This document shows positions 1 to 64,000 of a stretch of 64,000 nucleotides of DNA, piece after piece. A program made the translations under genes and the position numbers. The notes beneath the pieces are model-generated. The model searched no databases, was not told where the DNA came from, and saw only the letters and a list, made by a program, of their open reading frames with translations. The stretch's first letter is position 1; each line of letters begins with the position of its first letter. The DNA is from an uncultured Muribaculaceae bacterium (lineage in GTDB: Bacteria > Bacteroidota > Bacteroidia > Bacteroidales > Muribaculaceae): assembly GCA_947381945.1 (NCBI GenBank), contig CANCXM010000002.1:1-64000 (forward strand). Direction: 5' to 3'.

Positions 1-279
1 TGCCTCCTTTCTTGTGAGAGCGTCGACACGCTCGGTGATGGATGATTTGAATTTGTTGAGTTCGCTCTCGATGCGCATTGATATGCCGAGCAACGACCCG
101 ACAAACAGCAATGTGAGTCCGTAGGCCGTGAGGACTGAATCATGGATTTCACCTTCGGGAGGGATGAACAGTCCGAGGAACAGAAGCACGAACGCCGCCA
201 CGATGCTGACGATGGCCAGCGAATAGACAAGCACATCCTTAATGGTCAGCTTGTCGAATTCCTCTTTCAAATGTTTCAT
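1..279 (-). CDS. Holin-like small membrane protein (3' end outside window)
   Basis: The frame begins MKHLKEEFDKL at 279 and stays open for 93 codons to the left edge. Two hydrophobic segments follow a short charged N-terminus (about residues 16-38 and 50-66), then a charged stretch beginning near SMRIESELNKF. Two membrane spans plus a charged tail, in the last visible position of a phage late operon behind the tail-fibre genes, fit a holin or other lysis-module membrane protein. The family is inferred from topology and position only; another small phage membrane protein is possible. Confidence 0.55.
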   Translation of the reverse strand, partial: MKHLKEEFDKLTIKDVLVYSLAIVSIVAAFVLLFLGLFIPPEGEIHDSVLTAYGLTLLFVGSLLGISMRIESELNKFKSSITERVDALTRKEA

Positions 280-383
280 TTCTTTTGCCGTTCTGATTGG
301 TTATTGTTAATTTTGCAGAACAATCAATAATTGTTTTCATTAAGGCCGGTCCTCATGCAGCGATGCAGCGGGCCGGTCGAATT

Positions 384-719
384 TTATTCGGTAGCCGGAG
401 CAACTGCGGAGACGGGAGTTCCACCGTAAGCATACCATGATTTCCACTCACCTTTGTACCAGCATCGGGTCGCCATAGTATAATTGCCTTGCAGATAATG
501 AGGAATGTATATCTGAGAGATGAACATATTCCCATCCAGTACTACCAATGTCCCATACCCATACAATCCATTTGGTCGGTTGGCCGTATTTAGTGCTGTA
601 TAATAGACTCCGGCGGTCAAGACTTCATTGCAATCCCTGATTATGTTTTGTTTCATTACCACGCCGGTCAACAACGGCTTTAGAATATTGGCTGTTGCCT
701 CAATCACTCTATCGCTCAT
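384..719 (-). CDS. Pyocin-knob-like tail fibre tip protein
   Basis: A 111-residue protein. The N-terminus (MSDRVIEATANILKPLLTG) closely matches that of the gene just upstream in transcription. After it comes a small beta-rich domain with the pattern of pyocin-knob domains: AGVYYT, then GYGTLVV, an IYI segment and a terminal WKSWY. Such domains sit at the distal end of phage tail fibres and contact the cell surface. The gene lies between the second knob gene and the holin-like gene, all on the minus strand. It is a small separately encoded fibre-tip unit, probably co-translated with its neighbours. Confidence 0.6.
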   Translation of the reverse strand: MSDRVIEATANILKPLLTGVVMKQNIIRDCNEVLTAGVYYTALNTANRPNGLYGYGTLVVLDGNMFISQIYIPHYLQGNYTMATRCWYKGEWKSWYAYGGTPVSAVAPATE

Positions 720-1747
720 GCAGCAACCACCTCCTTTCTGCGGGCTATGCGGTTACAGCGGCTGACGTGATTTTCATCCAATCTCGCCATCCTGTTCCAT
801 ACCAGTTGAGACGAAAATACATTGCGCATGAATTGTTGATACTCGCATATATCTGTACTTTCGTGGCTCCATGAGCGAATACTATCAAGACACCTTGAAG
901 GGTTGGAACATTCTGGGTTGGATTGGAAGAATTCCCGTCCATCATATACACCCCTGCCTCGATTGCCTCGTTGGCATCTTTTATAGATCCTCTGTCCACT
1001 ACTGCATCTGTCAGCAAACCTTTCAGAAATGCGTTGGTTGCTATAGTCGTCCTGTCGCTCATGCTGCAACCCTCCTTTCTCCTCTGAGAGCAGAGGGTGC
1101 AAAGTGTAATGCGTTGGGAATGTGGATTTTACCCCCCCCCGATTTTCTGTGAGCAGGTCGGCGATGTCCTCGGGTGCTATGGAATATCCGGTCTCTACGT
1201 TTCCACGTTCAAGTTTGACATTGAATATTCTTGCTGTCCCCGATTGGATGTTTGCTGCTACAGCGACGTGAGCATCTATGATCTCACCGGTGGTTGGAAT
1301 AGCCATCTTTGCGGTCAGATGTCCTTTCTGTGTTAGAGTTCCACTTTCAGGCGCATAAATATTGCAGTTCAGATAGACTTGCCAACCCGAACGTTGTTCA
1401 ACCGGCCATTGCAGACCTATGAATCCATTCTTGGTTCCACGAACAACGTTTTCCAACTCATAGTCACAAGAGAGCGTAAATTCCTCGCCCTTATGATCAA
1501 GAGTGTTGAATGACTTGGTGTAATACTGAGAGCGCGAATTAGGAAATTCTTTAGCTTCCGTTGTTCCTAAAAGCAGATTCCTGCCACCCACTTGCAATGT
1601 ACCTCTGACGAGTTCTGCAAGCCTTTCCATCGTTACCGGGGTGAGCGCTCCCGAGGGCGAAAGCAGCATTACCTTCGCGCCCTCTGCCGGAGCGGTCACG
1701 GTCGCAACGCCGTTCGCTTCGATTGTCCTGTCGTTTGTTGTTGCCAT
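716..1747 (-). CDS. Tail fibre protein with C-terminal poly-G tract; reading frame runs on over the next gene
   Basis: As sequenced, the frame is 343 codons, but only about the first 203 look like a real protein. Residues 1-55 match the paralogue at 1755-2450 (MATTNDRT start, then GGRNLL). A beta-rich GRNLL-type tail-fibre domain follows, ending ..SIAPEDIADLLTEN. At 1132-1140 there are nine G (minus strand) directly followed by TAA (1129-1131), which is out of frame at this tract length. Past it the translation is Arg/Ser/Cys-rich and overlaps the knob gene 745-1062 out of frame. With 8 or 11 G the protein would stop at 1129; with 10 G it would end at an ATGA overlap with the next start codon. 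Confidence 0.6.
   Translation of the reverse strand: MATTNDRTIEANGVATVTAPAEGAKVMLLSPSGALTPVTMERLAELVRGTLQVGGRNLLLGTTEAKEFPNSRSQYYTKSFNTLDHKGEEFTLSCDYELENVVRGTKNGFIGLQWPVEQRSGWQVYLNCNIYAPESGTLTQKGHLTAKMAIPTTGEIIDAHVAVAANIQSGTARIFNVKLERGNVETGYSIAPEDIADLLTENRGGVKSTFPTHYTLHPLLSEEKGGLQHERQDDYSNQRISERFADRCSSGQRIYKRCQRGNRGRGVYDGREFFQSNPECSNPSRCLDSIRSWSHESTDICEYQQFMRNVFSSQLVWNRMARLDENHVSRCNRIARRKEVVAA
745..1062 (-). CDS. Pyocin-knob-like tail fibre tip protein, paralogue
   Basis: A 105-residue protein, MSDRTTIATNAFLKGLLTD at the N-terminus, paralogous to the gene at 384-719. It has AGVYMMDG, a VLIVFAHG strand and a final WRDWMKI in the places where pyocin-knob domains have GVY and W..W. The start codon follows the predicted end of the larger fibre gene by about 65 nt. 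The whole gene is overlapped in another frame by the read-through extension of that gene (716-1747). The codon pattern and the similarity to its neighbour say this frame is the real one here. Confidence 0.6.
   Translation of the reverse strand: MSDRTTIATNAFLKGLLTDAVVDRGSIKDANEAIEAGVYMMDGNSSNPTQNVPTLQGVLIVFAHGATKVQIYASINNSCAMYFRLNWYGTGWRDWMKITSAAVTA
1132..1140 (-). repeat. Poly-G tract (9 G) near the 3' end of a tail-fibre gene
   Basis: Nine consecutive C on the plus strand, read as G9 by the gene, immediately followed by TAA in the minus direction. Tract length decides which of three C-termini the fibre protein receives. Mononucleotide runs of this length are prone to slipped-strand changes and to polymerase slippage. 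Confidence 0.85.
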
Positions 1748-1754
1748 ATTCCTT

Positions 1755-2450
1755 TCAGTTTAAACAGTTATTGATTTCTTTGAAGTTCTCATTCTGTGAC
1801 GGCTGCGGGGATACGGCACCGACAATACCTTGCAATAATCTGCAAACCAACGAATTACCCCCCCCCGCAACTATATCCTCCGGTGCAGGAGACCAGTCTG
1901 TCGGGATGTTGCCTTTTTCGAGTTTGAGGCATCGGTAATATTCAGTCGTAGTACCTAACTGTAAATCCGCTGACAGATTTGCATCAATACCCCATCTGAT
2001 ATAATTATAATTTGGAGGTATCACACCGGAAACAAGACAGATTTCTGTTTCATCTGTCACTTCCGTACTGCATACTGATTTTCTATTACTATCGGAATTA
2101 TAAAACTCGATACGGGAGCGTAATTTTTTACCTTCAGTGGAAGGTTTTATATACATTGATAGAATTACCCTATCCCCGGCTTTAAGTCCTAAATCTTTGA
2201 TATGTATGAGGGGAGCAGTATAGGCTGTGTTTAATACAGCCTGAGGCTTCCATTCAGAAGATGTCCCTTTCAGCAGATTCCTTCCGCCAATCTGAATCGA
2301 ATCCCTTACGGCCTGAAAGAACTTGTCGGCCTCGATGCTTTCAAGCACCGCACCGCTCTTGTCGATGATGGCCACAGAGCACCCCTCCGGAAGCGCCGTC
2401 ACCTTCGGAACCTTCGAAAGCTCCTGTGTCCTGTCGTTTGTTGTTGACAT
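1755..2450 (-). CDS. Tail fibre protein with C-terminal poly-G tract
   Basis: A 231-residue protein starting MSTTNDRTQELSKVPKVTAL. The N-terminal 55 residues and the following GGRNLL domain match the fibre gene at 716-1747. The shared domain ends ..DWSPAPEDIVA. A run of nine G then gives a Gly-rich stretch, and the frame continues for 34 codons of unremarkable sequence. A TAA lies directly after the tract at 1855-1857 and would be in frame if the tract had one more G. It sits between the large tail protein (2550-4850) and the second fibre gene, so the pair probably arose by tandem duplication. Confidence 0.6.
   Translation of the reverse strand: MSTTNDRTQELSKVPKVTALPEGCSVAIIDKSGAVLESIEADKFFQAVRDSIQIGGRNLLKGTSSEWKPQAVLNTAYTAPLIHIKDLGLKAGDRVILSMYIKPSTEGKKLRSRIEFYNSDSNRKSVCSTEVTDETEICLVSGVIPPNYNYIRWGIDANLSADLQLGTTTEYYRCLKLEKGNIPTDWSPAPEDIVAGGGNSLVCRLLQGIVGAVSPQPSQNENFKEINNCLN
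1858..1866 (-). repeat. Poly-G tract (9 G), second copy
   Basis: Nine C on the plus strand, followed in the minus direction by TAA at 1855-1857. Same length and same position relative to the conserved fibre domain as the tract at 1132-1140. One extra G ends the protein right after the tract. Confidence 0.85.
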
Positions 2451-2549
2451 AGTTGATATTATTTTAAGTTGTTAGTTGTCAGTTTTGAATTGATAGTTTT
2501 GAGTTGTCACTATACACTATACTTTAATCTCTATACTTGAAGTGAATCT

Positions 2550-4850
2550 CTATACTTTCGAAATCTTGATCTGAAAGCCACCATAGTTCGGCGAAGCATC
2601 GTCGCTCACCCACACCGTCACCACGAGGCTCCCGTCATCACCGGCACGTCTCGACTTCTCCGTTGCCTTCGCCGGAGAATCGGTGCTCCCCGCAATAGGA
2701 CCGACACCCGCCACCTCCACGATCGCCGTCTCCGGCGTAAGCCCGTAGGCGGCAGGGAAGGTCAGCGTGTAGCCCTCCTTGTAGGTCGCACCCTTCTTTA
2801 TGGTAGGCACGGCAGTGATTCCCGTCGGGCGTGTGAGATGGGTGAGCGATGGAGCCGCCGACGCGTCGTTCGATGTATCCGTCACCTTGCCCATATAGAC
2901 CACCTTCGGCTGCTGCACCCCGTCGGCGATGAACTCACCGCCGAGCCTCAGACGCATCACGTCCTCCTTCCGGCTGTCCTTTTCGAGAAGGGCAATCAGA
3001 TAGTTCGCCGCATTCTTCACCAGGGCGAAACCGTTGGAGAAATAGCGGCTCATGAACGAGTCCGACACGAACCTTGCCGACTGGAGCGTGGCATGTGCCG
3101 TAGCGGGCGCGCCCGAAGCCTCAAGCTCGAAGCCCACCTCAGTGCGTCCCTCCGGAACCGACAGCGAAATCTCCCTCGTCACCGTCCCCGAAGTCCATTC
3201 TCCCGTGATGGTCTCGGCAGCCGAAGCGATGGCCACGCGGTGCGACTCGGCCACGCGCTCCACATCCTTGCCCGCCTCGTCCTTCACGACGGCCCCCTTC
3301 TCATCGAGGACCTTCACCCATGTGTCAAGACGGCAGTAGAGGGTAGCGCTCTTCATCTTCACCGGCTTCATGACCGTCGAATCAGGGATAGCCGGACCGA
3401 AGGCAGCCACCGCGGCCGAGGCATCCATCTCCACAGAGGCCCTCACCTTCATCTGCACCTTGCCGATACTCTCCGCCACGGGCGAACCGGCTGTAGCCTC
3501 CGCCGTAACCCTCTGCGTCATCTCGGCCGAAGCATCATGGGCGCGTAGCGTCACACCGGTGGTCGCCGCCGTCCCCGAGGGCTTCAGGTCGAAAGTCCCC
3601 TTCGGCATCACAGAGTCAGCCGTGTAGGCCGAGCCGTCGAGACGCGCGCACTCGCTGCCGTCCGCATCGTAGATCCTGACGGCCTTCGACTCCGGGTCAA
3701 GCTCGATGCGCCGGCCGTCATCGCCGGTCGACACCTTCACGTTGCGGAACTCACCGGTATTGGCCCTGACATTCCCCTCATACACCTCGAAGAGAAGATT
3801 GCCGTCGGCATCCTCCATGTGGATGTACTCCGCCATCAGGTTCCTCACATACTGGAGCTCCGCGAAGAGGATGCGGGTGGCGATGATGTTCCATTGCATA
3901 CCCGTTTCCCAATATGCCTCTGTAACCTCAGTCGGAGGATATGGATAGTAGTCAGCATTCTTGACATGTGACTTCCGACAGGCGACAGCATAGATCCTGT
4001 CGCCGTAGTTCACCAGCACGAGATCCTGACGGTCCTCCCCGGCCTTGCCCTGTTTGAAGATATATCCTTCCGGATAGTCCTCCCACAGACGTGGCTGCGG
4101 GATGTAGAGACCGCGGGGACCCGTGATACTCTCGCCGGGTTCACCGTCCATCACCACGCCCAGACCCTTCGTGCAGAGTGCCACACCAGGATTTTCCCGT
4201 GAGCAGAGCCTGATGCGAAGTCCGTCGTTGGCACTGACGATATATTCCTCCGGAACTCCGTAGAATTTGCGCGTACCTTCCGTGAACTCCATGCACTCAA
4301 CCCATGAATAGCCACGGTTGATTGTGAACTGGGCGTAATATCCCGGGAGTTCCGCAGCACTCCCGAGGATATTGCCCGAGCGCCGTGAGCCAACAGTCCG
4401 GTAGGCCGACACTTCAAGCCCCATCGATAACACGAAGCCCTCGAAATCGAGCCTGACGGCATCCTCCGATGTCTCGATGGCGTATGTCACTGCATCGTCA
4501 CCGTCATTGCCCGGAGTCCCCGGCTCACTGAAGATGAAGGTTGTCGTTGCATAGCAATAGACCACGGTCCCGGATACACTATCTACGGTCCAGTACGAAA
4601 GACATGCAGCGTTATCCTTGTCGGCCACCACTCCGGGAATGATGATCGTGTCCCCCTTGCGGAAGGACTGCGCGTTGCGTATGTCACTCCAGTAGTGGCG
4701 GTCATTATAGGTACCGTCATGGAAATCCTGCCATTCGGAAAGGTCGAAGCTGCGGACATTCGTCTCAGCCATCCTCACCGAATTGCCCGGCTCCCCCTGC
4801 TTGCGGAAAGCGACATGGCCGACTGCCCTGAGATAGCGTGGTGCATCCAT
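2550..4850 (-). CDS. Large phage tail / host-contact protein with collagen-like segments
   Basis: 766 residues. Collagen-like Gly-rich stretches (GEPGNS near residue 19, GTPGNDGDD near 110, GEPGESITGPRG near 237) separate beta-rich domains. The middle (FAELQYVRNLMAEYIHMED, about residues 332-350) and the following ADGNLLFEVYEGNVRANTG are typical of the trunk of Bacteroidales prophage tail or baseplate proteins, where a chain of domains ends in receptor-binding parts. No enzymatic motif is visible. It lies between an Ig-like tail protein (4854-5975) and the fibre genes, 3 nt from the former, so it is in the same transcript. Role as host-specificity or central fibre protein is inferred. Confidence 0.55.
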   Translation of the reverse strand: MDAPRYLRAVGHVAFRKQGEPGNSVRMAETNVRSFDLSEWQDFHDGTYNDRHYWSDIRNAQSFRKGDTIIIPGVVADKDNAACLSYWTVDSVSGTVVYCYATTTFIFSEPGTPGNDGDDAVTYAIETSEDAVRLDFEGFVLSMGLEVSAYRTVGSRRSGNILGSAAELPGYYAQFTINRGYSWVECMEFTEGTRKFYGVPEEYIVSANDGLRIRLCSRENPGVALCTKGLGVVMDGEPGESITGPRGLYIPQPRLWEDYPEGYIFKQGKAGEDRQDLVLVNYGDRIYAVACRKSHVKNADYYPYPPTEVTEAYWETGMQWNIIATRILFAELQYVRNLMAEYIHMEDADGNLLFEVYEGNVRANTGEFRNVKVSTGDDGRRIELDPESKAVRIYDADGSECARLDGSAYTADSVMPKGTFDLKPSGTAATTGVTLRAHDASAEMTQRVTAEATAGSPVAESIGKVQMKVRASVEMDASAAVAAFGPAIPDSTVMKPVKMKSATLYCRLDTWVKVLDEKGAVVKDEAGKDVERVAESHRVAIASAAETITGEWTSGTVTREISLSVPEGRTEVGFELEASGAPATAHATLQSARFVSDSFMSRYFSNGFALVKNAANYLIALLEKDSRKEDVMRLRLGGEFIADGVQQPKVVYMGKVTDTSNDASAAPSLTHLTRPTGITAVPTIKKGATYKEGYTLTFPAAYGLTPETAIVEVAGVGPIAGSTDSPAKATEKSRRAGDDGSLVVTVWVSDDASPNYGGFQIKISKV

Positions 4851-4853
4851 GAG

Positions 4854-5975
4854 TTATGCAGCTGAAGGGATTTCCACCTGAACCGCCACATCCACACCGG
4901 TGTCGGACTGTGAGATCATGTCAAGTGTGACAGCCTGTGAGTTCTTGATGGTGGTACATTCGCTTTCGTTGAGACGGTTACCGGCAGCATCAAGCACGGT
5001 GAATGTCGCGCGGGCCTTCTCCTTGCTGACGATGACGACCTGGGTCTTGCGCGCTATGACAGCCACCTGCACCTCGACGCTGTGACAGCCGTCCGGGTCA
5101 TCGGAAATTGTCGCATGGGCAGGAGTGTAGAAGAACTGGATCTCATAGCAATCCGAGGCATCCACGACCTTCTCCGTGTCCTGTCCGAAATAGGCACCGT
5201 CCTCGTAGACCTCACACTTGTAGAGGCCCTGCACGAGCACATCGCCTTCATGGACGGTAAGCACTGAATTTCCCGGACCGCTCATCGCCTCCGGACCGCC
5301 GAGACTTGTGATCTCCACCCAGTCGCCCCCTTCAAGACGGAACCACTTGTGGGTGAGCGATGCCGGATCCACGAGGGTACGGCCCTCGCGGTAGCTGACC
5401 GCCTTTATCTGCACCGACCCGTTCTTGTCGACAATGGTGAAGCCCTGCGCCGGATTGACGGCGCCGACCTTGACCACGTTCTTCACGCCGCCGGTGTCCT
5501 GACTGATGTCGATGGTGTAGGATGCCTGGAGTGTATCAGAATCGTTGCCGAGGATAACACGGCCTTCGACTCTGATAGTGATGGGTGCGTAGGCTCCGAC
5601 CTTGACGAGATTCTTCAGCACCCTCAGACCGGGATACCTGTAGTTGTTGGCCGATGACGGCGTGACCATCTCGAAATAGCCCTCAAGGGCACCGGTCGAG
5701 ATGCCGTCAGCGCCGAAGCTTATCTGCATACCGTTGAAATACCACTTCACCTGATCGGGGACAGTGGTGCCCTGGGCGACACGCGAGCTGATGACGATGA
5801 AATTGAGCAGAGGTTTCTCAGCACCGGCAGCCTCGAAGTCGGGATAGCATGTGGGATTGTCGCCCTCACGGTCGTAGGTCTGGGTCAGGTCGCCCACCGA
5901 CGGCACAAGCGCCGTCGTGTAGGAACCCATCTTGCGGTTAAGGTTGACGTGACCTATGCCGGTAGCCGTACTCAT
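4854..5975 (-). CDS. Phage tail structural protein, beta-rich
   Basis: 373 residues, no signal peptide and no membrane segment. The sequence is made of short beta strands with Ig-like spacing, for example IVDKNGSVQIKAVSYREG and VLTVHEGDVLVQGLYKCEVY, the latter resembling an Ig-fold C-terminal half. Its stop and the start of the next gene are nearly contiguous, and it overlaps the upstream gene 5972-6376 by four bases (ATGA type), so translation is coupled. I do not recognise a named family; a baseplate or tail-wall role is inferred from position and fold type. Confidence 0.5.
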   Translation of the reverse strand: MSTATGIGHVNLNRKMGSYTTALVPSVGDLTQTYDREGDNPTCYPDFEAAGAEKPLLNFIVISSRVAQGTTVPDQVKWYFNGMQISFGADGISTGALEGYFEMVTPSSANNYRYPGLRVLKNLVKVGAYAPITIRVEGRVILGNDSDTLQASYTIDISQDTGGVKNVVKVGAVNPAQGFTIVDKNGSVQIKAVSYREGRTLVDPASLTHKWFRLEGGDWVEITSLGGPEAMSGPGNSVLTVHEGDVLVQGLYKCEVYEDGAYFGQDTEKVVDASDCYEIQFFYTPAHATISDDPDGCHSVEVQVAVIARKTQVVIVSKEKARATFTVLDAAGNRLNESECTTIKNSQAVTLDMISQSDTGVDVAVQVEIPSAA

Positions 5976-6376
5976 TCCTCACCTCCTTCCGTGTCAACGT
6001 TGTCGTCTGTCCCGGATTCTTCATCTACGGCGATGTCTTCCCCGGGAACTTGTTCAGCCTGTTCCGGACCGACAGGAGTTTCGGGCTCCACATCATCGAT
6101 GGCGGAGTCATCGGGAGCCGTCTCCATGACAAAATCCTCGTCCGTGGCCACAGGAAGCGGGCGCAGTACGCTGCCGTCCTGCTCCTCGCGGGCCTGTGTG
6201 GGCTGAAGCAGGAGCGAACCTGTGCGGGAAGCCACGGCATTCATGTCGGGCCATTCGGGAAAACAGGTGAAGTCAGCCTGCCACGCCAGATAGCAGCCAT
6301 CCTTGGTCCTTACTCTGTTGAGGGGTGCACCGATGCGCCGGTAGGTCTTTTCGTTACATTTCACATAATGAGGCAT
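5972..6376 (-). CDS. Small acidic phage tail-region protein
   Basis: 134 residues. The first 60 (MPHYVKCNEKTYRRIGAPLN..) look folded; the last 60 are strongly acidic and low in complexity, with repeated E, D, P and V and ending DTEGGEE. Such acidic tails occur in phage assembly or chaperone proteins, but no family is recognised. It overlaps the next gene by 4 nt and lies 41 nt after 6418-7584, inside the tail block. Confidence 0.45.
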   Translation of the reverse strand: MPHYVKCNEKTYRRIGAPLNRVRTKDGCYLAWQADFTCFPEWPDMNAVASRTGSLLLQPTQAREEQDGSVLRPLPVATDEDFVMETAPDDSAIDDVEPETPVGPEQAEQVPGEDIAVDEESGTDDNVDTEGGEE

Positions 6377-6417
6377 GATGTAGATATATTTTAGATTGTT
6401 ACTGATATTGATATTTA

Positions 6418-7584
6418 CTATGCTGTCCGCACAAGCAGGATCTTGCCGTTGATGGTGAGCAGCTTCCCGTTCACTGTCAAGGCCCTCAGGTGACCGCGAT
6501 CCTTCACATCGACCGCTGTCATCACCCCATCCTGTCCGACCGAGCCCAGAGGGACCATCACGTCCATTCCGCGCGCCACCTCCTTGTAGACCGGGACATT
6601 CACATCTGTGGCTGTGTACCAGATGACGGCCAGTTCCCTCTCCGGATCAGGCAGGTCACCGTTGTCTCCGTGGATTCGGCAGCGCAGATTGATCTTCTGT
6701 GTGCCCGGGGCCATCTCCACCGGTGTCAACCTATCATAGTCATAATAGCAGAGCTGACGGACACATGTTATCCTCCGCTCCGGCGAGATGTCCGTAAGCG
6801 TGACGCTGTCCGGGTCGCCATCGGGATCATACTTCGCCCTGACCCTGAGATCGGCCCTCGAGCCCATGGAACTGCGGTCAAGCCTGCATGTCCATCCGTC
6901 ATCGAGGACGGTGACGAACCAGTCGAGGTCATCGACAGCACGCCAACTGCCGTCATCCTCCATCAGTTCCCAGATGAGCCTCACGTTCGCGCGGTCCACC
7001 TCCTTGCCTCCGGCCCGAAGGCTGACGGCAAGAGGGATGACGGCGCTGTCCCATTCATAGATGGGATCCCATGTCGATGTCTCAGCGAAGTCGACAATAA
7101 GGTCCGGCACACTGCGGGTGGCGTTAGTGCAGCGCACCGAACAGGTGAGCATCACCGGATAGACCGCTCCGGAGACCGGATCCCACCACTTCGCGCTGAA
7201 CCGGAGGCCCAGGGTGTCAAGCGGCATGAGGTTGGAGTTAAGGGCGAGTGCCGGAGCCTCCCCTTCAGCATTGGTGAGGGTGTATTTCTTTTTTGTCGGG
7301 TCAGCCGGATCCGGAATGGTGCCGGTCACGAGCGTTTCCACCCCGTCGGCAACCTCCGTCCATTCGACATCCGTCAGCTCGGCGCTCACATCCCTGGTCT
7401 TCGAGGCCGAAGGGTCGAGCACCCTGACACTCGGGCGGAACACCACCGGCGAGAGTCCGTAGTCCGGGAACCAAGCCTGAGTGTCGGCATTGTAGCTCTG
7501 GCGGTCAGGGACTGTCCCGACCTTCTCCATCGCAACCGAGAGCTGTACCGGCTTATGGTCTATAGCTATGAATCCTGTCTTCAT
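6418..7584 (-). CDS. Phage tail protein, unknown family
   Basis: 388 residues starting MKTGFIAIDHKPVQLSVAMEK. Beta-rich with Ig-like spacing (DLIVDFAETSTWDPIYEW; LAVSLRAGGKEVDRANVRLIWE). It ends LRALTVNGKLLTINGKILLVRTA, a short beta repeat (VNGKLL/INGKIL) often seen at the end of small tail modules. No catalytic motif. It lies between two other structural genes in one orientation with small gaps. Baseplate or tail-wall function is inferred from context. Confidence 0.45.
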   Translation of the reverse strand: MKTGFIAIDHKPVQLSVAMEKVGTVPDRQSYNADTQAWFPDYGLSPVVFRPSVRVLDPSASKTRDVSAELTDVEWTEVADGVETLVTGTIPDPADPTKKKYTLTNAEGEAPALALNSNLMPLDTLGLRFSAKWWDPVSGAVYPVMLTCSVRCTNATRSVPDLIVDFAETSTWDPIYEWDSAVIPLAVSLRAGGKEVDRANVRLIWELMEDDGSWRAVDDLDWFVTVLDDGWTCRLDRSSMGSRADLRVRAKYDPDGDPDSVTLTDISPERRITCVRQLCYYDYDRLTPVEMAPGTQKINLRCRIHGDNGDLPDPERELAVIWYTATDVNVPVYKEVARGMDVMVPLGSVGQDGVMTAVDVKDRGHLRALTVNGKLLTINGKILLVRTA

Positions 7585-7625
7585 TTCCTGTTGTGTATTT
7601 TAATTGTTGTCAATTCATTTTCCGT

Positions 7626-9101
7626 TCAGACAATGCCCGTGAGCACCATACGCGCCTCCGCCGTCACCGCAGGACCGACACCGTCGCGCAGTGTCACCTT
7701 CAACCGGAACTCTATATTGTGATAGTCCATCGGATTACCCGGGAAATCAGCCTTAGTGATGACAAGCTGACCGAGTGTGCCGGCATGTTCCGCGTTCCAG
7801 ATGGCATCCGAGGCCACACGCTGCACACCGTCCGCATCCTCCGTCTTCCGGCTCCACTCGATGTCGGAAGGAAGGATGTCGCCGGTCACGTCCTGTCCGT
7901 GGAGTGTAACCCTCATTGTGAGGGTGCCATATATGTTGTCCGGATCAAGCCAGAGATAGTTACCTTCCTCGAAACCCACCTTCAGTTCCGGATCCCCGAC
8001 GGCAAGTACCCATTCCGGATTGTTCCAGCCAGGAGCGCGCCCTACGGTGGCAGCCTTTACGGTGCAGCGCCACAGGCAGCCGAAATAGCTCACCTCGTCC
8101 TGACGGTAACGTCCGGTCGAGCTGTCGAGATCCCTGATGTACTGCCCTGCCGGATCCCACGTCCCGCAGAATGTGACTTCGTATGTCGGATTCGCCTGAT
8201 GTCCGGCGTTCATGATCACGTCCGTCACCAGACCCTTCACATAGATGTAGGGCAGATTGTAGTTGATCGGGAGGTTCGAGAAGATGTCGAGCCTCTTGAG
8301 CTTTCCGATTATGAGGTAATAGTTGCTCTGATCGATGATAGGTTTCGTCACCCCCTCGAGATAGACGATGCACCCCTCACGCGAGGACATGTACCATACC
8401 GACTGCCGGGCCTCGTTAATGGCGTTGCCACGGTGGACCACGTTCATGCCCTCGCATGGAGGAAAATTCCGGCCACCGGGGACTTCCGCGTCATCGTAGA
8501 GCACCACATTGAGCGTGTTGGCAGCCTTGTTGACACTCAGCACACGCATCCACGCAGTGAAATAGCTGCCGTCTTCAAGGAGAGTGTTCATCTCACCATA
8601 TATCACGTCATGCTCGTCGATGGCGGTCCAGTCATAGTCCCAGCGTTTGCGCAGGGTCAGCAGCCATGTGCCGTCGGCCTGTTCCACCGCCTTCTCTATG
8701 TGCCCGGACTCCGAAAGCGTCATGTCGTTCTCCAGGGCCTGAAGGCGGTTGACAATCAGCTCATGGAACATCGCCGACCCCCTCACCTCAAGCCGGTTCG
8801 TCTGGACCCTGCCATCATTGGTGACGAGCGTACCCTTTCCCGCAAGCATCGAATCAATCGTATCACCGAAAGTCGCGCCCCCGTCGAGCTTCGCAATCCC
8901 CTCGGCAACCAAGCCTTTGAGGAAGGTGATCAAACCCTCGGCCGTGTCGTCTTTCAGGCGGGAGAGGTATTCACCGGGAAGGTCAAGGGCCTTCACGATG
9001 TCGACAAGAAGAGAGCCCACACGGTTAGCCGTGTTGGCCATTATCTTCTTCTCGTCACGGATAACGGTGGCCTGTTTTAATAGATTCTTAATATCTGGCA
9101 T
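7626..9101 (-). CDS. Phage tail / baseplate protein with helical N-terminus
   Basis: 491 residues. The N-terminal 60 are helical (MPDIKNLLKQATVIRDEKKI, then NTANRVGSLLVDIVKALDL). They are followed by LSRLKDDTAEGLITFLKGLVAEGI, which resembles the shaft start of Bacteroidales prophage tail proteins. The rest is beta-rich, with a carbohydrate-binding-like stretch around YFGCLWRCTVKAATVGRAPGW, where the spaced W residues suggest a small surface-binding domain. It is the last large gene before a run of smaller neck and head-completion genes. Confidence 0.5.
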   Translation of the reverse strand: MPDIKNLLKQATVIRDEKKIMANTANRVGSLLVDIVKALDLPGEYLSRLKDDTAEGLITFLKGLVAEGIAKLDGGATFGDTIDSMLAGKGTLVTNDGRVQTNRLEVRGSAMFHELIVNRLQALENDMTLSESGHIEKAVEQADGTWLLTLRKRWDYDWTAIDEHDVIYGEMNTLLEDGSYFTAWMRVLSVNKAANTLNVVLYDDAEVPGGRNFPPCEGMNVVHRGNAINEARQSVWYMSSREGCIVYLEGVTKPIIDQSNYYLIIGKLKRLDIFSNLPINYNLPYIYVKGLVTDVIMNAGHQANPTYEVTFCGTWDPAGQYIRDLDSSTGRYRQDEVSYFGCLWRCTVKAATVGRAPGWNNPEWVLAVGDPELKVGFEEGNYLWLDPDNIYGTLTMRVTLHGQDVTGDILPSDIEWSRKTEDADGVQRVASDAIWNAEHAGTLGQLVITKADFPGNPMDYHNIEFRLKVTLRDGVGPAVTAEARMVLTGIV

Positions 9102-9158
9102 GGAAAGAAATTAAAGCAATGCAAAAATAGAATCGCCGGAGACAGTGAAAAAAGACAA

Positions 9159-9647
9159 TCAGCGCAGGGCATTCCGGGTATCGGACAGGGCCTCACAGAT
9201 AATCCTCACGCCTTCATCACCTGTTATGCGGGCAAGATCCTCCACCATGGCCATAGTGGACATGTAAAGTTTCTTGGAATACCAATCACGTTTTTTACGG
9301 GGTTTACCGGAAGTCATGTAAGAATCATACAAAGGAGGTATAGGTCCGGCCCATCTCGGCTTATCGAGACCATGGGCCTCACGATATGACTTATCAAGAA
9401 TCCGGAGATCCCCGCCATTGTCATGAGAGTAACCGCGTCCTACACCGAGGGCCTGATATATGCCATATCTGGCAAACTTCATTGTAATGGTCTTTCCGGC
9501 TGCTGAATCGGAAATGCGATCGGAGAACGACTGATGGAGATGTCCGGAACGGATCACCTTCAGGCGTTCAATCTTTTCTTTCCATATAAGCAACTGTGTG
9601 CGTGTCCATTCATCGACATACCTGTCGACATCTCTCAGTTCTGCCAT
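9159..9647 (-). CDS. Phage neck / tail-completion-type protein
   Basis: 162 residues, basic, with an N-terminal helix (RDVDRYVDEWTRTQLLIWKEKIERL) followed by RSGHLHQSFSDRI, then FARYGIYQALGVGRGYSHDN. The order helix, SGxLxxSF, FxxxYGxYxxxGVGRG is the usual look of gp10-like head-tail connector proteins of siphophages, which cap the tail tube. The start overlaps the end of 9635-10138 by 13 nt. Assignment rests on these motifs and on position between the portal group and the tail genes. Confidence 0.5.
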   Translation of the reverse strand: MAELRDVDRYVDEWTRTQLLIWKEKIERLKVIRSGHLHQSFSDRISDSAAGKTITMKFARYGIYQALGVGRGYSHDNGGDLRILDKSYREAHGLDKPRWAGPIPPLYDSYMTSGKPRKKRDWYSKKLYMSTMAMVEDLARITGDEGVRIICEALSDTRNALR

Positions 9648-10138
9648 TCCGATTCATTATAAGTAAGATCCACCGGTTCGCTCACATCAATCATGAAGTA
9701 AAGTCCGGTGCATCCGTTGAGAAAATACTGTCCGAGTTCACGGGAAAGAATGTTTTCAGTATGAAGATAGACCATCTCATTTTCGAGGTCATCGGCATCA
9801 ATAAGCAGACGTGTGCAGAGTTGTCTGAAAAGTTCACGACACCGATGAAGTACCATAATCCTATCCTGCTCCCTTTTCATGTCGTAACGATGAAGGAGAA
9901 AGACCGTGAAAGTCCTTTTTTTGAACCAACCCCCGCTCTTTCCCTGAAACAGTGAACCGTCATTGGTATCATCGAGGCAAAAGAAAGCGTTTGTGGCCCT
10001 GAAACTCTGCAAGGGGCCCTGAAGCTGCTCGATACCACTGCATGTACAGAAACGGAAACCGTGCTTCACCGAAAATTTATTGGAATTGCACAGAGCGGAG
10101 AAATAGGCTTCCGAGTCAAAATAATTCTTAGCATCCAT
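9635..10138 (-). CDS. Phage protein between portal and tail genes, unknown
   Basis: 167 residues (MDAKNYFDSEAYFSALCNSN start). Soluble, no signal peptide, three Cys near residues 17, 31 and 33. The second half has helices and a terminal strand set (TGLYFMIDVSEPVDLTYN), which resembles tail-terminator or tail-completion proteins in length and layout. No family can be named. It overlaps the next gene by 13 nt and lies 1 nt from the previous stop, so it is one transcript with them. Confidence 0.45.
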   Translation of the reverse strand: MDAKNYFDSEAYFSALCNSNKFSVKHGFRFCTCSGIEQLQGPLQSFRATNAFFCLDDTNDGSLFQGKSGGWFKKRTFTVFLLHRYDMKREQDRIMVLHRCRELFRQLCTRLLIDADDLENEMVYLHTENILSRELGQYFLNGCTGLYFMIDVSEPVDLTYNESEWQN

Positions 10139-10139
10139 G

Positions 10140-10913
10140 TCACTTCTTATTCATGCGTTCCTTCATTTCGGTTGCCTCCTTGGCCTTGAAATCAAGTTCG
10201 GTAAGAGCGCGCCAACAGTCAATGGCAAGAACCACCTTTTCTTTTGTCACATCCCCACCGGTCAAAATCCGGATTTCATTATTCATCACTTCAAGTGGCG
10301 ACATCGGATCATTGCCGTCACCATCCTTGACAGGACGGAAGAAATGAGGGAAAGCAGAGGAGAAAACAGTCTTCAACTGAACAAACCAGTTGAGAATGTT
10401 CAACTGCTCGGCCACAGAGAGGACATCCACCTGAATTCCGGGATAAAGCTTCCGTGCCATGGCCACGAGAGAAGCATCAGACCGGGACGCGATGAAGCCC
10501 TGATATAAGTTCTCCAATGTTATGTAGTCACCGAAACTCACTCCATGGAGCTGAGCGTCAACAGCACTACAGCCACGCATTGAATCGAGCCTGACAGCCA
10601 CATCCCCCGGGGACATGAGAAAGCTTAGAGGGTCAAGCAGCTCGACAAGCTCAATAGGCTTCACCATACAGGGCACGTCTCCTGAACCATCGACAGGAAA
10701 AGCACACAGGAACCCGTCTCCGGCATGACGAATAACCCGGCAGCCGGACAACAGGCAGAACGCGCGGAAAATGAAATGATCCGGCTCAACTTCCGCTTTC
10801 AGATCATATATTCCTCGCAGTTCCTCCTGTGTAAGCTCCGGCCAAGACTTCGGAAGCTCAATTGAAAGGACTTTACCCGAAAAAGAAACACGGGTCTTCT
10901 TTTCTGTTTTCAT
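10140..10913 (-). CDS. Phage protein, unknown
   Basis: 257 residues. The N-terminus (VSFSGKVLSIELPKSWPELTQEELRGIYDL) couples a short strand to a helix, followed by mostly helical sequence and a charged C-terminus (ELDFKAKEATEMKERMNKK). It overlaps the gene upstream in transcription (10873-11715) by about 40 nt, which is tight even for a phage operon. No family recognised; a head-tail junction or assembly role is inferred from position. Confidence 0.45.
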   Translation of the reverse strand: MKTEKKTRVSFSGKVLSIELPKSWPELTQEELRGIYDLKAEVEPDHFIFRAFCLLSGCRVIRHAGDGFLCAFPVDGSGDVPCMVKPIELVELLDPLSFLMSPGDVAVRLDSMRGCSAVDAQLHGVSFGDYITLENLYQGFIASRSDASLVAMARKLYPGIQVDVLSVAEQLNILNWFVQLKTVFSSAFPHFFRPVKDGDGNDPMSPLEVMNNEIRILTGGDVTKEKVVLAIDCWRALTELDFKAKEATEMKERMNKK

Positions 10914-11715
10914 ACGGTTTGAAATGATTGGCGCGGAAAGCGGATGAACTTATATAAGTGTTGAATTCCTCCGGATATTTTTCAAGGAAACCAAGCAACA
11001 TCCGTTTGTGGACAGAGACGGAGCCATCATCCTTGACCAAAGAGACAACATAGTTTCTGGCAAATGAAAGCACCTGTTGCATGACCGGTGAAAAGACTCC
11101 GTTACGGCAATATGCACACAGTTCCTGAAAGAATTCCGGAGACACAAGCTCCTTCAGCCGTACCTCTGCGGAAGAAATGACAGGAGTCAGAGAATCGAGG
11201 GCGCTTCTTGTGGCCATCGGATCACCGAAGAGCCTTGCATCACGCCCACGCCAGAAAATAGACTTGAACCACGGCCGTGCATACTCGGAGTCTGACCATC
11301 CTCCGGCAGTACGAGCAGATGAAAGAATATCATCGAAAGCATCATCCATCTCACGTTTCAAGGAGGAAAGAAGACGCTGAACACGGTCAGAACTTGCCGG
11401 AGCTACATTACCGTTGCTCACGATACCGAAGCCGGTATCGGTAAGCACGAGGTCAAGCTGCGGAACAGAATCATTGAAGGCCGAGACACAGACATAGCGG
11501 GCGACCGCACGGCAAAGCTCTTCGAAATCATCAAGAGGGGTGTGCAGAGGGGAGAAGCCGGACTCATTGACCCGGTCGATGAGTTCCGGACCAAGCACAG
11601 TTCTGACAAACTCCATGCGCAATGATAAGGCATTGGTGACCGCAGTAAATATTCCATTTCCCGGATTGATGGCCACCGGACAGAAATGTTCAAAAATTTC
11701 TTGAGTAATTGTCAT
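10873..11715 (-). CDS. Phage head-region protein (DUF6712-like?)
   Basis: 280 residues when started at MTITQEIFEHF. An earlier in-frame ATG at 11787 would overlap the portal gene by 65 nt, while the chosen start lies 7 nt behind its stop codon, so the later start is preferred. Mostly helical, with RVQRLLSSLKREMDDAFDDIL in the middle and MLLGFLEKYPEEFNTYISSSAF near the end. Its length and its place next to the portal resemble conserved Bacteroidetes prophage proteins; the DUF name is a memory-based suggestion, not a verified hit. Confidence 0.45.
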   Translation of the reverse strand: MTITQEIFEHFCPVAINPGNGIFTAVTNALSLRMEFVRTVLGPELIDRVNESGFSPLHTPLDDFEELCRAVARYVCVSAFNDSVPQLDLVLTDTGFGIVSNGNVAPASSDRVQRLLSSLKREMDDAFDDILSSARTAGGWSDSEYARPWFKSIFWRGRDARLFGDPMATRSALDSLTPVISSAEVRLKELVSPEFFQELCAYCRNGVFSPVMQQVLSFARNYVVSLVKDDGSVSVHKRMLLGFLEKYPEEFNTYISSSAFRANHFKPYENRKEDPCFFFG

Positions 11716-11722
11716 AATTGAA

Positions 11723-13129
11723 TCAGGAGTTTGGATCAGACGAAGAGCCATCTGGAAGAACCTTCTTCGCGTCAGTGTTCTTATCAAGAGTGGTTAACAG
11801 GACAATCGGTACCTGAGGAACAACCTTGTCCTGCCATCCGTTAAAATGGATTATCACCTCATGCACTTTGAGCAGCATGTCGTGGAATGCAGTCTCGAGG
11901 CTCTGCTTGAGAGTGAAGAGCTCACGTTTGTCGGAACCGCTGTTATTTGACTGCGACTTGCCCGGCGTAGCCCCCACAAGATTAGGATGTATATTGGTAC
12001 CATAGCAGACAGTGTTGGCAGCTTCCTGAATATCCTCAGACCAGTCACCACCCTCCTTTCCGGAATCAACCACGTTGATACGGACCATGCGCTGCTCCTT
12101 TCCGTAGCTGTCGATATAATAGCCGGTGATCCATACCTTACCACTGTTTTCGACACCGGTTACAAAATCACGGATCTTGCGTTTTTCTTCGACCTGCATA
12201 GCCTTGATGTCCTCAGGATCCACCAGTCCACGCTCCTCGACGAGAGATGACCAGTAGTCCCGATGAATCTCAACCTGATAGCGGACAGAGGCATGATTCC
12301 GTATCTTGGCCTTTTTGCCTTTGCCGATGAGACGCTTTATATCAAACCAATCACCACGGAACAGTGAGGTATAGTAAGGGGTTGGGTAATATCGTTGCCC
12401 AGGGGTGGGAAAGCGCATGACTATGGCGAACTTACGGTCAGTGGTGCGCTCTCGTGTCACCCCGTCTACTCCGGGTGCCTTTCCCAACAGAACCTCCAGA
12501 TGTCCAAGCGGATCCTTTTCATTAAGGAGCGTGATAACCTCTACATCCTTACGGGACAGCGACCCGGGCTTTCGCCAGTTGGCATAGAAAACATGATTGA
12601 TGCGTCCCTTGCGGTCTGCCTTTTCGAAACGACAGTAACATGCGTCCTTATGACGGATCTGCACAATCTCTTTTCCGGCACGGTCGAGGATTATTACAGC
12701 CACGGCAAAGAAATAAAACTTCATATCGGTGCATTGCTCCAAGAAAAACTCATTCATGGAATTATGCAGCATGAAGCTCCTGATATCACGGTCCGAAGAG
12801 GGTTCCTTTGTCTCCGGATCAACATAACGTAATCCGGAACCATACGCCGTAAGGATATTGAAAAAGAGGTTCTGAGAAAGCACCTCGTCGGATCCGATGT
12901 TCCTTATCAAGTCGAAAGGGAGTGTATCGGAGGAGCCGAACGGAATGTACTTCAATCCCTCATAGCCCGGAACCGGTTTAGAGTCAATGGCCGCTCCATC
13001 CTCGTCAAAGACGATGGATGAATCAGAGACCTCCGCAAGAGCATTAGCCTCAGGAACAGAGACGGTGAAGATTTCACCGCCGGCATAGAAAGGGGTCCGT
13101 GCCCCCCGGTTGTCATCTGATGATTTCAT
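11723..13129 (-). CDS. Putative phage portal protein
   Basis: 468 residues. The N-terminal third has the layout of portal proteins: LPFDLIRNIGSDEVLSQNLFFN, a helix and a membrane-like strand block FFAVAVIILDRAG. Then come YCRFEKADRKGRINHVFYANW and FPTPGQRYYPTPYYTSLFRGDWF. The C-terminal half has helices and NLVGATPGKSQSNNSGSDKRELF, a loop seen in Bacteroidetes prophage portals (the GASTPGKQ type). Portals form the dodecameric ring through which DNA enters the capsid. It overlaps 13113-13358 by 17 nt. The call rests on these features and on gene order. Confidence 0.6.
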   Translation of the reverse strand: MKSSDDNRGARTPFYAGGEIFTVSVPEANALAEVSDSSIVFDEDGAAIDSKPVPGYEGLKYIPFGSSDTLPFDLIRNIGSDEVLSQNLFFNILTAYGSGLRYVDPETKEPSSDRDIRSFMLHNSMNEFFLEQCTDMKFYFFAVAVIILDRAGKEIVQIRHKDACYCRFEKADRKGRINHVFYANWRKPGSLSRKDVEVITLLNEKDPLGHLEVLLGKAPGVDGVTRERTTDRKFAIVMRFPTPGQRYYPTPYYTSLFRGDWFDIKRLIGKGKKAKIRNHASVRYQVEIHRDYWSSLVEERGLVDPEDIKAMQVEEKRKIRDFVTGVENSGKVWITGYYIDSYGKEQRMVRINVVDSGKEGGDWSEDIQEAANTVCYGTNIHPNLVGATPGKSQSNNSGSDKRELFTLKQSLETAFHDMLLKVHEVIIHFNGWQDKVVPQVPIVLLTTLDKNTDAKKVLPDGSSSDPNS

Positions 13130-13358
13130 GTCCGTTTATCTCAAAAAGTGTTATATCCCTAAATTCCCTCGGCAGTCTGCTTGATGGAATGAAGATTCTG
13201 TGGGTTCCTTTACGCCAGTGTCCCGCGGTGCAGATGACACCTTTGTAAACGAGGATGTCACCGGTGCTGAGTTTCCAGACCTTAAGGTCAACCGGCATTC
13301 CGGATTCAAGGAGGGCTATGGCATCACGCCAATGGATACATTTTGCAGGTCTATTCAT
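13113..13358 (-). CDS. Small phage protein, unknown
   Basis: 81 residues, MNRPAKCIHWRDAIALLESG, then KLSTGDILVYKGVICTAGHWRKGTHRIF. A short beta-rich protein with one Trp-rich turn. It overlaps both neighbours (8 nt and 17 nt), so it is translated with them. It has the size and spacing of an accessory protein of the portal group; no family recognised. Confidence 0.45.
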   Translation of the reverse strand: MNRPAKCIHWRDAIALLESGMPVDLKVWKLSTGDILVYKGVICTAGHWRKGTHRIFIPSSRLPREFRDITLFEINGHEIIR

Positions 13359-14391
13359 AGGTCAGATCGAATGTATTGTCAAAAATTCTATATGGCTCCG
13401 GCGATACAAAATCTGTCGAGACAAGTGAAGCCTTACGATATGTGAAAGAGAATGACGGGATGGTGTCATCCGCATTATCAGTTTTCACATCACAGTCGGT
13501 TATGGTCAGCCGTTCTCCAGGAGTACCGTCAGAACGAAGCAGGAATACCGCCGATGAACGGGCAAGGTCGCGGGCGAGACGGTCACTTCCATAGCGCATC
13601 GGGCCTGTAGAAGCCTTGTAGGTGATTACTTCGTCAAGGTCATAATTAAGGAAACGGCCGTTGACCATGGCGGACGATCGAGTGAAAGCTACATCCGTTT
13701 CCTTCTCACCACAAAGGAAGATTGTCTCCCAGCAGTTGAAAGCATTGCGGAATATTATAGCAGGGTCATGCTGCGGTGGGTCCATCAGTACACGGTAACG
13801 TTGACATCGGGATCCGCAGTGAACGACGAACCCGATAAGCTCTCCCACCGCGAAGTCATTGAACCTGATTGGAGAAACATTGTAATAATGAATTTCCTTG
13901 GAACCATCGGCAGGAATCAAGCCATCAAACTCCTTGGAGACAACCGTCCCGTCGTAAGACAGATATGAAGCCGTCACCGTCAACGGTAAGGCCTCAGGAT
14001 TATAGACAGACAGGCACTCATGACGACCAACAGCAGTATCACGTTCACCGGTCACGGATGTCATGAACCGATTTGCAAGAAATGAATCAGCGGAAGACTC
14101 CACAGCGACACGGCACCTGAAAGCCTTGAATCCGGCTACCGGTTCTGAATCTATCTCGATGCTGAAATCAACCGGGCCGTCATCTCCTATCACATCGTCA
14201 AGGATTCGGTTCAGACCATAGACTGTAACAGTGCCATCGAGAGCAGGATAATACAGCGTATCGAGCAGCACAGTTCCGGAGGAATCCAAAAGACGGAATC
14301 CGGTTTCCGTACGGTCTGCCCTGAAAGCAAACTCGCACAGTTCCGAAGTGAACATTTGAGGGTGTATCGAAGTGAGTACTGTGACTGCCAT
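13351..14391 (-). CDS. Phage structural protein at the start of the portal group
   Basis: 346 residues, beta-rich (FAFRADRTETGFRLLDSSGT; LPLTVTASYLSYDGTVVSKEF), with no signal peptide or membrane segment. It is the first gene of the block that carries the portal. About 450 nt separate it from the RadC-like gene, and that gap holds hairpins and terminators, so this gene may head its own transcript. Similar lengths and beta content occur in baseplate and decoration proteins. Function not assigned. Confidence 0.45.
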   Translation of the reverse strand: MAVTVLTSIHPQMFTSELCEFAFRADRTETGFRLLDSSGTVLLDTLYYPALDGTVTVYGLNRILDDVIGDDGPVDFSIEIDSEPVAGFKAFRCRVAVESSADSFLANRFMTSVTGERDTAVGRHECLSVYNPEALPLTVTASYLSYDGTVVSKEFDGLIPADGSKEIHYYNVSPIRFNDFAVGELIGFVVHCGSRCQRYRVLMDPPQHDPAIIFRNAFNCWETIFLCGEKETDVAFTRSSAMVNGRFLNYDLDEVITYKASTGPMRYGSDRLARDLARSSAVFLLRSDGTPGERLTITDCDVKTDNADDTIPSFSFTYRKASLVSTDFVSPEPYRIFDNTFDLTYE

Positions 14392-14443
14392 TGCACGTTG
14401 TGATTATGCAGCAAAGGTAGAGTCAACAGACATTGAATAAAAA

Positions 14444-14654
14444 GACAAGGCCAAAGGCCATGTCCAAGAAAAAAACATTACCGCTGTGGGCGAAAGCCCC
14501 TGTCCTGTCGGCACCGAAAAGGCTCACGGCCAGGCACATCGCATGGCCGGGATTGAGGTGCCGACAGGGATTTCCAAAGAAATCCCACTCATCCGCGCCT
14601 AAAACCCTTAGCAAATAGGGTTTTAGGCGCGCGAAATCCCGCTTTTCAAGCGGG
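14444..14654. ncRNA. Candidate structured RNA: six consecutive hairpins
   Basis: Within 211 bases there are six perfect or near-perfect stems: 14444-14452 with 14456-14464 (one mismatch); 14488-14491 with 14496-14499 around a GAAA loop; 14504-14515 with 14557-14568 (12 bp), enclosing 14527-14532 with 14544-14549; 14567-14574 with 14579-14586; 14594-14608 with 14617-14631 (15 bp); and 14638-14644 with 14648-14654. GAAATCCC occurs twice (14579, 14633), so GGGATTTC at 14567 has two possible partners. None of the stems is followed by a T run. The GAAA loop and the plus-strand terminator at 14729-14775 favour plus-strand transcription, but an untranslated leader of the minus-strand operon is also possible. 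Confidence 0.45.
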
Positions 14655-14728
14655 TCTGACGAAGCTCAGCCCCCACTGCCCTACGCAAAACCGCTCGGAT
14701 GCAAGTAATTACCAGCGGAATATGTAGT

Positions 14729-14775
14729 GGCTATTTTGACCAATAAACAGACTTTTTTGGTCAAAACAGCCAATT
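14729..14775 (+). terminator. Hairpin with T run on the plus strand
   Basis: TTTTGACCAA at 14734-14743 pairs with TTGGTCAAAA at 14757-14766. The stem extends outward by TGGCT/AGCCA with one mismatch, and ATTTTTTCC follows on the plus strand. No plus-strand protein gene ends here, so it would serve a plus-strand transcript through the hairpin region at 14444-14654. Confidence 0.5.
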
Positions 14776-14785
14776 TTTTCCAACA

Positions 14786-14814
14786 CAAAAAGGAGGCAGT
14801 AATTACCACCTCCC
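14786..14814 (-). terminator. Intrinsic terminator after the RadC-like gene
   Basis: In the minus direction GGAGG (14813-14809) pairs with CCTCC (14796-14792) around a GTAATTAC centre and is followed by TTTTTG. It lies about 24 nt after the stop of the RadC-like gene and separates it from the portal block. Confidence 0.6.
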
Positions 14815-14837
14815 ACGGTCAGATTACCATGTATCAA

Positions 14838-15287
14838 TTAAATTTTACCTTCATCCGCATAGCTATAATAAGCTTTTGGGTCAGGAGTAATTATTATGTG
14901 GTCCAACACTTTCATTTCAAACAGAGCGGCTGCACTGACAATCTTCTTAGTCAAATTATCATCCATGCAACTTGGTCTCCTGTTACCCGACGGATGGTTG
15001 TGGCAAAGCATTATTGATTCTGCCTTTGATGTCAATGCTCCACTGAATAATATCTTTAAGTCAACGACCGTCCCAGCCGTGCCACCCATTGAAATAGTAT
15101 GAATCCCAATCAGTTTATTAGCCCTATTGAGATAGGCCACTTTAAAAAATTCCTGCATTCCTATTTCTCCATCATCATAACTATTGCGGAAAGCCTTTAA
15201 AGCATCCTTGGAACATTTAAGCTGTGGCATGTCATAGTTATCGGAAACATAAATCATTTTAACGATGGGAATATTATAAGATTTCAT
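14838..15287 (-). CDS. RadC-like JAB/MPN-domain protein
   Basis: 149 residues. It carries the RadC-family metal motif CHNHPSGNRRPSCMDD (about residues 94-109) preceded by the conserved GGTAGTVVDLKILF and ASKAES-like segments. The helix-hairpin-helix part of chromosomal RadC is absent, which is normal for the short versions found on mobile elements and prophages. These proteins have a JAB metalloprotease fold of uncertain activity, with no proven role in repair. It lies 17 nt after an acidic unknown gene and is followed by a terminator. The pair forms a small unit between the terminase gene and the portal block. Confidence 0.85.
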   Translation of the reverse strand: MKSYNIPIVKMIYVSDNYDMPQLKCSKDALKAFRNSYDDGEIGMQEFFKVAYLNRANKLIGIHTISMGGTAGTVVDLKILFSGALTSKAESIMLCHNHPSGNRRPSCMDDNLTKKIVSAAALFEMKVLDHIIITPDPKAYYSYADEGKI

Positions 15288-15304
15288 AAAGAGATAAGCT
15301 AAGA

Positions 15305-15811
15305 TTAATAAGCGGATGTCATACGGTTGTTAAGAGATGTCGCGAGGTTCAGCGCATCGCGTTCGGTCAGTTCAAGAGCCTCAAAAGAATAGTCCTTGGA
15401 ATCAATCACGAGCCAATGAGATGCGTTTCCGCTCTGTATCGGCTTAATGTAGAAACGCGCATCTCTTTTGCGGATGCGAGGAAATATTACTTCCTCGGCC
15501 TTATCCACTTCAGCACATTTCTTAGGTTCAAGCGCAGCCATCGCGTCAATGTAAGCGTAATATTCATTAAGTTCATCAGTAATGGCCAGTTCGTGTAAAT
15601 ACTCCTCAATCTCACGGTCATTGTCATAATCAGGCATATCATAGCCCTCGACAGAATAACGATGGTCAATTTCATTCACCAGAGAGCAATCATCGTCAAA
15701 ATCCGACATATAAGACTTATCAAGATTGGAAGAGCGGTGAGAACCTTTTACAAATTCTGAATTGCTGCTTTCGGTTGGGAGAACTGAGGATGAAAAAATG
15801 GAAGTTGTCAT
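15305..15811 (-). CDS. Acidic protein of unknown function whose start lies in a long palindrome
   Basis: 168 residues from the ATG at 15811 (MTTSIFSSSVLPTESSNSEF). The frame is open further upstream to 16069, but that part lies inside the inverted repeat and has no protein-like character, so the internal ATG is preferred. Residues 20-100 are rich in D, E and Y (DYDNDREIEEYLHELAITDE). The C-terminal 60 residues look folded (FYIKPIQSGNASHWLVIDSK). The first 19 codons lie within the arm of the near-palindrome at 15756-16110, so the start codon would be buried if that RNA folds. Function unknown. Confidence 0.5.
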   Translation of the reverse strand: MTTSIFSSSVLPTESSNSEFVKGSHRSSNLDKSYMSDFDDDCSLVNEIDHRYSVEGYDMPDYDNDREIEEYLHELAITDELNEYYAYIDAMAALEPKKCAEVDKAEEVIFPRIRKRDARFYIKPIQSGNASHWLVIDSKDYSFEALELTERDALNLATSLNNRMTSAY

Positions 15812-16110
15812 AATCGTATAAGTTAAAGTTGTTTGACTTTTCAATCTTGTTTTCGCGTTTGAGTTACCTTTTACACTGCCCGGAAAGTGCCATTCACACG
15901 TCCGGAGACAAGGATCCGCCGTCAAAAAACTACCCGTAAGGGATGGAGTTTTTGGCGGCGGACTTCGTATATCCTTGTCGCAAGGGGGAATGGCATTAAC
16001 TTTGCGGCGTAAAAGGACGAAAGCGGAAACAAGATTCAAAAGCCGGACAACGGCATACGATGACAACATCCATTTTCCTCAGTTCTCCCAACCGAAAGCA
16101 GCAATTCAGA
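15756..16110. repeat. 355-bp imperfect palindrome
   Basis: The outer 35 bases of each side are exact reverse complements (15756-15790 and 16076-16110). Complementarity continues inward with small gaps: the TGACAAC/GTTGTCA stretches, CAATCTTGTTT against AAACAAGATT, TTTTAC against GTAAAA, GCCATTC against GAATGGC, GACAAGGAT against ATCCTTGTC, and CAAAAAAC against GTTTTTGG. The centre is a CCC-GTAA-GGG turn near 15940. The left arm contains the first codons of the gene 15305-15811; the right arm carries a decayed mirror copy of the same codons. It starts 48 nt after the terminase stop. Confidence 0.85.
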
Positions 16111-16157
16111 TAATATAAATAAAATACATCTCTCCCTGCCGAAGCAGGGGCATAACA

Positions 16158-17783
16158 TCAGAATGACGATGTTACTGAAACAATAGATGTCGAGCGTGGA
16201 TGATTCTCACAGCCGATACAGAGTGTATCGAAAGCATCGGAACCATCAGTTCTGGACTCAAGCAGGTTCTCCTCAGTCTCGGCAAGCTTCTCGCCTCGCT
16301 TGTCCTTCTTACCATTGTAGACACCGGCGGTCTGAATTGAAATCAGAAGATCCTCGTTGTTCTCACGGTTTATCATTGGCTTGAGCTTTGCCTGACCGGC
16401 GAACATACGGTTGATAAGGAGATGCTTCACCATCTGGTTCATCGCAGGACCGATGTCAACCAAAGTCACCATCCAGCCGTTAGCGCGGAAAGCATTGTGG
16501 ATGACATTCATGAATGTTGTATCGTCTACGGCATACGCGCCCTGTTTGGCGGTATTGTCGAAATAGAACACCACACGTTTGTTGGCATGATAACGGTAAT
16601 ACTTGCAGAAATCACCCACGAGCTCCTTCAGTTTCCGCTCATACTTCACAAAGAAGGATTTAAGGACAAACAGTTTCCGTCCTCTTGGCTGACCGGCCAC
16701 AAGCCAGTTGATATTGGCATTGTAGTCAAAGGCCACACAGATAGGCTTCTTCGGGTCAACGTCAGCATCCATTAGCGAAGACTGATCCTTGAGCTTATCG
16801 AAATCATACTCACAGTTATCGAGGTGAGAGAAGTTTGTAGCCGAATACTTGTGTTCCTCCGTCATCGAGGAATAGAAACCGTCGCGGGCGATGCCTATGC
16901 GCTTGCACAGTACCGAGGTCTGAAAGGTCAGAGGGGGAAGATCGCGCTTGAGCTGCCGGATGAATGCCTCACCGAGCACAACGAGATTATCAATCGTGGA
17001 TACCTCACGGTAATCCACGGCCACATGACGGAGACGACACAGGTCGCGGTTAAGACTCTTGTAATGGTCACGCAGATATGGCGGAGGATTGATACCCTTG
17101 GCCCGAAGTTCCCTGACCTTCTTATTGATTGCATTGATCTCATAGACCAGTCCGCGGATAAGCTCAATGACCTCAGGGTCGCATTTCTTATCATAGTTAA
17201 GGAACCAGGATCCTTTTTTTGTGACAGGCATATCGGACGATATGAGCATGGAATGATGAAAGAAATGCTTACCGAAATGCTGCCGGTTGCCACGGAGGGC
17301 AGGAATTGTCTCATTCTCGAACTGCTCAGAGTCGATAAATTTAGCCTCGTCGACATCGACAGCATCGTAAGATTGCGAGTTCGATGTACCTGAACGGTCC
17401 TGAGAGATTATATATCCGACGGAACCATTGCAGAAAGCGAGGACATTCTCATAGTTCTGCACCGGGAAGATGGGTTCTTTCCATCCCCATGCCTTCGGAG
17501 GTTTGATGCCGATACTCCAATGGATATTGCGCTTAAGTCCCCAGTTCTCCCAGTGGACAAGCATTGACGGCAGAGTGTTAGTAAGGGCGCGCTTGCCATT
17601 CGGGGAGACAATACCCGTGATAGATCCGGGCATACGCTCAAAATTGCGCCGGTTCCAGAGGGCGTGGACCATACCCTTGCCGAAGGCACGTCCGGCAACG
17701 AGTATAGTCTGACGCGCCTGGACCACGGTCATCAGGTCCCACTGCACATCGTTAAGATAGACTTCCTTATCCTGCATCTCCAT
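16158..17783 (-). CDS. terL: Phage terminase large subunit
   Basis: 541 residues when started at MEMQDKEVYLND (17783), overlapping the upstream gene by 17 nt; an ATG at 17843 would overlap by 77 nt and is less likely. The N-terminal ATPase has a deviant Walker A (VAGRAFGKG, about residues 29-37) and Walker B with catalytic acid (YDAVDVDEAKF). The C-terminal nuclease has VAFDYNANINW, VVFYFDNTAKQG and a late acidic GSDAFDTL, the expected Asp series of an RNase-H-like fold. It cuts and pumps DNA into the prohead through the portal. The gene is followed directly by the long palindrome. Confidence 0.88.
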   Translation of the reverse strand: MEMQDKEVYLNDVQWDLMTVVQARQTILVAGRAFGKGMVHALWNRRNFERMPGSITGIVSPNGKRALTNTLPSMLVHWENWGLKRNIHWSIGIKPPKAWGWKEPIFPVQNYENVLAFCNGSVGYIISQDRSGTSNSQSYDAVDVDEAKFIDSEQFENETIPALRGNRQHFGKHFFHHSMLISSDMPVTKKGSWFLNYDKKCDPEVIELIRGLVYEINAINKKVRELRAKGINPPPYLRDHYKSLNRDLCRLRHVAVDYREVSTIDNLVVLGEAFIRQLKRDLPPLTFQTSVLCKRIGIARDGFYSSMTEEHKYSATNFSHLDNCEYDFDKLKDQSSLMDADVDPKKPICVAFDYNANINWLVAGQPRGRKLFVLKSFFVKYERKLKELVGDFCKYYRYHANKRVVFYFDNTAKQGAYAVDDTTFMNVIHNAFRANGWMVTLVDIGPAMNQMVKHLLINRMFAGQAKLKPMINRENNEDLLISIQTAGVYNGKKDKRGEKLAETEENLLESRTDGSDAFDTLCIGCENHPRSTSIVSVTSSF

Positions 17784-18387
17784 GGTGTGGCAAAGGTCTG
17801 AACAGTTCATCCATATTTGCATCGATGTCCTCGAATTCGACATCGACAGTCTCTTCGGTCCAATACTTATCCTTCATCGCCCTTACCTTCTCACGGGCAT
17901 TGGGAACACGCTTGATACCGATGACCTCAGGATTATCGGTAAACACAAGCTTAAGCGGAACAAGCTTATCAAGGACATTGATACGTTCATCCTCCTTGTC
18001 GAGCTGCATATATTTCGCATATTTGTCAGCAGCCTTTATCATAGCTTCGGGATTGTTCTGAAGCTCCGCAAGCTCAATGGCACGGTTGATTATGGTCAGG
18101 AACCGGTGACGGTGGTAATCTTTCGTGGTACGTTCAAGATTACCAAGGAGAATCTTGACGAGCTTAAGGTCATTGCGGGCCTGTGAATCCCCCAGACTGT
18201 AGCGCGAACGCAGTAAGGCGACGATGTCCCTGTCCTTCTTGTTCGGGAAAGAGATCCAGTAATTATAAACGTCCCTGAGCCTCAGAAGATGCGAGATGGA
18301 AGCTTCCGGAAGTCCGGCAGCCTCCATCTTGTCACGATCTGAGAACAGATGCTTTTCAGCTATATCAATAATGGCGGGTAATGGCAT
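17767..18387 (-). CDS. Probable terminase small subunit
   Basis: 206 residues, helical, with an N-terminal region (RLRDVYNYWISFPNKKDRDIV) followed by LLRSRYSLGDSQARNDLKLV, which looks like a helix-turn-helix DNA-binding stretch. A coiled helix pair comes next (FLTIINRAIELAELQNNPEAMIKA) and the tail is acidic. DNA-binding N-terminus, central oligomerisation helices and direct overlap with the large subunit gene are the usual pattern of small terminase subunits, which pick the packaging site. No specific family named. Confidence 0.55.
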   Translation of the reverse strand: MPLPAIIDIAEKHLFSDRDKMEAAGLPEASISHLLRLRDVYNYWISFPNKKDRDIVALLRSRYSLGDSQARNDLKLVKILLGNLERTTKDYHRHRFLTIINRAIELAELQNNPEAMIKAADKYAKYMQLDKEDERINVLDKLVPLKLVFTDNPEVIGIKRVPNAREKVRAMKDKYWTEETVDVEFEDIDANMDELFRPLPHHGDAG

Positions 18388-18392
18388 AGGTC

Positions 18393-18674
18393 TTAAAAAT
18401 CTTCATCAGCAGTCATGTCACGGAGGTATGCACCTGTGAGCTGAACGGCCAAAGGTGAACCGACCCGGGCAAACTCTATCTCCTGACGGCGCAGCATGTG
18501 TGCCGTCTGAGCCTTCGCCTTGAGATATGCGCGCCGGACATCGGAAGAAGAGTCCGAAAGAGCCAGCCTTAACTCATCCTCCCCGACGTCAAGGAGAGCA
18601 GCCATCTCCGAAATCGGAGTAAGATCCGCAGCATATTCGGCTATCTTATCAATCATTTCCTTAGAGAAGCACAT
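18393..18674 (-). CDS. Small helical phage protein, possible DNA-binding adaptor
   Basis: 93 residues from MCFSKEMIDKIAEY (18674). The frame opens earlier, but the upstream part overlaps 18661-19152 and has no similar composition. It contains ISEMAALLDVGEDELRLALS, a plausible helix-turn-helix like that of the phage terminase-associated and replication HTH proteins, then a helix RRAYLKAKAQTAHMLRRQEIEFA. It lies 5 nt before the start of the presumed small terminase subunit, so it may be a second DNA-recognition factor for packaging. That role is inference. Confidence 0.45.
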   Translation of the reverse strand: MCFSKEMIDKIAEYAADLTPISEMAALLDVGEDELRLALSDSSSDVRRAYLKAKAQTAHMLRRQEIEFARVGSPLAVQLTGAYLRDMTADEDF

Positions 18675-19152
18675 CGACGGGCAAAGAGTTTTCGGCGAGA
18701 CTGTCAAAGCCGAGCCGGAGGTTATAAAACGTAAAAGAATCTGTCGTGATGATTCCGGCCTCATAACGGTCGCCACGGGTCTGATTCTGAGAAGTCACGA
18801 CAGCGACATTGAAGGTCTCGTTGGAGACAAGCACAACCTTGGAATGATTCTGGCAGAGCGCCACGCTGTCGAATACTCCCCTGATGAAATGATACAGTGA
18901 GGCAGTCTTGCGCGCAGCGCGGAGATCGCAGAAAAGTGAGCAGCTTCTGACCTTCCCCGATTTCCGGAGCCGGACCAGATGCCGGAGGAACTCTTCAGAA
19001 GTAGAAAAGGTCGAGATCATCACGTCAGCGGGGCCGGTCTGACCGAGAATCCATTCAATGATTCCGGCAAGCTGAATGCTGTTAGAGAAATACGGCTGCA
19101 CCGGACATTTTTCCAAACCCACCAGACCGGCCGTTGCATTGGATTTTGCCAT
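18661..19152 (-). CDS. PLD-like phosphodiesterase-fold protein
   Basis: 163 residues. The order ADVMISTFSTSEEFL, VRSCSLFCDLRAA, then NHSKVVLVSNETFNVAVVTSQNQTRGDRYEAGII matches one half of a phospholipase-D-like domain: HxK (H-S-K), a downstream N-Q-N/T-R and a G-acidic turn (R-Y-E-A-G). A single-HxK protein would need to dimerise to form an active site, as the Nuc-type members do. It sits between the 19154-20047 gene and the terminase group, so nucleic-acid processing during packaging is conceivable. Family assignment rests on this motif order alone. Confidence 0.5.
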   Translation of the reverse strand: MAKSNATAGLVGLEKCPVQPYFSNSIQLAGIIEWILGQTGPADVMISTFSTSEEFLRHLVRLRKSGKVRSCSLFCDLRAARKTASLYHFIRGVFDSVALCQNHSKVVLVSNETFNVAVVTSQNQTRGDRYEAGIITTDSFTFYNLRLGFDSLAENSLPVDVLL

Positions 19153-19153
19153 A

Positions 19154-20047
19154 TCAGTTCATGACGATACCGAGTTGCGACAGTTCTTCCTCCTGTACCG
19201 GAGAGAAGCCACCTCCGAGGGCACGGACCGTATCAACTGCATCCTGAATCTTGGAGCGTAACACTGCAGCCTTCTCATCAGCCGGATTCAAGGCCACAAG
19301 AGTCTTTTTTGTGGCTGATACCGTTTTCCGTGCAGCTCCGATCTTCCGGGCGATGTCGACAGCCGGAGCGGATTCAGTCGCTTCATCAGCGGCAGCATCG
19401 GTGTCAGCTCCTTCGGCAGGGACATCGTTGGCCACATCTTCTACTGTGAGAGCGGAAGCCGGAACGGAAGCCGGTTCCATCGATACCGACTCAGATACCG
19501 GGGCAAGAACATAAGCATCGTAACGGGCAAGATTGGAGCGATAGGTCCGGTCAAGTTCCTCCAGAATGCGTAATTTCTCATAACGGTCACAGGGAGCCAT
19601 TTCCGACATGCCCTTAAGCTCATTGAACAAGAGGACAATACGGCGATGACGTTCAGCATTGGAGTCCCACAGCTCCTTGATTCCATCCGGAAGGGAGTCA
19701 TGGTCGAAACGACGTCCACGGGCCACTGTAGCCTCAGGCAGTTCATCGTCTGTTGAAATGGGATGCAACTGCTCGACTGTCTCTGCAGCCTTCGGCATAA
19801 CCTCGGACTCAAGACGCACGATGTCCGCAACGGCCATCTTGTCGAGACGGATGCGGAGGAATTTGCGCAGCTCATACTCCAGTTTAGGCATGTACTTCTG
19901 AGGCTTGCTTATCACAGAGTTGTAGAGGGCGCGGTTCCGTGAGAGCTGAAGATATAATGTCGCTCCGGCCATGATGTCACGCTCCGGAGCGGGAGTGTTC
20001 AGCCACTCCTGGATTTTTCGGGTTAATGCAGGGTCTAATTTATTCAT
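19154..20047 (-). CDS. Phage protein with helical N-terminus and Ala/acidic linker
   Basis: 297 residues from MNKLDPALTRKIQEWL (20047); the frame is open to 20173 but that start would overlap the upstream gene. The first 100 residues are helical (LYLQLSRNRALYNSV; YELRKFLRIRLDKMAV). A flexible Ala/Asp/Glu-rich linker near residues 200-240 is followed by a helix. The N-terminal QEWLNTPAPERD resembles the short frame fragment at 34451-34537 (KQWLEMPETERD), so a relative of this gene was once present there. Role unknown; placed between a head protein and the terminase group. Confidence 0.45.
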   Translation of the reverse strand: MNKLDPALTRKIQEWLNTPAPERDIMAGATLYLQLSRNRALYNSVISKPQKYMPKLEYELRKFLRIRLDKMAVADIVRLESEVMPKAAETVEQLHPISTDDELPEATVARGRRFDHDSLPDGIKELWDSNAERHRRIVLLFNELKGMSEMAPCDRYEKLRILEELDRTYRSNLARYDAYVLAPVSESVSMEPASVPASALTVEDVANDVPAEGADTDAAADEATESAPAVDIARKIGAARKTVSATKKTLVALNPADEKAAVLRSKIQDAVDTVRALGGGFSPVQEEELSQLGIVMN

Positions 20048-20126
20048 AATGCGAGTAAAAAGGCGCAACGCGCAAGCAGTCTGCATTGCGGTTGCGCCGG
20101 GAATTAAATCAAGAAAGCAGTAAAGA

Positions 20127-20738
20127 TCAAGGTTCAGCAGCTTCAAGAGTATTTGTGGCACAGTTGTAGACACCTTTCTCTGTCAGCACCTTGCCGGTAT
20201 AGAACGGAGCGGGACAGACATCCGACACAGTCGCGGTGAATGTGGTTCCGGATGAATCTGTCACGGCCTGACCTGAATCCTGTGCGGGCTGAGTGTCAGT
20301 CTCCATCATCTCATTGCCCACGACACGCCATCGGCCATCGCGCTGCTGCACAAGCCAGATGAAGTCGTCATTGATGACCATGCGGGAGAAGCCGGTCACT
20401 TCGGGACCTGTGGATGGATGGAAGAGGACAGCCGTGATAAGATACGACTTTGAAGCCCCCTCACCCTGCGGATCCGACTTGACATTGGAGGATGAAGAAA
20501 GAATGTCCATGAAAAGGAATTTCTTATCCGCAGCAAGCACGAAGTCACCGTCGTAAGTGGCTATCGAGGCCATCGTCGCGTCCTTCGCATCAAGATCGGG
20601 AAGTTTCGGGAATGACACAATGTGCGTTTTGGGAATGCCCAGCACCTTAGGGCGGATGCCCGGAAGGGAGTTCTGTCCTTTGCAATGCTTGAGGCTCTCA
20701 TAGAGATCCGCAGCGGTACAATCTGAATTAGGTAACAT
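20127..20738 (-). CDS. Phage head-region structural protein
   Basis: 203 residues (MLPNSDCTAADLYESLKHCKG start). Beta-rich (GDFVLAADKKFLFMDILSS; FIWLVQQRDGRWRVVGNEMM). It follows the major capsid gene by 26 nt in the same direction. Position and size suit a head-decoration or tail-tube-like protein, but no family motif is visible. Confidence 0.5.
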   Translation of the reverse strand: MLPNSDCTAADLYESLKHCKGQNSLPGIRPKVLGIPKTHIVSFPKLPDLDAKDATMASIATYDGDFVLAADKKFLFMDILSSSSNVKSDPQGEGASKSYLITAVLFHPSTGPEVTGFSRMVINDDFIWLVQQRDGRWRVVGNEMMETDTQPAQDSGQAVTDSSGTTFTATVSDVCPAPFYTGKVLTEKGVYNCATNTLEAAEP

Positions 20739-20764
20739 GATTAATCATTTTAAGAGATTGGACA

Positions 20765-21772
20765 TTATGCTGTGGCGAGCTTACCGACAAGGAGACGTTC
20801 GGGGCTGATGCTCTCATAGTTGGTGCCGAAGAACATTGTGGCAATGAAGGAAAGGAGGAATTCATGATGCTTCTCGACTGTGATGTTCTCGACACCGCCC
20901 ATCTGGTCGGTACCGATAAGCATGTTCTGTCTGGTTGAGAGCTGGATGAACGGCGACTTCGCCTTACCGGCAAAGGGAACGAGGCGGATGTTATCGAAGC
21001 CCTCGATGACGGTCTGATTGAACTTGTCATAGATGGGAGTATGACCTGTAGTGGCCTTGTAGTCATCGCGGTAAGCATAGATAATGCTGCGGGGAACAAA
21101 GAGATTGAGACCGGAACCCTGCGAGTCACCGCCGTCCTCACAATCGAGGAGTTCATCTGAAGCTGCACGGCAGAACGCCACGAGCTGATCGACGGCATTT
21201 GTCGAGTCGATGGCATCGGTAAACTCAAAGAGGTTGCCATTTGCAACGGAGATGTTTCCATCAGTAATCTCCTTGGCGGTGATGGTGTCGATACCGTCGA
21301 AAAGGTCGACTGTCTTTGTACCCTTCTCGTTACGCTTTGCATCGAAAAGGTGCTCGGCAAAGCCCTTGCCAATCTTCGCAGCGAGATAGGAAAGAATCTG
21401 CATTACGATGGGGACGTTTTTCAGGCCCTCTCCCTTTGTGATTGAGGATCCGTAGATGGACTGATAGACAGTGTTCGGGTCAAAACGCTTCACGGCACTA
21501 CCGAAGTAGGTGTAGAGCGTACGGCCAGCGATTTCGATGTCATCGTTGTCGACACGGTAGGGGTCGTGGGGACCGATCTCCATGCTTCCTGAAAGCTGTC
21601 CGACAGTCTCACCGTAGCGGATACCCGTTCGGATGGAGAAGAAGCGCAATGCCGGACCGAGGGCAAGCATGGGCATCTTGAGAAGTTCCGTGCGGAACTT
21701 AGCAGCCGAGGTGGCAAGCTCCTGGGGAGTGACAATTGTCTTGGCTCCGGGGGTGATGTTTTCCTGAGGCAT
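20765..21772 (-). CDS. Probable major capsid protein
   Basis: 335 residues starting MPQENITPGAKTIVTPQELA. It lies directly after the protease-scaffold gene (TGATG overlap of stop and start), the standard position of the HK97-type capsid gene. The composition is typical of a coat protein: even helices and strands, no cysteine clusters, and a conserved-looking end (LLSFIATMFFGTNYESISPERLLVGKL). HK97 capsids lose an N-terminal part after cleavage by the neighbouring protease; I see no obvious cut site. The call rests on position and composition. Confidence 0.7.
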   Translation of the reverse strand: MPQENITPGAKTIVTPQELATSAAKFRTELLKMPMLALGPALRFFSIRTGIRYGETVGQLSGSMEIGPHDPYRVDNDDIEIAGRTLYTYFGSAVKRFDPNTVYQSIYGSSITKGEGLKNVPIVMQILSYLAAKIGKGFAEHLFDAKRNEKGTKTVDLFDGIDTITAKEITDGNISVANGNLFEFTDAIDSTNAVDQLVAFCRAASDELLDCEDGGDSQGSGLNLFVPRSIIYAYRDDYKATTGHTPIYDKFNQTVIEGFDNIRLVPFAGKAKSPFIQLSTRQNMLIGTDQMGGVENITVEKHHEFLLSFIATMFFGTNYESISPERLLVGKLATA

Positions 21773-22827
21773 CAGAGAATAGCTTTTAAATCGTTGAACA
21801 CTGCCGAGGCAGAGAAGTCGGTTTTGTCGCCGGTCTCATCCTCGATGTCATTTGTCTCGTCGCCGGGAGCCTTCTTGAGGGCTTCCACCTGGGCTGTAAG
21901 ATCCGAGATCTTTTCGTCACGCTTCTTGATGGTGTCATCCTTCTCGCTAACAGAGGATTCAAGCTCTGCGAGGCGGTTGCTGACACGCTCCATCTGTTCT
22001 GCGGTAAGGGTGACATCCCCGTCATTGTCCGGAGTGATTGTCTCCAGTGCAAGAAAAGAGCAGAGCGCTTTGAAAGAGTGGTTTGTTTTCTTCATTTGTT
22101 TGGAATCTGATTGGTTGTCTTCAGCCGGTGACTTTTCCGTATCACCGAAAATCGAATTGACTATACGGGACAAAAGTCCTGAGGATTCCTTTTCAGGTTC
22201 AGGAGCATGGTCATTCACAACTTCGGGTTCGAGACCAAGGGTGGGAAGCCCGATGGCGTTGAACTTCGTCTTCAGCTCCGGAGTGAAATTGATCTTTGTC
22301 CCCCCGTCCGTTTCAGAAATCTCGTCAATGAAGCCGAGATCCTTGGCCTCCTGAGCAGAGAGCCAGCGTCCGGCCTTCAGAATGTCAAGGATTTCCGATA
22401 CCTTCTTGCCACAGCGGTTTGCATACATGTTGGCAAGCACCACATCAATCTTGTCATTTTCCTTCTTGTTGGCCGTGAGGTCATCAATGAGCTTCTGCAT
22501 CTGGTCAGCATTGTAAGAGCCCCATGCGTCAATGAAATTCGAGCATTTATGCACAAGGAACATGGCATATTTGCTCATTACCACACGCTTGGCTCCCATA
22601 GCGACCACTGTTGCGGACGAAGCGACGAAGCCGGAAAGATAGACGGTGACATCTCCATGGTCGATAAACTGCTGACGGATGTCCAGTCCATGGTCGAGGT
22701 CTCCCCCAAGGGATGTAATCTTTACATCGACATGCTTTCCCTTATAGGAGGAAAGGATGTTGCGGACATACTGTTTCGAGTAACACCAGCGCCCTATATA
22801 GTCATCAATGGTAAGCTGATAATTCAT
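21772..22827 (-). CDS. ClpP-type prohead protease fused to scaffold
   Basis: 351 residues. The N-terminal 190 are a ClpP-like serine protease: ITSLGGDLDHGLDI (residues 38-50), the Ser in GFVASSATVVAMGA (Ser70 or 71) and His93 in YAMFLVHK, then GRWLSAQEAKDLGFIDEI. The C-terminal 120 residues form an acidic coiled coil (MERVSNRLAELESSVSEKDD and onward to about residue 320), the usual scaffold part that is digested during maturation. One gene therefore supplies both protease and scaffold for the capsid encoded next to it. A terminator lies about 95 nt upstream at 22923-22955. Confidence 0.85.
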   Translation of the reverse strand: MNYQLTIDDYIGRWCYSKQYVRNILSSYKGKHVDVKITSLGGDLDHGLDIRQQFIDHGDVTVYLSGFVASSATVVAMGAKRVVMSKYAMFLVHKCSNFIDAWGSYNADQMQKLIDDLTANKKENDKIDVVLANMYANRCGKKVSEILDILKAGRWLSAQEAKDLGFIDEISETDGGTKINFTPELKTKFNAIGLPTLGLEPEVVNDHAPEPEKESSGLLSRIVNSIFGDTEKSPAEDNQSDSKQMKKTNHSFKALCSFLALETITPDNDGDVTLTAEQMERVSNRLAELESSVSEKDDTIKKRDEKISDLTAQVEALKKAPGDETNDIEDETGDKTDFSASAVFNDLKAIL

Positions 22828-22922
22828 AGAATCAATAATTTACCGCGAAATTACCGAGGTATTACCGAGGATAAAAAGACGCGGGAAATGACCTCCGGAC
22901 ATCATAAACGGACCTAAAAGGC

Positions 22923-22955
22923 AAAAAAAAGCCACCATCCTCCCGGACAGTGGCC
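22923..22955 (-). terminator. Intrinsic terminator upstream of the protease gene
   Basis: In the minus direction GCCAC (22954-22950) pairs with GTGGC (22935-22931) and eight T follow. It lies about 95 nt after the stop of 23050-23466 and before the protease start, so the structural operon probably has its own promoter in the AT-rich 22830-22920 stretch. Confidence 0.55.
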
Positions 22956-23049
22956 TCCTCTAATCAAACTGGATTTTTAAACCTTAACTTATACCGATTA
23001 TAGGTTTGATAACATGAAAAATCTACGGATTACAAAATTATGGCAGAAG

Positions 23050-23466
23050 CTAATCAAGGATCCTGAGCAGTCCGAGGGTTGATGACCATTGGGCAGTCAG
23101 TCGGTAGCCGGAAGGCTCCGACATCTTTGCCGGAAGTGAGCTGACAGAGGTCACAATCGGAAAGGGAGGTTCGGAAGTGCCGAGCAGGAAGCGCTCACCC
23201 TGCAAAGTAGTCATGAGGAAAGCAAGAGGACGGTTCGCAGGGTCAAAGTCCTCCGACAGGAGGCATGTGAGTACCGAAGTGAACACCGGGACACGGTCTT
23301 CGGTGACCGATGAGATCTCACAACCCCCAAGACCTACGAGCTTCAAGGGAATAAAATTGAAATCATCCCCAAGGAAAATGCCCATACCGGGAATGACGGT
23401 AATGTCCTGAAGAATCCTGGCATCGATGTATGACACCTTGACTATATTGCGTAAGAGCTGTTTCAT
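23050..23466 (-). CDS. Phage protein at the start of the late region, unknown
   Basis: 138 residues (MKQLLRNIVKVSYIDARILQ). Beta-rich with no signal peptide; ends TLGLLRILD. It lies between the repeat array at 23471-23550 and a terminator. No family recognised; a structural or assembly role is a guess from position. Confidence 0.45.
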   Translation of the reverse strand: MKQLLRNIVKVSYIDARILQDITVIPGMGIFLGDDFNFIPLKLVGLGGCEISSVTEDRVPVFTSVLTCLLSEDFDPANRPLAFLMTTLQGERFLLGTSEPPFPIVTSVSSLPAKMSEPSGYRLTAQWSSTLGLLRILD

Positions 23467-23470
23467 CTAT

Positions 23471-23550
23471 TTTGTGTGGAGTTGTGCGAAGTTGTGCAGA
23501 GTTGTGCGAAGTTGTGTGGAGTTGTGCGAGTTTGTGCGGAGTTGTGCGCA
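23471..23550. repeat. Eight tandem decamers (consensus GTTGTGCGRA)
   Basis: Eight consecutive units of exactly 10 bp (for example GTTGTGCGAA, GTTGTGCAGA, GTTGTGCGAG, TTTGTGCGGA) run without gaps directly in front of the start codon at 23466. A 10-bp period puts all units on one face of the helix, as in iterons or arrays of protein-binding sites. Small open frames through the repeat are consequences of it, not genes. Confidence 0.85.
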
Positions 23551-23576
23551 TTTCCTGAAAAGTGACGCGATTGTAG

Positions 23577-24050
23577 CTAACTTTTCCGTGAACTTTTTTT
23601 GAGATTTATCCCCTTTGCCCGGTAATTCTTTCGCATACGGTAGTAACATTGCCGGACCGTTTCAATCTGGTCGATCTCTATGCCGTGGCCCTCACACCAT
23701 GCAGCGATGAGAGAGTTAAGGCCGACAGGAGAATCACGGAGCGGTGAGATGTCGGACCAAAGCGAACGGAGAAACAGATCCTTCACTGCCTCCTGCACTG
23801 CCCGCTTGCCACGGGAACCTATATAATTGAACTGTTCCGGAGGCTTCGAGACAGAGTCAGGAATAACTATGGGCGTAGCACCATCAGCCATGACATCAGG
23901 CACAGCTCCGGCCGGCAGTTTCTGAAGGAAAGCACGGATGATGGCATTTTCATTGGATGACTGCGGAAAGGCCACAGGACAGCCGAGATGATGCCGGATG
24001 AACTGCGACAGATATTTCGGTAGGTTAATATAAATAACGAAACGGCTCAT
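23577..24050 (-). CDS. Phage protein heading the late operon, unknown
   Basis: 157 residues (MSRFVIYINLPKYLSQFIRHH). The middle contains FNYIGSRGKRAVQEAVKDLFLRSLW, and the C-terminal 40 residues are strongly basic and helical (ETVRQCYYRMRKNYRAKG, then NLKKSSRKS). The basic end suggests nucleic-acid binding. It is the first gene after the TGTAGA-site cluster and the terminator at 24403-24444, so it is transcribed early in the late programme. Function unknown. Confidence 0.45.
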   Translation of the reverse strand: MSRFVIYINLPKYLSQFIRHHLGCPVAFPQSSNENAIIRAFLQKLPAGAVPDVMADGATPIVIPDSVSKPPEQFNYIGSRGKRAVQEAVKDLFLRSLWSDISPLRDSPVGLNSLIAAWCEGHGIEIDQIETVRQCYYRMRKNYRAKGINLKKSSRKS

Positions 24051-24136
24051 AGTTAATTGATTGATGCTGTAAAGTTAGTAAAAATAATAGAAATGACTAT
24101 TAAAATAAATAGAAATTATACACATATATTCTCCAA

Positions 24137-24362
24137 TCTACATTGTCTACAAAGCCAACAAAGGACATAACTATTTACTAATCAATAAAATACTAAATCT
24201 ACAAATGTAGAATAAAAGCCATTTTGACTCCTGAAAATGTATAATTTGTAGAATGACTTCAAGAAAAATCTACAAATGTAGACAGATGTAGAATGATGTA
24301 AACAGCGTTCTACAAGCTAAAACATTGGTATATTGTAATGTAGAAAATGTAGACAATGTAGA
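24137..24362. promoter_or_regulatory. Cluster of eleven TGTAGA/TCTACA sites upstream of the late operon
   Basis: Hexamers occur at 24137, 24146, 24198, 24206, 24247, 24269, 24277, 24287, 24309, 24339, 24348 and 24357; ten or more of these are exact. TCTACAAATGTAGA, a perfect palindrome, is present twice (24198-24211 and 24269-24282). The last three are spaced by exactly 9 bp. The stretch is otherwise AT-rich and non-coding. It lies between the terminator of the preceding operon and the late gene at 24050, which has no good -33/-7 pair. It therefore looks like an operator field for a phage activator or repressor. Confidence 0.65.
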
Positions 24363-24402
24363 ATGAAATATAGCTTGACTTTTTTCGCTTTTTAATTTTC
24401 AC

Positions 24403-24444
24403 AAAAAAGGAGACAGCCGAAAAAACACGGCTGTCTCCTTTTTT
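24403..24444 (-). terminator. Strong terminator of the 24.5-25.4 kb operon
   Basis: AAAAAAGGAGACAGCCG (24403-24419) is perfectly complementary to CGGCTGTCTCCTTTTTT (24428-24444), loop of 8. It follows the stop codon of 24472-24801 by about 27 nt and, being symmetric in A and T runs, can act in both directions. Confidence 0.85.
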
Positions 24445-24471
24445 GATTAAGATGAATGTTTTTTGTTGATT

Positions 24472-24801
24472 TTACTTCTTCTCGGACTCGGCAACAAACT
24501 TCATGGCCCACATCAATTCACCGTATGGATCCGGGACCATTCTGAAACCGAGATATAACATCACGGCAGAAATATCATTGATTGAAATCTCACAGAGATT
24601 TTCAAGAGCGATGGCTATTTCCTTGGAGTTTCTGTTTTGCTCTGAATGACTTGGCGGAGTCAAAGGACGGAAATTCTGGAGGAACATGGCCAACACCGGG
24701 GCCATTGGTGAAAGTCCGCAATTTACCGGGTCATTGATGACCGCCTGAATCTTCTCTTCGTAGGTCATGGCTTTGTTCTCATCAGCGGTTGAAGGTTTCA
24801 T
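24472..24801 (-). CDS. Phage protein, unknown (last gene of three)
   Basis: 109 residues. After a charged start (MKPSTADENKAMTYEEKIQA) it is helical, with PVNCGLSPMAPVLAMFLQNF and ISINDISAVMLYLGFRM. The start overlaps the upstream gene by 4 nt (ATGA type), so translation is coupled. No family recognised. The operon is preceded by the switch-like leader at 25379-25587. Confidence 0.45.
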   Translation of the reverse strand: MKPSTADENKAMTYEEKIQAVINDPVNCGLSPMAPVLAMFLQNFRPLTPPSHSEQNRNSKEIAIALENLCEISINDISAVMLYLGFRMVPDPYGELMWAMKFVAESEKK

Positions 24802-25193
24802 TTCTTACCTCCTTTCGTGCCAAGGTGAGAATATGTATCAACCATCGAGGAGAACATATCTCCGAGATCCGATGGAGAGAGCTGCTGCCGTACACGGCCG
24901 TAATTGATGACGGCAAGCGCCTGGGAGTCGAATGCCCGGCGCGCACTGTCCTTAGGCTCGATATGTATTTGACTGTTGGAGGAAGTGACACGCCATTCTT
25001 TCGAGCGGGGGAACTGCTTGTTGAGATGGTCGACTACATCGACAAGATTATCAATGAGAGCCTGAACCGGGCCCTTACCTTCAATCAGAGTATTCTCGAG
25101 AAAATTGACATATTCCTGAAGGATCTGACCTTTCTGTGTCTTGCCGGTGTTCGCAAAAGTTGTCACCCGATATATATAATAAATACTTTTCAT
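24798..25193 (-). CDS. Phage protein, unknown (second gene of three)
   Basis: 131 residues. N-terminus MKSIYYIYRVTTFANTGKTQ, then helices (LIEGKGPVQALIDNLVDVVD). It ends with a Gly/Lys tail (SHLGTKGGKK). Overlaps both neighbours by 4 nt. Soluble, no known motif. Position between early and late genes suggests a regulatory or accessory role, without direct support. Confidence 0.45.
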   Translation of the reverse strand: MKSIYYIYRVTTFANTGKTQKGQILQEYVNFLENTLIEGKGPVQALIDNLVDVVDHLNKQFPRSKEWRVTSSNSQIHIEPKDSARRAFDSQALAVINYGRVRQQLSPSDLGDMFSSMVDTYSHLGTKGGKK

Positions 25194-25378
25194 GCCTGCC
25201 CTCCTTTCATGTCGACGGAGATATTGATTGTTCCGCCATCGAGGTGGATTTCAAAGGTGTTGCCGGAAAGGCCAAGGACAACCTTGTCCTGTGCATTGCA
25301 GATTGCATCGGCGAGTTCCGAAAGGATACCGCGTACTTTTTCAGAGGCCACTCGGCCAGTTTGTTTGTTCTTTTTCAT
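25190..25378 (-). CDS. Small phage protein, unknown (first gene of three)
   Basis: 62 residues (MKKNKQTGRVASEKVRGILS). Short basic N-terminus, a helix (LSELADAICNAQDKVVLGLS) and a final beta hairpin (FEIHLDGGTINISVDM). The start codon sits one base after the third copy of the 18-nt leader element (25380-25397), so its translation start would be closed when that element pairs. Function unknown. Confidence 0.45.
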   Translation of the reverse strand: MKKNKQTGRVASEKVRGILSELADAICNAQDKVVLGLSGNTFEIHLDGGTINISVDMKGGQA

Positions 25379-25587
25379 ACGTTTGTAGTGTTTAGCGTTT
25401 AAAAAGTGGAGACAGAAAAACGGCTGTCATATCCCGTCGCTAAACACTACAAACGTTGACTCCGCAGAGCCGAGATTGTATGGATATGACAGCCGTAGCT
25501 GTTTATGTATGGGCATAAAAATTGCCCGAATATGTTCGAGCCTTAACCGAGACCCAGCGGAAGCGTCAAACGCTCGTAGTGTTTAGC
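25379..25587 (-). promoter_or_regulatory. Leader with mutually exclusive hairpins (terminator/antiterminator type)
   Basis: In transcript order: element 1 (GCTAAACACTACGAGCG, 25587-25571), the left terminator arm ACGGCTGTCATATCC (25496-25482), element 2 (CGTTTGTAGTGTTTAGCG, 25455-25438), the right terminator arm GGATATGACAGCCGT (25434-25420) followed by TTTTCTG, then element 3 (CGCTAAACACTACAAACG, 25397-25380) just before the start codon. Element 2 is an exact complement of element 3 (18 bp) and of the core of element 1 (12 bp). Pairing 2 with 3 or 1 with 2 splits the terminator stem. No tRNA, peptide or known riboswitch fold is recognised, so the trigger is unknown. Confidence 0.6.
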
Positions 25588-25591
25588 ATTG

Positions 25592-25623
25592 CAAAACTAC
25601 ATATTATTTTTGAGATGACCAAA
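25592..25623 (-). promoter_or_regulatory. Bacteroidetes promoter for the leader and three-gene operon
   Basis: Minus-strand TTTG at 25623-25620, a 20-bp spacer and TAGTTTTG at 25599-25592 match the Bacteroidetes -33/-7 pattern. The start would lie just before leader element 1. Confidence 0.65.
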
Positions 25624-25647
25624 TAAAATATTCTTTTCATTATAGTT

Positions 25648-26241
25648 CTATGGTTTTACAAACAGAACAAATTTGAGACCACTTAATCTGTTATGATTAG
25701 CCTCTTCGATAACATAGCATCCACAGATTTTATTCAGAATGCAATACCAATAAATTGTATTTGAATAATTTTGAGGAATATAGCCAATATGGCAACGTTT
25801 TGCAAAAACTTTAACAGCAGTATCGTCATATTTATTATCTGGCTCAGGTTTTAAGGAAATTTTATCCCCAATTTTAAGAGTACAATAAACCTCTTTAGCC
25901 GCATTAGACCGATAACTCATACCAACAAGATGCATTATTGCCCCTTGACAATCGTCAAGGAGAGGATCAAATTTTTTCACAGTTTTTCGTAGTTGTTCCC
26001 GTTGTTTTTCGGTAATAGCCGGAAGAGTGATAGGAGTTGAATCTATTCTGAGACCATAGTCTTCCTCAAGAGTCGAGGATTCGGATTTGTCCTGATCTAA
26101 GGAATGGGAACAATTAAAAGTATTATTTCGTATCTGACTCTCCATCTCATTTTGTTCTTGAGCTTGAGCAACATTAACAACGGAAGTGATGAGCACTACA
26201 AGACCTATGAATACAAAAATATAAATGACAATAGCATCCAT
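25648..26241 (-). CDS. Membrane-anchored HIRAN-domain protein
   Basis: 197 residues. An N-terminal membrane helix (about residues 5-24) precedes a variable linker and a C-terminal HIRAN domain (about residues 103-185). That domain includes VGMSYRSNAAKEVYCTLKIG, LKPEPDNKYDDTAVKVF and IGYIPQ, the standard order for this fold, which binds damaged or single-stranded DNA 3' ends in other proteins. A membrane anchor on a HIRAN domain is unusual. The gene is alone between the leader operon promoter and a terminator at 26323-26351. In a prophage it could protect or exclude DNA at the envelope; that is a guess. Confidence 0.7.
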   Translation of the reverse strand: MDAIVIYIFVFIGLVVLITSVVNVAQAQEQNEMESQIRNNTFNCSHSLDQDKSESSTLEEDYGLRIDSTPITLPAITEKQREQLRKTVKKFDPLLDDCQGAIMHLVGMSYRSNAAKEVYCTLKIGDKISLKPEPDNKYDDTAVKVFAKRCHIGYIPQNYSNTIYWYCILNKICGCYVIEEANHNRLSGLKFVLFVKP

Positions 26242-26322
26242 GATATATCCAGTTTAAAATTTAGACTAAATTTAATACTGCAAATATACCTTCAAACTTC
26301 CACATCCGCAACATAAATGAAT

Positions 26323-26351
26323 AAAAAAGCCCACAGCTGAGAGCCGTGGGC
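26323..26351 (-). terminator. Intrinsic terminator on the minus strand
   Basis: GCCCACGGCT and AGCTGTGGGC pair (26351-26329, minus orientation) and are followed by TTTTTT. It would end transcripts coming from the truncated gene fragment at 26399-26512 and insulate the HIRAN gene. Confidence 0.65.
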
Positions 26352-26398
26352 GGTGTGTCCGGCCTTGACGGACAGTGTCAAATTAAACAAGGCTAATG

Positions 26399-26512
26399 TC
26401 AGATTGAATCGGCTGCGCGACGTATGCGGTCAGACAAATCACAGAGCGCGCCTTTGAGCTGCTTGGCCTCTTCCGGAGTAAAGCCTCCGGCACCACCGTT
26501 GCCGTCGATACA
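26399..26512 (-). pseudogene. C-terminal fragment of a DUF5053-like gene
   Basis: An open stretch ends GGFTPEEAKQLKGALCDLSD followed by RIRRAADSI and a stop. It aligns with the C-terminus of the complete gene at 26833-27249 (ASFTPEEEATFLGALNDIGL). There is no start codon; the fragment begins at the arm of the inverted repeat at 26508-26562. It is therefore a broken paralogue joined to the promoter region of the complete one, in opposite orientation. Confidence 0.6.
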
Positions 26513-26570
26513 CTTTTGTGAATTTTTTTACTCTGAAATTTGTTTAATTCACAAAAGTGTATTATCTTTG
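26508..26570 (+). promoter_or_regulatory. Promoter with 17-bp inverted repeat
   Basis: ATACACTTTTGTGAATT (26508-26524) and its exact complement (26546-26562) lie 21 bp apart. A -33 TTTG at 26539-26542, a 20-bp spacer and a -7 TATCTTTG at 26563-26570 form a near-consensus plus-strand promoter for 26601-26789. The right arm fills the spacer, so a dimer bound there would block it; the arms could also be recombination sites. Confidence 0.65.
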
Positions 26571-26600
26571 TAGTGTCAAACAAAAGAGATAATTCACATA

Positions 26601-26789
26601 ATGGACAAACAAGCATTACTTGAGTATTGGGCAAGCGAACTACTTGCCGTAAAAATGGAGCTTGAGAAAATCAGCTTCATCCTGCAGATGGGGGCCAAGC
26701 CCACCAGAGAAATCAACCAAGCCCTTGATAACCTGCTTGACAGAAAGAAATATCTGGAACAGCTTCTTGAAGAGTTTGGAAAAAAGTAG
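26601..26789 (+). CDS. Small helical protein, unknown
   Basis: 62 residues (MDKQALLEYWASELLAVKME), almost entirely helical with heptad spacing of Leu and charged residues. It follows the promoter at 26539-26570 by about 30 nt and precedes the DUF5053 gene by 43 nt on the same strand. Small coiled-coil partners are common before DUF5053 genes in Bacteroidales phage regions. Function unknown. Confidence 0.6.
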   Translation: MDKQALLEYWASELLAVKMELEKISFILQMGAKPTREINQALDNLLDRKKYLEQLLEEFGKK

Positions 26790-26832
26790 AACCAATATGG
26801 AGGGGGGATAAATCCCCTCTCCTTTAAAAACG

Positions 26833-27249
26833 ATGAGTATGAAGCAAAGAATTGATAAATGGAAACAGATGGTGGCCAACAATGATCCGATGGCCGACCA
26901 GTATCTTAAGGACATAACCGCTGAAGCGAAATCAGAGGGCAAGATCGACGAGATGAACGAGGCCATCGCCTATCTGATAAAGTCGGCCGACTCACATCTT
27001 GACAACATCGAGAAGAAGGTGGGCGAATACACCATGCATCAGCGCCTCGGAAATCTTTCGGAGGTGATCAACCTTGCCTACATAGCCCGCCACTACTTCG
27101 GCAAGACACGCCAGTGGCTGTATCAGCGGGTAAAAGGCCAAATGGTGAACGGCAAACCGGCATCGTTCACACCGGAGGAGGAGGCCACGTTCCTCGGTGC
27201 CCTCAATGATATAGGCCTCCAGATAGCCACGCTTACGCAACGGGTATGA
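26833..27249 (+). CDS. DUF5053 family protein
   Basis: 138 residues (MSMKQRIDKWKQMVANNDPM). Helical N-terminal two-thirds, then LAYIARHYFGKTRQWLYQRV with a helix-turn-helix look, and the C-terminal signature VNGKPASFTPEEEATFLGAL. This pattern is common in Bacteroides prophages and mobile elements; the family has no known function but resembles small DNA-binding regulators. A broken second copy lies nearby in opposite orientation (26399-26512). The stop overlaps an ATG (ATGA) that starts only a 15-codon frame. Confidence 0.7.
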   Translation: MSMKQRIDKWKQMVANNDPMADQYLKDITAEAKSEGKIDEMNEAIAYLIKSADSHLDNIEKKVGEYTMHQRLGNLSEVINLAYIARHYFGKTRQWLYQRVKGQMVNGKPASFTPEEEATFLGALNDIGLQIATLTQRV

Positions 27250-27304
27250 AAAGGAAAAGCGTCCGCAGATTATCTCTTTGTTTGACGCCATAGAGGCAGA
27301 CGCA

Positions 27305-27340
27305 AACGCCCGGGTTCTCCGCATGGGGAATCCGGGCGTT
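27305..27340 (+). other. Hairpin after the DUF5053 gene
   Basis: A 13-bp stem (27305-27317 with 27328-27340, one mismatch) closes the short plus-strand operon. It lacks a T run, so it is at best a weak terminator. The surrounding 27250-27360 stretch also has an open frame without start codon and no other visible signal. Confidence 0.4.
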
Positions 27341-27390
27341 GTTGTGCGGGAGGAATAATTTCAGTGAAGAATTTATTGAGGGGAAAAGTC

Positions 27391-27465
27391 TCAATCTTTT
27401 TTCTTTTTACGTCTAATTCGATTCATCATCTTAGCCTCACGATCCAAGTCTCTTAGAACAGTCAT
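27391..27465 (-). CDS. Very short basic peptide (24 aa)
   Basis: MTVLRDLDREAKMM, then NRIRRKKKKD, stop. It sits between two minus-strand phage genes with no other feature in the gap. Basic composition would suit a small nucleic-acid binder, but nothing else supports translation. Confidence 0.25.
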   Translation of the reverse strand: MTVLRDLDREAKMMNRIRRKKKKD

Positions 27466-27479
27466 TGCTTTTTATTTAA

Positions 27480-27836
27480 TTACCCAGCAGCGAACTGACC
27501 ATGAAGGACAATATTGATGGTTATGTCATGTCCAATATAACCGTCTTCATGTACACATCTAATATATCTACAGTAGAAACACTTTTCGTAATCTTCTACC
27601 CATTTAAGATCTGTTTCTGCCATCATACGGTCGCACCGCACCATCAACTTGGTTAATACTTTGACCGCATCTTTCGGCTTTACATACGAACGGAAAGCTA
27701 CTTTCTTAACCATAGATAGTGCTTTATTAAAGCCATCGGTCTCACAAAAGTCCTTAGCCCAAACCTCCAGGTCTTCAAGAGGGGTCAGAATAAGAGTTTT
27801 GACCTCGGATGATTTAGAAATTTCAAATTTGTCCAT
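27480..27836 (-). CDS. Early phage protein, unknown
   Basis: 118 residues (MDKFEISKSSEVKTLILTPL). A Cys-rich short stretch (EKCFYCRYIRCVHEDG) near residue 85 could bind metal. Followed by a small beta end. Transcribed with the early block (27.4-33.7 kb). No family recognised. Confidence 0.45.
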   Translation of the reverse strand: MDKFEISKSSEVKTLILTPLEDLEVWAKDFCETDGFNKALSMVKKVAFRSYVKPKDAVKVLTKLMVRCDRMMAETDLKWVEDYEKCFYCRYIRCVHEDGYIGHDITINIVLHGQFAAG

Positions 27837-27862
27837 AATTCAGATATAGTAATTTATTGTTC

Positions 27863-28309
27863 TTAGTCAAAAAACTCTTCGCCAAAAAGCCATATAAATA
27901 AGCCCCTGAAGATAAAGCTCATAATGCACTTCTTATCATCTTTACTTTTTGGTACACACTTATTATATTCAGTCTTGATTCTCTCCCTCTGTTCCTTGCT
28001 CAGTGTCGAGGGGTCGATTATAGGAAGGACAGTGGTCTTTACACTTGTCTTAATATAGTAATTCATATCCCCATATCCTCCGGAGGCCTTTACTTCACGG
28101 ATTTGCATCTGTAATAGATCCGGAGGCATGGCATCGCAGGAGCTACCTCGGTATTTAAACGTGTAACCGGGCAAGCGTATTTCTCCCCATTCATGCTTAG
28201 TCAAAATTTCACAGACGAGGTCTTTGACAGTATACGGACGATCAAGAATGACATCATAAGGGGCGGTCGCATCAGAACCGGTCGGACCGCATTGGATAAA
28301 TTTCATCAT
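27863..28309 (-). CDS. Early phage protein, unknown
   Basis: 148 residues (MMKFIQCGPTGSDATAPYDV). The central part has KHEWGEIRLPGYTFKYRGSS. The C-terminus ends in an aromatic helix (MSFIFRGLFIWLFGEEFF) that could insert into or lie on a membrane. No family recognised. Confidence 0.45.
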   Translation of the reverse strand: MMKFIQCGPTGSDATAPYDVILDRPYTVKDLVCEILTKHEWGEIRLPGYTFKYRGSSCDAMPPDLLQMQIREVKASGGYGDMNYYIKTSVKTTVLPIIDPSTLSKEQRERIKTEYNKCVPKSKDDKKCIMSFIFRGLFIWLFGEEFFD

Positions 28310-28321
28310 ATATAAATCAAT

Positions 28322-28582
28322 TTAAAAAGATAATTTACTTGTGATTTCGAAGAGCTTGTCGAAAATTTCGTTGACTTGTTTCTGACGATCGCCAAAATCA
28401 TTGAGCCATTCGTCATAAGTCTGTTTCAGTTCTTTGCGCAATTCAATGTTTTCCTTTCGTTGCTCTTGCATGATGGCCATGAGTTTACGATAACGCCGAC
28501 AGTCATGACGCAACCACAACGGATAAAGACGTGTGGCACAGACGAGAGCCACTACAATAATGAGGGTAATGCAGTAAATCAT
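28322..28582 (-). CDS. Small membrane protein with coiled coil
   Basis: 86 residues. One N-terminal membrane helix (MIYCITLIIVVALVCATRLY) followed by a long charged coiled coil (KLMAIMQEQRKENIELRKEL and onward). This is the architecture of inner-membrane spanins and of some phage exclusion proteins, but the gene lies in the early region, not beside lysis genes. Role undetermined. Confidence 0.5.
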   Translation of the reverse strand: MIYCITLIIVVALVCATRLYPLWLRHDCRRYRKLMAIMQEQRKENIELRKELKQTYDEWLNDFGDRQKQVNEIFDKLFEITSKLSF

Positions 28583-28597
28583 TTATTTGTTATCTTA

Positions 28598-28975
28598 TCA
28601 GTTGAGAAGTTCGGAATTGTCAAGTTTATTTCCTACCACTGTGAGAGCCTTACCCGCCATAGCGAAGGAGAGTGAGGTATAAGCACTGCCCCAATCAATA
28701 ATGAAGCCTGAAAACTTATGGTCCCAATGAATGCAAGCCAAGTGCGAACGGACACGGATGAAGACAATATCATCCTCATAGATCTCAGATCCATTGCAGT
28801 CTTTATGGCCGGTGAACTGGCCGATGGATTCGGGCTGCACCTCACATTCATCATAACTGTTACGGTCATTCACCAATATAGCAGTACGTTTGCCATCCGC
28901 AGAGTGCACCAAATCACCATATAGCCACACACCGGTATGGATGTCTTTGCCTCTAAATTTAAATGGTCTATTCAT
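28598..28975 (-). CDS. YopX-family phage protein
   Basis: 125 residues with the family signatures FKFRGKDIHTGVWLYGDL at the start and IGQFTGHKDCNGSEIYEDDI near residue 50, followed by IHWDHKFSGFIIDWG. YopX proteins occur in many prophages; their function is unknown. It is transcribed with the antirepressor and primase genes. Confidence 0.85.
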   Translation of the reverse strand: MNRPFKFRGKDIHTGVWLYGDLVHSADGKRTAILVNDRNSYDECEVQPESIGQFTGHKDCNGSEIYEDDIVFIRVRSHLACIHWDHKFSGFIIDWGSAYTSLSFAMAGKALTVVGNKLDNSELLN

Positions 28976-28988
28976 CTTTCAGCATATA

Positions 28989-29510
28989 TTATAATTTCAA
29001 TCTTGGGTGACTGTCAAGCCTCTGCGCTCTTATCCGTGCAAGATGCTCCTCGGCACTGCGTCGACGTACTTTAGCCTCCTTCTCATTTACGATAGCCTCG
29101 TTAACCGCTCTGAGAGCAACAATCTCCTCCTCATTGGATTCAATCTGTTCGCGTAGGGAACCGGTGAAATGCTGATAGAGGGCATCATAACACTCACGTT
29201 GAAAATCGGCAACCTGGTCTCTTTTGGATTCAGTCACCATATTTGCATCTATCGTGAACAGCCATCCATAGATATATTCCAAAGGAAGGCAAAGCATTTC
29301 CCTGACTTTTCCATCGGCAGCAACTACCTTTAAGGTAAAGGCAGTTGAACTTAAAATGTAATGGCGTTCGATTCGTTGACGCTGTCCTTCAGCATCCACT
29401 CCAATAGCAGTGCAAATCGGTTTGACAGGCACATAAAAATTTGATTTGTCGTCTTTCACGGCATAAATATCAATGCCGTTCACGGTCGAGATAAATAATT
29501 CCTTGTTCAT
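28989..29510 (-). CDS. Phage antirepressor-type protein (P22_AR_N-like)
   Basis: 173 residues. The N-terminal 110 follow the P22_AR_N pattern: NGIDIYAVKDDKSNFYVPVK, ICTAIGVDAEGQRQRIERHY, LPLEYIYGWLFTI and FQRECYDALYQHF. A basic coiled-coil tail replaces the second domain. Antirepressors of this type interfere with the prophage repressor during induction. It lies next to the primase gene in the early operon and would counteract the repressor at 33809-34168. Confidence 0.8.
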   Translation of the reverse strand: MNKELFISTVNGIDIYAVKDDKSNFYVPVKPICTAIGVDAEGQRQRIERHYILSSTAFTLKVVAADGKVREMLCLPLEYIYGWLFTIDANMVTESKRDQVADFQRECYDALYQHFTGSLREQIESNEEEIVALRAVNEAIVNEKEAKVRRRSAEEHLARIRAQRLDSHPRLKL

Positions 29511-29542
29511 GATCCAATTATTGTAATTAGTAAGTTAGTATC

Positions 29543-32500
29543 TTATTCTTCCGCCTCGTCATCGGCTGTGACATCGACTTCGAGGTTAATATTGTAAGCC
29601 TCCTTCAAAGCAAGATAGTCGAAGGCAAGCGCCCAGTCGACGCGCGATGTCTGCCGGACACCGGTAACACCCGGACCTGATGGCACAGGAACGGTAGCCT
29701 CTCGAGGGTTTGAATAATTTTGAAAACGGACAGCATTTTTGAATCCAAGATATTCCTTGGAGTTCTCCAGATAGAATCTTAGAGATTCGACCGGGAGGGT
29801 GGTGTCGCCGACCGCCTTACCGTTTTTCTTATAGAGCATCATCACGCGCTTTGTCGACAGATAAAGCACAGGTCGCGCCACAGGCCACACGATCTTGTCG
29901 GCCAAACCGCGTCCGGAGAATGATTTCTCATACTTGATACGGTAGTCGGATCCAAAAAATATCTCCCCGTTCTGATGGAGAAAGTCGACCGCCTGCCAGA
30001 ATGCTGAAATCTCGTTCGTCGACTTGCATTCCGAATCCTGACGCTTGATTGCAGCAATACAGATTGAAAGCATGTCGGCATAATCGAAGCTGACATCTAT
30101 GACCGGCTGAAGAGTCCTGAAAGCCGACAGAGGTATCACCCAATTGCGAAGGATACGGTCTTCAACGGGAGCTCCGGCAAGACCGTCGAGGACATCTGTC
30201 AGTGCCATCTTATAGTAGGAAGGGAACTCCGCCTCAAACCTCTTGCGATGCTTGAGTAATTGCAATACAAGATGAGAGCATCCGGCATCACGCATCTGCT
30301 TAAGTTCGTCGAAACGACGTTTAGCCTCCGGAGAGAATTCCGATTTATTGAACGTACAGAACAGCAGACGGGAGAAGATTGCGATGTCGATTGTCGGCAT
30401 CTCCTGACCTGACAAGATGATTCCGCAGTCAACCGCTGTGGTCTGACGCTTCTTGTCGCGGTCCATGTTCATGCGTGTACGGCCAACCCCGTCATAGAGA
30501 CCTTTCAGTATCTCGCGTCGCTGAAGCTCGATGGAATTCTTATATTCATCGAGATGGACAAGAGCATTCGAGCACTGGGCTATGACATCACCCAAGGCAG
30601 CTTCCGTAGAAGTGGATATATTGGGAGGCTCATTCTTGATAATGAAGAACGACATGAGCGAGTGGCCAAGCTCCGATTTGCCGGATCCCTTAGGCCCGAA
30701 CAGATTGAGCAGAGGAAAATTCTTGGTTATGGAAGTCACAACATCCTTGAAGAGTGTGGCCAGAAAGAAGCAGATACCGATCTTGCCGTTGTCACCGAAC
30801 ACCTCGATAAGCTTATCAGAATATTTTCGCAGAGTGACGCTTGAAAAGTTGGTGTGGACAAAACGCCTTTCAAACTGAAACAGGTCTCTCTGATCCTGAA
30901 AGATTCTTGAAGCAGCCGGAAGGTAGAAATTGCCGACATCGCCGAGGCGTACGATTCCGTATTCATCCACGGGATACCACTGACCCTCGAACTGGACACC
31001 ATTGCCAAAGGCGAAGAAGCCTTTTTTCTGCCATCCGAGCTGAGTAATCTCCGTGGCGGTCTCCGTATTCTCATAAAGGAACTCCTTCAGACGATTCAGC
31101 TCCGCAGCACCAACTTTCCAAATAAAGTTACCGGCACCCTCGGTCTTGCATCTGAAGCTCTGAATCGACACAAGCTCATCGATACGGAACTCCATGATCT
31201 TTTCATAGCCACGGATATTTGTCAGCTTATAGAGACGCTTCGGATTCATCTGATCCTGAATATGGAAAAGAGGTTCCATGACGAAGTTCGACCATTCGCG
31301 GTCATCACCGTCCTTTGACATAGCCCAATACTGATTGCCTCTGACTTCAAAGCCGTAACGTTGATAGAACTCACGGTCAAGCATCTTTGAGCCCGGTTGC
31401 CGGGACTTACCAGTAACATTCTCCGCCACCTTTTCATTGATGACATTCTTAAGAATGTTGGCTGGAATATTCAGGGTCTTGCTCAGTTGCTTGACATACA
31501 TCTCAATCCTCAGTTTATCGTCAATGCGGGCAAGAAGAACTGAAATGGTTTTCACGACCTCCGCACGCTCAGCCGTAGTAGCCTTACCAATTGAAAGCTT
31601 TGAGGCATACCAAAGAATGAAGTCTTCCTCCGTTATCTCATCGAGCATGGAGCGAGAGCGGAAATAACTGTCAGGGTCAGATTTCTCATCGGAATCAGAT
31701 ACCGGAATCTCCTTCACCGTGACAGCAAATCCGGCTTCAATGGCAGCAAGTCCATTCTTGATGACGGATGCGATACCGCTTCCGTAGGGTTCTCCTTTTG
31801 GGGGATCCATGTCCGGAATGAAGCACAGGCGCGGATTATATCTGCGCAGTATCTTGAACTGGTTATCAGTCCAAGCAGATCCGAGGGGAGCAACAGTATT
31901 GTTGACCTCAAGAGACTGCAAGCGCATGACATCCGGTGCACCCTCCACAAGATAGAACAATTCTTCCTTTGCACCCTGCCGGGCAGCATTATGGATTCCA
32001 AATATGGAACTGTTCTTGACATATACAGGGCTTTCGCATGAATTGATGTATTTAGGTTTGGAGTCATCAAGAACACGGGCAGTAAACCCGATGACATTGC
32101 CGGACCTGTCACGAATAGGGATGGTGACGCGATTATAGAAACCATCATAGCACCGGCCATCCTTTTCACGCAGAAGTCCGGTTTTGACAAGTATCTCCTT
32201 GGAATAACCTCTTTCATCAAGATACTTGGCGAGCTCACGGCTACCGGGAGCAAACCCGATACGTTCCATTTCTACAAAACGCGCACCCCACCGCTTACGG
32301 GCATAGTCGAGTGCTAAGCGTGCACGGTCGTCATCGGCCATGATGCGCGAAGCGAAAAACTCCATGGCAGCATGGTTTGCAGCATACATGGATTCTTTCT
32401 CCATTGCAAGTTTCTGCTCCTCCGGGCTCTCCTTACAGTCGGTGTCCTCAATCTCGATGTGATATTCCTTGGCAAGCCATCTGACTGCCTCGGAATACGA

Positions 32501-32731
32501 CATGTTGAGTTGCTTGCGGACAAAGGTGATGGCATCCCCACCCTCATGACAGCCGAAGCAATAGAACATGTTCCGGGAAGGGGTCACGACAAAGGATGGA
32601 GTCCTTTCATTGTGGAAAGGACAACAACCCTTAAGGCGCGAACCATCCTTGCGAAGCTCCACGAACTTACCGACAACCTCCTCGATGCTACAGGCATCAA
32701 GAAGCCTTTCCTTGTCGCGTTCGCTAATCAT
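29543..32731 (-). CDS. Phage DNA primase-helicase
   Basis: 1062 residues. Domain order: a CHC2 zinc finger (Cys37, His40, Cys58, Cys61); a DnaG-type catalytic core with a TOPRIM region (FYLVEGAPDVMRL near residue 260); a linker; and a C-terminal helicase-like ATPase with Walker A GPKGSGKSELG near residue 680, then TVDIAIFSRLL-type sensor stretches. One protein thus supplies primer synthesis and unwinding for phage replication. The start overlaps the upstream small gene by 8 nt. The length is typical of fused primase-helicases in Bacteroidetes phages. Confidence 0.88.
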   Translation of the reverse strand: MISERDKERLLDACSIEEVVGKFVELRKDGSRLKGCCPFHNERTPSFVVTPSRNMFYCFGCHEGGDAITFVRKQLNMSYSEAVRWLAKEYHIEIEDTDCKESPEEQKLAMEKESMYAANHAAMEFFASRIMADDDRARLALDYARKRWGARFVEMERIGFAPGSRELAKYLDERGYSKEILVKTGLLREKDGRCYDGFYNRVTIPIRDRSGNVIGFTARVLDDSKPKYINSCESPVYVKNSSIFGIHNAARQGAKEELFYLVEGAPDVMRLQSLEVNNTVAPLGSAWTDNQFKILRRYNPRLCFIPDMDPPKGEPYGSGIASVIKNGLAAIEAGFAVTVKEIPVSDSDEKSDPDSYFRSRSMLDEITEEDFILWYASKLSIGKATTAERAEVVKTISVLLARIDDKLRIEMYVKQLSKTLNIPANILKNVINEKVAENVTGKSRQPGSKMLDREFYQRYGFEVRGNQYWAMSKDGDDREWSNFVMEPLFHIQDQMNPKRLYKLTNIRGYEKIMEFRIDELVSIQSFRCKTEGAGNFIWKVGAAELNRLKEFLYENTETATEITQLGWQKKGFFAFGNGVQFEGQWYPVDEYGIVRLGDVGNFYLPAASRIFQDQRDLFQFERRFVHTNFSSVTLRKYSDKLIEVFGDNGKIGICFFLATLFKDVVTSITKNFPLLNLFGPKGSGKSELGHSLMSFFIIKNEPPNISTSTEAALGDVIAQCSNALVHLDEYKNSIELQRREILKGLYDGVGRTRMNMDRDKKRQTTAVDCGIILSGQEMPTIDIAIFSRLLFCTFNKSEFSPEAKRRFDELKQMRDAGCSHLVLQLLKHRKRFEAEFPSYYKMALTDVLDGLAGAPVEDRILRNWVIPLSAFRTLQPVIDVSFDYADMLSICIAAIKRQDSECKSTNEISAFWQAVDFLHQNGEIFFGSDYRIKYEKSFSGRGLADKIVWPVARPVLYLSTKRVMMLYKKNGKAVGDTTLPVESLRFYLENSKEYLGFKNAVRFQNYSNPREATVPVPSGPGVTGVRQTSRVDWALAFDYLALKEAYNINLEVDVTADDEAEE

Positions 32732-32951
32732 CGGCTCTGAATTTTATGTCGAAACCTACACATCCCCTAAGAGACGAAAAGCATTTCCCGGATTCAAGCC
32801 AATAAGCAATTTTCTCACGGCCGTCCGGCAATATGATCGTTCCACTCACATCCCATACAAAGCCATCGACAAGACGTATATTTTCAAACTTAATATCGGA
32901 ACGGCCGGCGATTGCCTCTTCCCATTCCCGAATGGTATGTCTTTTTCTCAT
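32724..32951 (-). CDS. Small phage protein, unknown
   Basis: 75 residues (MRKRHTIREWEEAIAGRSDI). A compact alpha-beta protein (VDGFVWDVSGTIILPDGREK, then CVGFDIKF). It overlaps the primase start by 8 nt and lies 1 nt after the LuxR-type gene, hence the same early transcript. No family recognised. Confidence 0.45.
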   Translation of the reverse strand: MRKRHTIREWEEAIAGRSDIKFENIRLVDGFVWDVSGTIILPDGREKIAYWLESGKCFSSLRGCVGFDIKFRADD

Positions 32952-32952
32952 G

Positions 32953-33501
32953 TCATACTTGTTTTTTAAACCGTGCTACAATTTGGGAAGTGTTCTTCAG
33001 ATGCAGTCTTGCCTTAATATGCTGGATATGATTCCGGACCGTCATGATAGAGATCTGAAGCTCCTCCCCTATCTCAGCCGGACACAAGCCTTCGGAAAGA
33101 AGCTCGGCCACCTCCTGCTCCCTCGCCGAAAGACGAGTCTGAAGGACCGGTTTACATATCACCCCTTCAAAAAGGCATTCTCCACGCATTGGACACCTGA
33201 CATCTTCGAAGTTGAATTCCCCGACACCATTGATGTCGTATGACAATGCATCATATTCACCGAAATTACATCTGATGAACCTATGCACAATCCGGAACTC
33301 GAAGAACTCCCGATTCCTTTCACTCCTGGAGTAAAGTTCGGACAGAGCTGTGAAAGCTCCCGGGTAAAGGTCACGGATTAGTATTAGCATCTCTTCCGTG
33401 ACCTTGCGGCAGCTTTGGTCATAGACAAACATTGGTTTGTCGTATGGCTTCACATTTATGCTCCCATCCGGGCAGTTATAGAATTCCGTCTTTTCAAGCA
33501 T
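32953..33501 (-). CDS. LuxR-type transcriptional regulator
   Basis: 182 residues. The last 65 form a GerE/LuxR helix-turn-helix: LSAREQEVAELLSEGLCPAE, IGEELQISIMTVRNHIQHIK, ARLHLKNTSQIVARF. The N-terminal 110 residues (with VFGEY-like and Cys-containing stretches) match no sensor domain I know. In the phage switch operon it probably activates early or late genes; the TGTAGA cluster at 24137-24362 is a candidate target, an inference from the lack of any other suitable activator in the window. Confidence 0.8.
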   Translation of the reverse strand: MLEKTEFYNCPDGSINVKPYDKPMFVYDQSCRKVTEEMLILIRDLYPGAFTALSELYSRSERNREFFEFRIVHRFIRCNFGEYDALSYDINGVGEFNFEDVRCPMRGECLFEGVICKPVLQTRLSAREQEVAELLSEGLCPAEIGEELQISIMTVRNHIQHIKARLHLKNTSQIVARFKKQV

Positions 33502-33676
33502 CTTTAAACCTATTTATTATGCTCTCAATCGCACGACGTTCAAGAGGCTTAAATGATTCATTTCTTATCTTATAATAGAAAGTCGGTAATGAAAATCCTA
33601 TTTCAGAAATAACCATAGTCCTCAGCTTAGATTTGTCTTCATCCGTAAGATTCCTATAATAGTCAGATATAACCAT
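33494..33676 (-). CDS. Small phage regulator, first gene of the early operon
   Basis: 60 residues (MVISDYYRNLTDEDKSKLRT), helical, with IGFSLPTFYYKIRNESFKPL, the look of small Cro/CII-like DNA-binding proteins of Bacteroidales phages. It is divergent from the repressor at 33809-34168 and overlaps the next gene by 8 nt. Likely the lytic-side partner of the switch. Confidence 0.6.
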   Translation of the reverse strand: MVISDYYRNLTDEDKSKLRTMVISEIGFSLPTFYYKIRNESFKPLERRAIESIINRFKDA

Positions 33677-33682
33677 AAGAGC

Positions 33683-33754
33683 AAAAATTAGTAGTTTTCT
33701 GTTGTTGAGTTTTAAATTAATTATTAATTTTATAACGCAAAGCTACTAATTTTT
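33683..33754. promoter_or_regulatory. Switch region with paired operators
   Basis: AAAAATTAGTAG (33683-33694) and its exact complement (33743-33754) lie 48 bp apart between the divergent repressor and early genes. They are the best candidates for repressor operators. The rest of 33677-33808 is AT-rich. Confidence 0.55.
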
Positions 33755-33808
33755 AATATCAATCTATTAAAAAATCATAGTTAATAAAAATTAAAATAAT
33801 AGATAAAT

Positions 33809-34168
33809 ATGTTTAACAAACAGAAAGTCATAGATTTACTTGAAGAACGCAAAATAAAGCACAAGGAACTTTTAGACTACTTGGGCAAAAATTATAATGG
33901 GTCATTGAAGCAGCTACTTGATGGAGATATAAAAGCAAGTAATCTGGAAAAAATTGCGAATTTCTTTATGATTCCCATAGATTATTTATTTGACCGAGAA
34001 CCAGGGAAAGACAGTATAAATATCACTGGCAACATGAACCATATTCAAGGCTCATTCAATAAATCGCTTGTCTCAGAAAATAAGAGCTTAGAGGCTCTTA
34101 TAGAGGAAAAAGATAAAAGAATAGCCATTCTCGAAGAAATGGTAGACATCTTAAAAAAACAAAAATAA
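33809..34168 (+). CDS. XRE-type prophage repressor
   Basis: 119 residues. The N-terminal 60 form an XRE helix-turn-helix with unusually small loops (KQKVIDLLEERKIKHKELLD, then LKQLLDGDIKASNLEKIANF and IPIDYLFDREPG). A glycine-rich hinge follows (INITGNMNHIQGSFNKSL) and then a C-terminal coiled coil (LIEEKDKRIAILEEMVDILK) for dimerisation. It is the only long plus-strand gene next to the early operon and faces the divergent small regulator, so it is the probable lysogenic repressor. Confidence 0.8.
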   Translation: MFNKQKVIDLLEERKIKHKELLDYLGKNYNGSLKQLLDGDIKASNLEKIANFFMIPIDYLFDREPGKDSINITGNMNHIQGSFNKSLVSENKSLEALIEEKDKRIAILEEMVDILKKQK

Positions 34169-34287
34169 ACAATAGAAAGACAGTGAAATACTTCTACTAA
34201 AATCAGACGAATTTCAGACAAAACTAATAGAAATAAATATTGAAAGAGGTTGCAGAATAACGATTTAATGAGCGGAGATTTAGAAAA

Positions 34288-34318
34288 ATCTCCCTCTCTC
34301 TCCGCCAATAAACCAAGC
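34288..34318 (+). repeat. Attachment-site-like sequence resembling a tRNA-Ser 3' end (copy 1)
   Basis: ATCTCCCTCTCTCTCCGCC, then AATAAA..AAGC. The CTCTCTCCGCC end is what tRNA-Ser genes of Bacteroidales commonly carry, and a hairpin terminator follows directly, but no tRNA body precedes it. It has an imperfect copy at 35765-35795. It lies about 120 nt after the repressor gene, the expected right end of the prophage. Confidence 0.4.
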
Positions 34319-34360
34319 AAAATCGCTGTAACTCACAAGGTTACGGCGATTTTCATTTTA
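34319..34360 (+). terminator. Hairpin terminator after the repressor/att-like site
   Basis: AAAATCGC..GTAAC (34319 onward) pairs with GTTAC..GCGATTTT (to 34353), loop of 7, followed by CATTTTA. Bidirectional in composition. It is the type of terminator that follows tRNA genes. Confidence 0.6.
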
Positions 34361-34450
34361 CCCCATACAAAAATACATACAAATATTGGGTGTGAACCGG
34401 GGCACAAAATCACAAACTTAAATTTTAATGAACAACTAATTTACGAATAA

Positions 34451-34537
34451 ATCAAGCAGTGGCTCGAAATGCCGGAGACGGAGCGCGACTATGCCGTCGG
34501 CGCTCACTATCGAGAACGCCCACCGAAATTTACTTGA
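34451..34537 (+). pseudogene. Fragment related to the phage gene at 19154-20047
   Basis: An open stretch without start codon reads IKQWLEMPETERDYAVGAHY before stopping. It resembles the N-terminal QEWLNTPAPERDIMAGA of the head-region gene at 19154-20047. It is the first of several decayed phage-like frames at 34.4-35.6 kb. Confidence 0.4.
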
Positions 34538-34558
34538 TATGTAGGACGATGAGTCGCA

Positions 34559-34738
34559 TTAAAATATTTGTATTCCGAAGCCGGAAACAAGTATATCATA
34601 AAGGGCAATCAATAATGCAAGAATACCAATTACAAGGCTGATATATTTGCGTGGCTTCTTCGCACCTTTTACTTCGCATAAAGAAACAACTCCGAAAATG
34701 ATAAAAATAACTGTATGGAATATTTCAAGTCCTGTCAT
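34559..34738 (-). CDS. Very small membrane protein
   Basis: 59 residues, MTGLEIFHTVIFIIFGVVSL start, two membrane helices separated by EVKGAKKPRKY, ending LVSGFGIQIF. Too short for a family assignment. It lies in the degraded strip between prophage and host genes. Confidence 0.4.
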   Translation of the reverse strand: MTGLEIFHTVIFIIFGVVSLCEVKGAKKPRKYISLVIGILALLIALYDILVSGFGIQIF

Positions 34739-34808
34739 AAATTTTGATTTTTCGATGCAAAATTACTGAATTTTTTCATAATGCCAACGCCACGGGATAC
34801 ACCGCACA

Positions 34809-34973
34809 ACGCCCTATTCCGACCTTGCCGTTGTCAAGTCGTTGCTCCACATGCTCGGCAGTGCAAGCCGCGACTTCCACCGTAGGCGTACCAACGAAAT
34901 ACTCATCGCCACTTACAAAATGGCCGAGGCATCGGCTTACCGCTTTCGCAGCTTAGCGGAGAATGAAGCGTAA
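34809..34973 (+). pseudogene. Decayed phage-like reading frame
   Basis: A frame of about 55 codons without start reads DLAVVKSLLHMLGSASRDFH, then RRTNEILIATYKMAEASAYR and ends FRSLAENEA, stop. It is helical and coding-like, its end overlaps the ATG of the next remnant, and no beginning remains. Its source is unknown; the neighbours suggest a phage operon. Confidence 0.35.
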
Positions 34974-35282
34974 AGACAGCAAGATTATGGAACGTGCGGC
35001 CAACTCCTACGGAAAGCTGAACCGCGTAGACATCGAAGATGAACAGGCCCAACCGCTCAACCAAATTCTCGTACAGCCTTTCACCGCCACCGATGCTCCG
35101 CGCGTCCTCGGCATCCAACCTATCTCAACGAGAAAAACTCAGCTATAATACAAAAGTATCGCACAGAAACCATCGACCTCGAAGATGTTGAGTTCGAGGA
35201 AGTCGATTTGGATCTTGACTCGCTTTTCACTGACAAAGTTTCAGCACAGAACTCCAATTATAGCAATGATGATACCTGCTAA
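34963..35282 (+). pseudogene. Frameshifted phage-like gene remnant
   Basis: Begins MKRKDSKIMERAANSYGKLN. Near 35125 the frame shifts and then continues YLNEKNSAIIQKYRTETIDL, with an acidic end (VEFEEVDLDLDSLFTDK). Read as one gene with a frameshift it is about 106 codons. Start overlaps the preceding remnant. Unrecognised family, probably an old prophage operon. Confidence 0.4.
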
Positions 35283-35456
35283 TTGAAATAACATCAAATA
35301 AAATCGCTTTCTTTTGTAATCAGCCTCAACCTCTTTCATTTTAAGCGGCAACCGCTCATACTCTTTCTTATCTCTCATCATTTTACCGCTTAGTAAAAGC
35401 CAAGGTATGAAAGATAGAAAGACCATTATAATACCAATATAAAATAATGCTGACAT
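35241..35456 (-). CDS. Small membrane protein, unknown
   Basis: 71 residues from MSALFYIGIIMVFLSFIPWL (35456), preferred over an ATG at 35507. Two membrane helices flank a charged loop (KKEYERLPLKMKEVEADYKR). Its 3' end overlaps the opposite-strand remnant 34963-35282 by about 40 nt. Function unknown. Confidence 0.5.
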   Translation of the reverse strand: MSALFYIGIIMVFLSFIPWLLLSGKMMRDKKEYERLPLKMKEVEADYKRKRFYLMLFQLAGIIIAIIGVLC

Positions 35457-35496
35457 ATCGTAAATATTAACTATTTGTGCTTTAATATAAAACCTA

Positions 35497-35632
35497 ATGG
35501 CCGACAAGAAAGTTTACTTTAACAAACCCCAATGACTTATGCATCTTATCGGCGCGGACACAACCGTTATCGTCGCAGGGACGACGCACCTGCAAGACCG
35601 ACAGCATCGCCGCCACCCAGTTGTGCAGTATA
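35497..35632 (+). pseudogene. Remnant of a terminase large subunit gene N-terminus
   Basis: Begins MADKKVYFNKPQ, then an in-frame TGA, then LMHLIGADTTVIVAG. A shift of one base gives GRRTCKTDSIAATQ, so the original would read IVAGRRTxKTDSIA, the Walker A region of Bacteroidetes phage terminases. With a stop and a frameshift it is clearly dead. It shows that a second phage once occupied this site. Confidence 0.5.
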
Positions 35633-35764
35633 AAAAACAAAATATAATTGACCGTCAGTCTTCCTTTAATCTAATTAGCAAATCAATAGTTTCATTGAAT
35701 TTGTCATTTGGCAAACGCTTCATGCATGTAGCTCGGCGGGAGTGTGTCCTGTGACGGTGCGTAT

Positions 35765-35795
35765 ATCTCCCTCTCGCCAACGCCAATAAAAAAGC
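35765..35795 (+). repeat. Attachment-site-like sequence (copy 2)
   Basis: ATCTCCCTCTCGCCAACGCC, then AATAAAAAAGC. Same start and end as the copy at 34288-34318 with a diverged middle. The pair brackets the strip of phage remnants. Confidence 0.35.
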
Positions 35796-35824
35796 CTAAT
35801 AATCCTTTTATTATTAGACTTTTG
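35788..35824 (-). terminator. Terminator of the TonB-receptor-like gene
   Basis: On the minus strand ATTATTAG pairs with CTAATAAT (one mismatch extension) and is followed by GGCTTTTTTATT. It lies about 140 nt after the stop of 35962-38022; the stretch between has no other visible feature. Confidence 0.6.
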
Positions 35825-35961
35825 ATTCACAGCTCAGGCTTTCAGTTTCTAAACATATCCCTTAATTTCCAAGCTCCCGACATCACGCCGGGAGTTTGGA
35901 ATAAGTATTGATATGATTAGCTGTTTTATATTTCCCGGATAGTTTTCTTATTTTCCTGATA

Positions 35962-38022
35962 TCAGAATGGACGGAGAATTGCAGAATTGATTTTGTTTTC
36001 AGTTTCCACACGGCCTTTTTCCGTCTTCTTTCCGTATGGGAGCATGTATGTGAGGGAAAGGCTGACATTGCGCCCTGTCAGATCGCTGAATGACCGTGAA
36101 TGGGACTGATATACGCCATAATTTGCATCTGTACGCGTACACATCCGTCTGTCAAGGAAATTTTCAAAACGACATTCTGCCGCCCAATTGCCATGCTGCC
36201 AGTTAAGTGAAAGGCCATATTGCGCAGGATTACGCACCTTTACTCCTTCTATACCAAGCACGCTATATGGTAAGGCATAAGTCCCCTTTATCTGCCAATC
36301 CCCGCACATATATGACGCACTGAAATCAGTCCGCCAATCATTGCTTCTTGCAGGCCGGTATTCAGAATCGAAGCGGTTGATGCTGAATGTTGCGTTGCCT
36401 TTCAGCCGGAGCTTGTTGTCAAGGAGATTGGCCGACAGACCGAATATCAGTTTGTTGTAAGAAAAATTACCGTCATTGACAAGCTGATGATACATTATGT
36501 TGCCCTCCGCGAAGTATCTGTTGGAAGTGTTGTCGAAGTATTTCAGGAAATCATAGGTGAACGACAGTCCGAAATGCCCGAAACGGCCATTATAGCTGAC
36601 AAAGTTTTGAAAAGCGTTCAACTGTTCAAGGTCGGGATTTCCCATTGTAGCCTCGAAGAATGACGTCTGTATCACTGCGTCGTTTTTGTATGATGGATTG
36701 TAGATACTGTGGACATAATTACCTGTAACTGAAAGAGAATGTCGCTGATTGATGGCGTATGTCAGACCATAGAATACCTTTGGGGAGACCTGATTGTCGT
36801 TATGGTCTCCAATTGTGGAATATAGGTCGGTTATACCTGCTGAGGCATAATACGACAGACCGAATGGCAGGTTATGGTCGATGTGCAGCATAGCCATCGC
36901 ATGGTTGTTCTTCAACGTCTGCTTGCTTGTGAAACTGCCCGAATAGACATCATGGTAATAGTTGTAGTATTCATCGACAGTCAAGCCGAGGCTGAGTCCA
37001 TTTGAGAAAGATTTGAAATACCCCAAAGTGGCACTTGCCAAGACGTTGTTCTCCTTAGTGTTGTTCTTAATCTCGTCGACATTGGTTTCCAGATAGTTGC
37101 TTCGGTAGTCCGTATGTCCGTGACGTAGGGTTGAGATCGCCATGATTGTATGGCCTCCGGGCAGAAACAGATTATAGTGCATTTTCACTACCGGTGACAG
37201 ACCTCGCTCTTTACTTTTTCGGATGGCCTCCGAAGAGAAATCATATAGCCCCGTGTAAGTGACATTGTCCTGTAAGAAATTCCTTGGGGTGGCGCTTCGT
37301 GTCATGGCCACTGAAATGTCAAATGAATGGTTCCCGGTAGCATGGGCTAATTTGAAGTTGACGTATTGGGAATTTGAACGTGTTTTGCTCCCGACGGGCA
37401 AAATGGCTTGATTCAAAACTCCGTCATTGAGCATGAATACATTCTCCGCACTGTTGAGCTTAGAGCGCTCATCCCATTTACCATTTGCCGTAAGCGTCAG
37501 TGTGAGGGCATCCTTCTTATAGTTGACCATTCCGATATAATTACCGTATTGACGTACCAATCCTTCATCGGCTGAAAGATAGACGTTGCCTCCGTAAACA
37601 TACTGCGCGGTAATGAAATTCATTACTGCCCCGCTACCGACATACTGCCCACCCGGATTGCGTTGGTAATCAATCTGCACAATCTCGGATGCAGAGAGTG
37701 TGGCGAGTTCATCAGGATTAACCTCCACGCCATTGACAAGTATTCTGACATCCCGACCTGCCGCAGTTGAAATGGACTTTGCCGAAGCATTGACATTGAA
37801 ATCCGGCAAGTTCATGTTTTCCAACAGGGTGTAGCCGTTGGTGCTGTGTTTCTTCTCCAATTTTGTAGGCCGGAGTATAACCTTCTTGGCAGTTTCAATC
37901 TGCGCGTCGGCAGTAACCACCACTTCATTGAGATTGTTGGAAATGGAGTCGGTCGAGACTTCTTGTTGTGCGGATGCCATCGAAGGCAATGTCCACAATA
38001 GGACGAACAGTAACTTTTTCAT
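35962..38022 (-). CDS. TonB-receptor-like outer membrane beta-barrel protein
   Basis: 686 residues from MKKLLFVLLWTLPSMASAQQ (38022), a clear signal peptide; the earlier in-frame ATG at 38166 has no signal sequence. A plug-like N-terminal region (NEVVVTADAQIETAKKVILR; RDVRILVNGVEVNPDELATL) is followed by about 500 residues of barrel strands ending in F (NSAILRPF). This is the outer-membrane beta-barrel family that accompanies GLPGLI proteins. It lacks the TonB box and carboxypeptidase-like N-terminal domain. The promoter region holds three 11-bp repeats (38159-38186), so the regulator upstream probably controls it. Confidence 0.8.
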   Translation of the reverse strand: MKKLLFVLLWTLPSMASAQQEVSTDSISNNLNEVVVTADAQIETAKKVILRPTKLEKKHSTNGYTLLENMNLPDFNVNASAKSISTAAGRDVRILVNGVEVNPDELATLSASEIVQIDYQRNPGGQYVGSGAVMNFITAQYVYGGNVYLSADEGLVRQYGNYIGMVNYKKDALTLTLTANGKWDERSKLNSAENVFMLNDGVLNQAILPVGSKTRSNSQYVNFKLAHATGNHSFDISVAMTRSATPRNFLQDNVTYTGLYDFSSEAIRKSKERGLSPVVKMHYNLFLPGGHTIMAISTLRHGHTDYRSNYLETNVDEIKNNTKENNVLASATLGYFKSFSNGLSLGLTVDEYYNYYHDVYSGSFTSKQTLKNNHAMAMLHIDHNLPFGLSYYASAGITDLYSTIGDHNDNQVSPKVFYGLTYAINQRHSLSVTGNYVHSIYNPSYKNDAVIQTSFFEATMGNPDLEQLNAFQNFVSYNGRFGHFGLSFTYDFLKYFDNTSNRYFAEGNIMYHQLVNDGNFSYNKLIFGLSANLLDNKLRLKGNATFSINRFDSEYRPARSNDWRTDFSASYMCGDWQIKGTYALPYSVLGIEGVKVRNPAQYGLSLNWQHGNWAAECRFENFLDRRMCTRTDANYGVYQSHSRSFSDLTGRNVSLSLTYMLPYGKKTEKGRVETENKINSAILRPF

Positions 38023-38158
38023 GCTGATACGATTTTCCTTTAACCTCCGCCACGCAGTAGAGATAACGCGAGAGCCGCTCTCATAGCCCTTAGCAGCCGA
38101 GGAATGTTTTTTTGACTGCAAAGCAAATGAAAAAGTACCGACAAGACCTAAAATTTTG

Positions 38159-38186
38159 TCTGACATTTATCTGACAAAACGCTGAC
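38159..38186 (-). promoter_or_regulatory. Three CTGAC repeats at exactly 11-bp spacing
   Basis: CTGAC begins at 38160, 38171 and 38182 (plus strand), each with near-identical flanks (TCTGAC, TCTGAC, GCTGAC). An imperfect -7 box (TACTTTTT) lies at 38137-38130, about 22 bp downstream. PhoB/OmpR-type winged-helix proteins bind tandem 11-bp half-sites, and such a protein is encoded directly upstream. Confidence 0.65.
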
Positions 38187-38197
38187 AACCCATCGTA

Positions 38198-39064
38198 TCA
38201 GCCACTTACACGGAGCTCATAAGACTCTCCACGGTTACAGATTATCTCGATATCAGTTTCTGCGAGAGCCGTTTTTGTGCGCCTCACCAAGGTATAAAGT
38301 GATTCCTCCGCATTACTCTTATTGTCCCAAAGGGCTGAGCAAAGTGTGGTTTTGTCAACTCTCATATCGGGCGCATCCAGAAGCATCCGGGCAAACCGTC
38401 GCTGCATAGGAGTAAGTTTGACACCGTCAAGAATATGATCGGTGGAATGCAGCGGAGCGTCTGCCATTTCCGGCAGTTCTGTTTCTTGCAAAGCAATGGG
38501 CAGGCCGGTAACTTTTCGTGTCAATAAAAACATGCCCGCCATCGAAAGAATGGAGAGAGCGAAAAGGACACAGGGCAACGTCTGGTCGGAAGCGGCAAAC
38601 ACTGATGCCATCGAACAGTCAGCGAAACCTTGAACCTGTATTGCAACCCCATCGACAGCCCGTTCAGGCACAAGCATTATGGAATCCGAGGCAATTTTAT
38701 TCCCTTGTAGTTTCTGAGCAGTTCTCTTCTCGTTAACCAAGGCAAGAGTGAAATATGCCTGATCTTTCAGAACAGAATTTCTGAAATTCAAATCAGATGC
38801 TTGATAGATGAGCGGTTTGCGGGTGGCTTCATGCATTTTTCTCAATGCCGTGATGGTATCCTGACGGGTCCACAATTCGCTGTTTTCATGAACCAACGCA
38901 ATCATAGCATCGTTCAGGTCATTCGCGATGCTTGTTTTAGCGTTGGAATATGAGAGGCAACTCGACACGACAGATGCTATCATCAAAGCCAAAGGAACCA
39001 ACATTCCGTAACGGAGCATTTTCCCATTCTTATCCGCTATTTTCATAATTCCATTCATATTCAA
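38198..39064 (-). CDS. Membrane-embedded one-component regulator with PhoB-type DNA-binding domain
   Basis: 288 residues. One membrane helix near residues 19-40 (YGMLVPLALMIASVVSSC) and a second near 164-184 (VLFALSILSMAGMFLLTR) bracket a periplasmic domain of about 120 residues. The C-terminal 75 are a winged-helix transcriptional domain of the OmpR/PhoB type (KLTPMQRRFARMLLDAPDMR; VDKTTLCSALWDNKSNAEES; LYTLVRRTKTAL; ICNRGESYELRV). It resembles a sensor kinase with the kinase replaced by a DNA-binding domain, the reverse orientation of ToxR. The receptor gene follows, with 11-bp repeats between them. Confidence 0.75.
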   Translation of the reverse strand: MNMNGIMKIADKNGKMLRYGMLVPLALMIASVVSSCLSYSNAKTSIANDLNDAMIALVHENSELWTRQDTITALRKMHEATRKPLIYQASDLNFRNSVLKDQAYFTLALVNEKRTAQKLQGNKIASDSIMLVPERAVDGVAIQVQGFADCSMASVFAASDQTLPCVLFALSILSMAGMFLLTRKVTGLPIALQETELPEMADAPLHSTDHILDGVKLTPMQRRFARMLLDAPDMRVDKTTLCSALWDNKSNAEESLYTLVRRTKTALAETDIEIICNRGESYELRVSG

Positions 39065-39101
39065 AATCTAAATTTGATATTTACACACCTCATATCTCTC
39101 A

Positions 39102-39290
39102 TTAAAAATGATAAGTGGCAACTGTGTCACGGGAAATTTCAATATCAGATTGGAAATTGCGTGACGGCACACTCTCATACCTCCCGGTTGTGATCGAAAC
39201 ACTTTTCTTCAGTCCACAGGAACTACACCACAACCATATACAACCGGCTGCAAGTATCAAAGACGATATTTTGAGGCGCTTATTTCGCAT
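39102..39290 (-). CDS. Small lipoprotein
   Basis: 62 residues from MRNKRLKISSLILAAGCIWL (39290); the first in-frame ATG at 39326 lies upstream of the promoter spacing and is not preferred. The end of the signal (WCSSCG) is a lipobox. The mature part is about 35 residues (VSITTGRYESVPSRNFQSDI). It is the last gene behind the repeated promoter element (copy F). Function unknown. Confidence 0.55.
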   Translation of the reverse strand: MRNKRLKISSLILAAGCIWLWCSSCGLKKSVSITTGRYESVPSRNFQSDIEISRDTVATYHF

Positions 39291-39312
39291 ATTTCTTGAA
39301 ACGTAATTTGTA

Positions 39313-39431
39313 CAAATATACCACAAATAAAAATAAAAACTCTCAACAAATGTCGCAAGTCATGGATTTTAACATTGTTTGCTATCATTTTTTCGCAATT
39401 GACTCAGATGTACAGGTCTGATATTGAGAAT
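39313..39431 (-). promoter_or_regulatory. Repeated promoter element, copy F, with 20-codon fragment of the Crp gene end
   Basis: Minus strand order: a remnant reading ILNIRPVHLSQLRKNDSKQC and stop (39431-39369), 9 nt, a half-decayed palindrome CTTGCGACATTTGTTGAGAG (39359-39340), 19 nt, and -7 box TATATTTG (39320-39313). The remnant matches the end of the Crp/Fnr gene at 44050-44625 (FLNITPTHLSRLRKNDKKQC). Drives 39102-39290. Confidence 0.75.
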
Positions 39432-39455
39432 ACCAATATATGAATGTCAGTCGGT

Positions 39456-40304
39456 TCATAAGTCGTGAGAATAGTTGGTTTCCTCTTTGTCGAAGTTGAC
39501 TTCGGATTTTTCATTAGTTGAAGCTGTACCGACACCATACGCTGCCTGAATTTTAGCAGCAAAATTTGAGTGCTGAAACTTCCACCAATTGTTGAAAAAC
39601 TTGTCACGGGTCACTGTGGTGAAGCCCCATTTATCATCATAAGTAAAAATTCCAACTTCTGAACTGGGATTCTGCACAAGGCCGTGGGCTTCAAAGAAAT
39701 AATCATTGTTGGCATCATGAGCTTCAAGAATCAACCCCGGCAGACCACAAAGTTTCCATGGTCCATCCTGAATGGGAATTTCCGGTGCGAACCAAGCTGT
39801 CCATTTTCGCCCACGATAATCAGCAATAGCCTCAACACATTCATAACCCAATATGGTCTTGGTGCTATCCCCAATCGCCCATTCGGGTTTCTCCCAATCT
39901 TCTGAATACTGCCAACGCTCCATATCAAAATAGCAACGTTCGGTAACTTTGCCTTCAGGAATATTCTTATAGATATAGTTCCAATAATAACCACACGCCA
40001 ACTGGGTATCATCGCGCTTGCCACTCATAGTTCGTGCCTGATCCATGGCCCAAAAACTCGCAGGGTCACATACCATTATCGAATCCTGCCATAAGCGTTT
40101 TGTGCCGCAAAAAACAGATTTGTTTTTCCCGATTCTAAGCATTACAGGATCCTTTGCAAAATGAGAAGTCCGTTTTGTTGTATCATTCACCGCAGTGCGC
40201 GTGTAATGCACTTCAAGAATCGCTGGTTCTGCATCCTTGACATAATCTTTTGCAAATGCTGTAGTTGCAGCCAACAAAAGCAGTATAAAAATCAATTGTT
40301 TCAT
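39456..40304 (-). CDS. GLPGLI family protein
   Basis: 282 residues with a signal peptide (MKQLIFILLLLAATTAFAKD). The family signature LCGLPGLILEAHDANNDYFF lies near residue 190, followed by the usual aromatic C-terminal half. GLPGLI proteins are secreted Bacteroidetes proteins of unknown role that are usually found beside an outer membrane beta-barrel protein, here 35962-38022. It is controlled by copy E of the repeated promoter element. Confidence 0.85.
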   Translation of the reverse strand: MKQLIFILLLLAATTAFAKDYVKDAEPAILEVHYTRTAVNDTTKRTSHFAKDPVMLRIGKNKSVFCGTKRLWQDSIMVCDPASFWAMDQARTMSGKRDDTQLACGYYWNYIYKNIPEGKVTERCYFDMERWQYSEDWEKPEWAIGDSTKTILGYECVEAIADYRGRKWTAWFAPEIPIQDGPWKLCGLPGLILEAHDANNDYFFEAHGLVQNPSSEVGIFTYDDKWGFTTVTRDKFFNNWWKFQHSNFAAKIQAAYGVGTASTNEKSEVNFDKEETNYSHDL

Positions 40305-40419
40305 ATCTATTCGTGATAATCGGTTTCAAGGAAATCCATATTCACACCTTCGCCATTGCGTATGTGGCCATGTCCCAAAATGGTCATTTAACAGGGTGAT
40401 ACTTTGTCGTATTATCAAG

Positions 40420-40505
40420 CAAATTTACAACCAATAAAAATAAAAACTCTCAACAAATGTTGAGAGTCAAGGATTTTAACATTGTTTGCCATCATTTTTT
40501 TTGCA
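40420..40505 (-). promoter_or_regulatory. Repeated promoter element, copy E
   Basis: Crp-gene remnant ending CKKNDGKQC and stop (to 40476), 9 nt, palindrome CTCTCAACATTTGTTGAGAG (40466-40447 in minus order), 19 nt, -7 box TAAATTTG (40427-40420). Upstream of the GLPGLI gene. Confidence 0.8.
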
Positions 40506-40517
40506 GGCTACTAATGT

Positions 40518-41990
40518 TTAAGGTATCACTTTCCACCAGTCTTCGGGCATTTCCTCTATCTTGAATTTGCTCCATTTTTCCGATGCTTTATATGCTTCGC
40601 TGCAACCGTAAGGCACATAAAGTGTGCAACCGTCAGGTTTGGGTCCAAGAACATATCCGGCATTGCCGGGAATCTCCCATACAGGTGGCTTTTCTGTAAG
40701 ACTAAAAAGTTTATCGACATAGAAGCTCAACGCGGTAGTTTCCACCGTTTTTAGAGATTCGGGCAGTACAAAACTTTTCAAACGCCCTATCCCCCAGAAG
40801 GCTGCTTGACCAATCTTTTGAAAGTGTGGCAAATCTATATCCTCTGATATATAAGGGAACACTACTTCCTCCAACGAAGCGCACGAATGAAAGGCATGAC
40901 TTCCAATTTCGGTACAGCTTGCTGGAATGTTGATTTTAGTCAATGCAATACAACTATTGAAAGCACTTGTGTTAATATTTTCGATACCCTCAGGAAGCTC
41001 TACCTGCGTAATATACTTGTTAGAAGTGAAAACTCCTGCGGGCACATCATTCGTAAATACAGTTGGCAAATATTCCTTATCTACGTTGCAAATATCACAA
41101 TCACCATACATGCTACTATTCCCGGCAACAAAACCGCTGTGAGATAAGTCGATGGTGTACTCCGGCTTTTCATCATAACCTTGATAACCGTGAGAATTGA
41201 GAATACGATTGAGGTAGTAGCAATCATTAGCATTCATTGCCCCAACAACTGTAATGTTGCGGATTCTACCAAAATTTGATTGATCATGACCAATCATATA
41301 TCCCAGACTTCCGGCATAGGGCAACTCAAAGATTTCGGTTGCGCTGAATTGACGTGGCATCTGCCATATCCCGACTTTCTTTTCATCACCGTTACTGAAA
41401 CGCAATGTCAGACATCTAACCCTTCCCATTCCTGTATTTTCCGGAATATTAAGTCGCAAGGAATATCCGTTATCATATCCGCTGTCATAAAGTTCCAACA
41501 ACCCCACCTCTCCGAACATACCTCCTGTGATACGCGCAATTTCACAAGGAGCATTCGACGTGAAATCTATGTCTAAAACCTTACCTTCTGCCGGGATCTC
41601 AATGCATTCATCGAGTCCATGCGTATTGGCAGTTATTACTTTATGGGATATGATACGTTCAAGACTGTAAGTGTATGTCGAGCCATCCGCAGGAGGATTG
41701 GAAAGAGTGGTACGGCGAACACTCAGTTCATATTCCACTCCTTTCTCATATTCAAATCCGTAAATCGTTCCGAATGGCATAGGTTCCCATCTACCGTCAG
41801 GCGAATATTTCACCAGCATACACTCGATAGGGTGTTTTTCATTGTCATCTCCCCACTGAAATTTAGTATCAGTCACAGCCGATACCCACATCGTAATGAG
41901 TTCAGTCTTGTCTTTCGGTTCGTCATCGCTGCAAGCCGTAACGGTGATTGATAGAATTATACAAAGGATGAACGCTAAAGTCTTATTCAT
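40518..41990 (-). CDS. BspA-type leucine-rich repeat lipoprotein
   Basis: 490 residues with a lipoprotein signal (MNKTLAFILCIILSITVTAC, then SDDEPKD). The C-terminal 200 contain BspA/LRR_5 repeats (ITQVELPEGIENINTSAFNS, IALTKINIPASCTEIGSHAF, HSCASLEEVVFP, GRLKSFVLPESLKTVETTAL). The N-terminal half is beta-rich. BspA repeats on anchored proteins of gut bacteria bind host proteins or other cells. Controlled by copy D of the repeated element. Confidence 0.8.
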   Translation of the reverse strand: MNKTLAFILCIILSITVTACSDDEPKDKTELITMWVSAVTDTKFQWGDDNEKHPIECMLVKYSPDGRWEPMPFGTIYGFEYEKGVEYELSVRRTTLSNPPADGSTYTYSLERIISHKVITANTHGLDECIEIPAEGKVLDIDFTSNAPCEIARITGGMFGEVGLLELYDSGYDNGYSLRLNIPENTGMGRVRCLTLRFSNGDEKKVGIWQMPRQFSATEIFELPYAGSLGYMIGHDQSNFGRIRNITVVGAMNANDCYYLNRILNSHGYQGYDEKPEYTIDLSHSGFVAGNSSMYGDCDICNVDKEYLPTVFTNDVPAGVFTSNKYITQVELPEGIENINTSAFNSCIALTKINIPASCTEIGSHAFHSCASLEEVVFPYISEDIDLPHFQKIGQAAFWGIGRLKSFVLPESLKTVETTALSFYVDKLFSLTEKPPVWEIPGNAGYVLGPKPDGCTLYVPYGCSEAYKASEKWSKFKIEEMPEDWWKVIP

Positions 41991-42035
41991 TAGTTATTAT
42001 TACTTTTTATGGACGATTCGTTAATGAATTTTGGG

Positions 42036-42094
42036 CAAAGTTACAACCAATAAAAATAAAAACTCTCAACATATGTTGAGAGTCAAGGTTTTTA
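42036..42094 (-). promoter_or_regulatory. Repeated promoter element, copy D
   Basis: Stop codon of a Crp-gene remnant (KNDGKQC, stop at 42092-42094), 9 nt, palindrome CTCTCAACATATGTTGAGAG (42063-42082), 19 nt, -7 box TAACTTTG (42043-42036). The remnant continues to about 42118. Confidence 0.8.
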
Positions 42095-42133
42095 ACACTG
42101 TTTGCCGTCATTTTTTGCAATCAATCAAAGAAT

Positions 42134-42580
42134 TTACGCGAGTGGTACAGCATAGCAAATTATCGCTACGGCAATTCCGCAAATTAACCATGGCAACCCT
42201 ACCATGATAAATAACAGCTTAGCCATATTTCTGAATGAATTAAGTGCTTTTCGTGTCGTCAGATCCATGGCTTCATACTCACGGATGGTCTGATTGATGA
42301 AAGGCGCATTCTTTATGTTGCGTATTATCAAGAAAGCGATGCCAAAGCATAAAACAAACATCAAAATGATAGTAAACAAGCGATAACTTGCCAAGGAACC
42401 GTAGATTCGAGCATATAAGAAACCGAAAATCATATAGATAGGCGTGAGGGCAAAACCTAATATGCTTGTCATAATAGGATATTCCTCTTTAATATCGTAG
42501 GGTTGCTTGAAACCAAATTCATGTGCCGCCATACGCAGAAGAATCCATTTATGCACAACGAAATGAAGAACATTATTCAT
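42134..42580 (-). CDS. Small integral membrane protein
   Basis: 148 residues. Three probable membrane helices (MTSILGFALTPIYMIFGFLY; FTIILMFVLCFGIAFLII; LLFIMVGLPWLICGIAVAII), N-terminus without signal peptide. The helix pair is separated by a charged loop (NQTIREYEAMDLTTRKALNS). No family recognised. Controlled by copy C of the repeated element. Confidence 0.6.
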   Translation of the reverse strand: MNNVLHFVVHKWILLRMAAHEFGFKQPYDIKEEYPIMTSILGFALTPIYMIFGFLYARIYGSLASYRLFTIILMFVLCFGIAFLIIRNIKNAPFINQTIREYEAMDLTTRKALNSFRNMAKLLFIMVGLPWLICGIAVAIICYAVPLA

Positions 42581-42620
42581 ATAAAGGAATCTGATTTATT
42601 GTATAGTTATTGTCAATTGG

Positions 42621-42679
42621 CAAAGTTACAGCCAATAAAAATAAAAACTCTCAACAAATGTTGAGAGTCAAGGATTTTA
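42621..42679 (-). promoter_or_regulatory. Repeated promoter element, copy C
   Basis: Remnant reduced to the last codon and stop (TGT TAA, ends 42677), 9 nt, palindrome CTCTCAACAAATGTTGAGAG (42648-42667), 19 nt, -7 box TAACTTTG (42628-42621). It begins about 20 nt after the preceding gene's stop. Confidence 0.8.
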
Positions 42680-42700
42680 ACACTGATTGTTGTTATTTTC

Positions 42701-43477
42701 TTATTGTTGAAGGCTGCATGTTATTTTACAGCCATTACTTTTATCGGTCAGTGTCATTTCAATCCTCCTCACGGGTTGGGATATGGATTTGGAGGATAAG
42801 ATATTCTTTTCCCAACCAAAATCAAAAATGTGGTCAAACATAGCCATATACTCGCCATCGCCCCCCAAAATGTATTCATAATCATACAATTTTGAATCCT
42901 CTCCGTAAGAGTGATGCAGCGAATAATCCATTACAAAATTATTTGCATCACTGTGAGTGATATTGAAATGACCCTCGGCTATTGTTTCAACCTTAAATGT
43001 CATAGGCCGACTGCACTCTATTTTTACAGGTTTTGTATTATCATCATTGCGAATGAATTTGATAGTGACTCCTACTGCAAAGAACATATTTTTATTAGTT
43101 CCTTCAATCTTGTCAATTACGAAAGGCAAATAGAAATCTTCAACAGTAAAATGTAGAGTGACAGTGGCTTCCGCTTTTACGTCCTTAATGGTCAAATACG
43201 ACTCTCCAACTTTAGCCGGTTGTACATAAAGCCGATTGTTTGTTTCCACGTCAATACCGAATTTCCCCAAAACTTCAGGGTTGCTTGCGGTCAACTCATA
43301 AACTCCACCACCGTCAGTAAATGGAATTATTGCACCTTTTCCAAACATTACTTTATAATCCCTCTTTCCAAAGGTGATGGGAGTAATGGCATCCGTATCT
43401 TTCGGTTCGTCATTATCACTACATGCTGTCATGAATAAGCATGTAAGTAAAAATAATATGATTGTATTTCTATTCAT
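42701..43477 (-). CDS. Lipoprotein of unknown function
   Basis: 258 residues with lipobox (MNRNTIILFLLTCLFMTAC, then SDNDEPKD). Same N-terminal pattern as the BspA-type lipoprotein. The mature part is beta-rich with Ig-like spacing (GKGAIIPFTDGGGVYELTAS; SYLTIKDVKAEATVTLHFTV). Preceded by fragment B of the Crp gene but by no palindrome, so it may be read through from 43629-43967 or have its own promoter. Confidence 0.65.
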   Translation of the reverse strand: MNRNTIILFLLTCLFMTACSDNDEPKDTDAITPITFGKRDYKVMFGKGAIIPFTDGGGVYELTASNPEVLGKFGIDVETNNRLYVQPAKVGESYLTIKDVKAEATVTLHFTVEDFYLPFVIDKIEGTNKNMFFAVGVTIKFIRNDDNTKPVKIECSRPMTFKVETIAEGHFNITHSDANNFVMDYSLHHSYGEDSKLYDYEYILGGDGEYMAMFDHIFDFGWEKNILSSKSISQPVRRIEMTLTDKSNGCKITCSLQQ

Positions 43478-43508
43478 TATTGCGTGATTGAATGATATAT
43501 ATGTATGA

Positions 43509-43535
43509 ATGTGTAGGCGTGATGTTGAGGAATGG
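43509..43535 (-). repeat. Fragment B of the Crp gene, palindrome absent
   Basis: Reads FLNITPTH in the minus direction, exactly as in the Crp/Fnr gene (SFLNITPTHLSRL), then loses similarity. It sits between two genes of the array, where the other intervals have the complete element; the palindrome and -7 box are missing here. Confidence 0.6.
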
Positions 43536-43628
43536 AAATCAATCTTTTAACGAAATAGATATGATAAAGATGCAAAGAATTGCCATTAGTATAATTCAGC
43601 ATTTCTTATGGAGAGATGCAGAATCAAA

Positions 43629-43967
43629 TTATCGGTTCATTCGGCTCTGTATGTCAATACTGACAGGTTCACCATTAACAGTAAATGAAAGTGTGCAGCC
43701 GGAAAATTCAGTGAGTTTCTTGAACTCAAGTATGAATGTATTGCCGTTGCTTCCTTTGACATCCACTTTCTTCACATCATAAACTTTTCCATTATTGCAA
43801 AGTTTCCAATCTTTTATCACAGTTGTCTGTGACAGGTCTGAAGATTGGAACTCAATTTTGACAGTGGTTTTGCCATGTCGGTTGCTTAACCCTTTGAATT
43901 GGGGCGTAGCTAGCGCACTGCCAAATGAAAGCAGAGCGACTGTAAGTGAGAGAATCAGTTTCTTCAT
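43629..43967 (-). CDS. Small secreted protein
   Basis: 112 residues from MKKLILSLTVALLSFGSALA (43967), a typical signal peptide; an earlier ATG at 44030 would place the promoter element inside the gene. The mature part is a small beta protein (KTTVKIEFQSSDLSQTTVIK; NTFILEFKKLTEFSGCTLSF). It is the gene nearest the regulator, behind copy A of the element. Function unknown. Confidence 0.65.
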   Translation of the reverse strand: MKKLILSLTVALLSFGSALATPQFKGLSNRHGKTTVKIEFQSSDLSQTTVIKDWKLCNNGKVYDVKKVDVKGSNGNTFILEFKKLTEFSGCTLSFTVNGEPVSIDIQSRMNR

Positions 43968-43993
43968 AAACTTTAACGGATTTGTATTTGCCG

Positions 43994-44052
43994 CAAAGAT
44001 AGACAAGAAATTTAACTTGACTCTCAACAAATGTTGAGAGTCAAGGTTTTTA
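43994..44052 (-). promoter_or_regulatory. Repeated promoter element, copy A, at the end of the intact regulator gene
   Basis: Stop codon of the Crp/Fnr gene (44050-44052), 9 nt, palindrome CTCTCAACAAATGTTGAGAG (44021-44040; extended to 28 bp by TTGA/TCAA), 19 nt, -7 box TATCTTTG (44001-43994). The palindrome centre lies about 30 bp upstream of the -7 box, the position of class II Crp/Fnr activator sites. This copy is the likely source of the others. Confidence 0.85.
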
Positions 44053-44625
44053 ACACTGTTTTTTGTCGTTTTTTCGCAGTCGGCTCAGATGGGTAGGTGT
44101 GATGTTGAGGAATGAAGCGATGTCTTTGAGAGAAAAGAGGTCAAAAAGATTTGGGTGGTATTTGACAAGTTCATCGTAACGCTGCTGAGGTGATTTAATA
44201 TATAAATCTACATAACGGTCATAGACAGTCGTATAAACAGCTTCAGTCGAATGCATCACAATATCTTTAAAGCCAGAATCGGCGTCAATCATCTCATTGA
44301 CATCCTTGGTTGGGATGCAGTAAATCTCACAGTCCGATACTGCCACTATCGCCAGTTTAGCTCTTTGTCCGTATATGCAAAATGGCCAGTCAGCAACAAA
44401 TCCTTCGTCAAACACCAATCCCATCACATGCTCCGTACCATCAGTGGAACGTGCCACATATTTAAGCGTCCCGGAAACGATATATCCGATATAACGTCCC
44501 ACCTCGCCGATTGAAACGAATTCCTCCCCTTTGGCAAAACGCCGCAAAGAGCCCCTACTGACACACAGCTCTCACCAGGTATCGAAATCAATCTCTTCGA
44601 TATATGTATTGAAATTCTCTATCAT
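44050..44625 (-). pseudogene. Crp/Fnr-family regulator with in-frame TGA at codon 18
   Basis: The full frame from ATG at 44625 would give 191 residues: MIENFNTYIEEIDFDTW, TGA (44572-44574), then ELCVSRGSLRRFAKGEEFVS and a normal cyclic-nucleotide-like domain with a C-terminal HTH (SLKDIASFLNITPTHLSRLR). Codons on both sides fit the family, so the stop is a nonsense change (CGA to TGA would restore W-R-E). Translation could restart at TTG 44547 (165 residues), keeping most of the protein. Its 3' end is the parent of the repeated elements. Promoter at 44700-44727. Confidence 0.75.
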
Positions 44626-44699
44626 ATTATGTTGACGCTGCAAAAAACAGATATTCTTATTGCTCTACCTCTTTACGACAATCCATAGGCTGTCAAAAG

Positions 44700-44727
44700 C
44701 AAAATTAGCATTTATTTCCCGAAATAA
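44700..44727 (-). promoter_or_regulatory. Promoter of the Crp/Fnr gene with palindromic operator
   Basis: -7 box TAATTTTG (44707-44700) lies just downstream of TTATTTC-CC-GAAATAA (44712-44727), a 7-bp-arm palindrome occupying the region where the spacer would be. There is no good -33. Suggests autoregulation or control by another factor. Confidence 0.5.
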
Positions 44728-44823
44728 GTTTACATTTAAATGAAAAAAATCACATGGTTACAGATAATTCCGTATATTAAAGGCCACCATCCGATAGCAT
44801 TATTTTCACAATTAAACGGATAT

Positions 44824-44876
44824 TAAAAAAATGGCTTCCCCTAAAGATTGAACAGAGCCTTTATGGGGGAAGCCAT
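44824..44876 (-). terminator. Terminator of the xylan operon
   Basis: Minus strand ATGGCTTCCCC (44876-44866 complement) pairs with GGGGAAGCCAT (44841-44831), followed by seven T. It lies about 70 nt after the stop of the GH97-CE6 gene. Confidence 0.85.
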
Positions 44877-44944
44877 GATATTGGAGCTTTACAAAAAGAG
44901 TGTGAAAAAATATCTGTTTTAATGACAATTATAGCCTGTGGACA

Positions 44945-47680
44945 TCACTTTTTACTGCCGGTCAGGCTGAGCATTGCAGAGGCATATCTGCGACCAAGCT
45001 CACGATAGCCTTCAGAGGTGAAGTGGAGACCGTCGGGAGCGCCGGGACATCCTTTGGAACTGACAACAATGGCGTTGGGAATGTGTTGTGGAAGTGTCGC
45101 CACGATTCCATTCATCGAGTCACACACACCCCCTTCCTCTTTCGAAAGCATCTCACCTGCAACGAGCGGTACGCACTCAGCATCAAGACCGAGATCGGCA
45201 ATCAAGCGGTCGTAGACTGCTTTCACTTTGTCCGGCCACTCACTGTCGCCGGTATTTGATTCTCCCTGATGAAGAAGTATGCCTTTGATGACACCTGTCC
45301 GCTGTGCCTCGCGGGCCATCTCGACAAGCCTCTTATAGGGATTATCCTTATATGCCTTTACAGTATTCTTCAACCAGTCCGGTTCCGACTCAATGTGGTC
45401 TACACAGGAATCGGGATTGAACAACTCAATCTTACATCCGCCGACAGCCACATTTATCACCCCTACCCTTACCTTCTCCGGCAGGGACTCGACAATAGAC
45501 CGGCCGAAATAATCAGCAGGACAAAGACCGGTGTTTTCCCTCACAAGCGGCGGAACAGCACTATACCAACGACCGGCCACACGATTTTTAGATGGCATAT
45601 CGACAACCGACATCATCCGGAAACGTGGACTGACGGCAGAAGTGTCCACCGCCTCGTATGGGGCGGCACCCTCCATGTTGGACTGTCCGAGACAGAGATA
45701 GATATGGAAATCCGGATCGGGACGGTTGACTATGACAAATCCACCGTTTTTCGGAATAGAAACCTTCACCCTACCCTTCTTGTCGGGACGGCAATCTTTC
45801 AATGAACCGGAAAGAGATGAATCGTCGGAATACAATGACAATGGGACACCTCGCATTTCCTCAGGGAGAGATATGGTGAGCTTTCGGGTCTCATCGGAAG
45901 CATTTATGCCGCAGACATACCAGACATCACCATGACGGCGAGCCAACACTACATATTGACCCGGATAGCCATCTATATAGCGCGTTTCATCCCAAACAGT
46001 CGGGACTTTTTTCATAAAATCCACTGCCCATTCGGGTGCATCTGTCAGATTGTTGGGGGCAAGCGCGAAATGCTGGACAGGACTTTGAAAAAGGACAGCA
46101 GTGGCGAGAGCGAAAACATCGGAAGTCACGCGCTTCGAACCCTTGGCTTCATTGTTGGCACTATAGTATTTATTAAGTGTGCTTCCACCGAAATCCATAC
46201 TGCCAACCGCATTGCGGAGGAAAGGGAGGAAGGTCGCATCGAATGCCTCCCGGTCACATTCACCCTGCGAGAAATGCAGGTTTTCACTTGCACGGACAGC
46301 TTCACTCGCCGCATAATTGGGATAAATACGTTCCCAACCGCGCGGAAGAGTGCAACCGTGGAAAATCACCAGAATTCCATAGTCATTGGCATCCGCGAGA
46401 ATATCATGGTAAAGACGCATGGTCTCCTGTTTATCGCCGGCAAAGAAATCGACCTTAATGCCCCGGATTCCGTTTTCCTTCATCCACGCCATCTCCTTAC
46501 GGCGTTTTACAATATCGTTCATAATGCCTCGTGGACCTTGCGGAGCATCGTTCCAATGTCCGTTTGAGTTATACCACAGATAGAGGTCCACCCCTTTCGA
46601 TTTTCCATAACGTGCAAGTTCCTCCACCTTATCACGGCCAATCTGTGTATCCCACAACGCATCGACAAGGACACTTTCATAGCCCATATCAGATGCAAAG
46701 TCTATATAGCGTTTCTGCTCATCAAAATTGCAACTGCTGTCCATCTTGATGATCCAGCTCCATGTGCCGCGCCCATAATTATACTTGTAATCTATGGAAG
46801 CGTCATAGAGTGGCCTCACGACATCGAAAGGAATCGTGGTCTCCACTATGGCCGCAGGCGTATCGCCGACTGTCACGGTACGCCAGGGAGTAAGCCCCGG
46901 GAGCATCACAGATGCGGAAGTCGAACCGAAACCGTTCATCTCACCCTGCTGTGGATAAGCGATGGTATAACTGCCGTCGGGATTTCCACTCAGATGTGAA
47001 CCACAATAATCGCCAGCCACTCCTGTCTCCGAAATCAGAGTCCATCCATTATCACCGTTCCTAAACAGACAAGGGAAAGTGTAACCCTCACCCCAACCGT
47101 TTCTGCCGGTCGGCTCATCTGCCGAATAGTGGGTCTCATAACTTGGAGATGTACGCGCGAATCCACCCATCGGGCCACTCTGCGGACAGAGGAATGTTGT
47201 CGCACCCTCGGGCATGACAAAACCGGTAGCTTCCGAATCGACCACACAGCAGAGAGTATCGCCCTGCGGATGCAGGCGGTATCTGAACGCCACATTGTTG
47301 TCACTGACCTCAAAAATCACATCGAAAATCTCCTTGCCGTCACGGCTGAATGTGAATTCCTGACGGTTAGCCTCGTAATTCACACTGCTCTTCTTGATAT
47401 TCGGCAGGGAATAAGAATCAGAGACTCTTGTCGGGTCAGTAGCTCTGACAAGTTTCAGATTTTTTGTATAGTCCCCAATATTGGTATTCAGACCCAAGGG
47501 GGATGGCATGATAAAATCGCGGCCATTATACTTTATGGAGTATATCGGTCGTCCACCATCGTCCGACACAGTTACACTTGTCAAACCATCCGGACTTGAA
47601 ATATCATAATCCGCACACAATCCTGCAAGCGGAGCGAGCAGCAGCGTGAATTGGAAAATTCTTTTAAACTGTAAATTCAT
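44945..47680 (-). CDS. GH97 glycosidase fused to a CE6-type esterase
   Basis: 911 residues with a signal peptide (cut near ADYD). Residues about 25-650 are glycoside hydrolase family 97: N-terminal beta part, then the barrel with KVDFFAGDKQE; Asp411 is the nucleophile position of retaining members, and the SEAVRASE stretch is typical. Residues 655-905 are an SGNH esterase resembling family CE6: GQSNMEG (Ser667), GGCKIE, LLHQGES, DGLHFTSEGY. Such a fusion would remove side sugars and acetyl groups in one step; retaining GH97 act on alpha-galactosides. Fusion with CE6 is unusual. Last gene of the operon. Confidence 0.85.
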   Translation of the reverse strand: MNLQFKRIFQFTLLLAPLAGLCADYDISSPDGLTSVTVSDDGGRPIYSIKYNGRDFIMPSPLGLNTNIGDYTKNLKLVRATDPTRVSDSYSLPNIKKSSVNYEANRQEFTFSRDGKEIFDVIFEVSDNNVAFRYRLHPQGDTLCCVVDSEATGFVMPEGATTFLCPQSGPMGGFARTSPSYETHYSADEPTGRNGWGEGYTFPCLFRNGDNGWTLISETGVAGDYCGSHLSGNPDGSYTIAYPQQGEMNGFGSTSASVMLPGLTPWRTVTVGDTPAAIVETTIPFDVVRPLYDASIDYKYNYGRGTWSWIIKMDSSCNFDEQKRYIDFASDMGYESVLVDALWDTQIGRDKVEELARYGKSKGVDLYLWYNSNGHWNDAPQGPRGIMNDIVKRRKEMAWMKENGIRGIKVDFFAGDKQETMRLYHDILADANDYGILVIFHGCTLPRGWERIYPNYAASEAVRASENLHFSQGECDREAFDATFLPFLRNAVGSMDFGGSTLNKYYSANNEAKGSKRVTSDVFALATAVLFQSPVQHFALAPNNLTDAPEWAVDFMKKVPTVWDETRYIDGYPGQYVVLARRHGDVWYVCGINASDETRKLTISLPEEMRGVPLSLYSDDSSLSGSLKDCRPDKKGRVKVSIPKNGGFVIVNRPDPDFHIYLCLGQSNMEGAAPYEAVDTSAVSPRFRMMSVVDMPSKNRVAGRWYSAVPPLVRENTGLCPADYFGRSIVESLPEKVRVGVINVAVGGCKIELFNPDSCVDHIESEPDWLKNTVKAYKDNPYKRLVEMAREAQRTGVIKGILLHQGESNTGDSEWPDKVKAVYDRLIADLGLDAECVPLVAGEMLSKEEGGVCDSMNGIVATLPQHIPNAIVVSSKGCPGAPDGLHFTSEGYRELGRRYASAMLSLTGSKK

Positions 47681-47745
47681 TTTAATGTGATTAGTGAATG
47701 GCTTACTACAATATATACATCATGGTATTTCACCGGGTAGACGGC

Positions 47746-49209
47746 TCAATGTGATACCACTATCTTCTTCCCGGCTGACACATACAAGCCGGGAGCCAAG
47801 CCGGAATCTCCGACAGATGTGGCCACCTGTCGGCCAAGCAAATCATAGACGATGGTGTCAGATGAGCTTTTACCCTCTGCATGTATCAAACTGAGAGATG
47901 AGAATGGATTTTCATTTGTAGCAAAGACATGCTTCAGGTGAATAGGTTTGAACCCGTAAGCCCAGAAACCGACACGATATATGTTTGCTGTATTCAGAGG
48001 GACTATACCGGTAGAAAGATTCTTCATCATTCCATCCAATTCGGCAACTATGAGTTTTCCACCGTTAAATTTGACGGCATAAGGAGTTTCCCAATAACTT
48101 GCGGTGTCAAACACTTTGAATTCCACACCATTTGTCTCCTCTTCGGTCAACTCTGCGACTAAATACTTATAGCCTGACAAATCTATCGGACGGTCATATT
48201 CCCAACCACCGAAACCATATTGGCCGGCGGTGAAGACTTTGCTGTCGGCATCAAACATACCGCTCTCCCATATCGACGGGTTGAAGTACTTGAAATCAAA
48301 CACGAAATCACCCTCCGAAGGTTCCGGAGTCGGGATGAACGGTATTTCCTCCGAATAATCCACCTTTGGATTATCTATGCCGAATGTGGCCAGCATTTCA
48401 GTCGCATACCTGCATCCGAGCACACGATAACCGTGAGAAGTGAAATGAAGTCCGTCGCCCTTCTGAGGCAGGTTGGCGGCTGAAACCACCCTTGCGGTAG
48501 GTACCGTCTGCGGAAGAGTGTTGATTATTGAATTCATCCCACCGCAGACTCCTCCTTGCGCGCTCGTCACTACTTCGCCTGCGAGAAGAGGTACGTCACC
48601 GGCACTGAGTGACAAATCAGCAAGAATATCATCATAGATTTTCTTGACCTTGCGAGGCCATTCACTATCACCGTTATTCGATTCTCCCTGATGAAGAAGA
48701 ATGCCTTTGATGACACCATGTTTCTGAGCACGTTCTGCACACTCAATGAGTCGCGAATACGGAGCATTGCCATATTCATTCATATAACTTTTAAACCAGT
48801 CGGCCTCAGCTTCAAGTGTAGCAGGATCAAAATCCTTGTCAAGATGCTCTATCCGACATCCTCCGATTGCAACCGGAATCACACCGACTGTCACTTCTTC
48901 CGGAAGATTAGCCACCATGGTTCTGCCGAAATAATCCACAGGGGTCAGCCCGGTGTTCTGTCTGACGAGGGGAGGCACAGCAGTGTACCATTCCCCCTTT
49001 CTCCGTGACGGCGAGGCAAAATCAACAGTCGCCATCACTTTAAACCTCGGAGATATATCTGTCCGGTCAATGGGTTCGACAGGAGCGTTGCCTTCCATGT
49101 TGGACTGACCGATGCACAGGTAAATATGAAAATTACCATCCTGCGCGACCATGATTACATCAGGAAATGTGATAAGCGCCATCAATAAGCCTAAAAAAAG
49201 TCGTCTCAT
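47746..49209 (-). CDS. CE6-type acetyl xylan esterase with C-terminal binding module
   Basis: 487 residues with signal peptide. The esterase (about residues 25-280) has GQSNMEG with Ser36, GGCRIE, ILLHQGESNNG and DGLHFTSHGY with the catalytic His. Its sequence closely follows the esterase half of the next gene. A beta domain follows (about 300-430, PSIWESGMFDADSKVFTAGQ; FGGWEYDRPIDLSGYKYLVA) and then a short C-terminal segment (IVYDLLGRQVATSVG, GLAPGLYVSAGKKIVV) that resembles type-IX-secretion sorting tails. The middle module is shared with the GH5 enzyme. Substrate acetylated xylan is inferred from the locus. Confidence 0.85.
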   Translation of the reverse strand: MRRLFLGLLMALITFPDVIMVAQDGNFHIYLCIGQSNMEGNAPVEPIDRTDISPRFKVMATVDFASPSRRKGEWYTAVPPLVRQNTGLTPVDYFGRTMVANLPEEVTVGVIPVAIGGCRIEHLDKDFDPATLEAEADWFKSYMNEYGNAPYSRLIECAERAQKHGVIKGILLHQGESNNGDSEWPRKVKKIYDDILADLSLSAGDVPLLAGEVVTSAQGGVCGGMNSIINTLPQTVPTARVVSAANLPQKGDGLHFTSHGYRVLGCRYATEMLATFGIDNPKVDYSEEIPFIPTPEPSEGDFVFDFKYFNPSIWESGMFDADSKVFTAGQYGFGGWEYDRPIDLSGYKYLVAELTEEETNGVEFKVFDTASYWETPYAVKFNGGKLIVAELDGMMKNLSTGIVPLNTANIYRVGFWAYGFKPIHLKHVFATNENPFSSLSLIHAEGKSSSDTIVYDLLGRQVATSVGDSGLAPGLYVSAGKKIVVSH

Positions 49210-49213
49210 GGCT

Positions 49214-51265
49214 TCAACGTGTTATTATGATTTTCCTTCCATTTATGATGTAAAATCCTGGAGCAAGCCCTATGGTTGCATCCTCAGACGACACCCGGCT
49301 CCTTACCTTCATTCCCTGAATATTATATACGTCGACTGATTCAGGAACACTGTCTGAAACAATATCATCAATTGCCGACTCTCCGTCAGGATTATCGCTG
49401 ACATATACCTTTGAAATCTTGAAAGGTGCCGAACCGTAGGACCAGAATCCGGCTATATAGATGTGCGACGGATCAAGTTTGCGGCCATTCTCTGACCTCA
49501 TGTTTGCCAAATCAATCACAGCTTTTTTATTATTACCGAAATCGGCGACAGCAGGGTCAGTCCAGTAATTATCCTTATCATACACCCTAAACGACACCGC
49601 TGACTTATTCTCACCGTCAAGTTCGGCAATCAGATAGCGGTAAGCCGACAGATCAAGACCGGAATACTTCCAACCTGCGAAACCATACTTACCGGTCTGA
49701 ATCTCATGAGTCGATTGATTGAATGAGCCGGTTTCCCAGATTGATGGATTGAAATATCCGTTAATAAATGGAAATGGAGTCGATTCAAACGTCACATCCA
49801 CATCATGGCGCGTTCCATTTACGGAATAAGAGACAGATGCTGTAGTCGTTCCGATTGAGCGGGCATTGAACTTGCCATCTGACCAATCCACAATCTGCGG
49901 ATTATCAATTGAAATCTCAATATCGGAACTTACAGTTGACTGATAGCCCTCCTTATAGTTGGCAATCACTGCAGCCCCAAGCGAGCTGCCTGTCATGATG
50001 ACACACTCATCACCATCCTGATTCGAAGAGAATGACAATCCTACAGATTCGGGTTCGGGAAGCTTGTCTCCGGCATATTCCTTGAACCAATGATAAATCG
50101 GCCACGGACATGCCTGAGGATCATTCAGGAATGTATAGCTTCCTGTCGTTGCAGGAGTATCCTTGAATTGTGCGAGGTATTCACATCCTGTGAACAGCAG
50201 CCAACTGACATTACCTGTATTGTCGGCAAGGAGCTTGAAGTTTGCACCAAAACCTTCGCCAAGCATGGTTCCGGTGATACTCTTTCCCCAGGATGCCTCA
50301 TATTTTGACGGTGCCCAATCCATTTCCGTAACCATCACAGGCGCAAAGTCCGCAACGGGCTTTATCTGTGCGTCCCATCCTGCCGAAAAAGAAGAGAACC
50401 CACCGCCATAGCTTCCGCCAAGCTCATGGCTTGGTTCGATGGCATCGCTTCCATACCATCCGGGATAGACATGAACAGCATATCCGATATTTTCGCCTTT
50501 TACAGGATATTTTGCAAATCCGGCGTATTGCGACTGATAGCCTGTACCAGGAATCCAAAGGATGTTTTCACAGCCGTTCGAACGCATGAGGTCAACGATT
50601 TCCTGAAAATATATGGTCAGATTCTTGAAGCAGCCATCAGTGTTGGCACCGAACTGCCCGTCCGTGCCTTTTATGTGGATAGGTTCATTTGCAAGTTCGA
50701 ACATGATGTGAGGATTATTCTTCAACTTAGCCTGTGTCGAAACATATCCCCACACCTTTTTCAGATAACGGTGATAGGCATCGCCAATCTCAATATTTTC
50801 GGGACACACTCCCGGCGGACGCATCACCACATAAAGTCCCTTCGAGACTGCATATTCAGCCATCGGGATAAAGACTTTGTGAAGATATGTAGTGAAACGG
50901 TTGAAATCAAAAGCTGAAATATCATTCTCACCGGTGGTTGCCACTCCGGGAGTGTTTGACCAATACGGATCGGCATGAAGCCTGAGGAAACTCATCTTCC
51001 ATCCGGCAGCCATAATCTCGTCAATCTTCTGCTTATTATATTTCAGACAGGCATCGACGTCATAATTGGACCATTTTGTCCCCCGCTCGTTGAACCAGGG
51101 ACTATAGGTCTGTGCAAAACCGTGAAGGTTCACAACGTTACCGTCAGCATCCTTGAGGTAACGACCATCGACATGAAGGACAGGCATATCCATCCCAGGC
51201 CATGACCAAGCAGACATTGTGGCAGTCATCAAAACTGAAGAAAGGAATAAACGAAGTGCTTTCAT
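49214..51265 (-). CDS. GH5 endoglycosidase with Ig-like, binding and sorting modules
   Basis: 683 residues with a signal peptide ending near SAW. Catalytic GH5 domain about residues 28-380: MFELANEPIH (acid/base Glu194) and MVTEMDWAP (nucleophile Glu314), with HADP and HVYPGW in the expected places. Then comes an Ig-like stretch, a module shared with the CE6 neighbour (NPSIWETGSFNQSTHEIQTG; YGFAGWKYSGLDLSAYRYLI) and a C-terminal sorting-like tail (YNIQGMKVRSRVSS, GLAPGFYIINGRKIII). The subfamily cannot be told; in this locus a xylan- or glucan-active enzyme is likely. Confidence 0.85.
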   Translation of the reverse strand: MKALRLFLSSVLMTATMSAWSWPGMDMPVLHVDGRYLKDADGNVVNLHGFAQTYSPWFNERGTKWSNYDVDACLKYNKQKIDEIMAAGWKMSFLRLHADPYWSNTPGVATTGENDISAFDFNRFTTYLHKVFIPMAEYAVSKGLYVVMRPPGVCPENIEIGDAYHRYLKKVWGYVSTQAKLKNNPHIMFELANEPIHIKGTDGQFGANTDGCFKNLTIYFQEIVDLMRSNGCENILWIPGTGYQSQYAGFAKYPVKGENIGYAVHVYPGWYGSDAIEPSHELGGSYGGGFSSFSAGWDAQIKPVADFAPVMVTEMDWAPSKYEASWGKSITGTMLGEGFGANFKLLADNTGNVSWLLFTGCEYLAQFKDTPATTGSYTFLNDPQACPWPIYHWFKEYAGDKLPEPESVGLSFSSNQDGDECVIMTGSSLGAAVIANYKEGYQSTVSSDIEISIDNPQIVDWSDGKFNARSIGTTTASVSYSVNGTRHDVDVTFESTPFPFINGYFNPSIWETGSFNQSTHEIQTGKYGFAGWKYSGLDLSAYRYLIAELDGENKSAVSFRVYDKDNYWTDPAVADFGNNKKAVIDLANMRSENGRKLDPSHIYIAGFWSYGSAPFKISKVYVSDNPDGESAIDDIVSDSVPESVDVYNIQGMKVRSRVSSEDATIGLAPGFYIINGRKIIITR

Positions 51266-51277
51266 GACAATTATATT

Positions 51278-52657
51278 TTATTTGAAATTCCAATAATCGA
51301 AATTGAACAGTTTCGGTCCTTTCCGTCCTTTAAATACGAAATAAAGGTCATGGACACCGGAAACCTTCATCAATGCGGGTGCTTCGATGTAGCTCCATTC
51401 CTCCCAACCTCCTGTTCCGGGGACATCAAGAGATGCCACGAGGTCACCGTCAAGCGAATCGAGGCGCACTTCAAATGTCCCGCCACGGAGTGCGCTTGCC
51501 AACGAAGCGCCGAATTTGGCAGGAGAAACACTGCCGAAGTCGACACTCGACACCTTCGTATAGTCTCCATTATGAATATCGCTGACATATACTCCGGTCT
51601 TCGAGTTCGTCTCAGTGCTCACGCCCTTTGACCAGGACATTGTCTCCGCTTCCACACGTCGCATCGGATCGAGAGTTCCGACAGAAGGAGCACCTTCATC
51701 TGTAGGATGGATAACCGGAATGGTACCGTCGGGATTATACTCAAACGGTTCCACCGCAACACTGCGCGCAAAACCACCACCATTAGGCAATTTGCCGGTG
51801 TGGTAGAAGAAATATGATTTCCCCTTATAGTCAATGATACCGCTATGATTAGTGAACGAATTTGTATCCGACAAAGGCATTATCTCACCCATGTACTTCC
51901 ACGGACCGGTCGGACCGTCGCTCATGGAATAAGCGATATGCTCCGGAACTCCACCGGCGGCATAGACAAGATAATATTTGCCGTCACGTTTGAAAAACCA
52001 AGGCCCTTCCGTGTAGTTGTCGCGATATTTCTTTCCCTCCACACGTTCTTTAGGTCCGGGAGCGCCAAAGCCATCCTCCGTCTGGATAATTTTCTGGACT
52101 TCACCGTCAAAGCTCACCATATCCGGATTGAGTTTCACATAATATATCTCAGGATTACCCCAGTAGAGATAAGCCTGTCCGTCATCATCGACAAACACCG
52201 TTGGGTCAATATAGTCCCAGTTCCCATCAACGAGCGGATGGCCGAGGGCATCTTTGAATGGGCCTGTAGGGCTGTCACCGACAGCGACACCGATAGCCAT
52301 AGTCCCCGACAGTTTGGAATGCAACGGGACATAGAAATAGAATTTACCGTCTCGCTCGATACACTGAGGCGCCCACGCACGGTCATCGCCCCACGAAAAA
52401 TCCTCAATCGCGAGCGGCGAACCGTGGTCGGTCCAGTTTACCATATCAGTAGTCGAGTAGACGCGCCATTCCTGCATCCAGAAAAAATCGGCATTGTTTT
52501 CGTCATGTCCGGTATAGATATAAAGCGTGTCGCCATGCACCATCGGAGCCGGGTCCGTGGTGAAACATGTCTGTATGATTGGATTCTCGGCTAAAGCCAC
52601 TGTTGCCGGTCCATAAATCATCATTCCGGCAAATAATAGTTTAACTACGGTTTTCAT
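51278..52657 (-). CDS. GH43 glycosidase with C-terminal CBM6-like module
   Basis: 459 residues with signal peptide (cut near ALAENP). Catalytic five-blade GH43 domain: TDPAPMV (base Asp35), YIDPTVFVDDDG (Asp151) and YTEGPWFFKRDGKYYL (acid Glu217). The last 120 residues form a CBM6-like sandwich (MRRVEAETMSWSKGVSTETN; GTGGWEEWSYIEAPALMKVS; HDLYFVFKGRKG). Family members remove arabinofuranose or xylose from xylan; which one is not visible. Lies 12 nt upstream of the GH5 gene. Confidence 0.88.
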   Translation of the reverse strand: MKTVVKLLFAGMMIYGPATVALAENPIIQTCFTTDPAPMVHGDTLYIYTGHDENNADFFWMQEWRVYSTTDMVNWTDHGSPLAIEDFSWGDDRAWAPQCIERDGKFYFYVPLHSKLSGTMAIGVAVGDSPTGPFKDALGHPLVDGNWDYIDPTVFVDDDGQAYLYWGNPEIYYVKLNPDMVSFDGEVQKIIQTEDGFGAPGPKERVEGKKYRDNYTEGPWFFKRDGKYYLVYAAGGVPEHIAYSMSDGPTGPWKYMGEIMPLSDTNSFTNHSGIIDYKGKSYFFYHTGKLPNGGGFARSVAVEPFEYNPDGTIPVIHPTDEGAPSVGTLDPMRRVEAETMSWSKGVSTETNSKTGVYVSDIHNGDYTKVSSVDFGSVSPAKFGASLASALRGGTFEVRLDSLDGDLVASLDVPGTGGWEEWSYIEAPALMKVSGVHDLYFVFKGRKGPKLFNFDYWNFK

Positions 52658-52666
52658 CGGTAAGTA

Positions 52667-53940
<1,274 letters not shown>

Positions 53941-53983
53941 TCCTTCTACCAAAATAATGAATTAATACAAGTCTGTTTCTATT

Positions 53984-56107
53984 CTATTTGCCACCGGCAA
54001 GACCTTCGGCAAAACCTCCGTAGGCCGGTTTGCGGCTGAAATTGCTGTCCCAGAGTCCGATGGGTTCACCGGGGCGCCATCCTGAACCTTCGGGACTGTC
54101 GGTCTGCGCCCATTGGCAGATGCCATACTGCTGAGCGGGAGGAATGATTTCAAAATACTTCTCAATCACAAACTTATAGTATGCGGCCATGGCCTGCTTC
54201 TGTTCGAATGTCTGATCTTCCGTTTTGACTGTATTTCCGTTTTCATCACAGAGTCCCATATCGAGTTCGGTGATGCGGACAAGTTTTCCGGAAGCAGCCA
54301 TGAGTTCGAGCATCTTGACAACGTGCGCCTCTTTCGATGCCTGTGTCTCGGGATTCATGTAGCAAGTGATGTGCATCTGCGAACCTATGCCGTCGATCTT
54401 CGTCACACCGTCCGATTCCCACTGCTCGATCCATGAGATGAGACTCTTCAGTTTCTGGTTGTCATCCCAGTCGGATTCGAGGTTATAGTCATTGATGAAG
54501 AGCTTGAGTTCATCAGGATTTCCTCCGTTCTCTGCAAAATACTGACGGGCAAACTTGACAGGAACACGCACGAAGTTGTCACCGAGATAATCCTGCCAAT
54601 AGAACTTGTTGGACTGGTCGCCGGATGCGGTTGCAGCGTGTTGCAGATCATAGCGCTGTCCCCAGGGGCCTCCGGAGATTGCTTCATTGACAACATCCCA
54701 AGCCTTGACCTTGCCTGCAGTGGCTTCCATCATGCCTTTGACCCAACGTTCCATTTCATTGGTGAGGATTTCAGCTTTTTCCTCGGGAGACACTGGTATC
54801 TTATTGAGTTTCTCCACCTTGCAGACTGTCACGGAACGGACATCAAGAGTGGCATCAGTTGTCTGCGGCTTAAGAATCACATCATAGTCACCGCCTGTTA
54901 TTCCGGAGAAATTCAGACGGACATTATTGTGACCCTCACTAATCATGACCGGAACAGACAAAGCCTGGGCATCACCACCCCAACCGTTCTGCATTGTCAA
55001 CTGGACACCGGAAGCTTCCTTTGATGCAGTGATGTCGAGATAAAGCACATAGTCTCCCTCATCAAGATGATTCTCACCACCGGGAAGAATGAAGAACTGT
55101 GACCAGTCTCCCGTCGGCACAAAATGGATGCAACCGTTGATTACAGGCGGTTCACACCCCATTGCATAGAACGGGAAGGGACCATCCTCGTAGGTTTTGA
55201 CACGTACTTCCGTCTCAACCTCTACTGCAGGAGCCTCGGTGTGTGACAGCTTCACCCATTCGATTTCGAGTTTGCCATCGTATGTTCCGGGCTGGAACAC
55301 AACGAAACTGCTCTCTGTAGTGACACCGTCAAATTCAACCGAACACTCGCTCCACTCGTCAGTGAAACTCATTTTCTTTTCAACCATCGCACCCCAGTTG
55401 CCGAACTGAGCATTAAGCTCTCCGGCTTTGCTGCCACGGATTTTAGCCGTCACCTTGTAAGCACGACCGGGGACAGTTGAAAGGCCGTCCATGATGAAGA
55501 ACTGATACCAATCACCGGGATATTCCGGAACAGTCAGGATTCCATTGATAATCTCCGGTTCGTAGCCCATCACATAGAAAGGAAATTTCGCATCATTCTT
55601 GAAATCCTTCACGGCATCCTCAATCTCATTCTTGGCATCCGGATCCACGTCGAGTTCCTTGTCGGCGATAAGGCCGTTGAGCCATTTGACATTTTGTTGT
55701 TCATGCCAGCAGAGAGTATGTCCGTAGACCTCAATTCCCGCCTTTTCGGCAGCTTCGACAAAGGCTGTGACAGTACTGAAATCCATCTCACCGTTGTCCT
55801 TGACAACCGAAGCATATTTCATGGCATTTCCGGCTGTAATCTGGTCGAAGTTTGCATTGGTGATACGGTAAACCTGACCGAACTTGTTATAGTCCGAAGC
55901 TGCCACGCCAACTCCGAGCTTGAAATCGGGATTTATGCCGGTACGCTGACGGAGATAGTCCTTCAGATTGCCGTAAGCGTTGAGATACTCGTATTGAGCG
56001 ATGCTCGCAGGCTTCTCGACATAGTAGTTGTCGATCTCCTGGTCGGCACATCCCGTGAGGGATGCACCGGCAAGAAATGCGAGCCATAATTTATGGTTTG
56101 TTTTCAT
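53984..56107 (-). CDS. xyn10C: GH10 endo-xylanase with two inserted carbohydrate-binding modules
   Basis: 707-residue lipoprotein (LTGC, Cys20). The catalytic barrel starts near residue 50 (GVGVAASDYNKFGQVYRITN; GHTLCWHEQ). It is interrupted by two CBM4-like modules (about 165-300 and 305-440; FPFYVMGYEPEIINGI and FPFYAMGCEPPVINGC show the repeat) and resumes at residue 447. Acid/base Glu475 in VVNEAI and nucleophile Glu614 in RITELDMG are both present, as are DGIGSQMH and QWAQTDS. This split architecture is that of the surface Xyn10C of Bacteroides and Prevotella. It makes the oligosaccharides imported by the Sus pairs. Confidence 0.92.
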   Translation of the reverse strand: MKTNHKLWLAFLAGASLTGCADQEIDNYYVEKPASIAQYEYLNAYGNLKDYLRQRTGINPDFKLGVGVAASDYNKFGQVYRITNANFDQITAGNAMKYASVVKDNGEMDFSTVTAFVEAAEKAGIEVYGHTLCWHEQQNVKWLNGLIADKELDVDPDAKNEIEDAVKDFKNDAKFPFYVMGYEPEIINGILTVPEYPGDWYQFFIMDGLSTVPGRAYKVTAKIRGSKAGELNAQFGNWGAMVEKKMSFTDEWSECSVEFDGVTTESSFVVFQPGTYDGKLEIEWVKLSHTEAPAVEVETEVRVKTYEDGPFPFYAMGCEPPVINGCIHFVPTGDWSQFFILPGGENHLDEGDYVLYLDITASKEASGVQLTMQNGWGGDAQALSVPVMISEGHNNVRLNFSGITGGDYDVILKPQTTDATLDVRSVTVCKVEKLNKIPVSPEEKAEILTNEMERWVKGMMEATAGKVKAWDVVNEAISGGPWGQRYDLQHAATASGDQSNKFYWQDYLGDNFVRVPVKFARQYFAENGGNPDELKLFINDYNLESDWDDNQKLKSLISWIEQWESDGVTKIDGIGSQMHITCYMNPETQASKEAHVVKMLELMAASGKLVRITELDMGLCDENGNTVKTEDQTFEQKQAMAAYYKFVIEKYFEIIPPAQQYGICQWAQTDSPEGSGWRPGEPIGLWDSNFSRKPAYGGFAEGLAGGK

Positions 56108-56128
56108 TTAAGTATCAAAATTTACAGG

Positions 56129-57205
56129 TTAGCGGATTGTATAGCTGAAAGTCGTGAGATGATTCTGACGGTCGCGGGCCACGAGTGTCTCAGTCACGTT
56201 GACCTTATATTCTGCAGTAGCACCTGTCATCTCGTTAACAGTGTAGGGAATCGTGTAGGAATATTCAAGTTCAATCTTGTCACGGTCCTTGTTGCCCCAT
56301 GCCTTGGGTGCGCCGTGATAAGTGTACTTGCCTGTACCCGAAGCCGTGCAGCCGGGAGTCTCTGTTGAAACTGTCACGTTGCCGTTGTCGTCAATCTTAA
56401 GGATAAGTTCACAGCTTATATTTCTCTCTCCGTCTCCACCGTCAGGGCCGACGTAAGTCACGGCATGGGTGAAGTTGTAACGGGATTCGGTGAGCGATTT
56501 CGAACTGAGCTCCCTGACATCCGCGCTTTCCCAATTCGAGGCATTTGATTCGGATGAGAATGCATGACCGTTGTTGGTTCCGGTGATCTTCGACTTGCTG
56601 AGCCATATACCATCCCATCTGTTCATATACTTGACGGCATAGAGGGTATAGTTCTTGGGAAGTGTCGACCACTGGCTGTTATCGACAAGACTCGGCGCTG
56701 AACCCTCGACTTTAGCCTTGCCTTCAAGGATTGAGTCAGATGCGGAAGTGATGCGTACAGGGAGGACATAGTGCATATTGACAGCTTCAGGGTCCGCGAA
56801 GAAGGCATCTTCAAGTTTCACTTTCAGATAGCCGAGCACCTTCCCTTTCTCAATCGTGACCTTGGTGTCGTTGAGAAAACTGTAGTAGGACTGCGGAAGC
56901 ACCTTCATTTCCGAACCGTCGGAGAATTGCAGACCATCCACAAGCGAGGGATCTACCTCAAGCTGGGCCCAACGCTGCTTTTTGTTTGTGTTCACGCCGC
57001 CGAGCACGGGACAGAGCTGGAAAATATGCTCGTTGTCAAGAGATGTATCATACTCACCGTCCTCGCCAATAGTGATGGTGCGGACAGGTGTCTGCTGGGC
57101 AAACGAAATGGTCTGATACACATAGTCGGGGAAGTCCTTGCTGTCATTTTTGCAGGATGAGAACGCCAAAGCTGTTGCAAGGAGTGGAAATATTATCTTT
57201 TTCAT
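56129..57205 (-). CDS. xusE: Surface glycan-binding lipoprotein (DUF1735-type, XusE-like)
   Basis: 358-residue lipoprotein (MKKIIFPLLATALAFSSC). The N-terminal half follows the DUF1735/BT_3987 pattern (YQTISFAQQTPVRTITIGED; LPVRITSASDSILEGKAK). The C-terminal half is beta-rich. Its position between the second SusD and GH10 matches XusE of the core xylan cluster, which helps capture xylan at the surface. Start 23 nt from the SusD gene stop. The gene symbol is by locus position and general resemblance. Confidence 0.75.
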   Translation of the reverse strand: MKKIIFPLLATALAFSSCKNDSKDFPDYVYQTISFAQQTPVRTITIGEDGEYDTSLDNEHIFQLCPVLGGVNTNKKQRWAQLEVDPSLVDGLQFSDGSEMKVLPQSYYSFLNDTKVTIEKGKVLGYLKVKLEDAFFADPEAVNMHYVLPVRITSASDSILEGKAKVEGSAPSLVDNSQWSTLPKNYTLYAVKYMNRWDGIWLSKSKITGTNNGHAFSSESNASNWESADVRELSSKSLTESRYNFTHAVTYVGPDGGDGERNISCELILKIDDNGNVTVSTETPGCTASGTGKYTYHGAPKAWGNKDRDKIELEYSYTIPYTVNEMTGATAEYKVNVTETLVARDRQNHLTTFSYTIR

Positions 57206-57231
57206 GATTTCAAATTTGAGTTTTTACAACG

Positions 57232-58989
57232 TTACCAACCGTTATTCTGCTGGAGTTCACTAAATGTCAATACTTCCGAATATGGAATCGGACCATAGAA
57301 CATATAGTCCTTGTAGTTGCGGGTCTCCACATCGAAGATATTGAAAATATTGCCTTCGATACGCATACCTGTAGCAGTCGTGTTGACCTCAGCTTTCCAA
57401 CGGCGGAGATCCCAGAAACGGTGACCTTCGAAGGAGAGTTCGATACGGCGCTCGTTGCGGATGAGCTCACGCATCTTGTCCTTGTCACCCTTGATTGATT
57501 CAAGGTAGGCATCGCCGTTTTCAACACCTACACCTGCGCGGGCACGGAGAGCTTTGACGACATCGTAGGCTGAATAGGAGTGTGAACCTGTTCCGGTCGG
57601 ACCCCACTCTTCATTGGCGGCCTCGGCATAGAGAAGGAACATTTCAGTGTAGCGGATACGCGGAGTGTAGTGATACTCCTGGGTTGTTCCGTTGGGATCA
57701 AGACTGATGTCTGTACGGAGGAGCTTGCGCAGATAGTAGCCGGTACGGGTCGACGAACCGTTGAGCTTGTTGAGGGCATCATTGTTGGTACCGTCGGCAG
57801 CAGTGGTGATGGTAGCGTTGGAGAGACCCATCTTCATGCCATTGTAGACGACGTAGGCAGTAAGACGCGGATCGCGGTCAGCATACGGGTTGGCAGCATC
57901 ATATCCTCCGGCCTGAACGGAAATGGGATAACCGTTGGCCATCGGGAAGGCATCGACGAAATTCTGTGTCGGGTTCACCTTTCCTTTGCCATAGATGGAG
58001 GGGGGATAGTTGTCAGTCTCAAGAGAATTTGACTTCGAGCGTTCGCTCATCCAGAGGACCTCTGCCGGGAGTGAAGTGGAGGTGATATTGTTGATGTCAG
58101 TGACATTGCAATACCATGTCCATCCTGTCGGGTCCATGCCTTCGACACCACCTATATGGTCAAGCACTTTCGCACCTGCGTCAGCGGCATCAGCCCATGT
58201 GATACCCGATCCCTCGGCAAAGCGGGGACTTGCTCCGAGAAGATTAAGCTTTGCAAGGAATGCCTCGACAACACGGCCGGAAATACGTCCGCAGAAATTG
58301 TCGCCGAACACTCGGGTCACCTGAGTCATTGAAGCTCCTGAATAACGGTTCTGAAGGCGGGTCATCTCCTCTGCATTGCCATATTCCCACGGAAGCACAT
58401 CGAGCGCCATGGAAGCATCGCGGCGGATAGCCTCGACACACTCCTCAAAAGTGTTGCGCGGGATGTTGAAGTTCGAGGACTGATCCTCGGCTTCTTCGAG
58501 GATAGGCACACCGAGCAGACGACCGTCGGAAGCATATCCTGCATGTGATTCAAGCAGGAAATAGTTGTACATCGCACGGAGTGCGTATGCCTCAGCCTTC
58601 TCACGGTCACAGAACATCTGTGAGACCATTTCATCGTCAGCCCAATGCACTCGGTCACATCTTTCGAGGAACATGTTGATATACTGGATAGCCGATTTAC
58701 ACTGCACCCAGCGGTCAAACGGATTGCTGTCAGCCGTCCATGAACCGGCGGCAGCCTTGCGGTAGCTGTTACCGGTGTCATTCGACACGGCATCGTCCGT
58801 AGCGACCTCATTGAACGAGTAGGACGCGATGGGAATTCGGGTGTAGCCGTTGGCAAGGATACCTTCGGCATACTGGGCATTGTTATACATGTGGTCAATA
58901 CCCAGATTGTTTTCAATGGCCGGTTCAAAAAGATCGTCACATGAAGCGAGCATTGCGGCCAATGGTATGATGAATAAGTATTTTTTCAT
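57232..58989 (-). CDS. xusD: SusD-like xylan-binding lipoprotein (XusD-type)
   Basis: 585-residue lipoprotein (MKKYLFIIPLAAMLASCDD). Standard SusD landmarks: YAEGILANGYTRIPIASYSF, ALRAMYNYFLLESHAGYASD, VEAFLAKLNLLGASPRFAEG, then the C-terminal RYTEMFLLYAEAANE and RRIELSFEGHRFWDLRRW. It caps the SusC pore and binds xylan fragments. Lies 20 nt downstream of its SusC partner (59010-61811). Confidence 0.9.
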   Translation of the reverse strand: MKKYLFIIPLAAMLASCDDLFEPAIENNLGIDHMYNNAQYAEGILANGYTRIPIASYSFNEVATDDAVSNDTGNSYRKAAAGSWTADSNPFDRWVQCKSAIQYINMFLERCDRVHWADDEMVSQMFCDREKAEAYALRAMYNYFLLESHAGYASDGRLLGVPILEEAEDQSSNFNIPRNTFEECVEAIRRDASMALDVLPWEYGNAEEMTRLQNRYSGASMTQVTRVFGDNFCGRISGRVVEAFLAKLNLLGASPRFAEGSGITWADAADAGAKVLDHIGGVEGMDPTGWTWYCNVTDINNITSTSLPAEVLWMSERSKSNSLETDNYPPSIYGKGKVNPTQNFVDAFPMANGYPISVQAGGYDAANPYADRDPRLTAYVVYNGMKMGLSNATITTAADGTNNDALNKLNGSSTRTGYYLRKLLRTDISLDPNGTTQEYHYTPRIRYTEMFLLYAEAANEEWGPTGTGSHSYSAYDVVKALRARAGVGVENGDAYLESIKGDKDKMRELIRNERRIELSFEGHRFWDLRRWKAEVNTTATGMRIEGNIFNIFDVETRNYKDYMFYGPIPYSEVLTFSELQQNNGW

Positions 58990-59009
58990 TATTTCAGTTG
59001 TTTTCCGGT

Positions 59010-61811
59010 TTAGAAATCGACTTTCACACCCAAAGTATAGCAGCGGGTCTGAGGTGATGAGCCTACATTCATTTCAAGCAGCTTGCGCTCCTTGGAGATT
59101 GTGGCGAGATTGTCACCGCTGACATACACCTGAAGTCCCTTCACGAACTTGTCGCGGAAAAGAGAAGAGGCAAAGTCGTAGGTAAGCTGCACTTTGTTGA
59201 GAGAGAACGCATCGGTGGAATATAGCCAGTAGTCAGATGCGACGAAGTTGAGCTCACCACCCTGAGTGGTCAGGCGGGGGAAGGTAGCGGTGGCTGCTGT
59301 TTCGGGTGTCCAGCGTCCGCGGACAACTTCTGAATACTTCTTATCGCCATAGACAGAATAGTATGGCATATCCTGCTTGAGATTGTGGCCGCCGTATTGG
59401 CCTGAACCGGCTACGAAGAGAGTGAAATTATTCCACTTTGCAGTAAAGTTGACACCCATCACGAAGGGTGCTCTCCATTTGCCGAGAACCACCTGGTCCT
59501 TGCCGTCAATCACACCGTCGCCGTTCTGATCCTTGTATTTCAAGTCGCCGGGACGGGTATTGTTGTTGATTTTCGCGGAGGAAGCCACATCTGCCTCATC
59601 AGCGAAGTAACCGAGACATTCATAGCCACGGAGTGCGTCGGCCGATGCACCGGTTGAACGCAGCCAGTCATATTCGACGGTCTCGTTGATGCGGGTGTTC
59701 TTCGAAGTGGCATACATACCGTTGACACCGAGAGCAAGATAGACCTTTCCGAAATCCTTTGCAACGTTCACGCCGAAATCAAAACCGGTGCGACGCTGAT
59801 TGTTGTAGTTGATATAGGGACGGAGGTCGGAAACAGGCCAATAGCTCATGAAATAGTTGGGATATGTGCTTGAAGCTATTGTCAACTGGTCATTCAGGTC
59901 GATGTTGAAGAAATTGGCATTGAGATTGAGCAGACCGCCAAAGAGAGTGGCATTGAAACCGGCATTGAACTCCTTGCGCTTAACAAAACCGAGATTGGGG
60001 TTGCCGCCTCGCTTGGAGTCGGTGGTCTGCATTGAGTTGTTGGTCTCGCTCCATCCCCACCATGTACCTGTCGAGGTAAAGATGTCGGCATACATGTAGT
60101 AGCTTTCAATGTCGATATCCTGATTGAGCAGACCGTAGGAAGCGGTGAGCTTCAGGTTGTCAAGCCAACTGACATCCTTCAGCCATTCTTCCTGACTGAT
60201 GCGCCATCCGAGCGATGCTGTCGGCGAGAAAGCCTGACGGTGACCGGGGGCAAGCTTGGAGGAGTGGACCGCTGCACCGCTGAACTGAGCATAATACTTG
60301 TTCATGTAGTCATACGTCACGTCCACACCGAGGTTGGCATTGCTGACGCGGTGATATTCACCTGAGGTTGTAATCTGGTAGCCGTTGGCAAGGAGCATTG
60401 CCTGAAGATTGTGGGCGTCGCCGAAAGTTCTCTTGTAGTTGAAGAGGGCATTGAACGTGATTGTCTGGCGGTCGGTGCTGCCTGACACATTCTGTGTGGC
60501 TGTCGACTTGTCAAGATTGAACTTCGTGAGTGAAGCAATCATGTCATGGCCAAGCGCATTGTCCCATGTAGCCTGATATGTCGCGTATTCATTGTTGATT
60601 GAGGTGACATAGCTTGTCGAGTAGTCAACGGCATACTGCGCACGGAACGACAGACCGGGCAACACTCTTGCAAGGTCAATGTCAAGTCCGAGGTCGAACT
60701 GGAACTGACGGCTTGTGTAGGTGTTGTGGCCGGCGGCATACATCGCGGCAAACGGGTTGGTCGAATACTGCTGGGTTCCACCGAGGAGATATTTACCGTC
60801 GACGATATGCGAACTGTTGTTGATATATGTCCACGCGGTCTTGTCAGACGGGTCTATGGCCGAGATGGGAATCAGCGGTACGAGAGGTGCCGCGCCGGGG
60901 TTGGTCGGACGAAGTGTCGCTGACGATGACCAGTAATTTGAATTGTCACTGCGGACATCGTAGAACGATGCGCTTGTGTTGACCCAACCGCTGATCCAGT
61001 CGTTCAGACGAAGGTCAATGTTACCACGGACATTCAGACGGGTCGTCCCGTTCTTCTTGCCTTCACCGAAATTGATGAGGTCATCGACATGATAGAGACC
61101 CACATTGGCGTAGAACTTCGCAAACTTACCTCCGCCACGGAATTCGGCTGTTCCGTCGTAGCGCATATAATTCTTCTTGAGATAGTCTTTTGAGAAGAAG
61201 TTGATGTCGGGATAGCGGAAGGGATTGTTTCCGGTCGAATAATTGTAGATGTCCTCCTGAGTGAAAGCGGGAGCGAGACCGTCATTGGCGAGTGCCTCAT
61301 TGTAGAGAGTTGCATATTCGGCCGATCCGAGATATTTAGGATAGCTCTTGGGGACGAAAAGCTGGGCATTGCCGCGCACGCTCACCTGCAGACCCTTGTC
61401 GTTGCCGCGCTTGGTGGTGATGAGAATCACACCATGCGCACCACGGCTACCGTAGAGCACCACGGCCTGCGCGCCCTTCATGAAAGTTATCTGTGCGATT
61501 TCACTCGGAAGGATGTTGTTGGCATCACGGGGCACTCCGTCGACCAGCACAAGCACTTCGCCCTGATTCCAGAGCTGACCGTTGTAGCCGCCGACAAACG
61601 ACTGCATATCGTTAAGACTATATGTCGAATAGTCCTTTTCGATGAGTTTCTCCATATCCACTTCCGAAACGCCGCCAAGGAGATTCATCTTGTCGACCGT
61701 GCGGAAAGCCACATGGACTTTTGTCGAATCGAGAAGCTCATCAGCGTTGGCAGTGCTTCCACCAATCAACGCCAAGGCACTCAAAGCTATAATTTTTTGT
61801 ATCTGTTTCAT
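59010..61811 (-). CDS. xusC: SusC-like TonB-dependent transporter without N-terminal domain (XusC-type)
   Basis: 933 residues with signal peptide (MKQIQKIIALSALALIGGST). After only about 60 residues the plug begins (VLVLVDGVPRDANNILPSEI; VLYGSRGAHGVILITTKRG), and a full 22-strand barrel follows, ending CYTLGVKVDF. The carboxypeptidase-regulatory-like domain that precedes the plug in most SusC proteins is missing; the start and signal peptide fit the short form. It pairs with SusD 57232-58989 to import xylo-oligosaccharides. Shorter transporters at this position are known in xylan loci. Confidence 0.9.
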   Translation of the reverse strand: MKQIQKIIALSALALIGGSTANADELLDSTKVHVAFRTVDKMNLLGGVSEVDMEKLIEKDYSTYSLNDMQSFVGGYNGQLWNQGEVLVLVDGVPRDANNILPSEIAQITFMKGAQAVVLYGSRGAHGVILITTKRGNDKGLQVSVRGNAQLFVPKSYPKYLGSAEYATLYNEALANDGLAPAFTQEDIYNYSTGNNPFRYPDINFFSKDYLKKNYMRYDGTAEFRGGGKFAKFYANVGLYHVDDLINFGEGKKNGTTRLNVRGNIDLRLNDWISGWVNTSASFYDVRSDNSNYWSSSATLRPTNPGAAPLVPLIPISAIDPSDKTAWTYINNSSHIVDGKYLLGGTQQYSTNPFAAMYAAGHNTYTSRQFQFDLGLDIDLARVLPGLSFRAQYAVDYSTSYVTSINNEYATYQATWDNALGHDMIASLTKFNLDKSTATQNVSGSTDRQTITFNALFNYKRTFGDAHNLQAMLLANGYQITTSGEYHRVSNANLGVDVTYDYMNKYYAQFSGAAVHSSKLAPGHRQAFSPTASLGWRISQEEWLKDVSWLDNLKLTASYGLLNQDIDIESYYMYADIFTSTGTWWGWSETNNSMQTTDSKRGGNPNLGFVKRKEFNAGFNATLFGGLLNLNANFFNIDLNDQLTIASSTYPNYFMSYWPVSDLRPYINYNNQRRTGFDFGVNVAKDFGKVYLALGVNGMYATSKNTRINETVEYDWLRSTGASADALRGYECLGYFADEADVASSAKINNNTRPGDLKYKDQNGDGVIDGKDQVVLGKWRAPFVMGVNFTAKWNNFTLFVAGSGQYGGHNLKQDMPYYSVYGDKKYSEVVRGRWTPETAATATFPRLTTQGGELNFVASDYWLYSTDAFSLNKVQLTYDFASSLFRDKFVKGLQVYVSGDNLATISKERKLLEMNVGSSPQTRCYTLGVKVDF

Positions 61812-61831
61812 GAGATTCTAATTAAGGATAA

Positions 61832-63703
61832 TTACCAGCCTGGATTCTGCTTGAAGTCAGCCGACATGTTGCAGTCCGACTTTTTGAGGGGGAGCCAATA
61901 ATGCTTCTCCGAGTAGCTGCGGGCAACAATTACCTCCTCGTGGAAGCCGCTGACGGCATTGTTCTCGGGATGAGCCTTGTCAAACTCTCCGCTGCGGGTG
62001 AACTCGACTGAAGTCTTGTTGGCATACTCAGGCTTGTCAATGAGCATCCAACGGCGGAGGTCGGTGAAGCGATGGCCCTCAAACGAAAGCTCAACCGCGC
62101 GTTCACGGCGCACCTCACTCATGAAGCCGTCGAGATTGCCTGTGAACTTGGCATTGACCTCTTCAACTCCTGCACGGGTGCGGATTTTGTTGATGGCATC
62201 GAGTGCGGAGAGGGAGCAAGCCGACGACTTGCCTGTCGGTGTGCCGGTGGCCTGTGAGGCTGCTTCCGCATACATCAGATAGACATCGGCGAGGCGAAGA
62301 TAGCTGAGACCGATTGTGAACTGCGGTGAATAGCCCCAACCGTCATCATAGCGGTTACAGGTCTTGTGAAGGAACTTTTTCAGTGCATAACCTGTACGCG
62401 AGGCGGTGTTGACATCGCGTGAAGCTCCGCCGGTGAACAACTCTATGTTGGGAAGCGGATTCTGATAGTTGTCGGTGATGAGACAGCCGTCAAACACAAT
62501 GTCATTGTAGAAACGTGGGTCACGACCTTTCCAGGGATGTGTCTTATCCCATCCTGACTGCGGGTCGTCGAGAGGGAGACCGTTGGCCATACCGTAGTTG
62601 CTGACATAATTGGCGCAGGGGCTGAGATTGTTGCCACCTCCGTCGGGATGGTAAGGAGTCGGGACATACTGGAGGGCAAGACCGTAGCGGGTGTTCTGCC
62701 AGGGATCCCATTCCGGACCACGGAAAATCACTTCAGTCGAGCCGGGCATACGTCCGTTCTGACCGTAGGAATAGAACACATCAGCGATGCTGGTATAATT
62801 GACAAGTTCATACTGTGTCTGACCTGTCTCAACGAGATTGAGAAGTTCGCCAAGAGCATCGGCTGCCTTCTGGGCATACTCTTTATTATAGGTGGTGGCA
62901 CCGGTGGATTCACGGTTCATCAGCGGTGAAGCTGCCCAAAGGTAATTCTTGCCGAGATACGCAAGAGCCATGACCTTATTGATACGGCGCTGGTTGTTAC
63001 CGTTGGTGATGATGCTGATTGAAGTCTTGTCCCAGTCGATTGGAAGAAGATCGGCGGCACGGCGGAGGTCGGCGGCAGCCTTATCGGCACATTCATGGTA
63101 GGAAAGACGCGGACGGGTGAGCTGTCCGTTGGCATTCATCACCTCATCAATATAAGGCAGACCGCCGAAATATTGCATGAGCATGAAGTGGAACCAACCG
63201 CGGAAGAAGAGGAGCTGACCTTCGATGGCCTTCCTCTGCTCGGTCGTCGCATCGGTGAGGAGCTCAAGATTCTCAAGACCCATGTTGCACTGGCGGATAC
63301 CCCACCATGCGCAAGGCCACAGACCTTTCTTGAAACGGTCCCTTTCTCTGGGCTGGAAATCCTTGCGGTCGAGCCAACCTGTTCCCCAGCCGTCGAATTC
63401 GCTCTGCCATCCCCAGAAATCACCCTGGTCAATTTTATAGACCATGTGATAGTTGATGTTGGCACTTGTCACCTCATCGTCACCCCAGTTGAAGGAGTTG
63501 GTCCAATAACCCTTGTCGAAAAGAGGAATATTATTGTAGAGAGGCTCGACGAATCCCTGGAAATTGGTGAAATCCTTGAACGGCTCGGTCGCGGAGATGT
63601 CGGACTCCTCTGACTTGTCAAGGTAGTCGGAGCATGAGGTGGCGGCAAACATGACGCCAAGGCTCAGCAGACCGGCTTTTATATAAGCATACTGTTTTTT
63701 CAT
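61832..63703 (-). CDS. xusB: SusD-like xylan-binding lipoprotein (XusB-type)
   Basis: 623-residue lipoprotein (LGVMFAATSCSDYLDKSE). SusD landmarks: LFFRGWFHFMLMQYFGGLPY, INKVMALAYLGKNYLWAASP, YLRLADVYLMYAEAASQATG, RRERAVELSFEGHRFTDLRR. Partner of the SusC whose end is at the right edge. The end is 20 nt upstream of the second SusC gene. Confidence 0.9.
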   Translation of the reverse strand: MKKQYAYIKAGLLSLGVMFAATSCSDYLDKSEESDISATEPFKDFTNFQGFVEPLYNNIPLFDKGYWTNSFNWGDDEVTSANINYHMVYKIDQGDFWGWQSEFDGWGTGWLDRKDFQPRERDRFKKGLWPCAWWGIRQCNMGLENLELLTDATTEQRKAIEGQLLFFRGWFHFMLMQYFGGLPYIDEVMNANGQLTRPRLSYHECADKAAADLRRAADLLPIDWDKTSISIITNGNNQRRINKVMALAYLGKNYLWAASPLMNRESTGATTYNKEYAQKAADALGELLNLVETGQTQYELVNYTSIADVFYSYGQNGRMPGSTEVIFRGPEWDPWQNTRYGLALQYVPTPYHPDGGGNNLSPCANYVSNYGMANGLPLDDPQSGWDKTHPWKGRDPRFYNDIVFDGCLITDNYQNPLPNIELFTGGASRDVNTASRTGYALKKFLHKTCNRYDDGWGYSPQFTIGLSYLRLADVYLMYAEAASQATGTPTGKSSACSLSALDAINKIRTRAGVEEVNAKFTGNLDGFMSEVRRERAVELSFEGHRFTDLRRWMLIDKPEYANKTSVEFTRSGEFDKAHPENNAVSGFHEEVIVARSYSEKHYWLPLKKSDCNMSADFKQNPGW

Positions 63704-63718
63704 TGTTTAAGGCGTGTT

Positions 63719-64000
63719 TTAGATATCAAACTTAAAGCCAAGGTTGAAACGGCGTACAGTAGGATAGGCACCCTGCGATGCGAGACCTGTTCCGGCGAAA
63801 TTCGATTCGCGGTCGTCGGGCATCCTTGACCACATCCAGAGGTTGTTGCCGTTGAGATAGAGTTTGAACATGCTCATGCCAAGCTTCTTGACCCAACCGT
63901 TGGTCCATGTATAGGCGACCTCGGCATTTTTCAGACGGATATATGAGCCGTCGTAGTGATAGCGGGTTCCTTCATAGTAGGAAGGTGTCGTGTTCCAGCG
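63719..64000 (-). CDS. xusA: SusC-like TonB-dependent transporter, C-terminal 93 codons (XusA-type)
   Basis: The frame enters at the right edge (RWNTTPSYYEGTRYHYDGSY, then IRLKNAEVAYTW) and ends NLGFKFDI, stop at 63719-63721. This is the last barrel part of a SusC protein (NNLWMWSRMPDDRESNF), with aromatic-ending strands. Lies 15 nt upstream of the SusD start and would pair with it. The operon promoter lies outside the window. Confidence 0.85.
   Translation of the reverse strand, partial: RWNTTPSYYEGTRYHYDGSYIRLKNAEVAYTWTNGWVKKLGMSMFKLYLNGNNLWMWSRMPDDRESNFAGTGLASQGAYPTVRRFNLGFKFDI

Follow-up and report, generated by a model that had tools for sequence, protein, structure and literature searches.

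How newly acquired genes are brought under control is an open question in bacteria. A locus in the window analysed here, a stretch of 64,000 nucleotides from an uncultured member of the Muribaculaceae (a family often met in the gut of mice), raises this question in a particular form. A Crp/Fnr-type regulator gene is followed by a row of surface-protein genes with repeated copies of one promoter element, and the copies carry remnants of the regulator's own 3' end. What does this element do, and how was the array put together?

The original prediction described five minus-strand elements of one geometry, and the comparison bore this out. They form a single 82-nt repeat family (39312-39393, 40419-40500, 42035-42116, 42620-42701, and 43993-44074; 72-94% identity to the reference copy), in which a palindrome is followed after exactly 19 nt by a TAnnTTTG box in 5/5 elements, the boxes ending at 39313, 40420, 42036, 42621, and 43994. 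The parent copy has its palindrome CTCTCAACATTTGTTGAGAG (44021..44040, minus strand) 9 nt past the regulator stop and its -7 box TATCTTTG (43994..44001, minus strand) 19 nt past the palindrome. The four daughters, also on the minus strand, are copy 2 (42621..42699; a regulator relic, palindrome 42648-42667, box 42621-42628), copy 3 (42036..42116; a relic of ~8 codons, palindrome 42063-42082, box 42036-42043), copy 4 (40420..40500; a relic of ~8 codons, palindrome 40447-40466, box 40420-40427), and copy 5 (39313..39430; a relic of ~20 codons, degraded palindrome 39340-39359, box 39313-39320). The 20-bp palindrome had been taken as identical in all five; it is perfect in four, but in the copy ending at 39313 it reads CTTGCGACATTTGTTGAGAG, with 3 mismatches. 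The spacer starts with TTTTTATTTTTATT in all four daughters, and the parent has a different one. The relics before the daughters are of unequal length (scores 44-64), and a further relic, fragment B (43509..43555, minus strand), lacks the palindrome, both as predicted.

The repeats go beyond chance. All matches to the element sequence with E < 0.1 in the window's 3.15-Mb genome fall inside the array; two matches of 15-16 nt outside it have E values of 0.18 and 0.63. The core followed by 22 free bases and TAnnTTTG, with at most one mismatch, occurs at four sites in this genome, all in the array. GC content is 36-42% in the array, 45-51% to its right, and 44-47% on its left side (35.5-38.5 kb). 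When the flanks were searched for an empty site, the right flanking gene lay elsewhere in the congeners that have it, and the left flank gave partial matches in three.

The frame of the regulator gene (44050..44625, minus strand) is interrupted by a TGA at codon 18, and 165 of its codons stay open from 44547 on. In this 165-aa part, the cNMP_binding family (PF00027), a cyclic-nucleotide-binding-type sensory domain, scored 47.5 bits against a cut-off of 27.5, and Pfam reported no HTH family. A full-length relative, modelled with AlphaFold from an 8-sequence alignment (pLDDT 79.1), has the overall CRP/FNR fold with a C-terminal helix-turn-helix; Foldseek aligned this intact relative's model almost end to end with structures of GlxR, CRP, and FNR (best E 3.0e-10). 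No other regulator copies were found in the window genome. Since the only copy carries the stop, the present activity of the array's regulator there is uncertain: the array may be unregulated in this genome, or faulty assembly may account for the stop.

We then looked at the element across 397 family genomes, one per species. The operator-promoter pattern (at most one mismatch) was present in 77 of them, often behind the regulator, and a reversed control gave one match. The unit of regulator, operator, 19 nt, TAnnTTTG, and target gene is common in this set. The core TCAACAWWTGTTGA, with 2 mismatches allowed, lay within 230 nt past the stop in 43/71 regulator copies; among these 43, an exact TAnnTTTG was spaced by 19 nt in 28, by 18 in two, and by 20 in one, with none at the other spacings between 5 and 45. 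The standard core was absent within 230 nt in the remaining 28/71 copies, some of which have a variant operator and others none visible, and this counts against the reading proposed below.

Changes in the recognition helix point the other way. Tyrosine in ITPT[H/Y]LSR pairs with TCAACTTWGTTTGA in 5/6 copies with Tyr vs. 0/44 others, and glutamine in ITQ pairs with an A in position 18 of the operator in 7/7 vs. 2/43, in a table that left out 26/76 regulators with an operator that could not be scored or a helix that could not be aligned. In a quick tree, the combination of tyrosine and variant operator appears on branches apart from one another; the exception is the Tyr copy L279, which keeps the standard core. 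Because the palindrome in many relatives lies directly behind the regulator with the box 19 nt on, and co-changes with the recognition helix, it is very probably the operator of the adjoining Crp/Fnr-type regulator. In footprinting and co-change the palindrome behaves as the predicted operator. Its constant distance of 19 nt from the -7 box would suit class II geometry (site centre near -41.5 relative to the transcription start), and we infer from these sequences that the regulator would bind the palindrome and activate from near -41.

The array genes, all on the minus strand, belong to different sequence families, and plain tandem duplication was set aside for this reason. Slot 1 encodes a small secreted protein of 112 aa (43629..43967, family F16) with a relative behind an element in G178. 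A lipoprotein-like protein of 258 aa follows (42701..43477, F15; no Pfam match), with relatives in G150 and G228. The membrane protein of slot 2 (42134..42580, 148 aa, F3) is the gene next to the element in G150 and G216 and the second one after it in G013; relatives in G002, G020, and G080 lack the array's element. Slot 3 is a 490-aa lipoprotein (40518..41990, F28) with DUF4377 and BspA-type leucine-rich repeats in Pfam and a relative in G228. Slot 4 is a GLPGLI family protein of 282 aa (39456..40304, F2; TIGR01200, 166.8 bits, cut-off 50), whose relative in G216 is the first to follow a full-length regulator. Slot 5 is a 62-aa small lipoprotein (39102..39290, F29), with relatives behind elements in G013 and G266 and in locus L190 of G062. 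In the loci fetched, no full-length regulator was seen directly before F15 or F3. Four of the six slot proteins had no family match above its cut-off, and no immunity domain was found in Pfam or NCBIfam. Known defence genes were discarded, with no PADLOC match, as was phage or plasmid cargo: 39300-44700 had no match in phage and plasmid collections, and the exact palindrome was absent from viral contigs. Gene order, which had been singled out for comparison, is not constant in relatives; the slot families turn up again in other genera, where they follow elements in changed order and combination.

Regulator 3' ends accompany elements well beyond the window genome, in line with the prediction. 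We examined 106 distinct elements, counting those identical over ~120 nt once and leaving the variant-operator elements L069, L079, L190, and L198 outside. Forty-five lay behind a near-full-length regulator (one whose match starts no later than residue 45 of the query and runs past residue 165), a class that takes in the window's copy with its in-frame stop, the paralogues L065, L279, and L305, as well as L291 and L292, both truncated where their contigs end. Among the other 61, a relic of the regulator 3' end was present in 22 at a score >35, a cut-off set after the scores were known, and 39 had no recognisable relic. The counter-case named in the original prediction, a widespread element unlinked to the regulator gene, is half borne out by these 39. 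Nine of 495 controls, which were kept 1500 nt from elements and not from regulators, scored >35; listed singly, eight lie directly behind regulators and one is a degenerate element. A first control set (300) had been contaminated by regions behind regulators. Stumps range from ~1 to ~45 codons (~40-45 in G182 and G196), and among the six truncated regulators one, L275, breaks off where its contig ends. In other genomes the elements, whether or not a stump precedes them, are scattered across several contigs.

For evidence of exchange, we compared the DNA identity of array genes with that of recA. Three slot-gene comparisons between the window genome (G000) and other genera exceeded it: GLPGLI with G216 (82.7 vs. 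75.0%), F16 with G178 (81.8 vs. 76.6%), and F3 with G150 (81.8 vs. 79.1%). Four others did not: F3 with G013 (84.3 vs. 85.4%), F15 with G150 (72.3 vs. 79.1%), F28 with G228 (69.0 vs. 75.1%), and F3 with G216 (66.2 vs. 75.0%). The block of element, F3, and element is 79% identical over 663 bp between G000 and G150, and its flanking genes differ. In both genomes a tail-like stump starts 10-17 nt past the F3 stop before a different next gene; the one in G150 scores 29, under the relic cut-off. G135 has two tandem complete regulator modules, which agree in 179/180 columns over the tail into the element and in 31/60 in the middle of the regulators. Within genomes, homology gave out between +37 and +55, counted from the start of the operator, in 11/13 element pairs, and the -7 box ends at +44.

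We consider it likely that the copied tail, operator, and promoter serve both as a switch read by the regulator and as a seam for gene exchange by homologous recombination. Modules of regulator, operator, and target would be brought together by lateral transfer and would recombine at the common operator-promoter element. Spare regulator copies could then be lost from the 5' side with the promoter retained, because a single regulator would act in trans on every copy. Such events would leave a row of promoter-bounded cassettes (element, gene, stump), with no dedicated recombinase required. Against exchange at the elements stands their length, since ~80 bp is short for homologous recombination. 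If the proposal is true, the seam is the operator-promoter itself, hence a gene would be acquired and regulated in one event, and the stumps would be the trail of a local regulator becoming a regulon. The operator-promoter pattern offers a handle for finding and testing such arrays. More tentatively, this may be an integrase-free cassette system: tail, operator, and promoter would form the seam, an incoming gene would come at once under the activator, the regulator would enlarge its regulon through the stumps left before other surface genes, and different Crp/Fnr types would draw on one pool of surface-gene cassettes.

In the reading favoured by the original prediction, one site behind the regulator takes in genes again and again, and the regulator's 3' end and promoter are duplicated each time in the manner of a site-specific element. 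Several observations suit this. All four daughter elements have relics, and two array stumps start at the same codon. G150 has regulator tail, insert, and element in a 238-nt copy with 97% identity to its parent, as well as element copies behind F12, F3, and F7 that each follow a tail-like stretch, although two of these score only 29 and 35. However, the reading was not borne out as stated and we regard it as unlikely, given the variable stump lengths, the stump-bearing elements dispersed on other contigs, and the lack of a PF00589 gene near the arrays. That search covered tyrosine recombinases and found none (E up to 1e-5) on the array contigs of G000, G150, G206, G135, G178, and G216, some of them short; in G013 the nearest PF00589 gene is ~398 kb from the array. 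The tandem modules of G135, the stumps of ~40-45 codons, and the end of homology near the -7 box fit recombination of modules better than one insertion site.

Ordinary regulon growth, in which operators arise or are copied singly and vertical descent with gene loss does the rest, needs no special exchange at elements. It would account for the 39/61 elements without relic, and several cassette pairs diverge at least as much as recA. We find it improbable in view of the three cross-genus comparisons above recA, the element-bounded blocks with different neighbours, and the homogenised regulator tails. Besides, the window regulator is as close to that of another genus, G216 (77.7%; recA 75.0%), as to that of the nearest congener, G013 (77.3%; recA 85.4%).

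On the minus strand, terminator-like scores were obtained for the parent hairpin and 3/4 daughter hairpins, and the array region holds 10 terminator-like sites vs. 4.3 expected. A known structured RNA was discarded for the hairpin insert, which had no Rfam match up to E 1. It is very improbable that the palindrome is mainly a terminator insulating neighbours, copied with the promoter as a spacer and linked to the regulator incidentally: the parent hairpin and three daughter hairpins with a T-rich tail do meet the terminator consensus, and TTTTTATTTTTATT follows the palindrome in many copies of the window's subclade, but the T-tract is not kept family-wide, unlike the palindrome, the 19-nt spacing, and the box, and operator bases co-change with the recognition helix. 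The palindrome may act as both operator and terminator.

As promoter-bounded cassettes, the array invites comparison with known systems. In the available text of the literature searched on rAID, Crp/Fnr regulons of Bacteroides, GLPGLI proteins, Muribaculaceae, the core motif, surface-gene arrays, mga/emm, and promoter transfer, we found no counterpart. Integron cassettes hold unrelated genes that all point the same way, with a short common element bounding each, and the array genes are likewise unrelated, co-oriented, and element-bounded. However, most array units have their own promoter, element boundaries vary, and a PF00589 integrase was not found on the window genome's array contig. At the mga/emm locus of group A Streptococcus, a regulator precedes a variable row of surface-protein genes that it controls. 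Those genes are related to one another, whereas the array families are unrelated and their promoters carry the regulator's 3' end.

According to the accessible part of its description, rAID is an array of co-oriented, low-GC genes with conserved intergenic motifs, defined by a tyrosine recombinase beside the array, genes of ~100-300 codons, GC <41%, and predicted orphan immunity proteins (PMC12247911). Measured against that part, our array shares the co-orientation and conserved intergenic motifs; 4/6 genes fall within ~100-300 codons (the others have 62 and 490). In GC the resemblance is partial, with 37.2-40.4% in 3/6 slot genes and 42.3-42.9% in the other three. It differs in that no tyrosine recombinase turned up nearby in the PF00589 search of array contigs, that a Crp/Fnr-type operator-promoter bearing the regulator's own tail takes the place of the intergenic motif, and that the proteins are surface or GLPGLI types with no PADLOC match. 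Finally, the available text on the BT4338 Crp regulon of Bacteroides gives the palindromic motif wwwTATGTTnTAnAACATAwww, obtained by comparative genomics, for a sugar catabolic regulon (PMC3878776). As far as that text goes, both systems pair a Crp-family regulator with a palindromic motif, and the array differs in its motif, TCAACAWWTGTTGA, and in its surface genes, which often adjoin the regulator.

The array occupies positions 44625 to 39102 of the minus strand, where a Crp/Fnr-type regulator gene is accompanied by six further genes, the shortest of 62 and the longest of 490 codons. Within it, an 82-nt element is found in five copies, each consisting of the last codons of the regulator, a palindrome, 19 nt, and a TAnnTTTG -7 box ahead of the next gene. 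Four palindromes are perfect and the last is degraded. The regulator relic at 43509-43555, which separates slot 1 from the gene of the 258-aa lipoprotein, has no palindrome, and thus this lipoprotein gene alone in the array lacks its own element. A genome-wide search and a pattern scan retrieved no further copies elsewhere in the genome. The adjoining stretch (35962-39058) encodes two proteins: one of 734 aa that shares about 23% identity with the commonest target family of the regulator, and one of membrane type whose Trans_reg_C match was weak and below the cut-off. A second AT-rich dip (33000-34500, GC down to 31.6%) contains a 119-aa ORF with no Pfam match.

The regulator frame (44050-44625) presents an in-frame TGA at codon 18, and 165 codons with the cNMP-binding domain are open from 44547 on. 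No second copy was found in this genome at E 1e-20. Relatives have intact copies, and one of them is predicted by modelling to adopt a Crp/Fnr fold. The regulator shared 77.3% identity with its counterpart in the congener G013 (recA, 85.4%) and 77.7% with the G216 regulator (recA, 75.0%).

We drew 71 regulator copies from 80 stretches of family genomes, and in 43 of them TCAACAWWTGTTGA (the core, two mismatches at most) occurred within 230 nt behind the stop. In these 43, an exact TAnnTTTG followed the core after 19 nt (28 copies), 18 nt (two), or 20 nt (one), and at no other spacing from 5 to 45 nt. In the window, the parent palindrome and three daughters score as terminators too. Since the T-tract behind the palindrome is not conserved elsewhere, the palindrome is, on sequence comparison, more than a terminator; we infer activation from near -41. 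In a larger locus set, the operator could be scored for 50 of 76 regulators. Here, Tyr in the ITPT[H/Y]LSR helix paired with TCAACTTWGTTTGA in 5/6 Tyr copies (the exception being L279) vs 0/44 others, and Gln in ITQTHLSR paired with A at operator position 18 in 7/7 vs 2/43, counts that are not independent because the rows share kinship. A quick tree (SH-aLRT only) placed the Tyr copies with the variant operator at separate positions, one such pair as sister to L068, a His copy with the standard operator core at a spacing of 18. These comparisons argue strongly that the operator belongs to this regulator.

A pattern of the core, any 22 bases, and TAnnTTTG, allowing one mismatch, matched in 77 of 397 family genomes and 13 of 30 genera, while the reversed control pattern gave a single match in total. 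An exact scan for the palindrome plus TTTTTATT, over one named genome per species, retrieved 11 stretches, titled Muribaculaceae or Muribaculum (six), Bacteroidales (two), Porphyromonadaceae, Clostridiales, and Staphylococcus (one each); the last two are probably mislabelled MAGs. A regulator-family gene lay immediately upstream in 45 of the 70 elements listed. The gene that followed encoded a member of a roughly 695-residue family in 17 of these 45, a member of a family matching TonB-plug and carboxypeptidase-regulatory-like domains in five, and a GLPGLI protein in two; those members of the first family that were tested had no Pfam match. Several genomes had elements scattered across contigs.

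The gene families of the array recur behind elements in other genomes in a changed order. The membrane protein (F3) was found in G013, G150, and G216 and the small secreted protein (F16) in G178. The small lipoprotein gene came first after the element in both G013 and G266, the GLPGLI gene came first after a full-length regulator in G216, and a DUF4377 lipoprotein gene followed a full-length regulator in G016. The element-F3-element block was 79% identical to that of G150 over 663 bp, with homology ending in or at the elements and different flanking genes on both sides. In both genomes F3 is followed by a stump resembling the regulator tail, and the next gene differs; the G150 stump is evident in the alignment, with a score of only 29. 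More alike across genera than recA were the GLPGLI gene (82.7 vs 75.0), F16 (81.8 vs 76.6), and F3 with G150 (81.8 vs 79.1), but not F15 (the 258-aa lipoprotein), F28 (DUF4377), or F3 with G013 or G216.

Among 106 distinct elements, 45 lay behind a near-full-length regulator, six behind a truncated one (one at a contig end), and 55 behind neither. Scores above 35 against regulator 3' ends were reached by 22 of the 61 elements without a near-full-length regulator vs 9 of 495 control stretches. Eight of these nine sat immediately downstream of regulators, and the remaining one, in L074, was a degenerate element previously picked up by the profile. Thus, judging from these alignments, stumps before elements are a family-wide pattern, though 39 of the 61 show no recognisable one. 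Stumps of about 40-45 codons were found in G196 and, twice with a common left flank, in G182. The two G182 loci, L289 and L290, have about 310 nt in common with the same stump and element (88.6%) and different genes behind, which looks as though a unit was copied after its truncation. Two of the three G150 stumps are at or under the relic cut-off, and the G206 stump derives from another Crp/Fnr paralogue. In G020 (L204:4798-5371), the stump upstream of an F3 gene comes from a third Crp/Fnr type (ISRRQLERIN) and is about 30 codons long; further families from the cassette pool lie alongside, and the array's operator is absent.

Counted from the start of the operator, homology between elements of one genome ended at +37 to +55 in 11 of 13 pairs; the -7 box ends at +44. 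One G182 pair (+177) and one G266 pair, with paralogous genes, were the exceptions. G135 carries two complete tandem modules, whose regulators agree in 179/180 columns of a stretch that spans the tail and enters the element, but in 31/60 in the middle.

We consider recombination of modules the best account of the array, and a reasonably probable one. Regulator-operator-target units would pass between genomes, crossover between units would occur inside the shared element, and spare regulators would be lost from the 5' side. This proposal would explain the graded stumps, the element-bounded blocks, and the lack of a nearby tyrosine-recombinase gene. The original prediction, repeated insertion of genes at a single site behind the regulator, seems unlikely, since it predicts uniform stumps and those observed are graded.

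The architecture resembles that of rAID arrays, which have a defining recombinase; near the present array, a search for tyrosine recombinases, the sole recombinase kind searched, found none, and GC was below 41% in only three of the six genes. Paper searches on the motif and the array found no description of either. The parts are of known kinds; a regulator's own tail plus operator-promoter as cassette boundary is, as far as we know, new.

In some regulators the 3' end contains, directly after the HLSRLR codons, an insert of roughly 90 nt that bears a hairpin (L072:8100-8189; similar in L065, L069, L075, L083, L155, and L190), and the regulator frame terminates inside it. It had no match in Rfam. 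Near-full-length matches are 84-89% identical, though their host regulators diverge more, and matches lie mostly at regulator tails or elements, with three weak ones elsewhere. Two stumps of the window start at the insert point.
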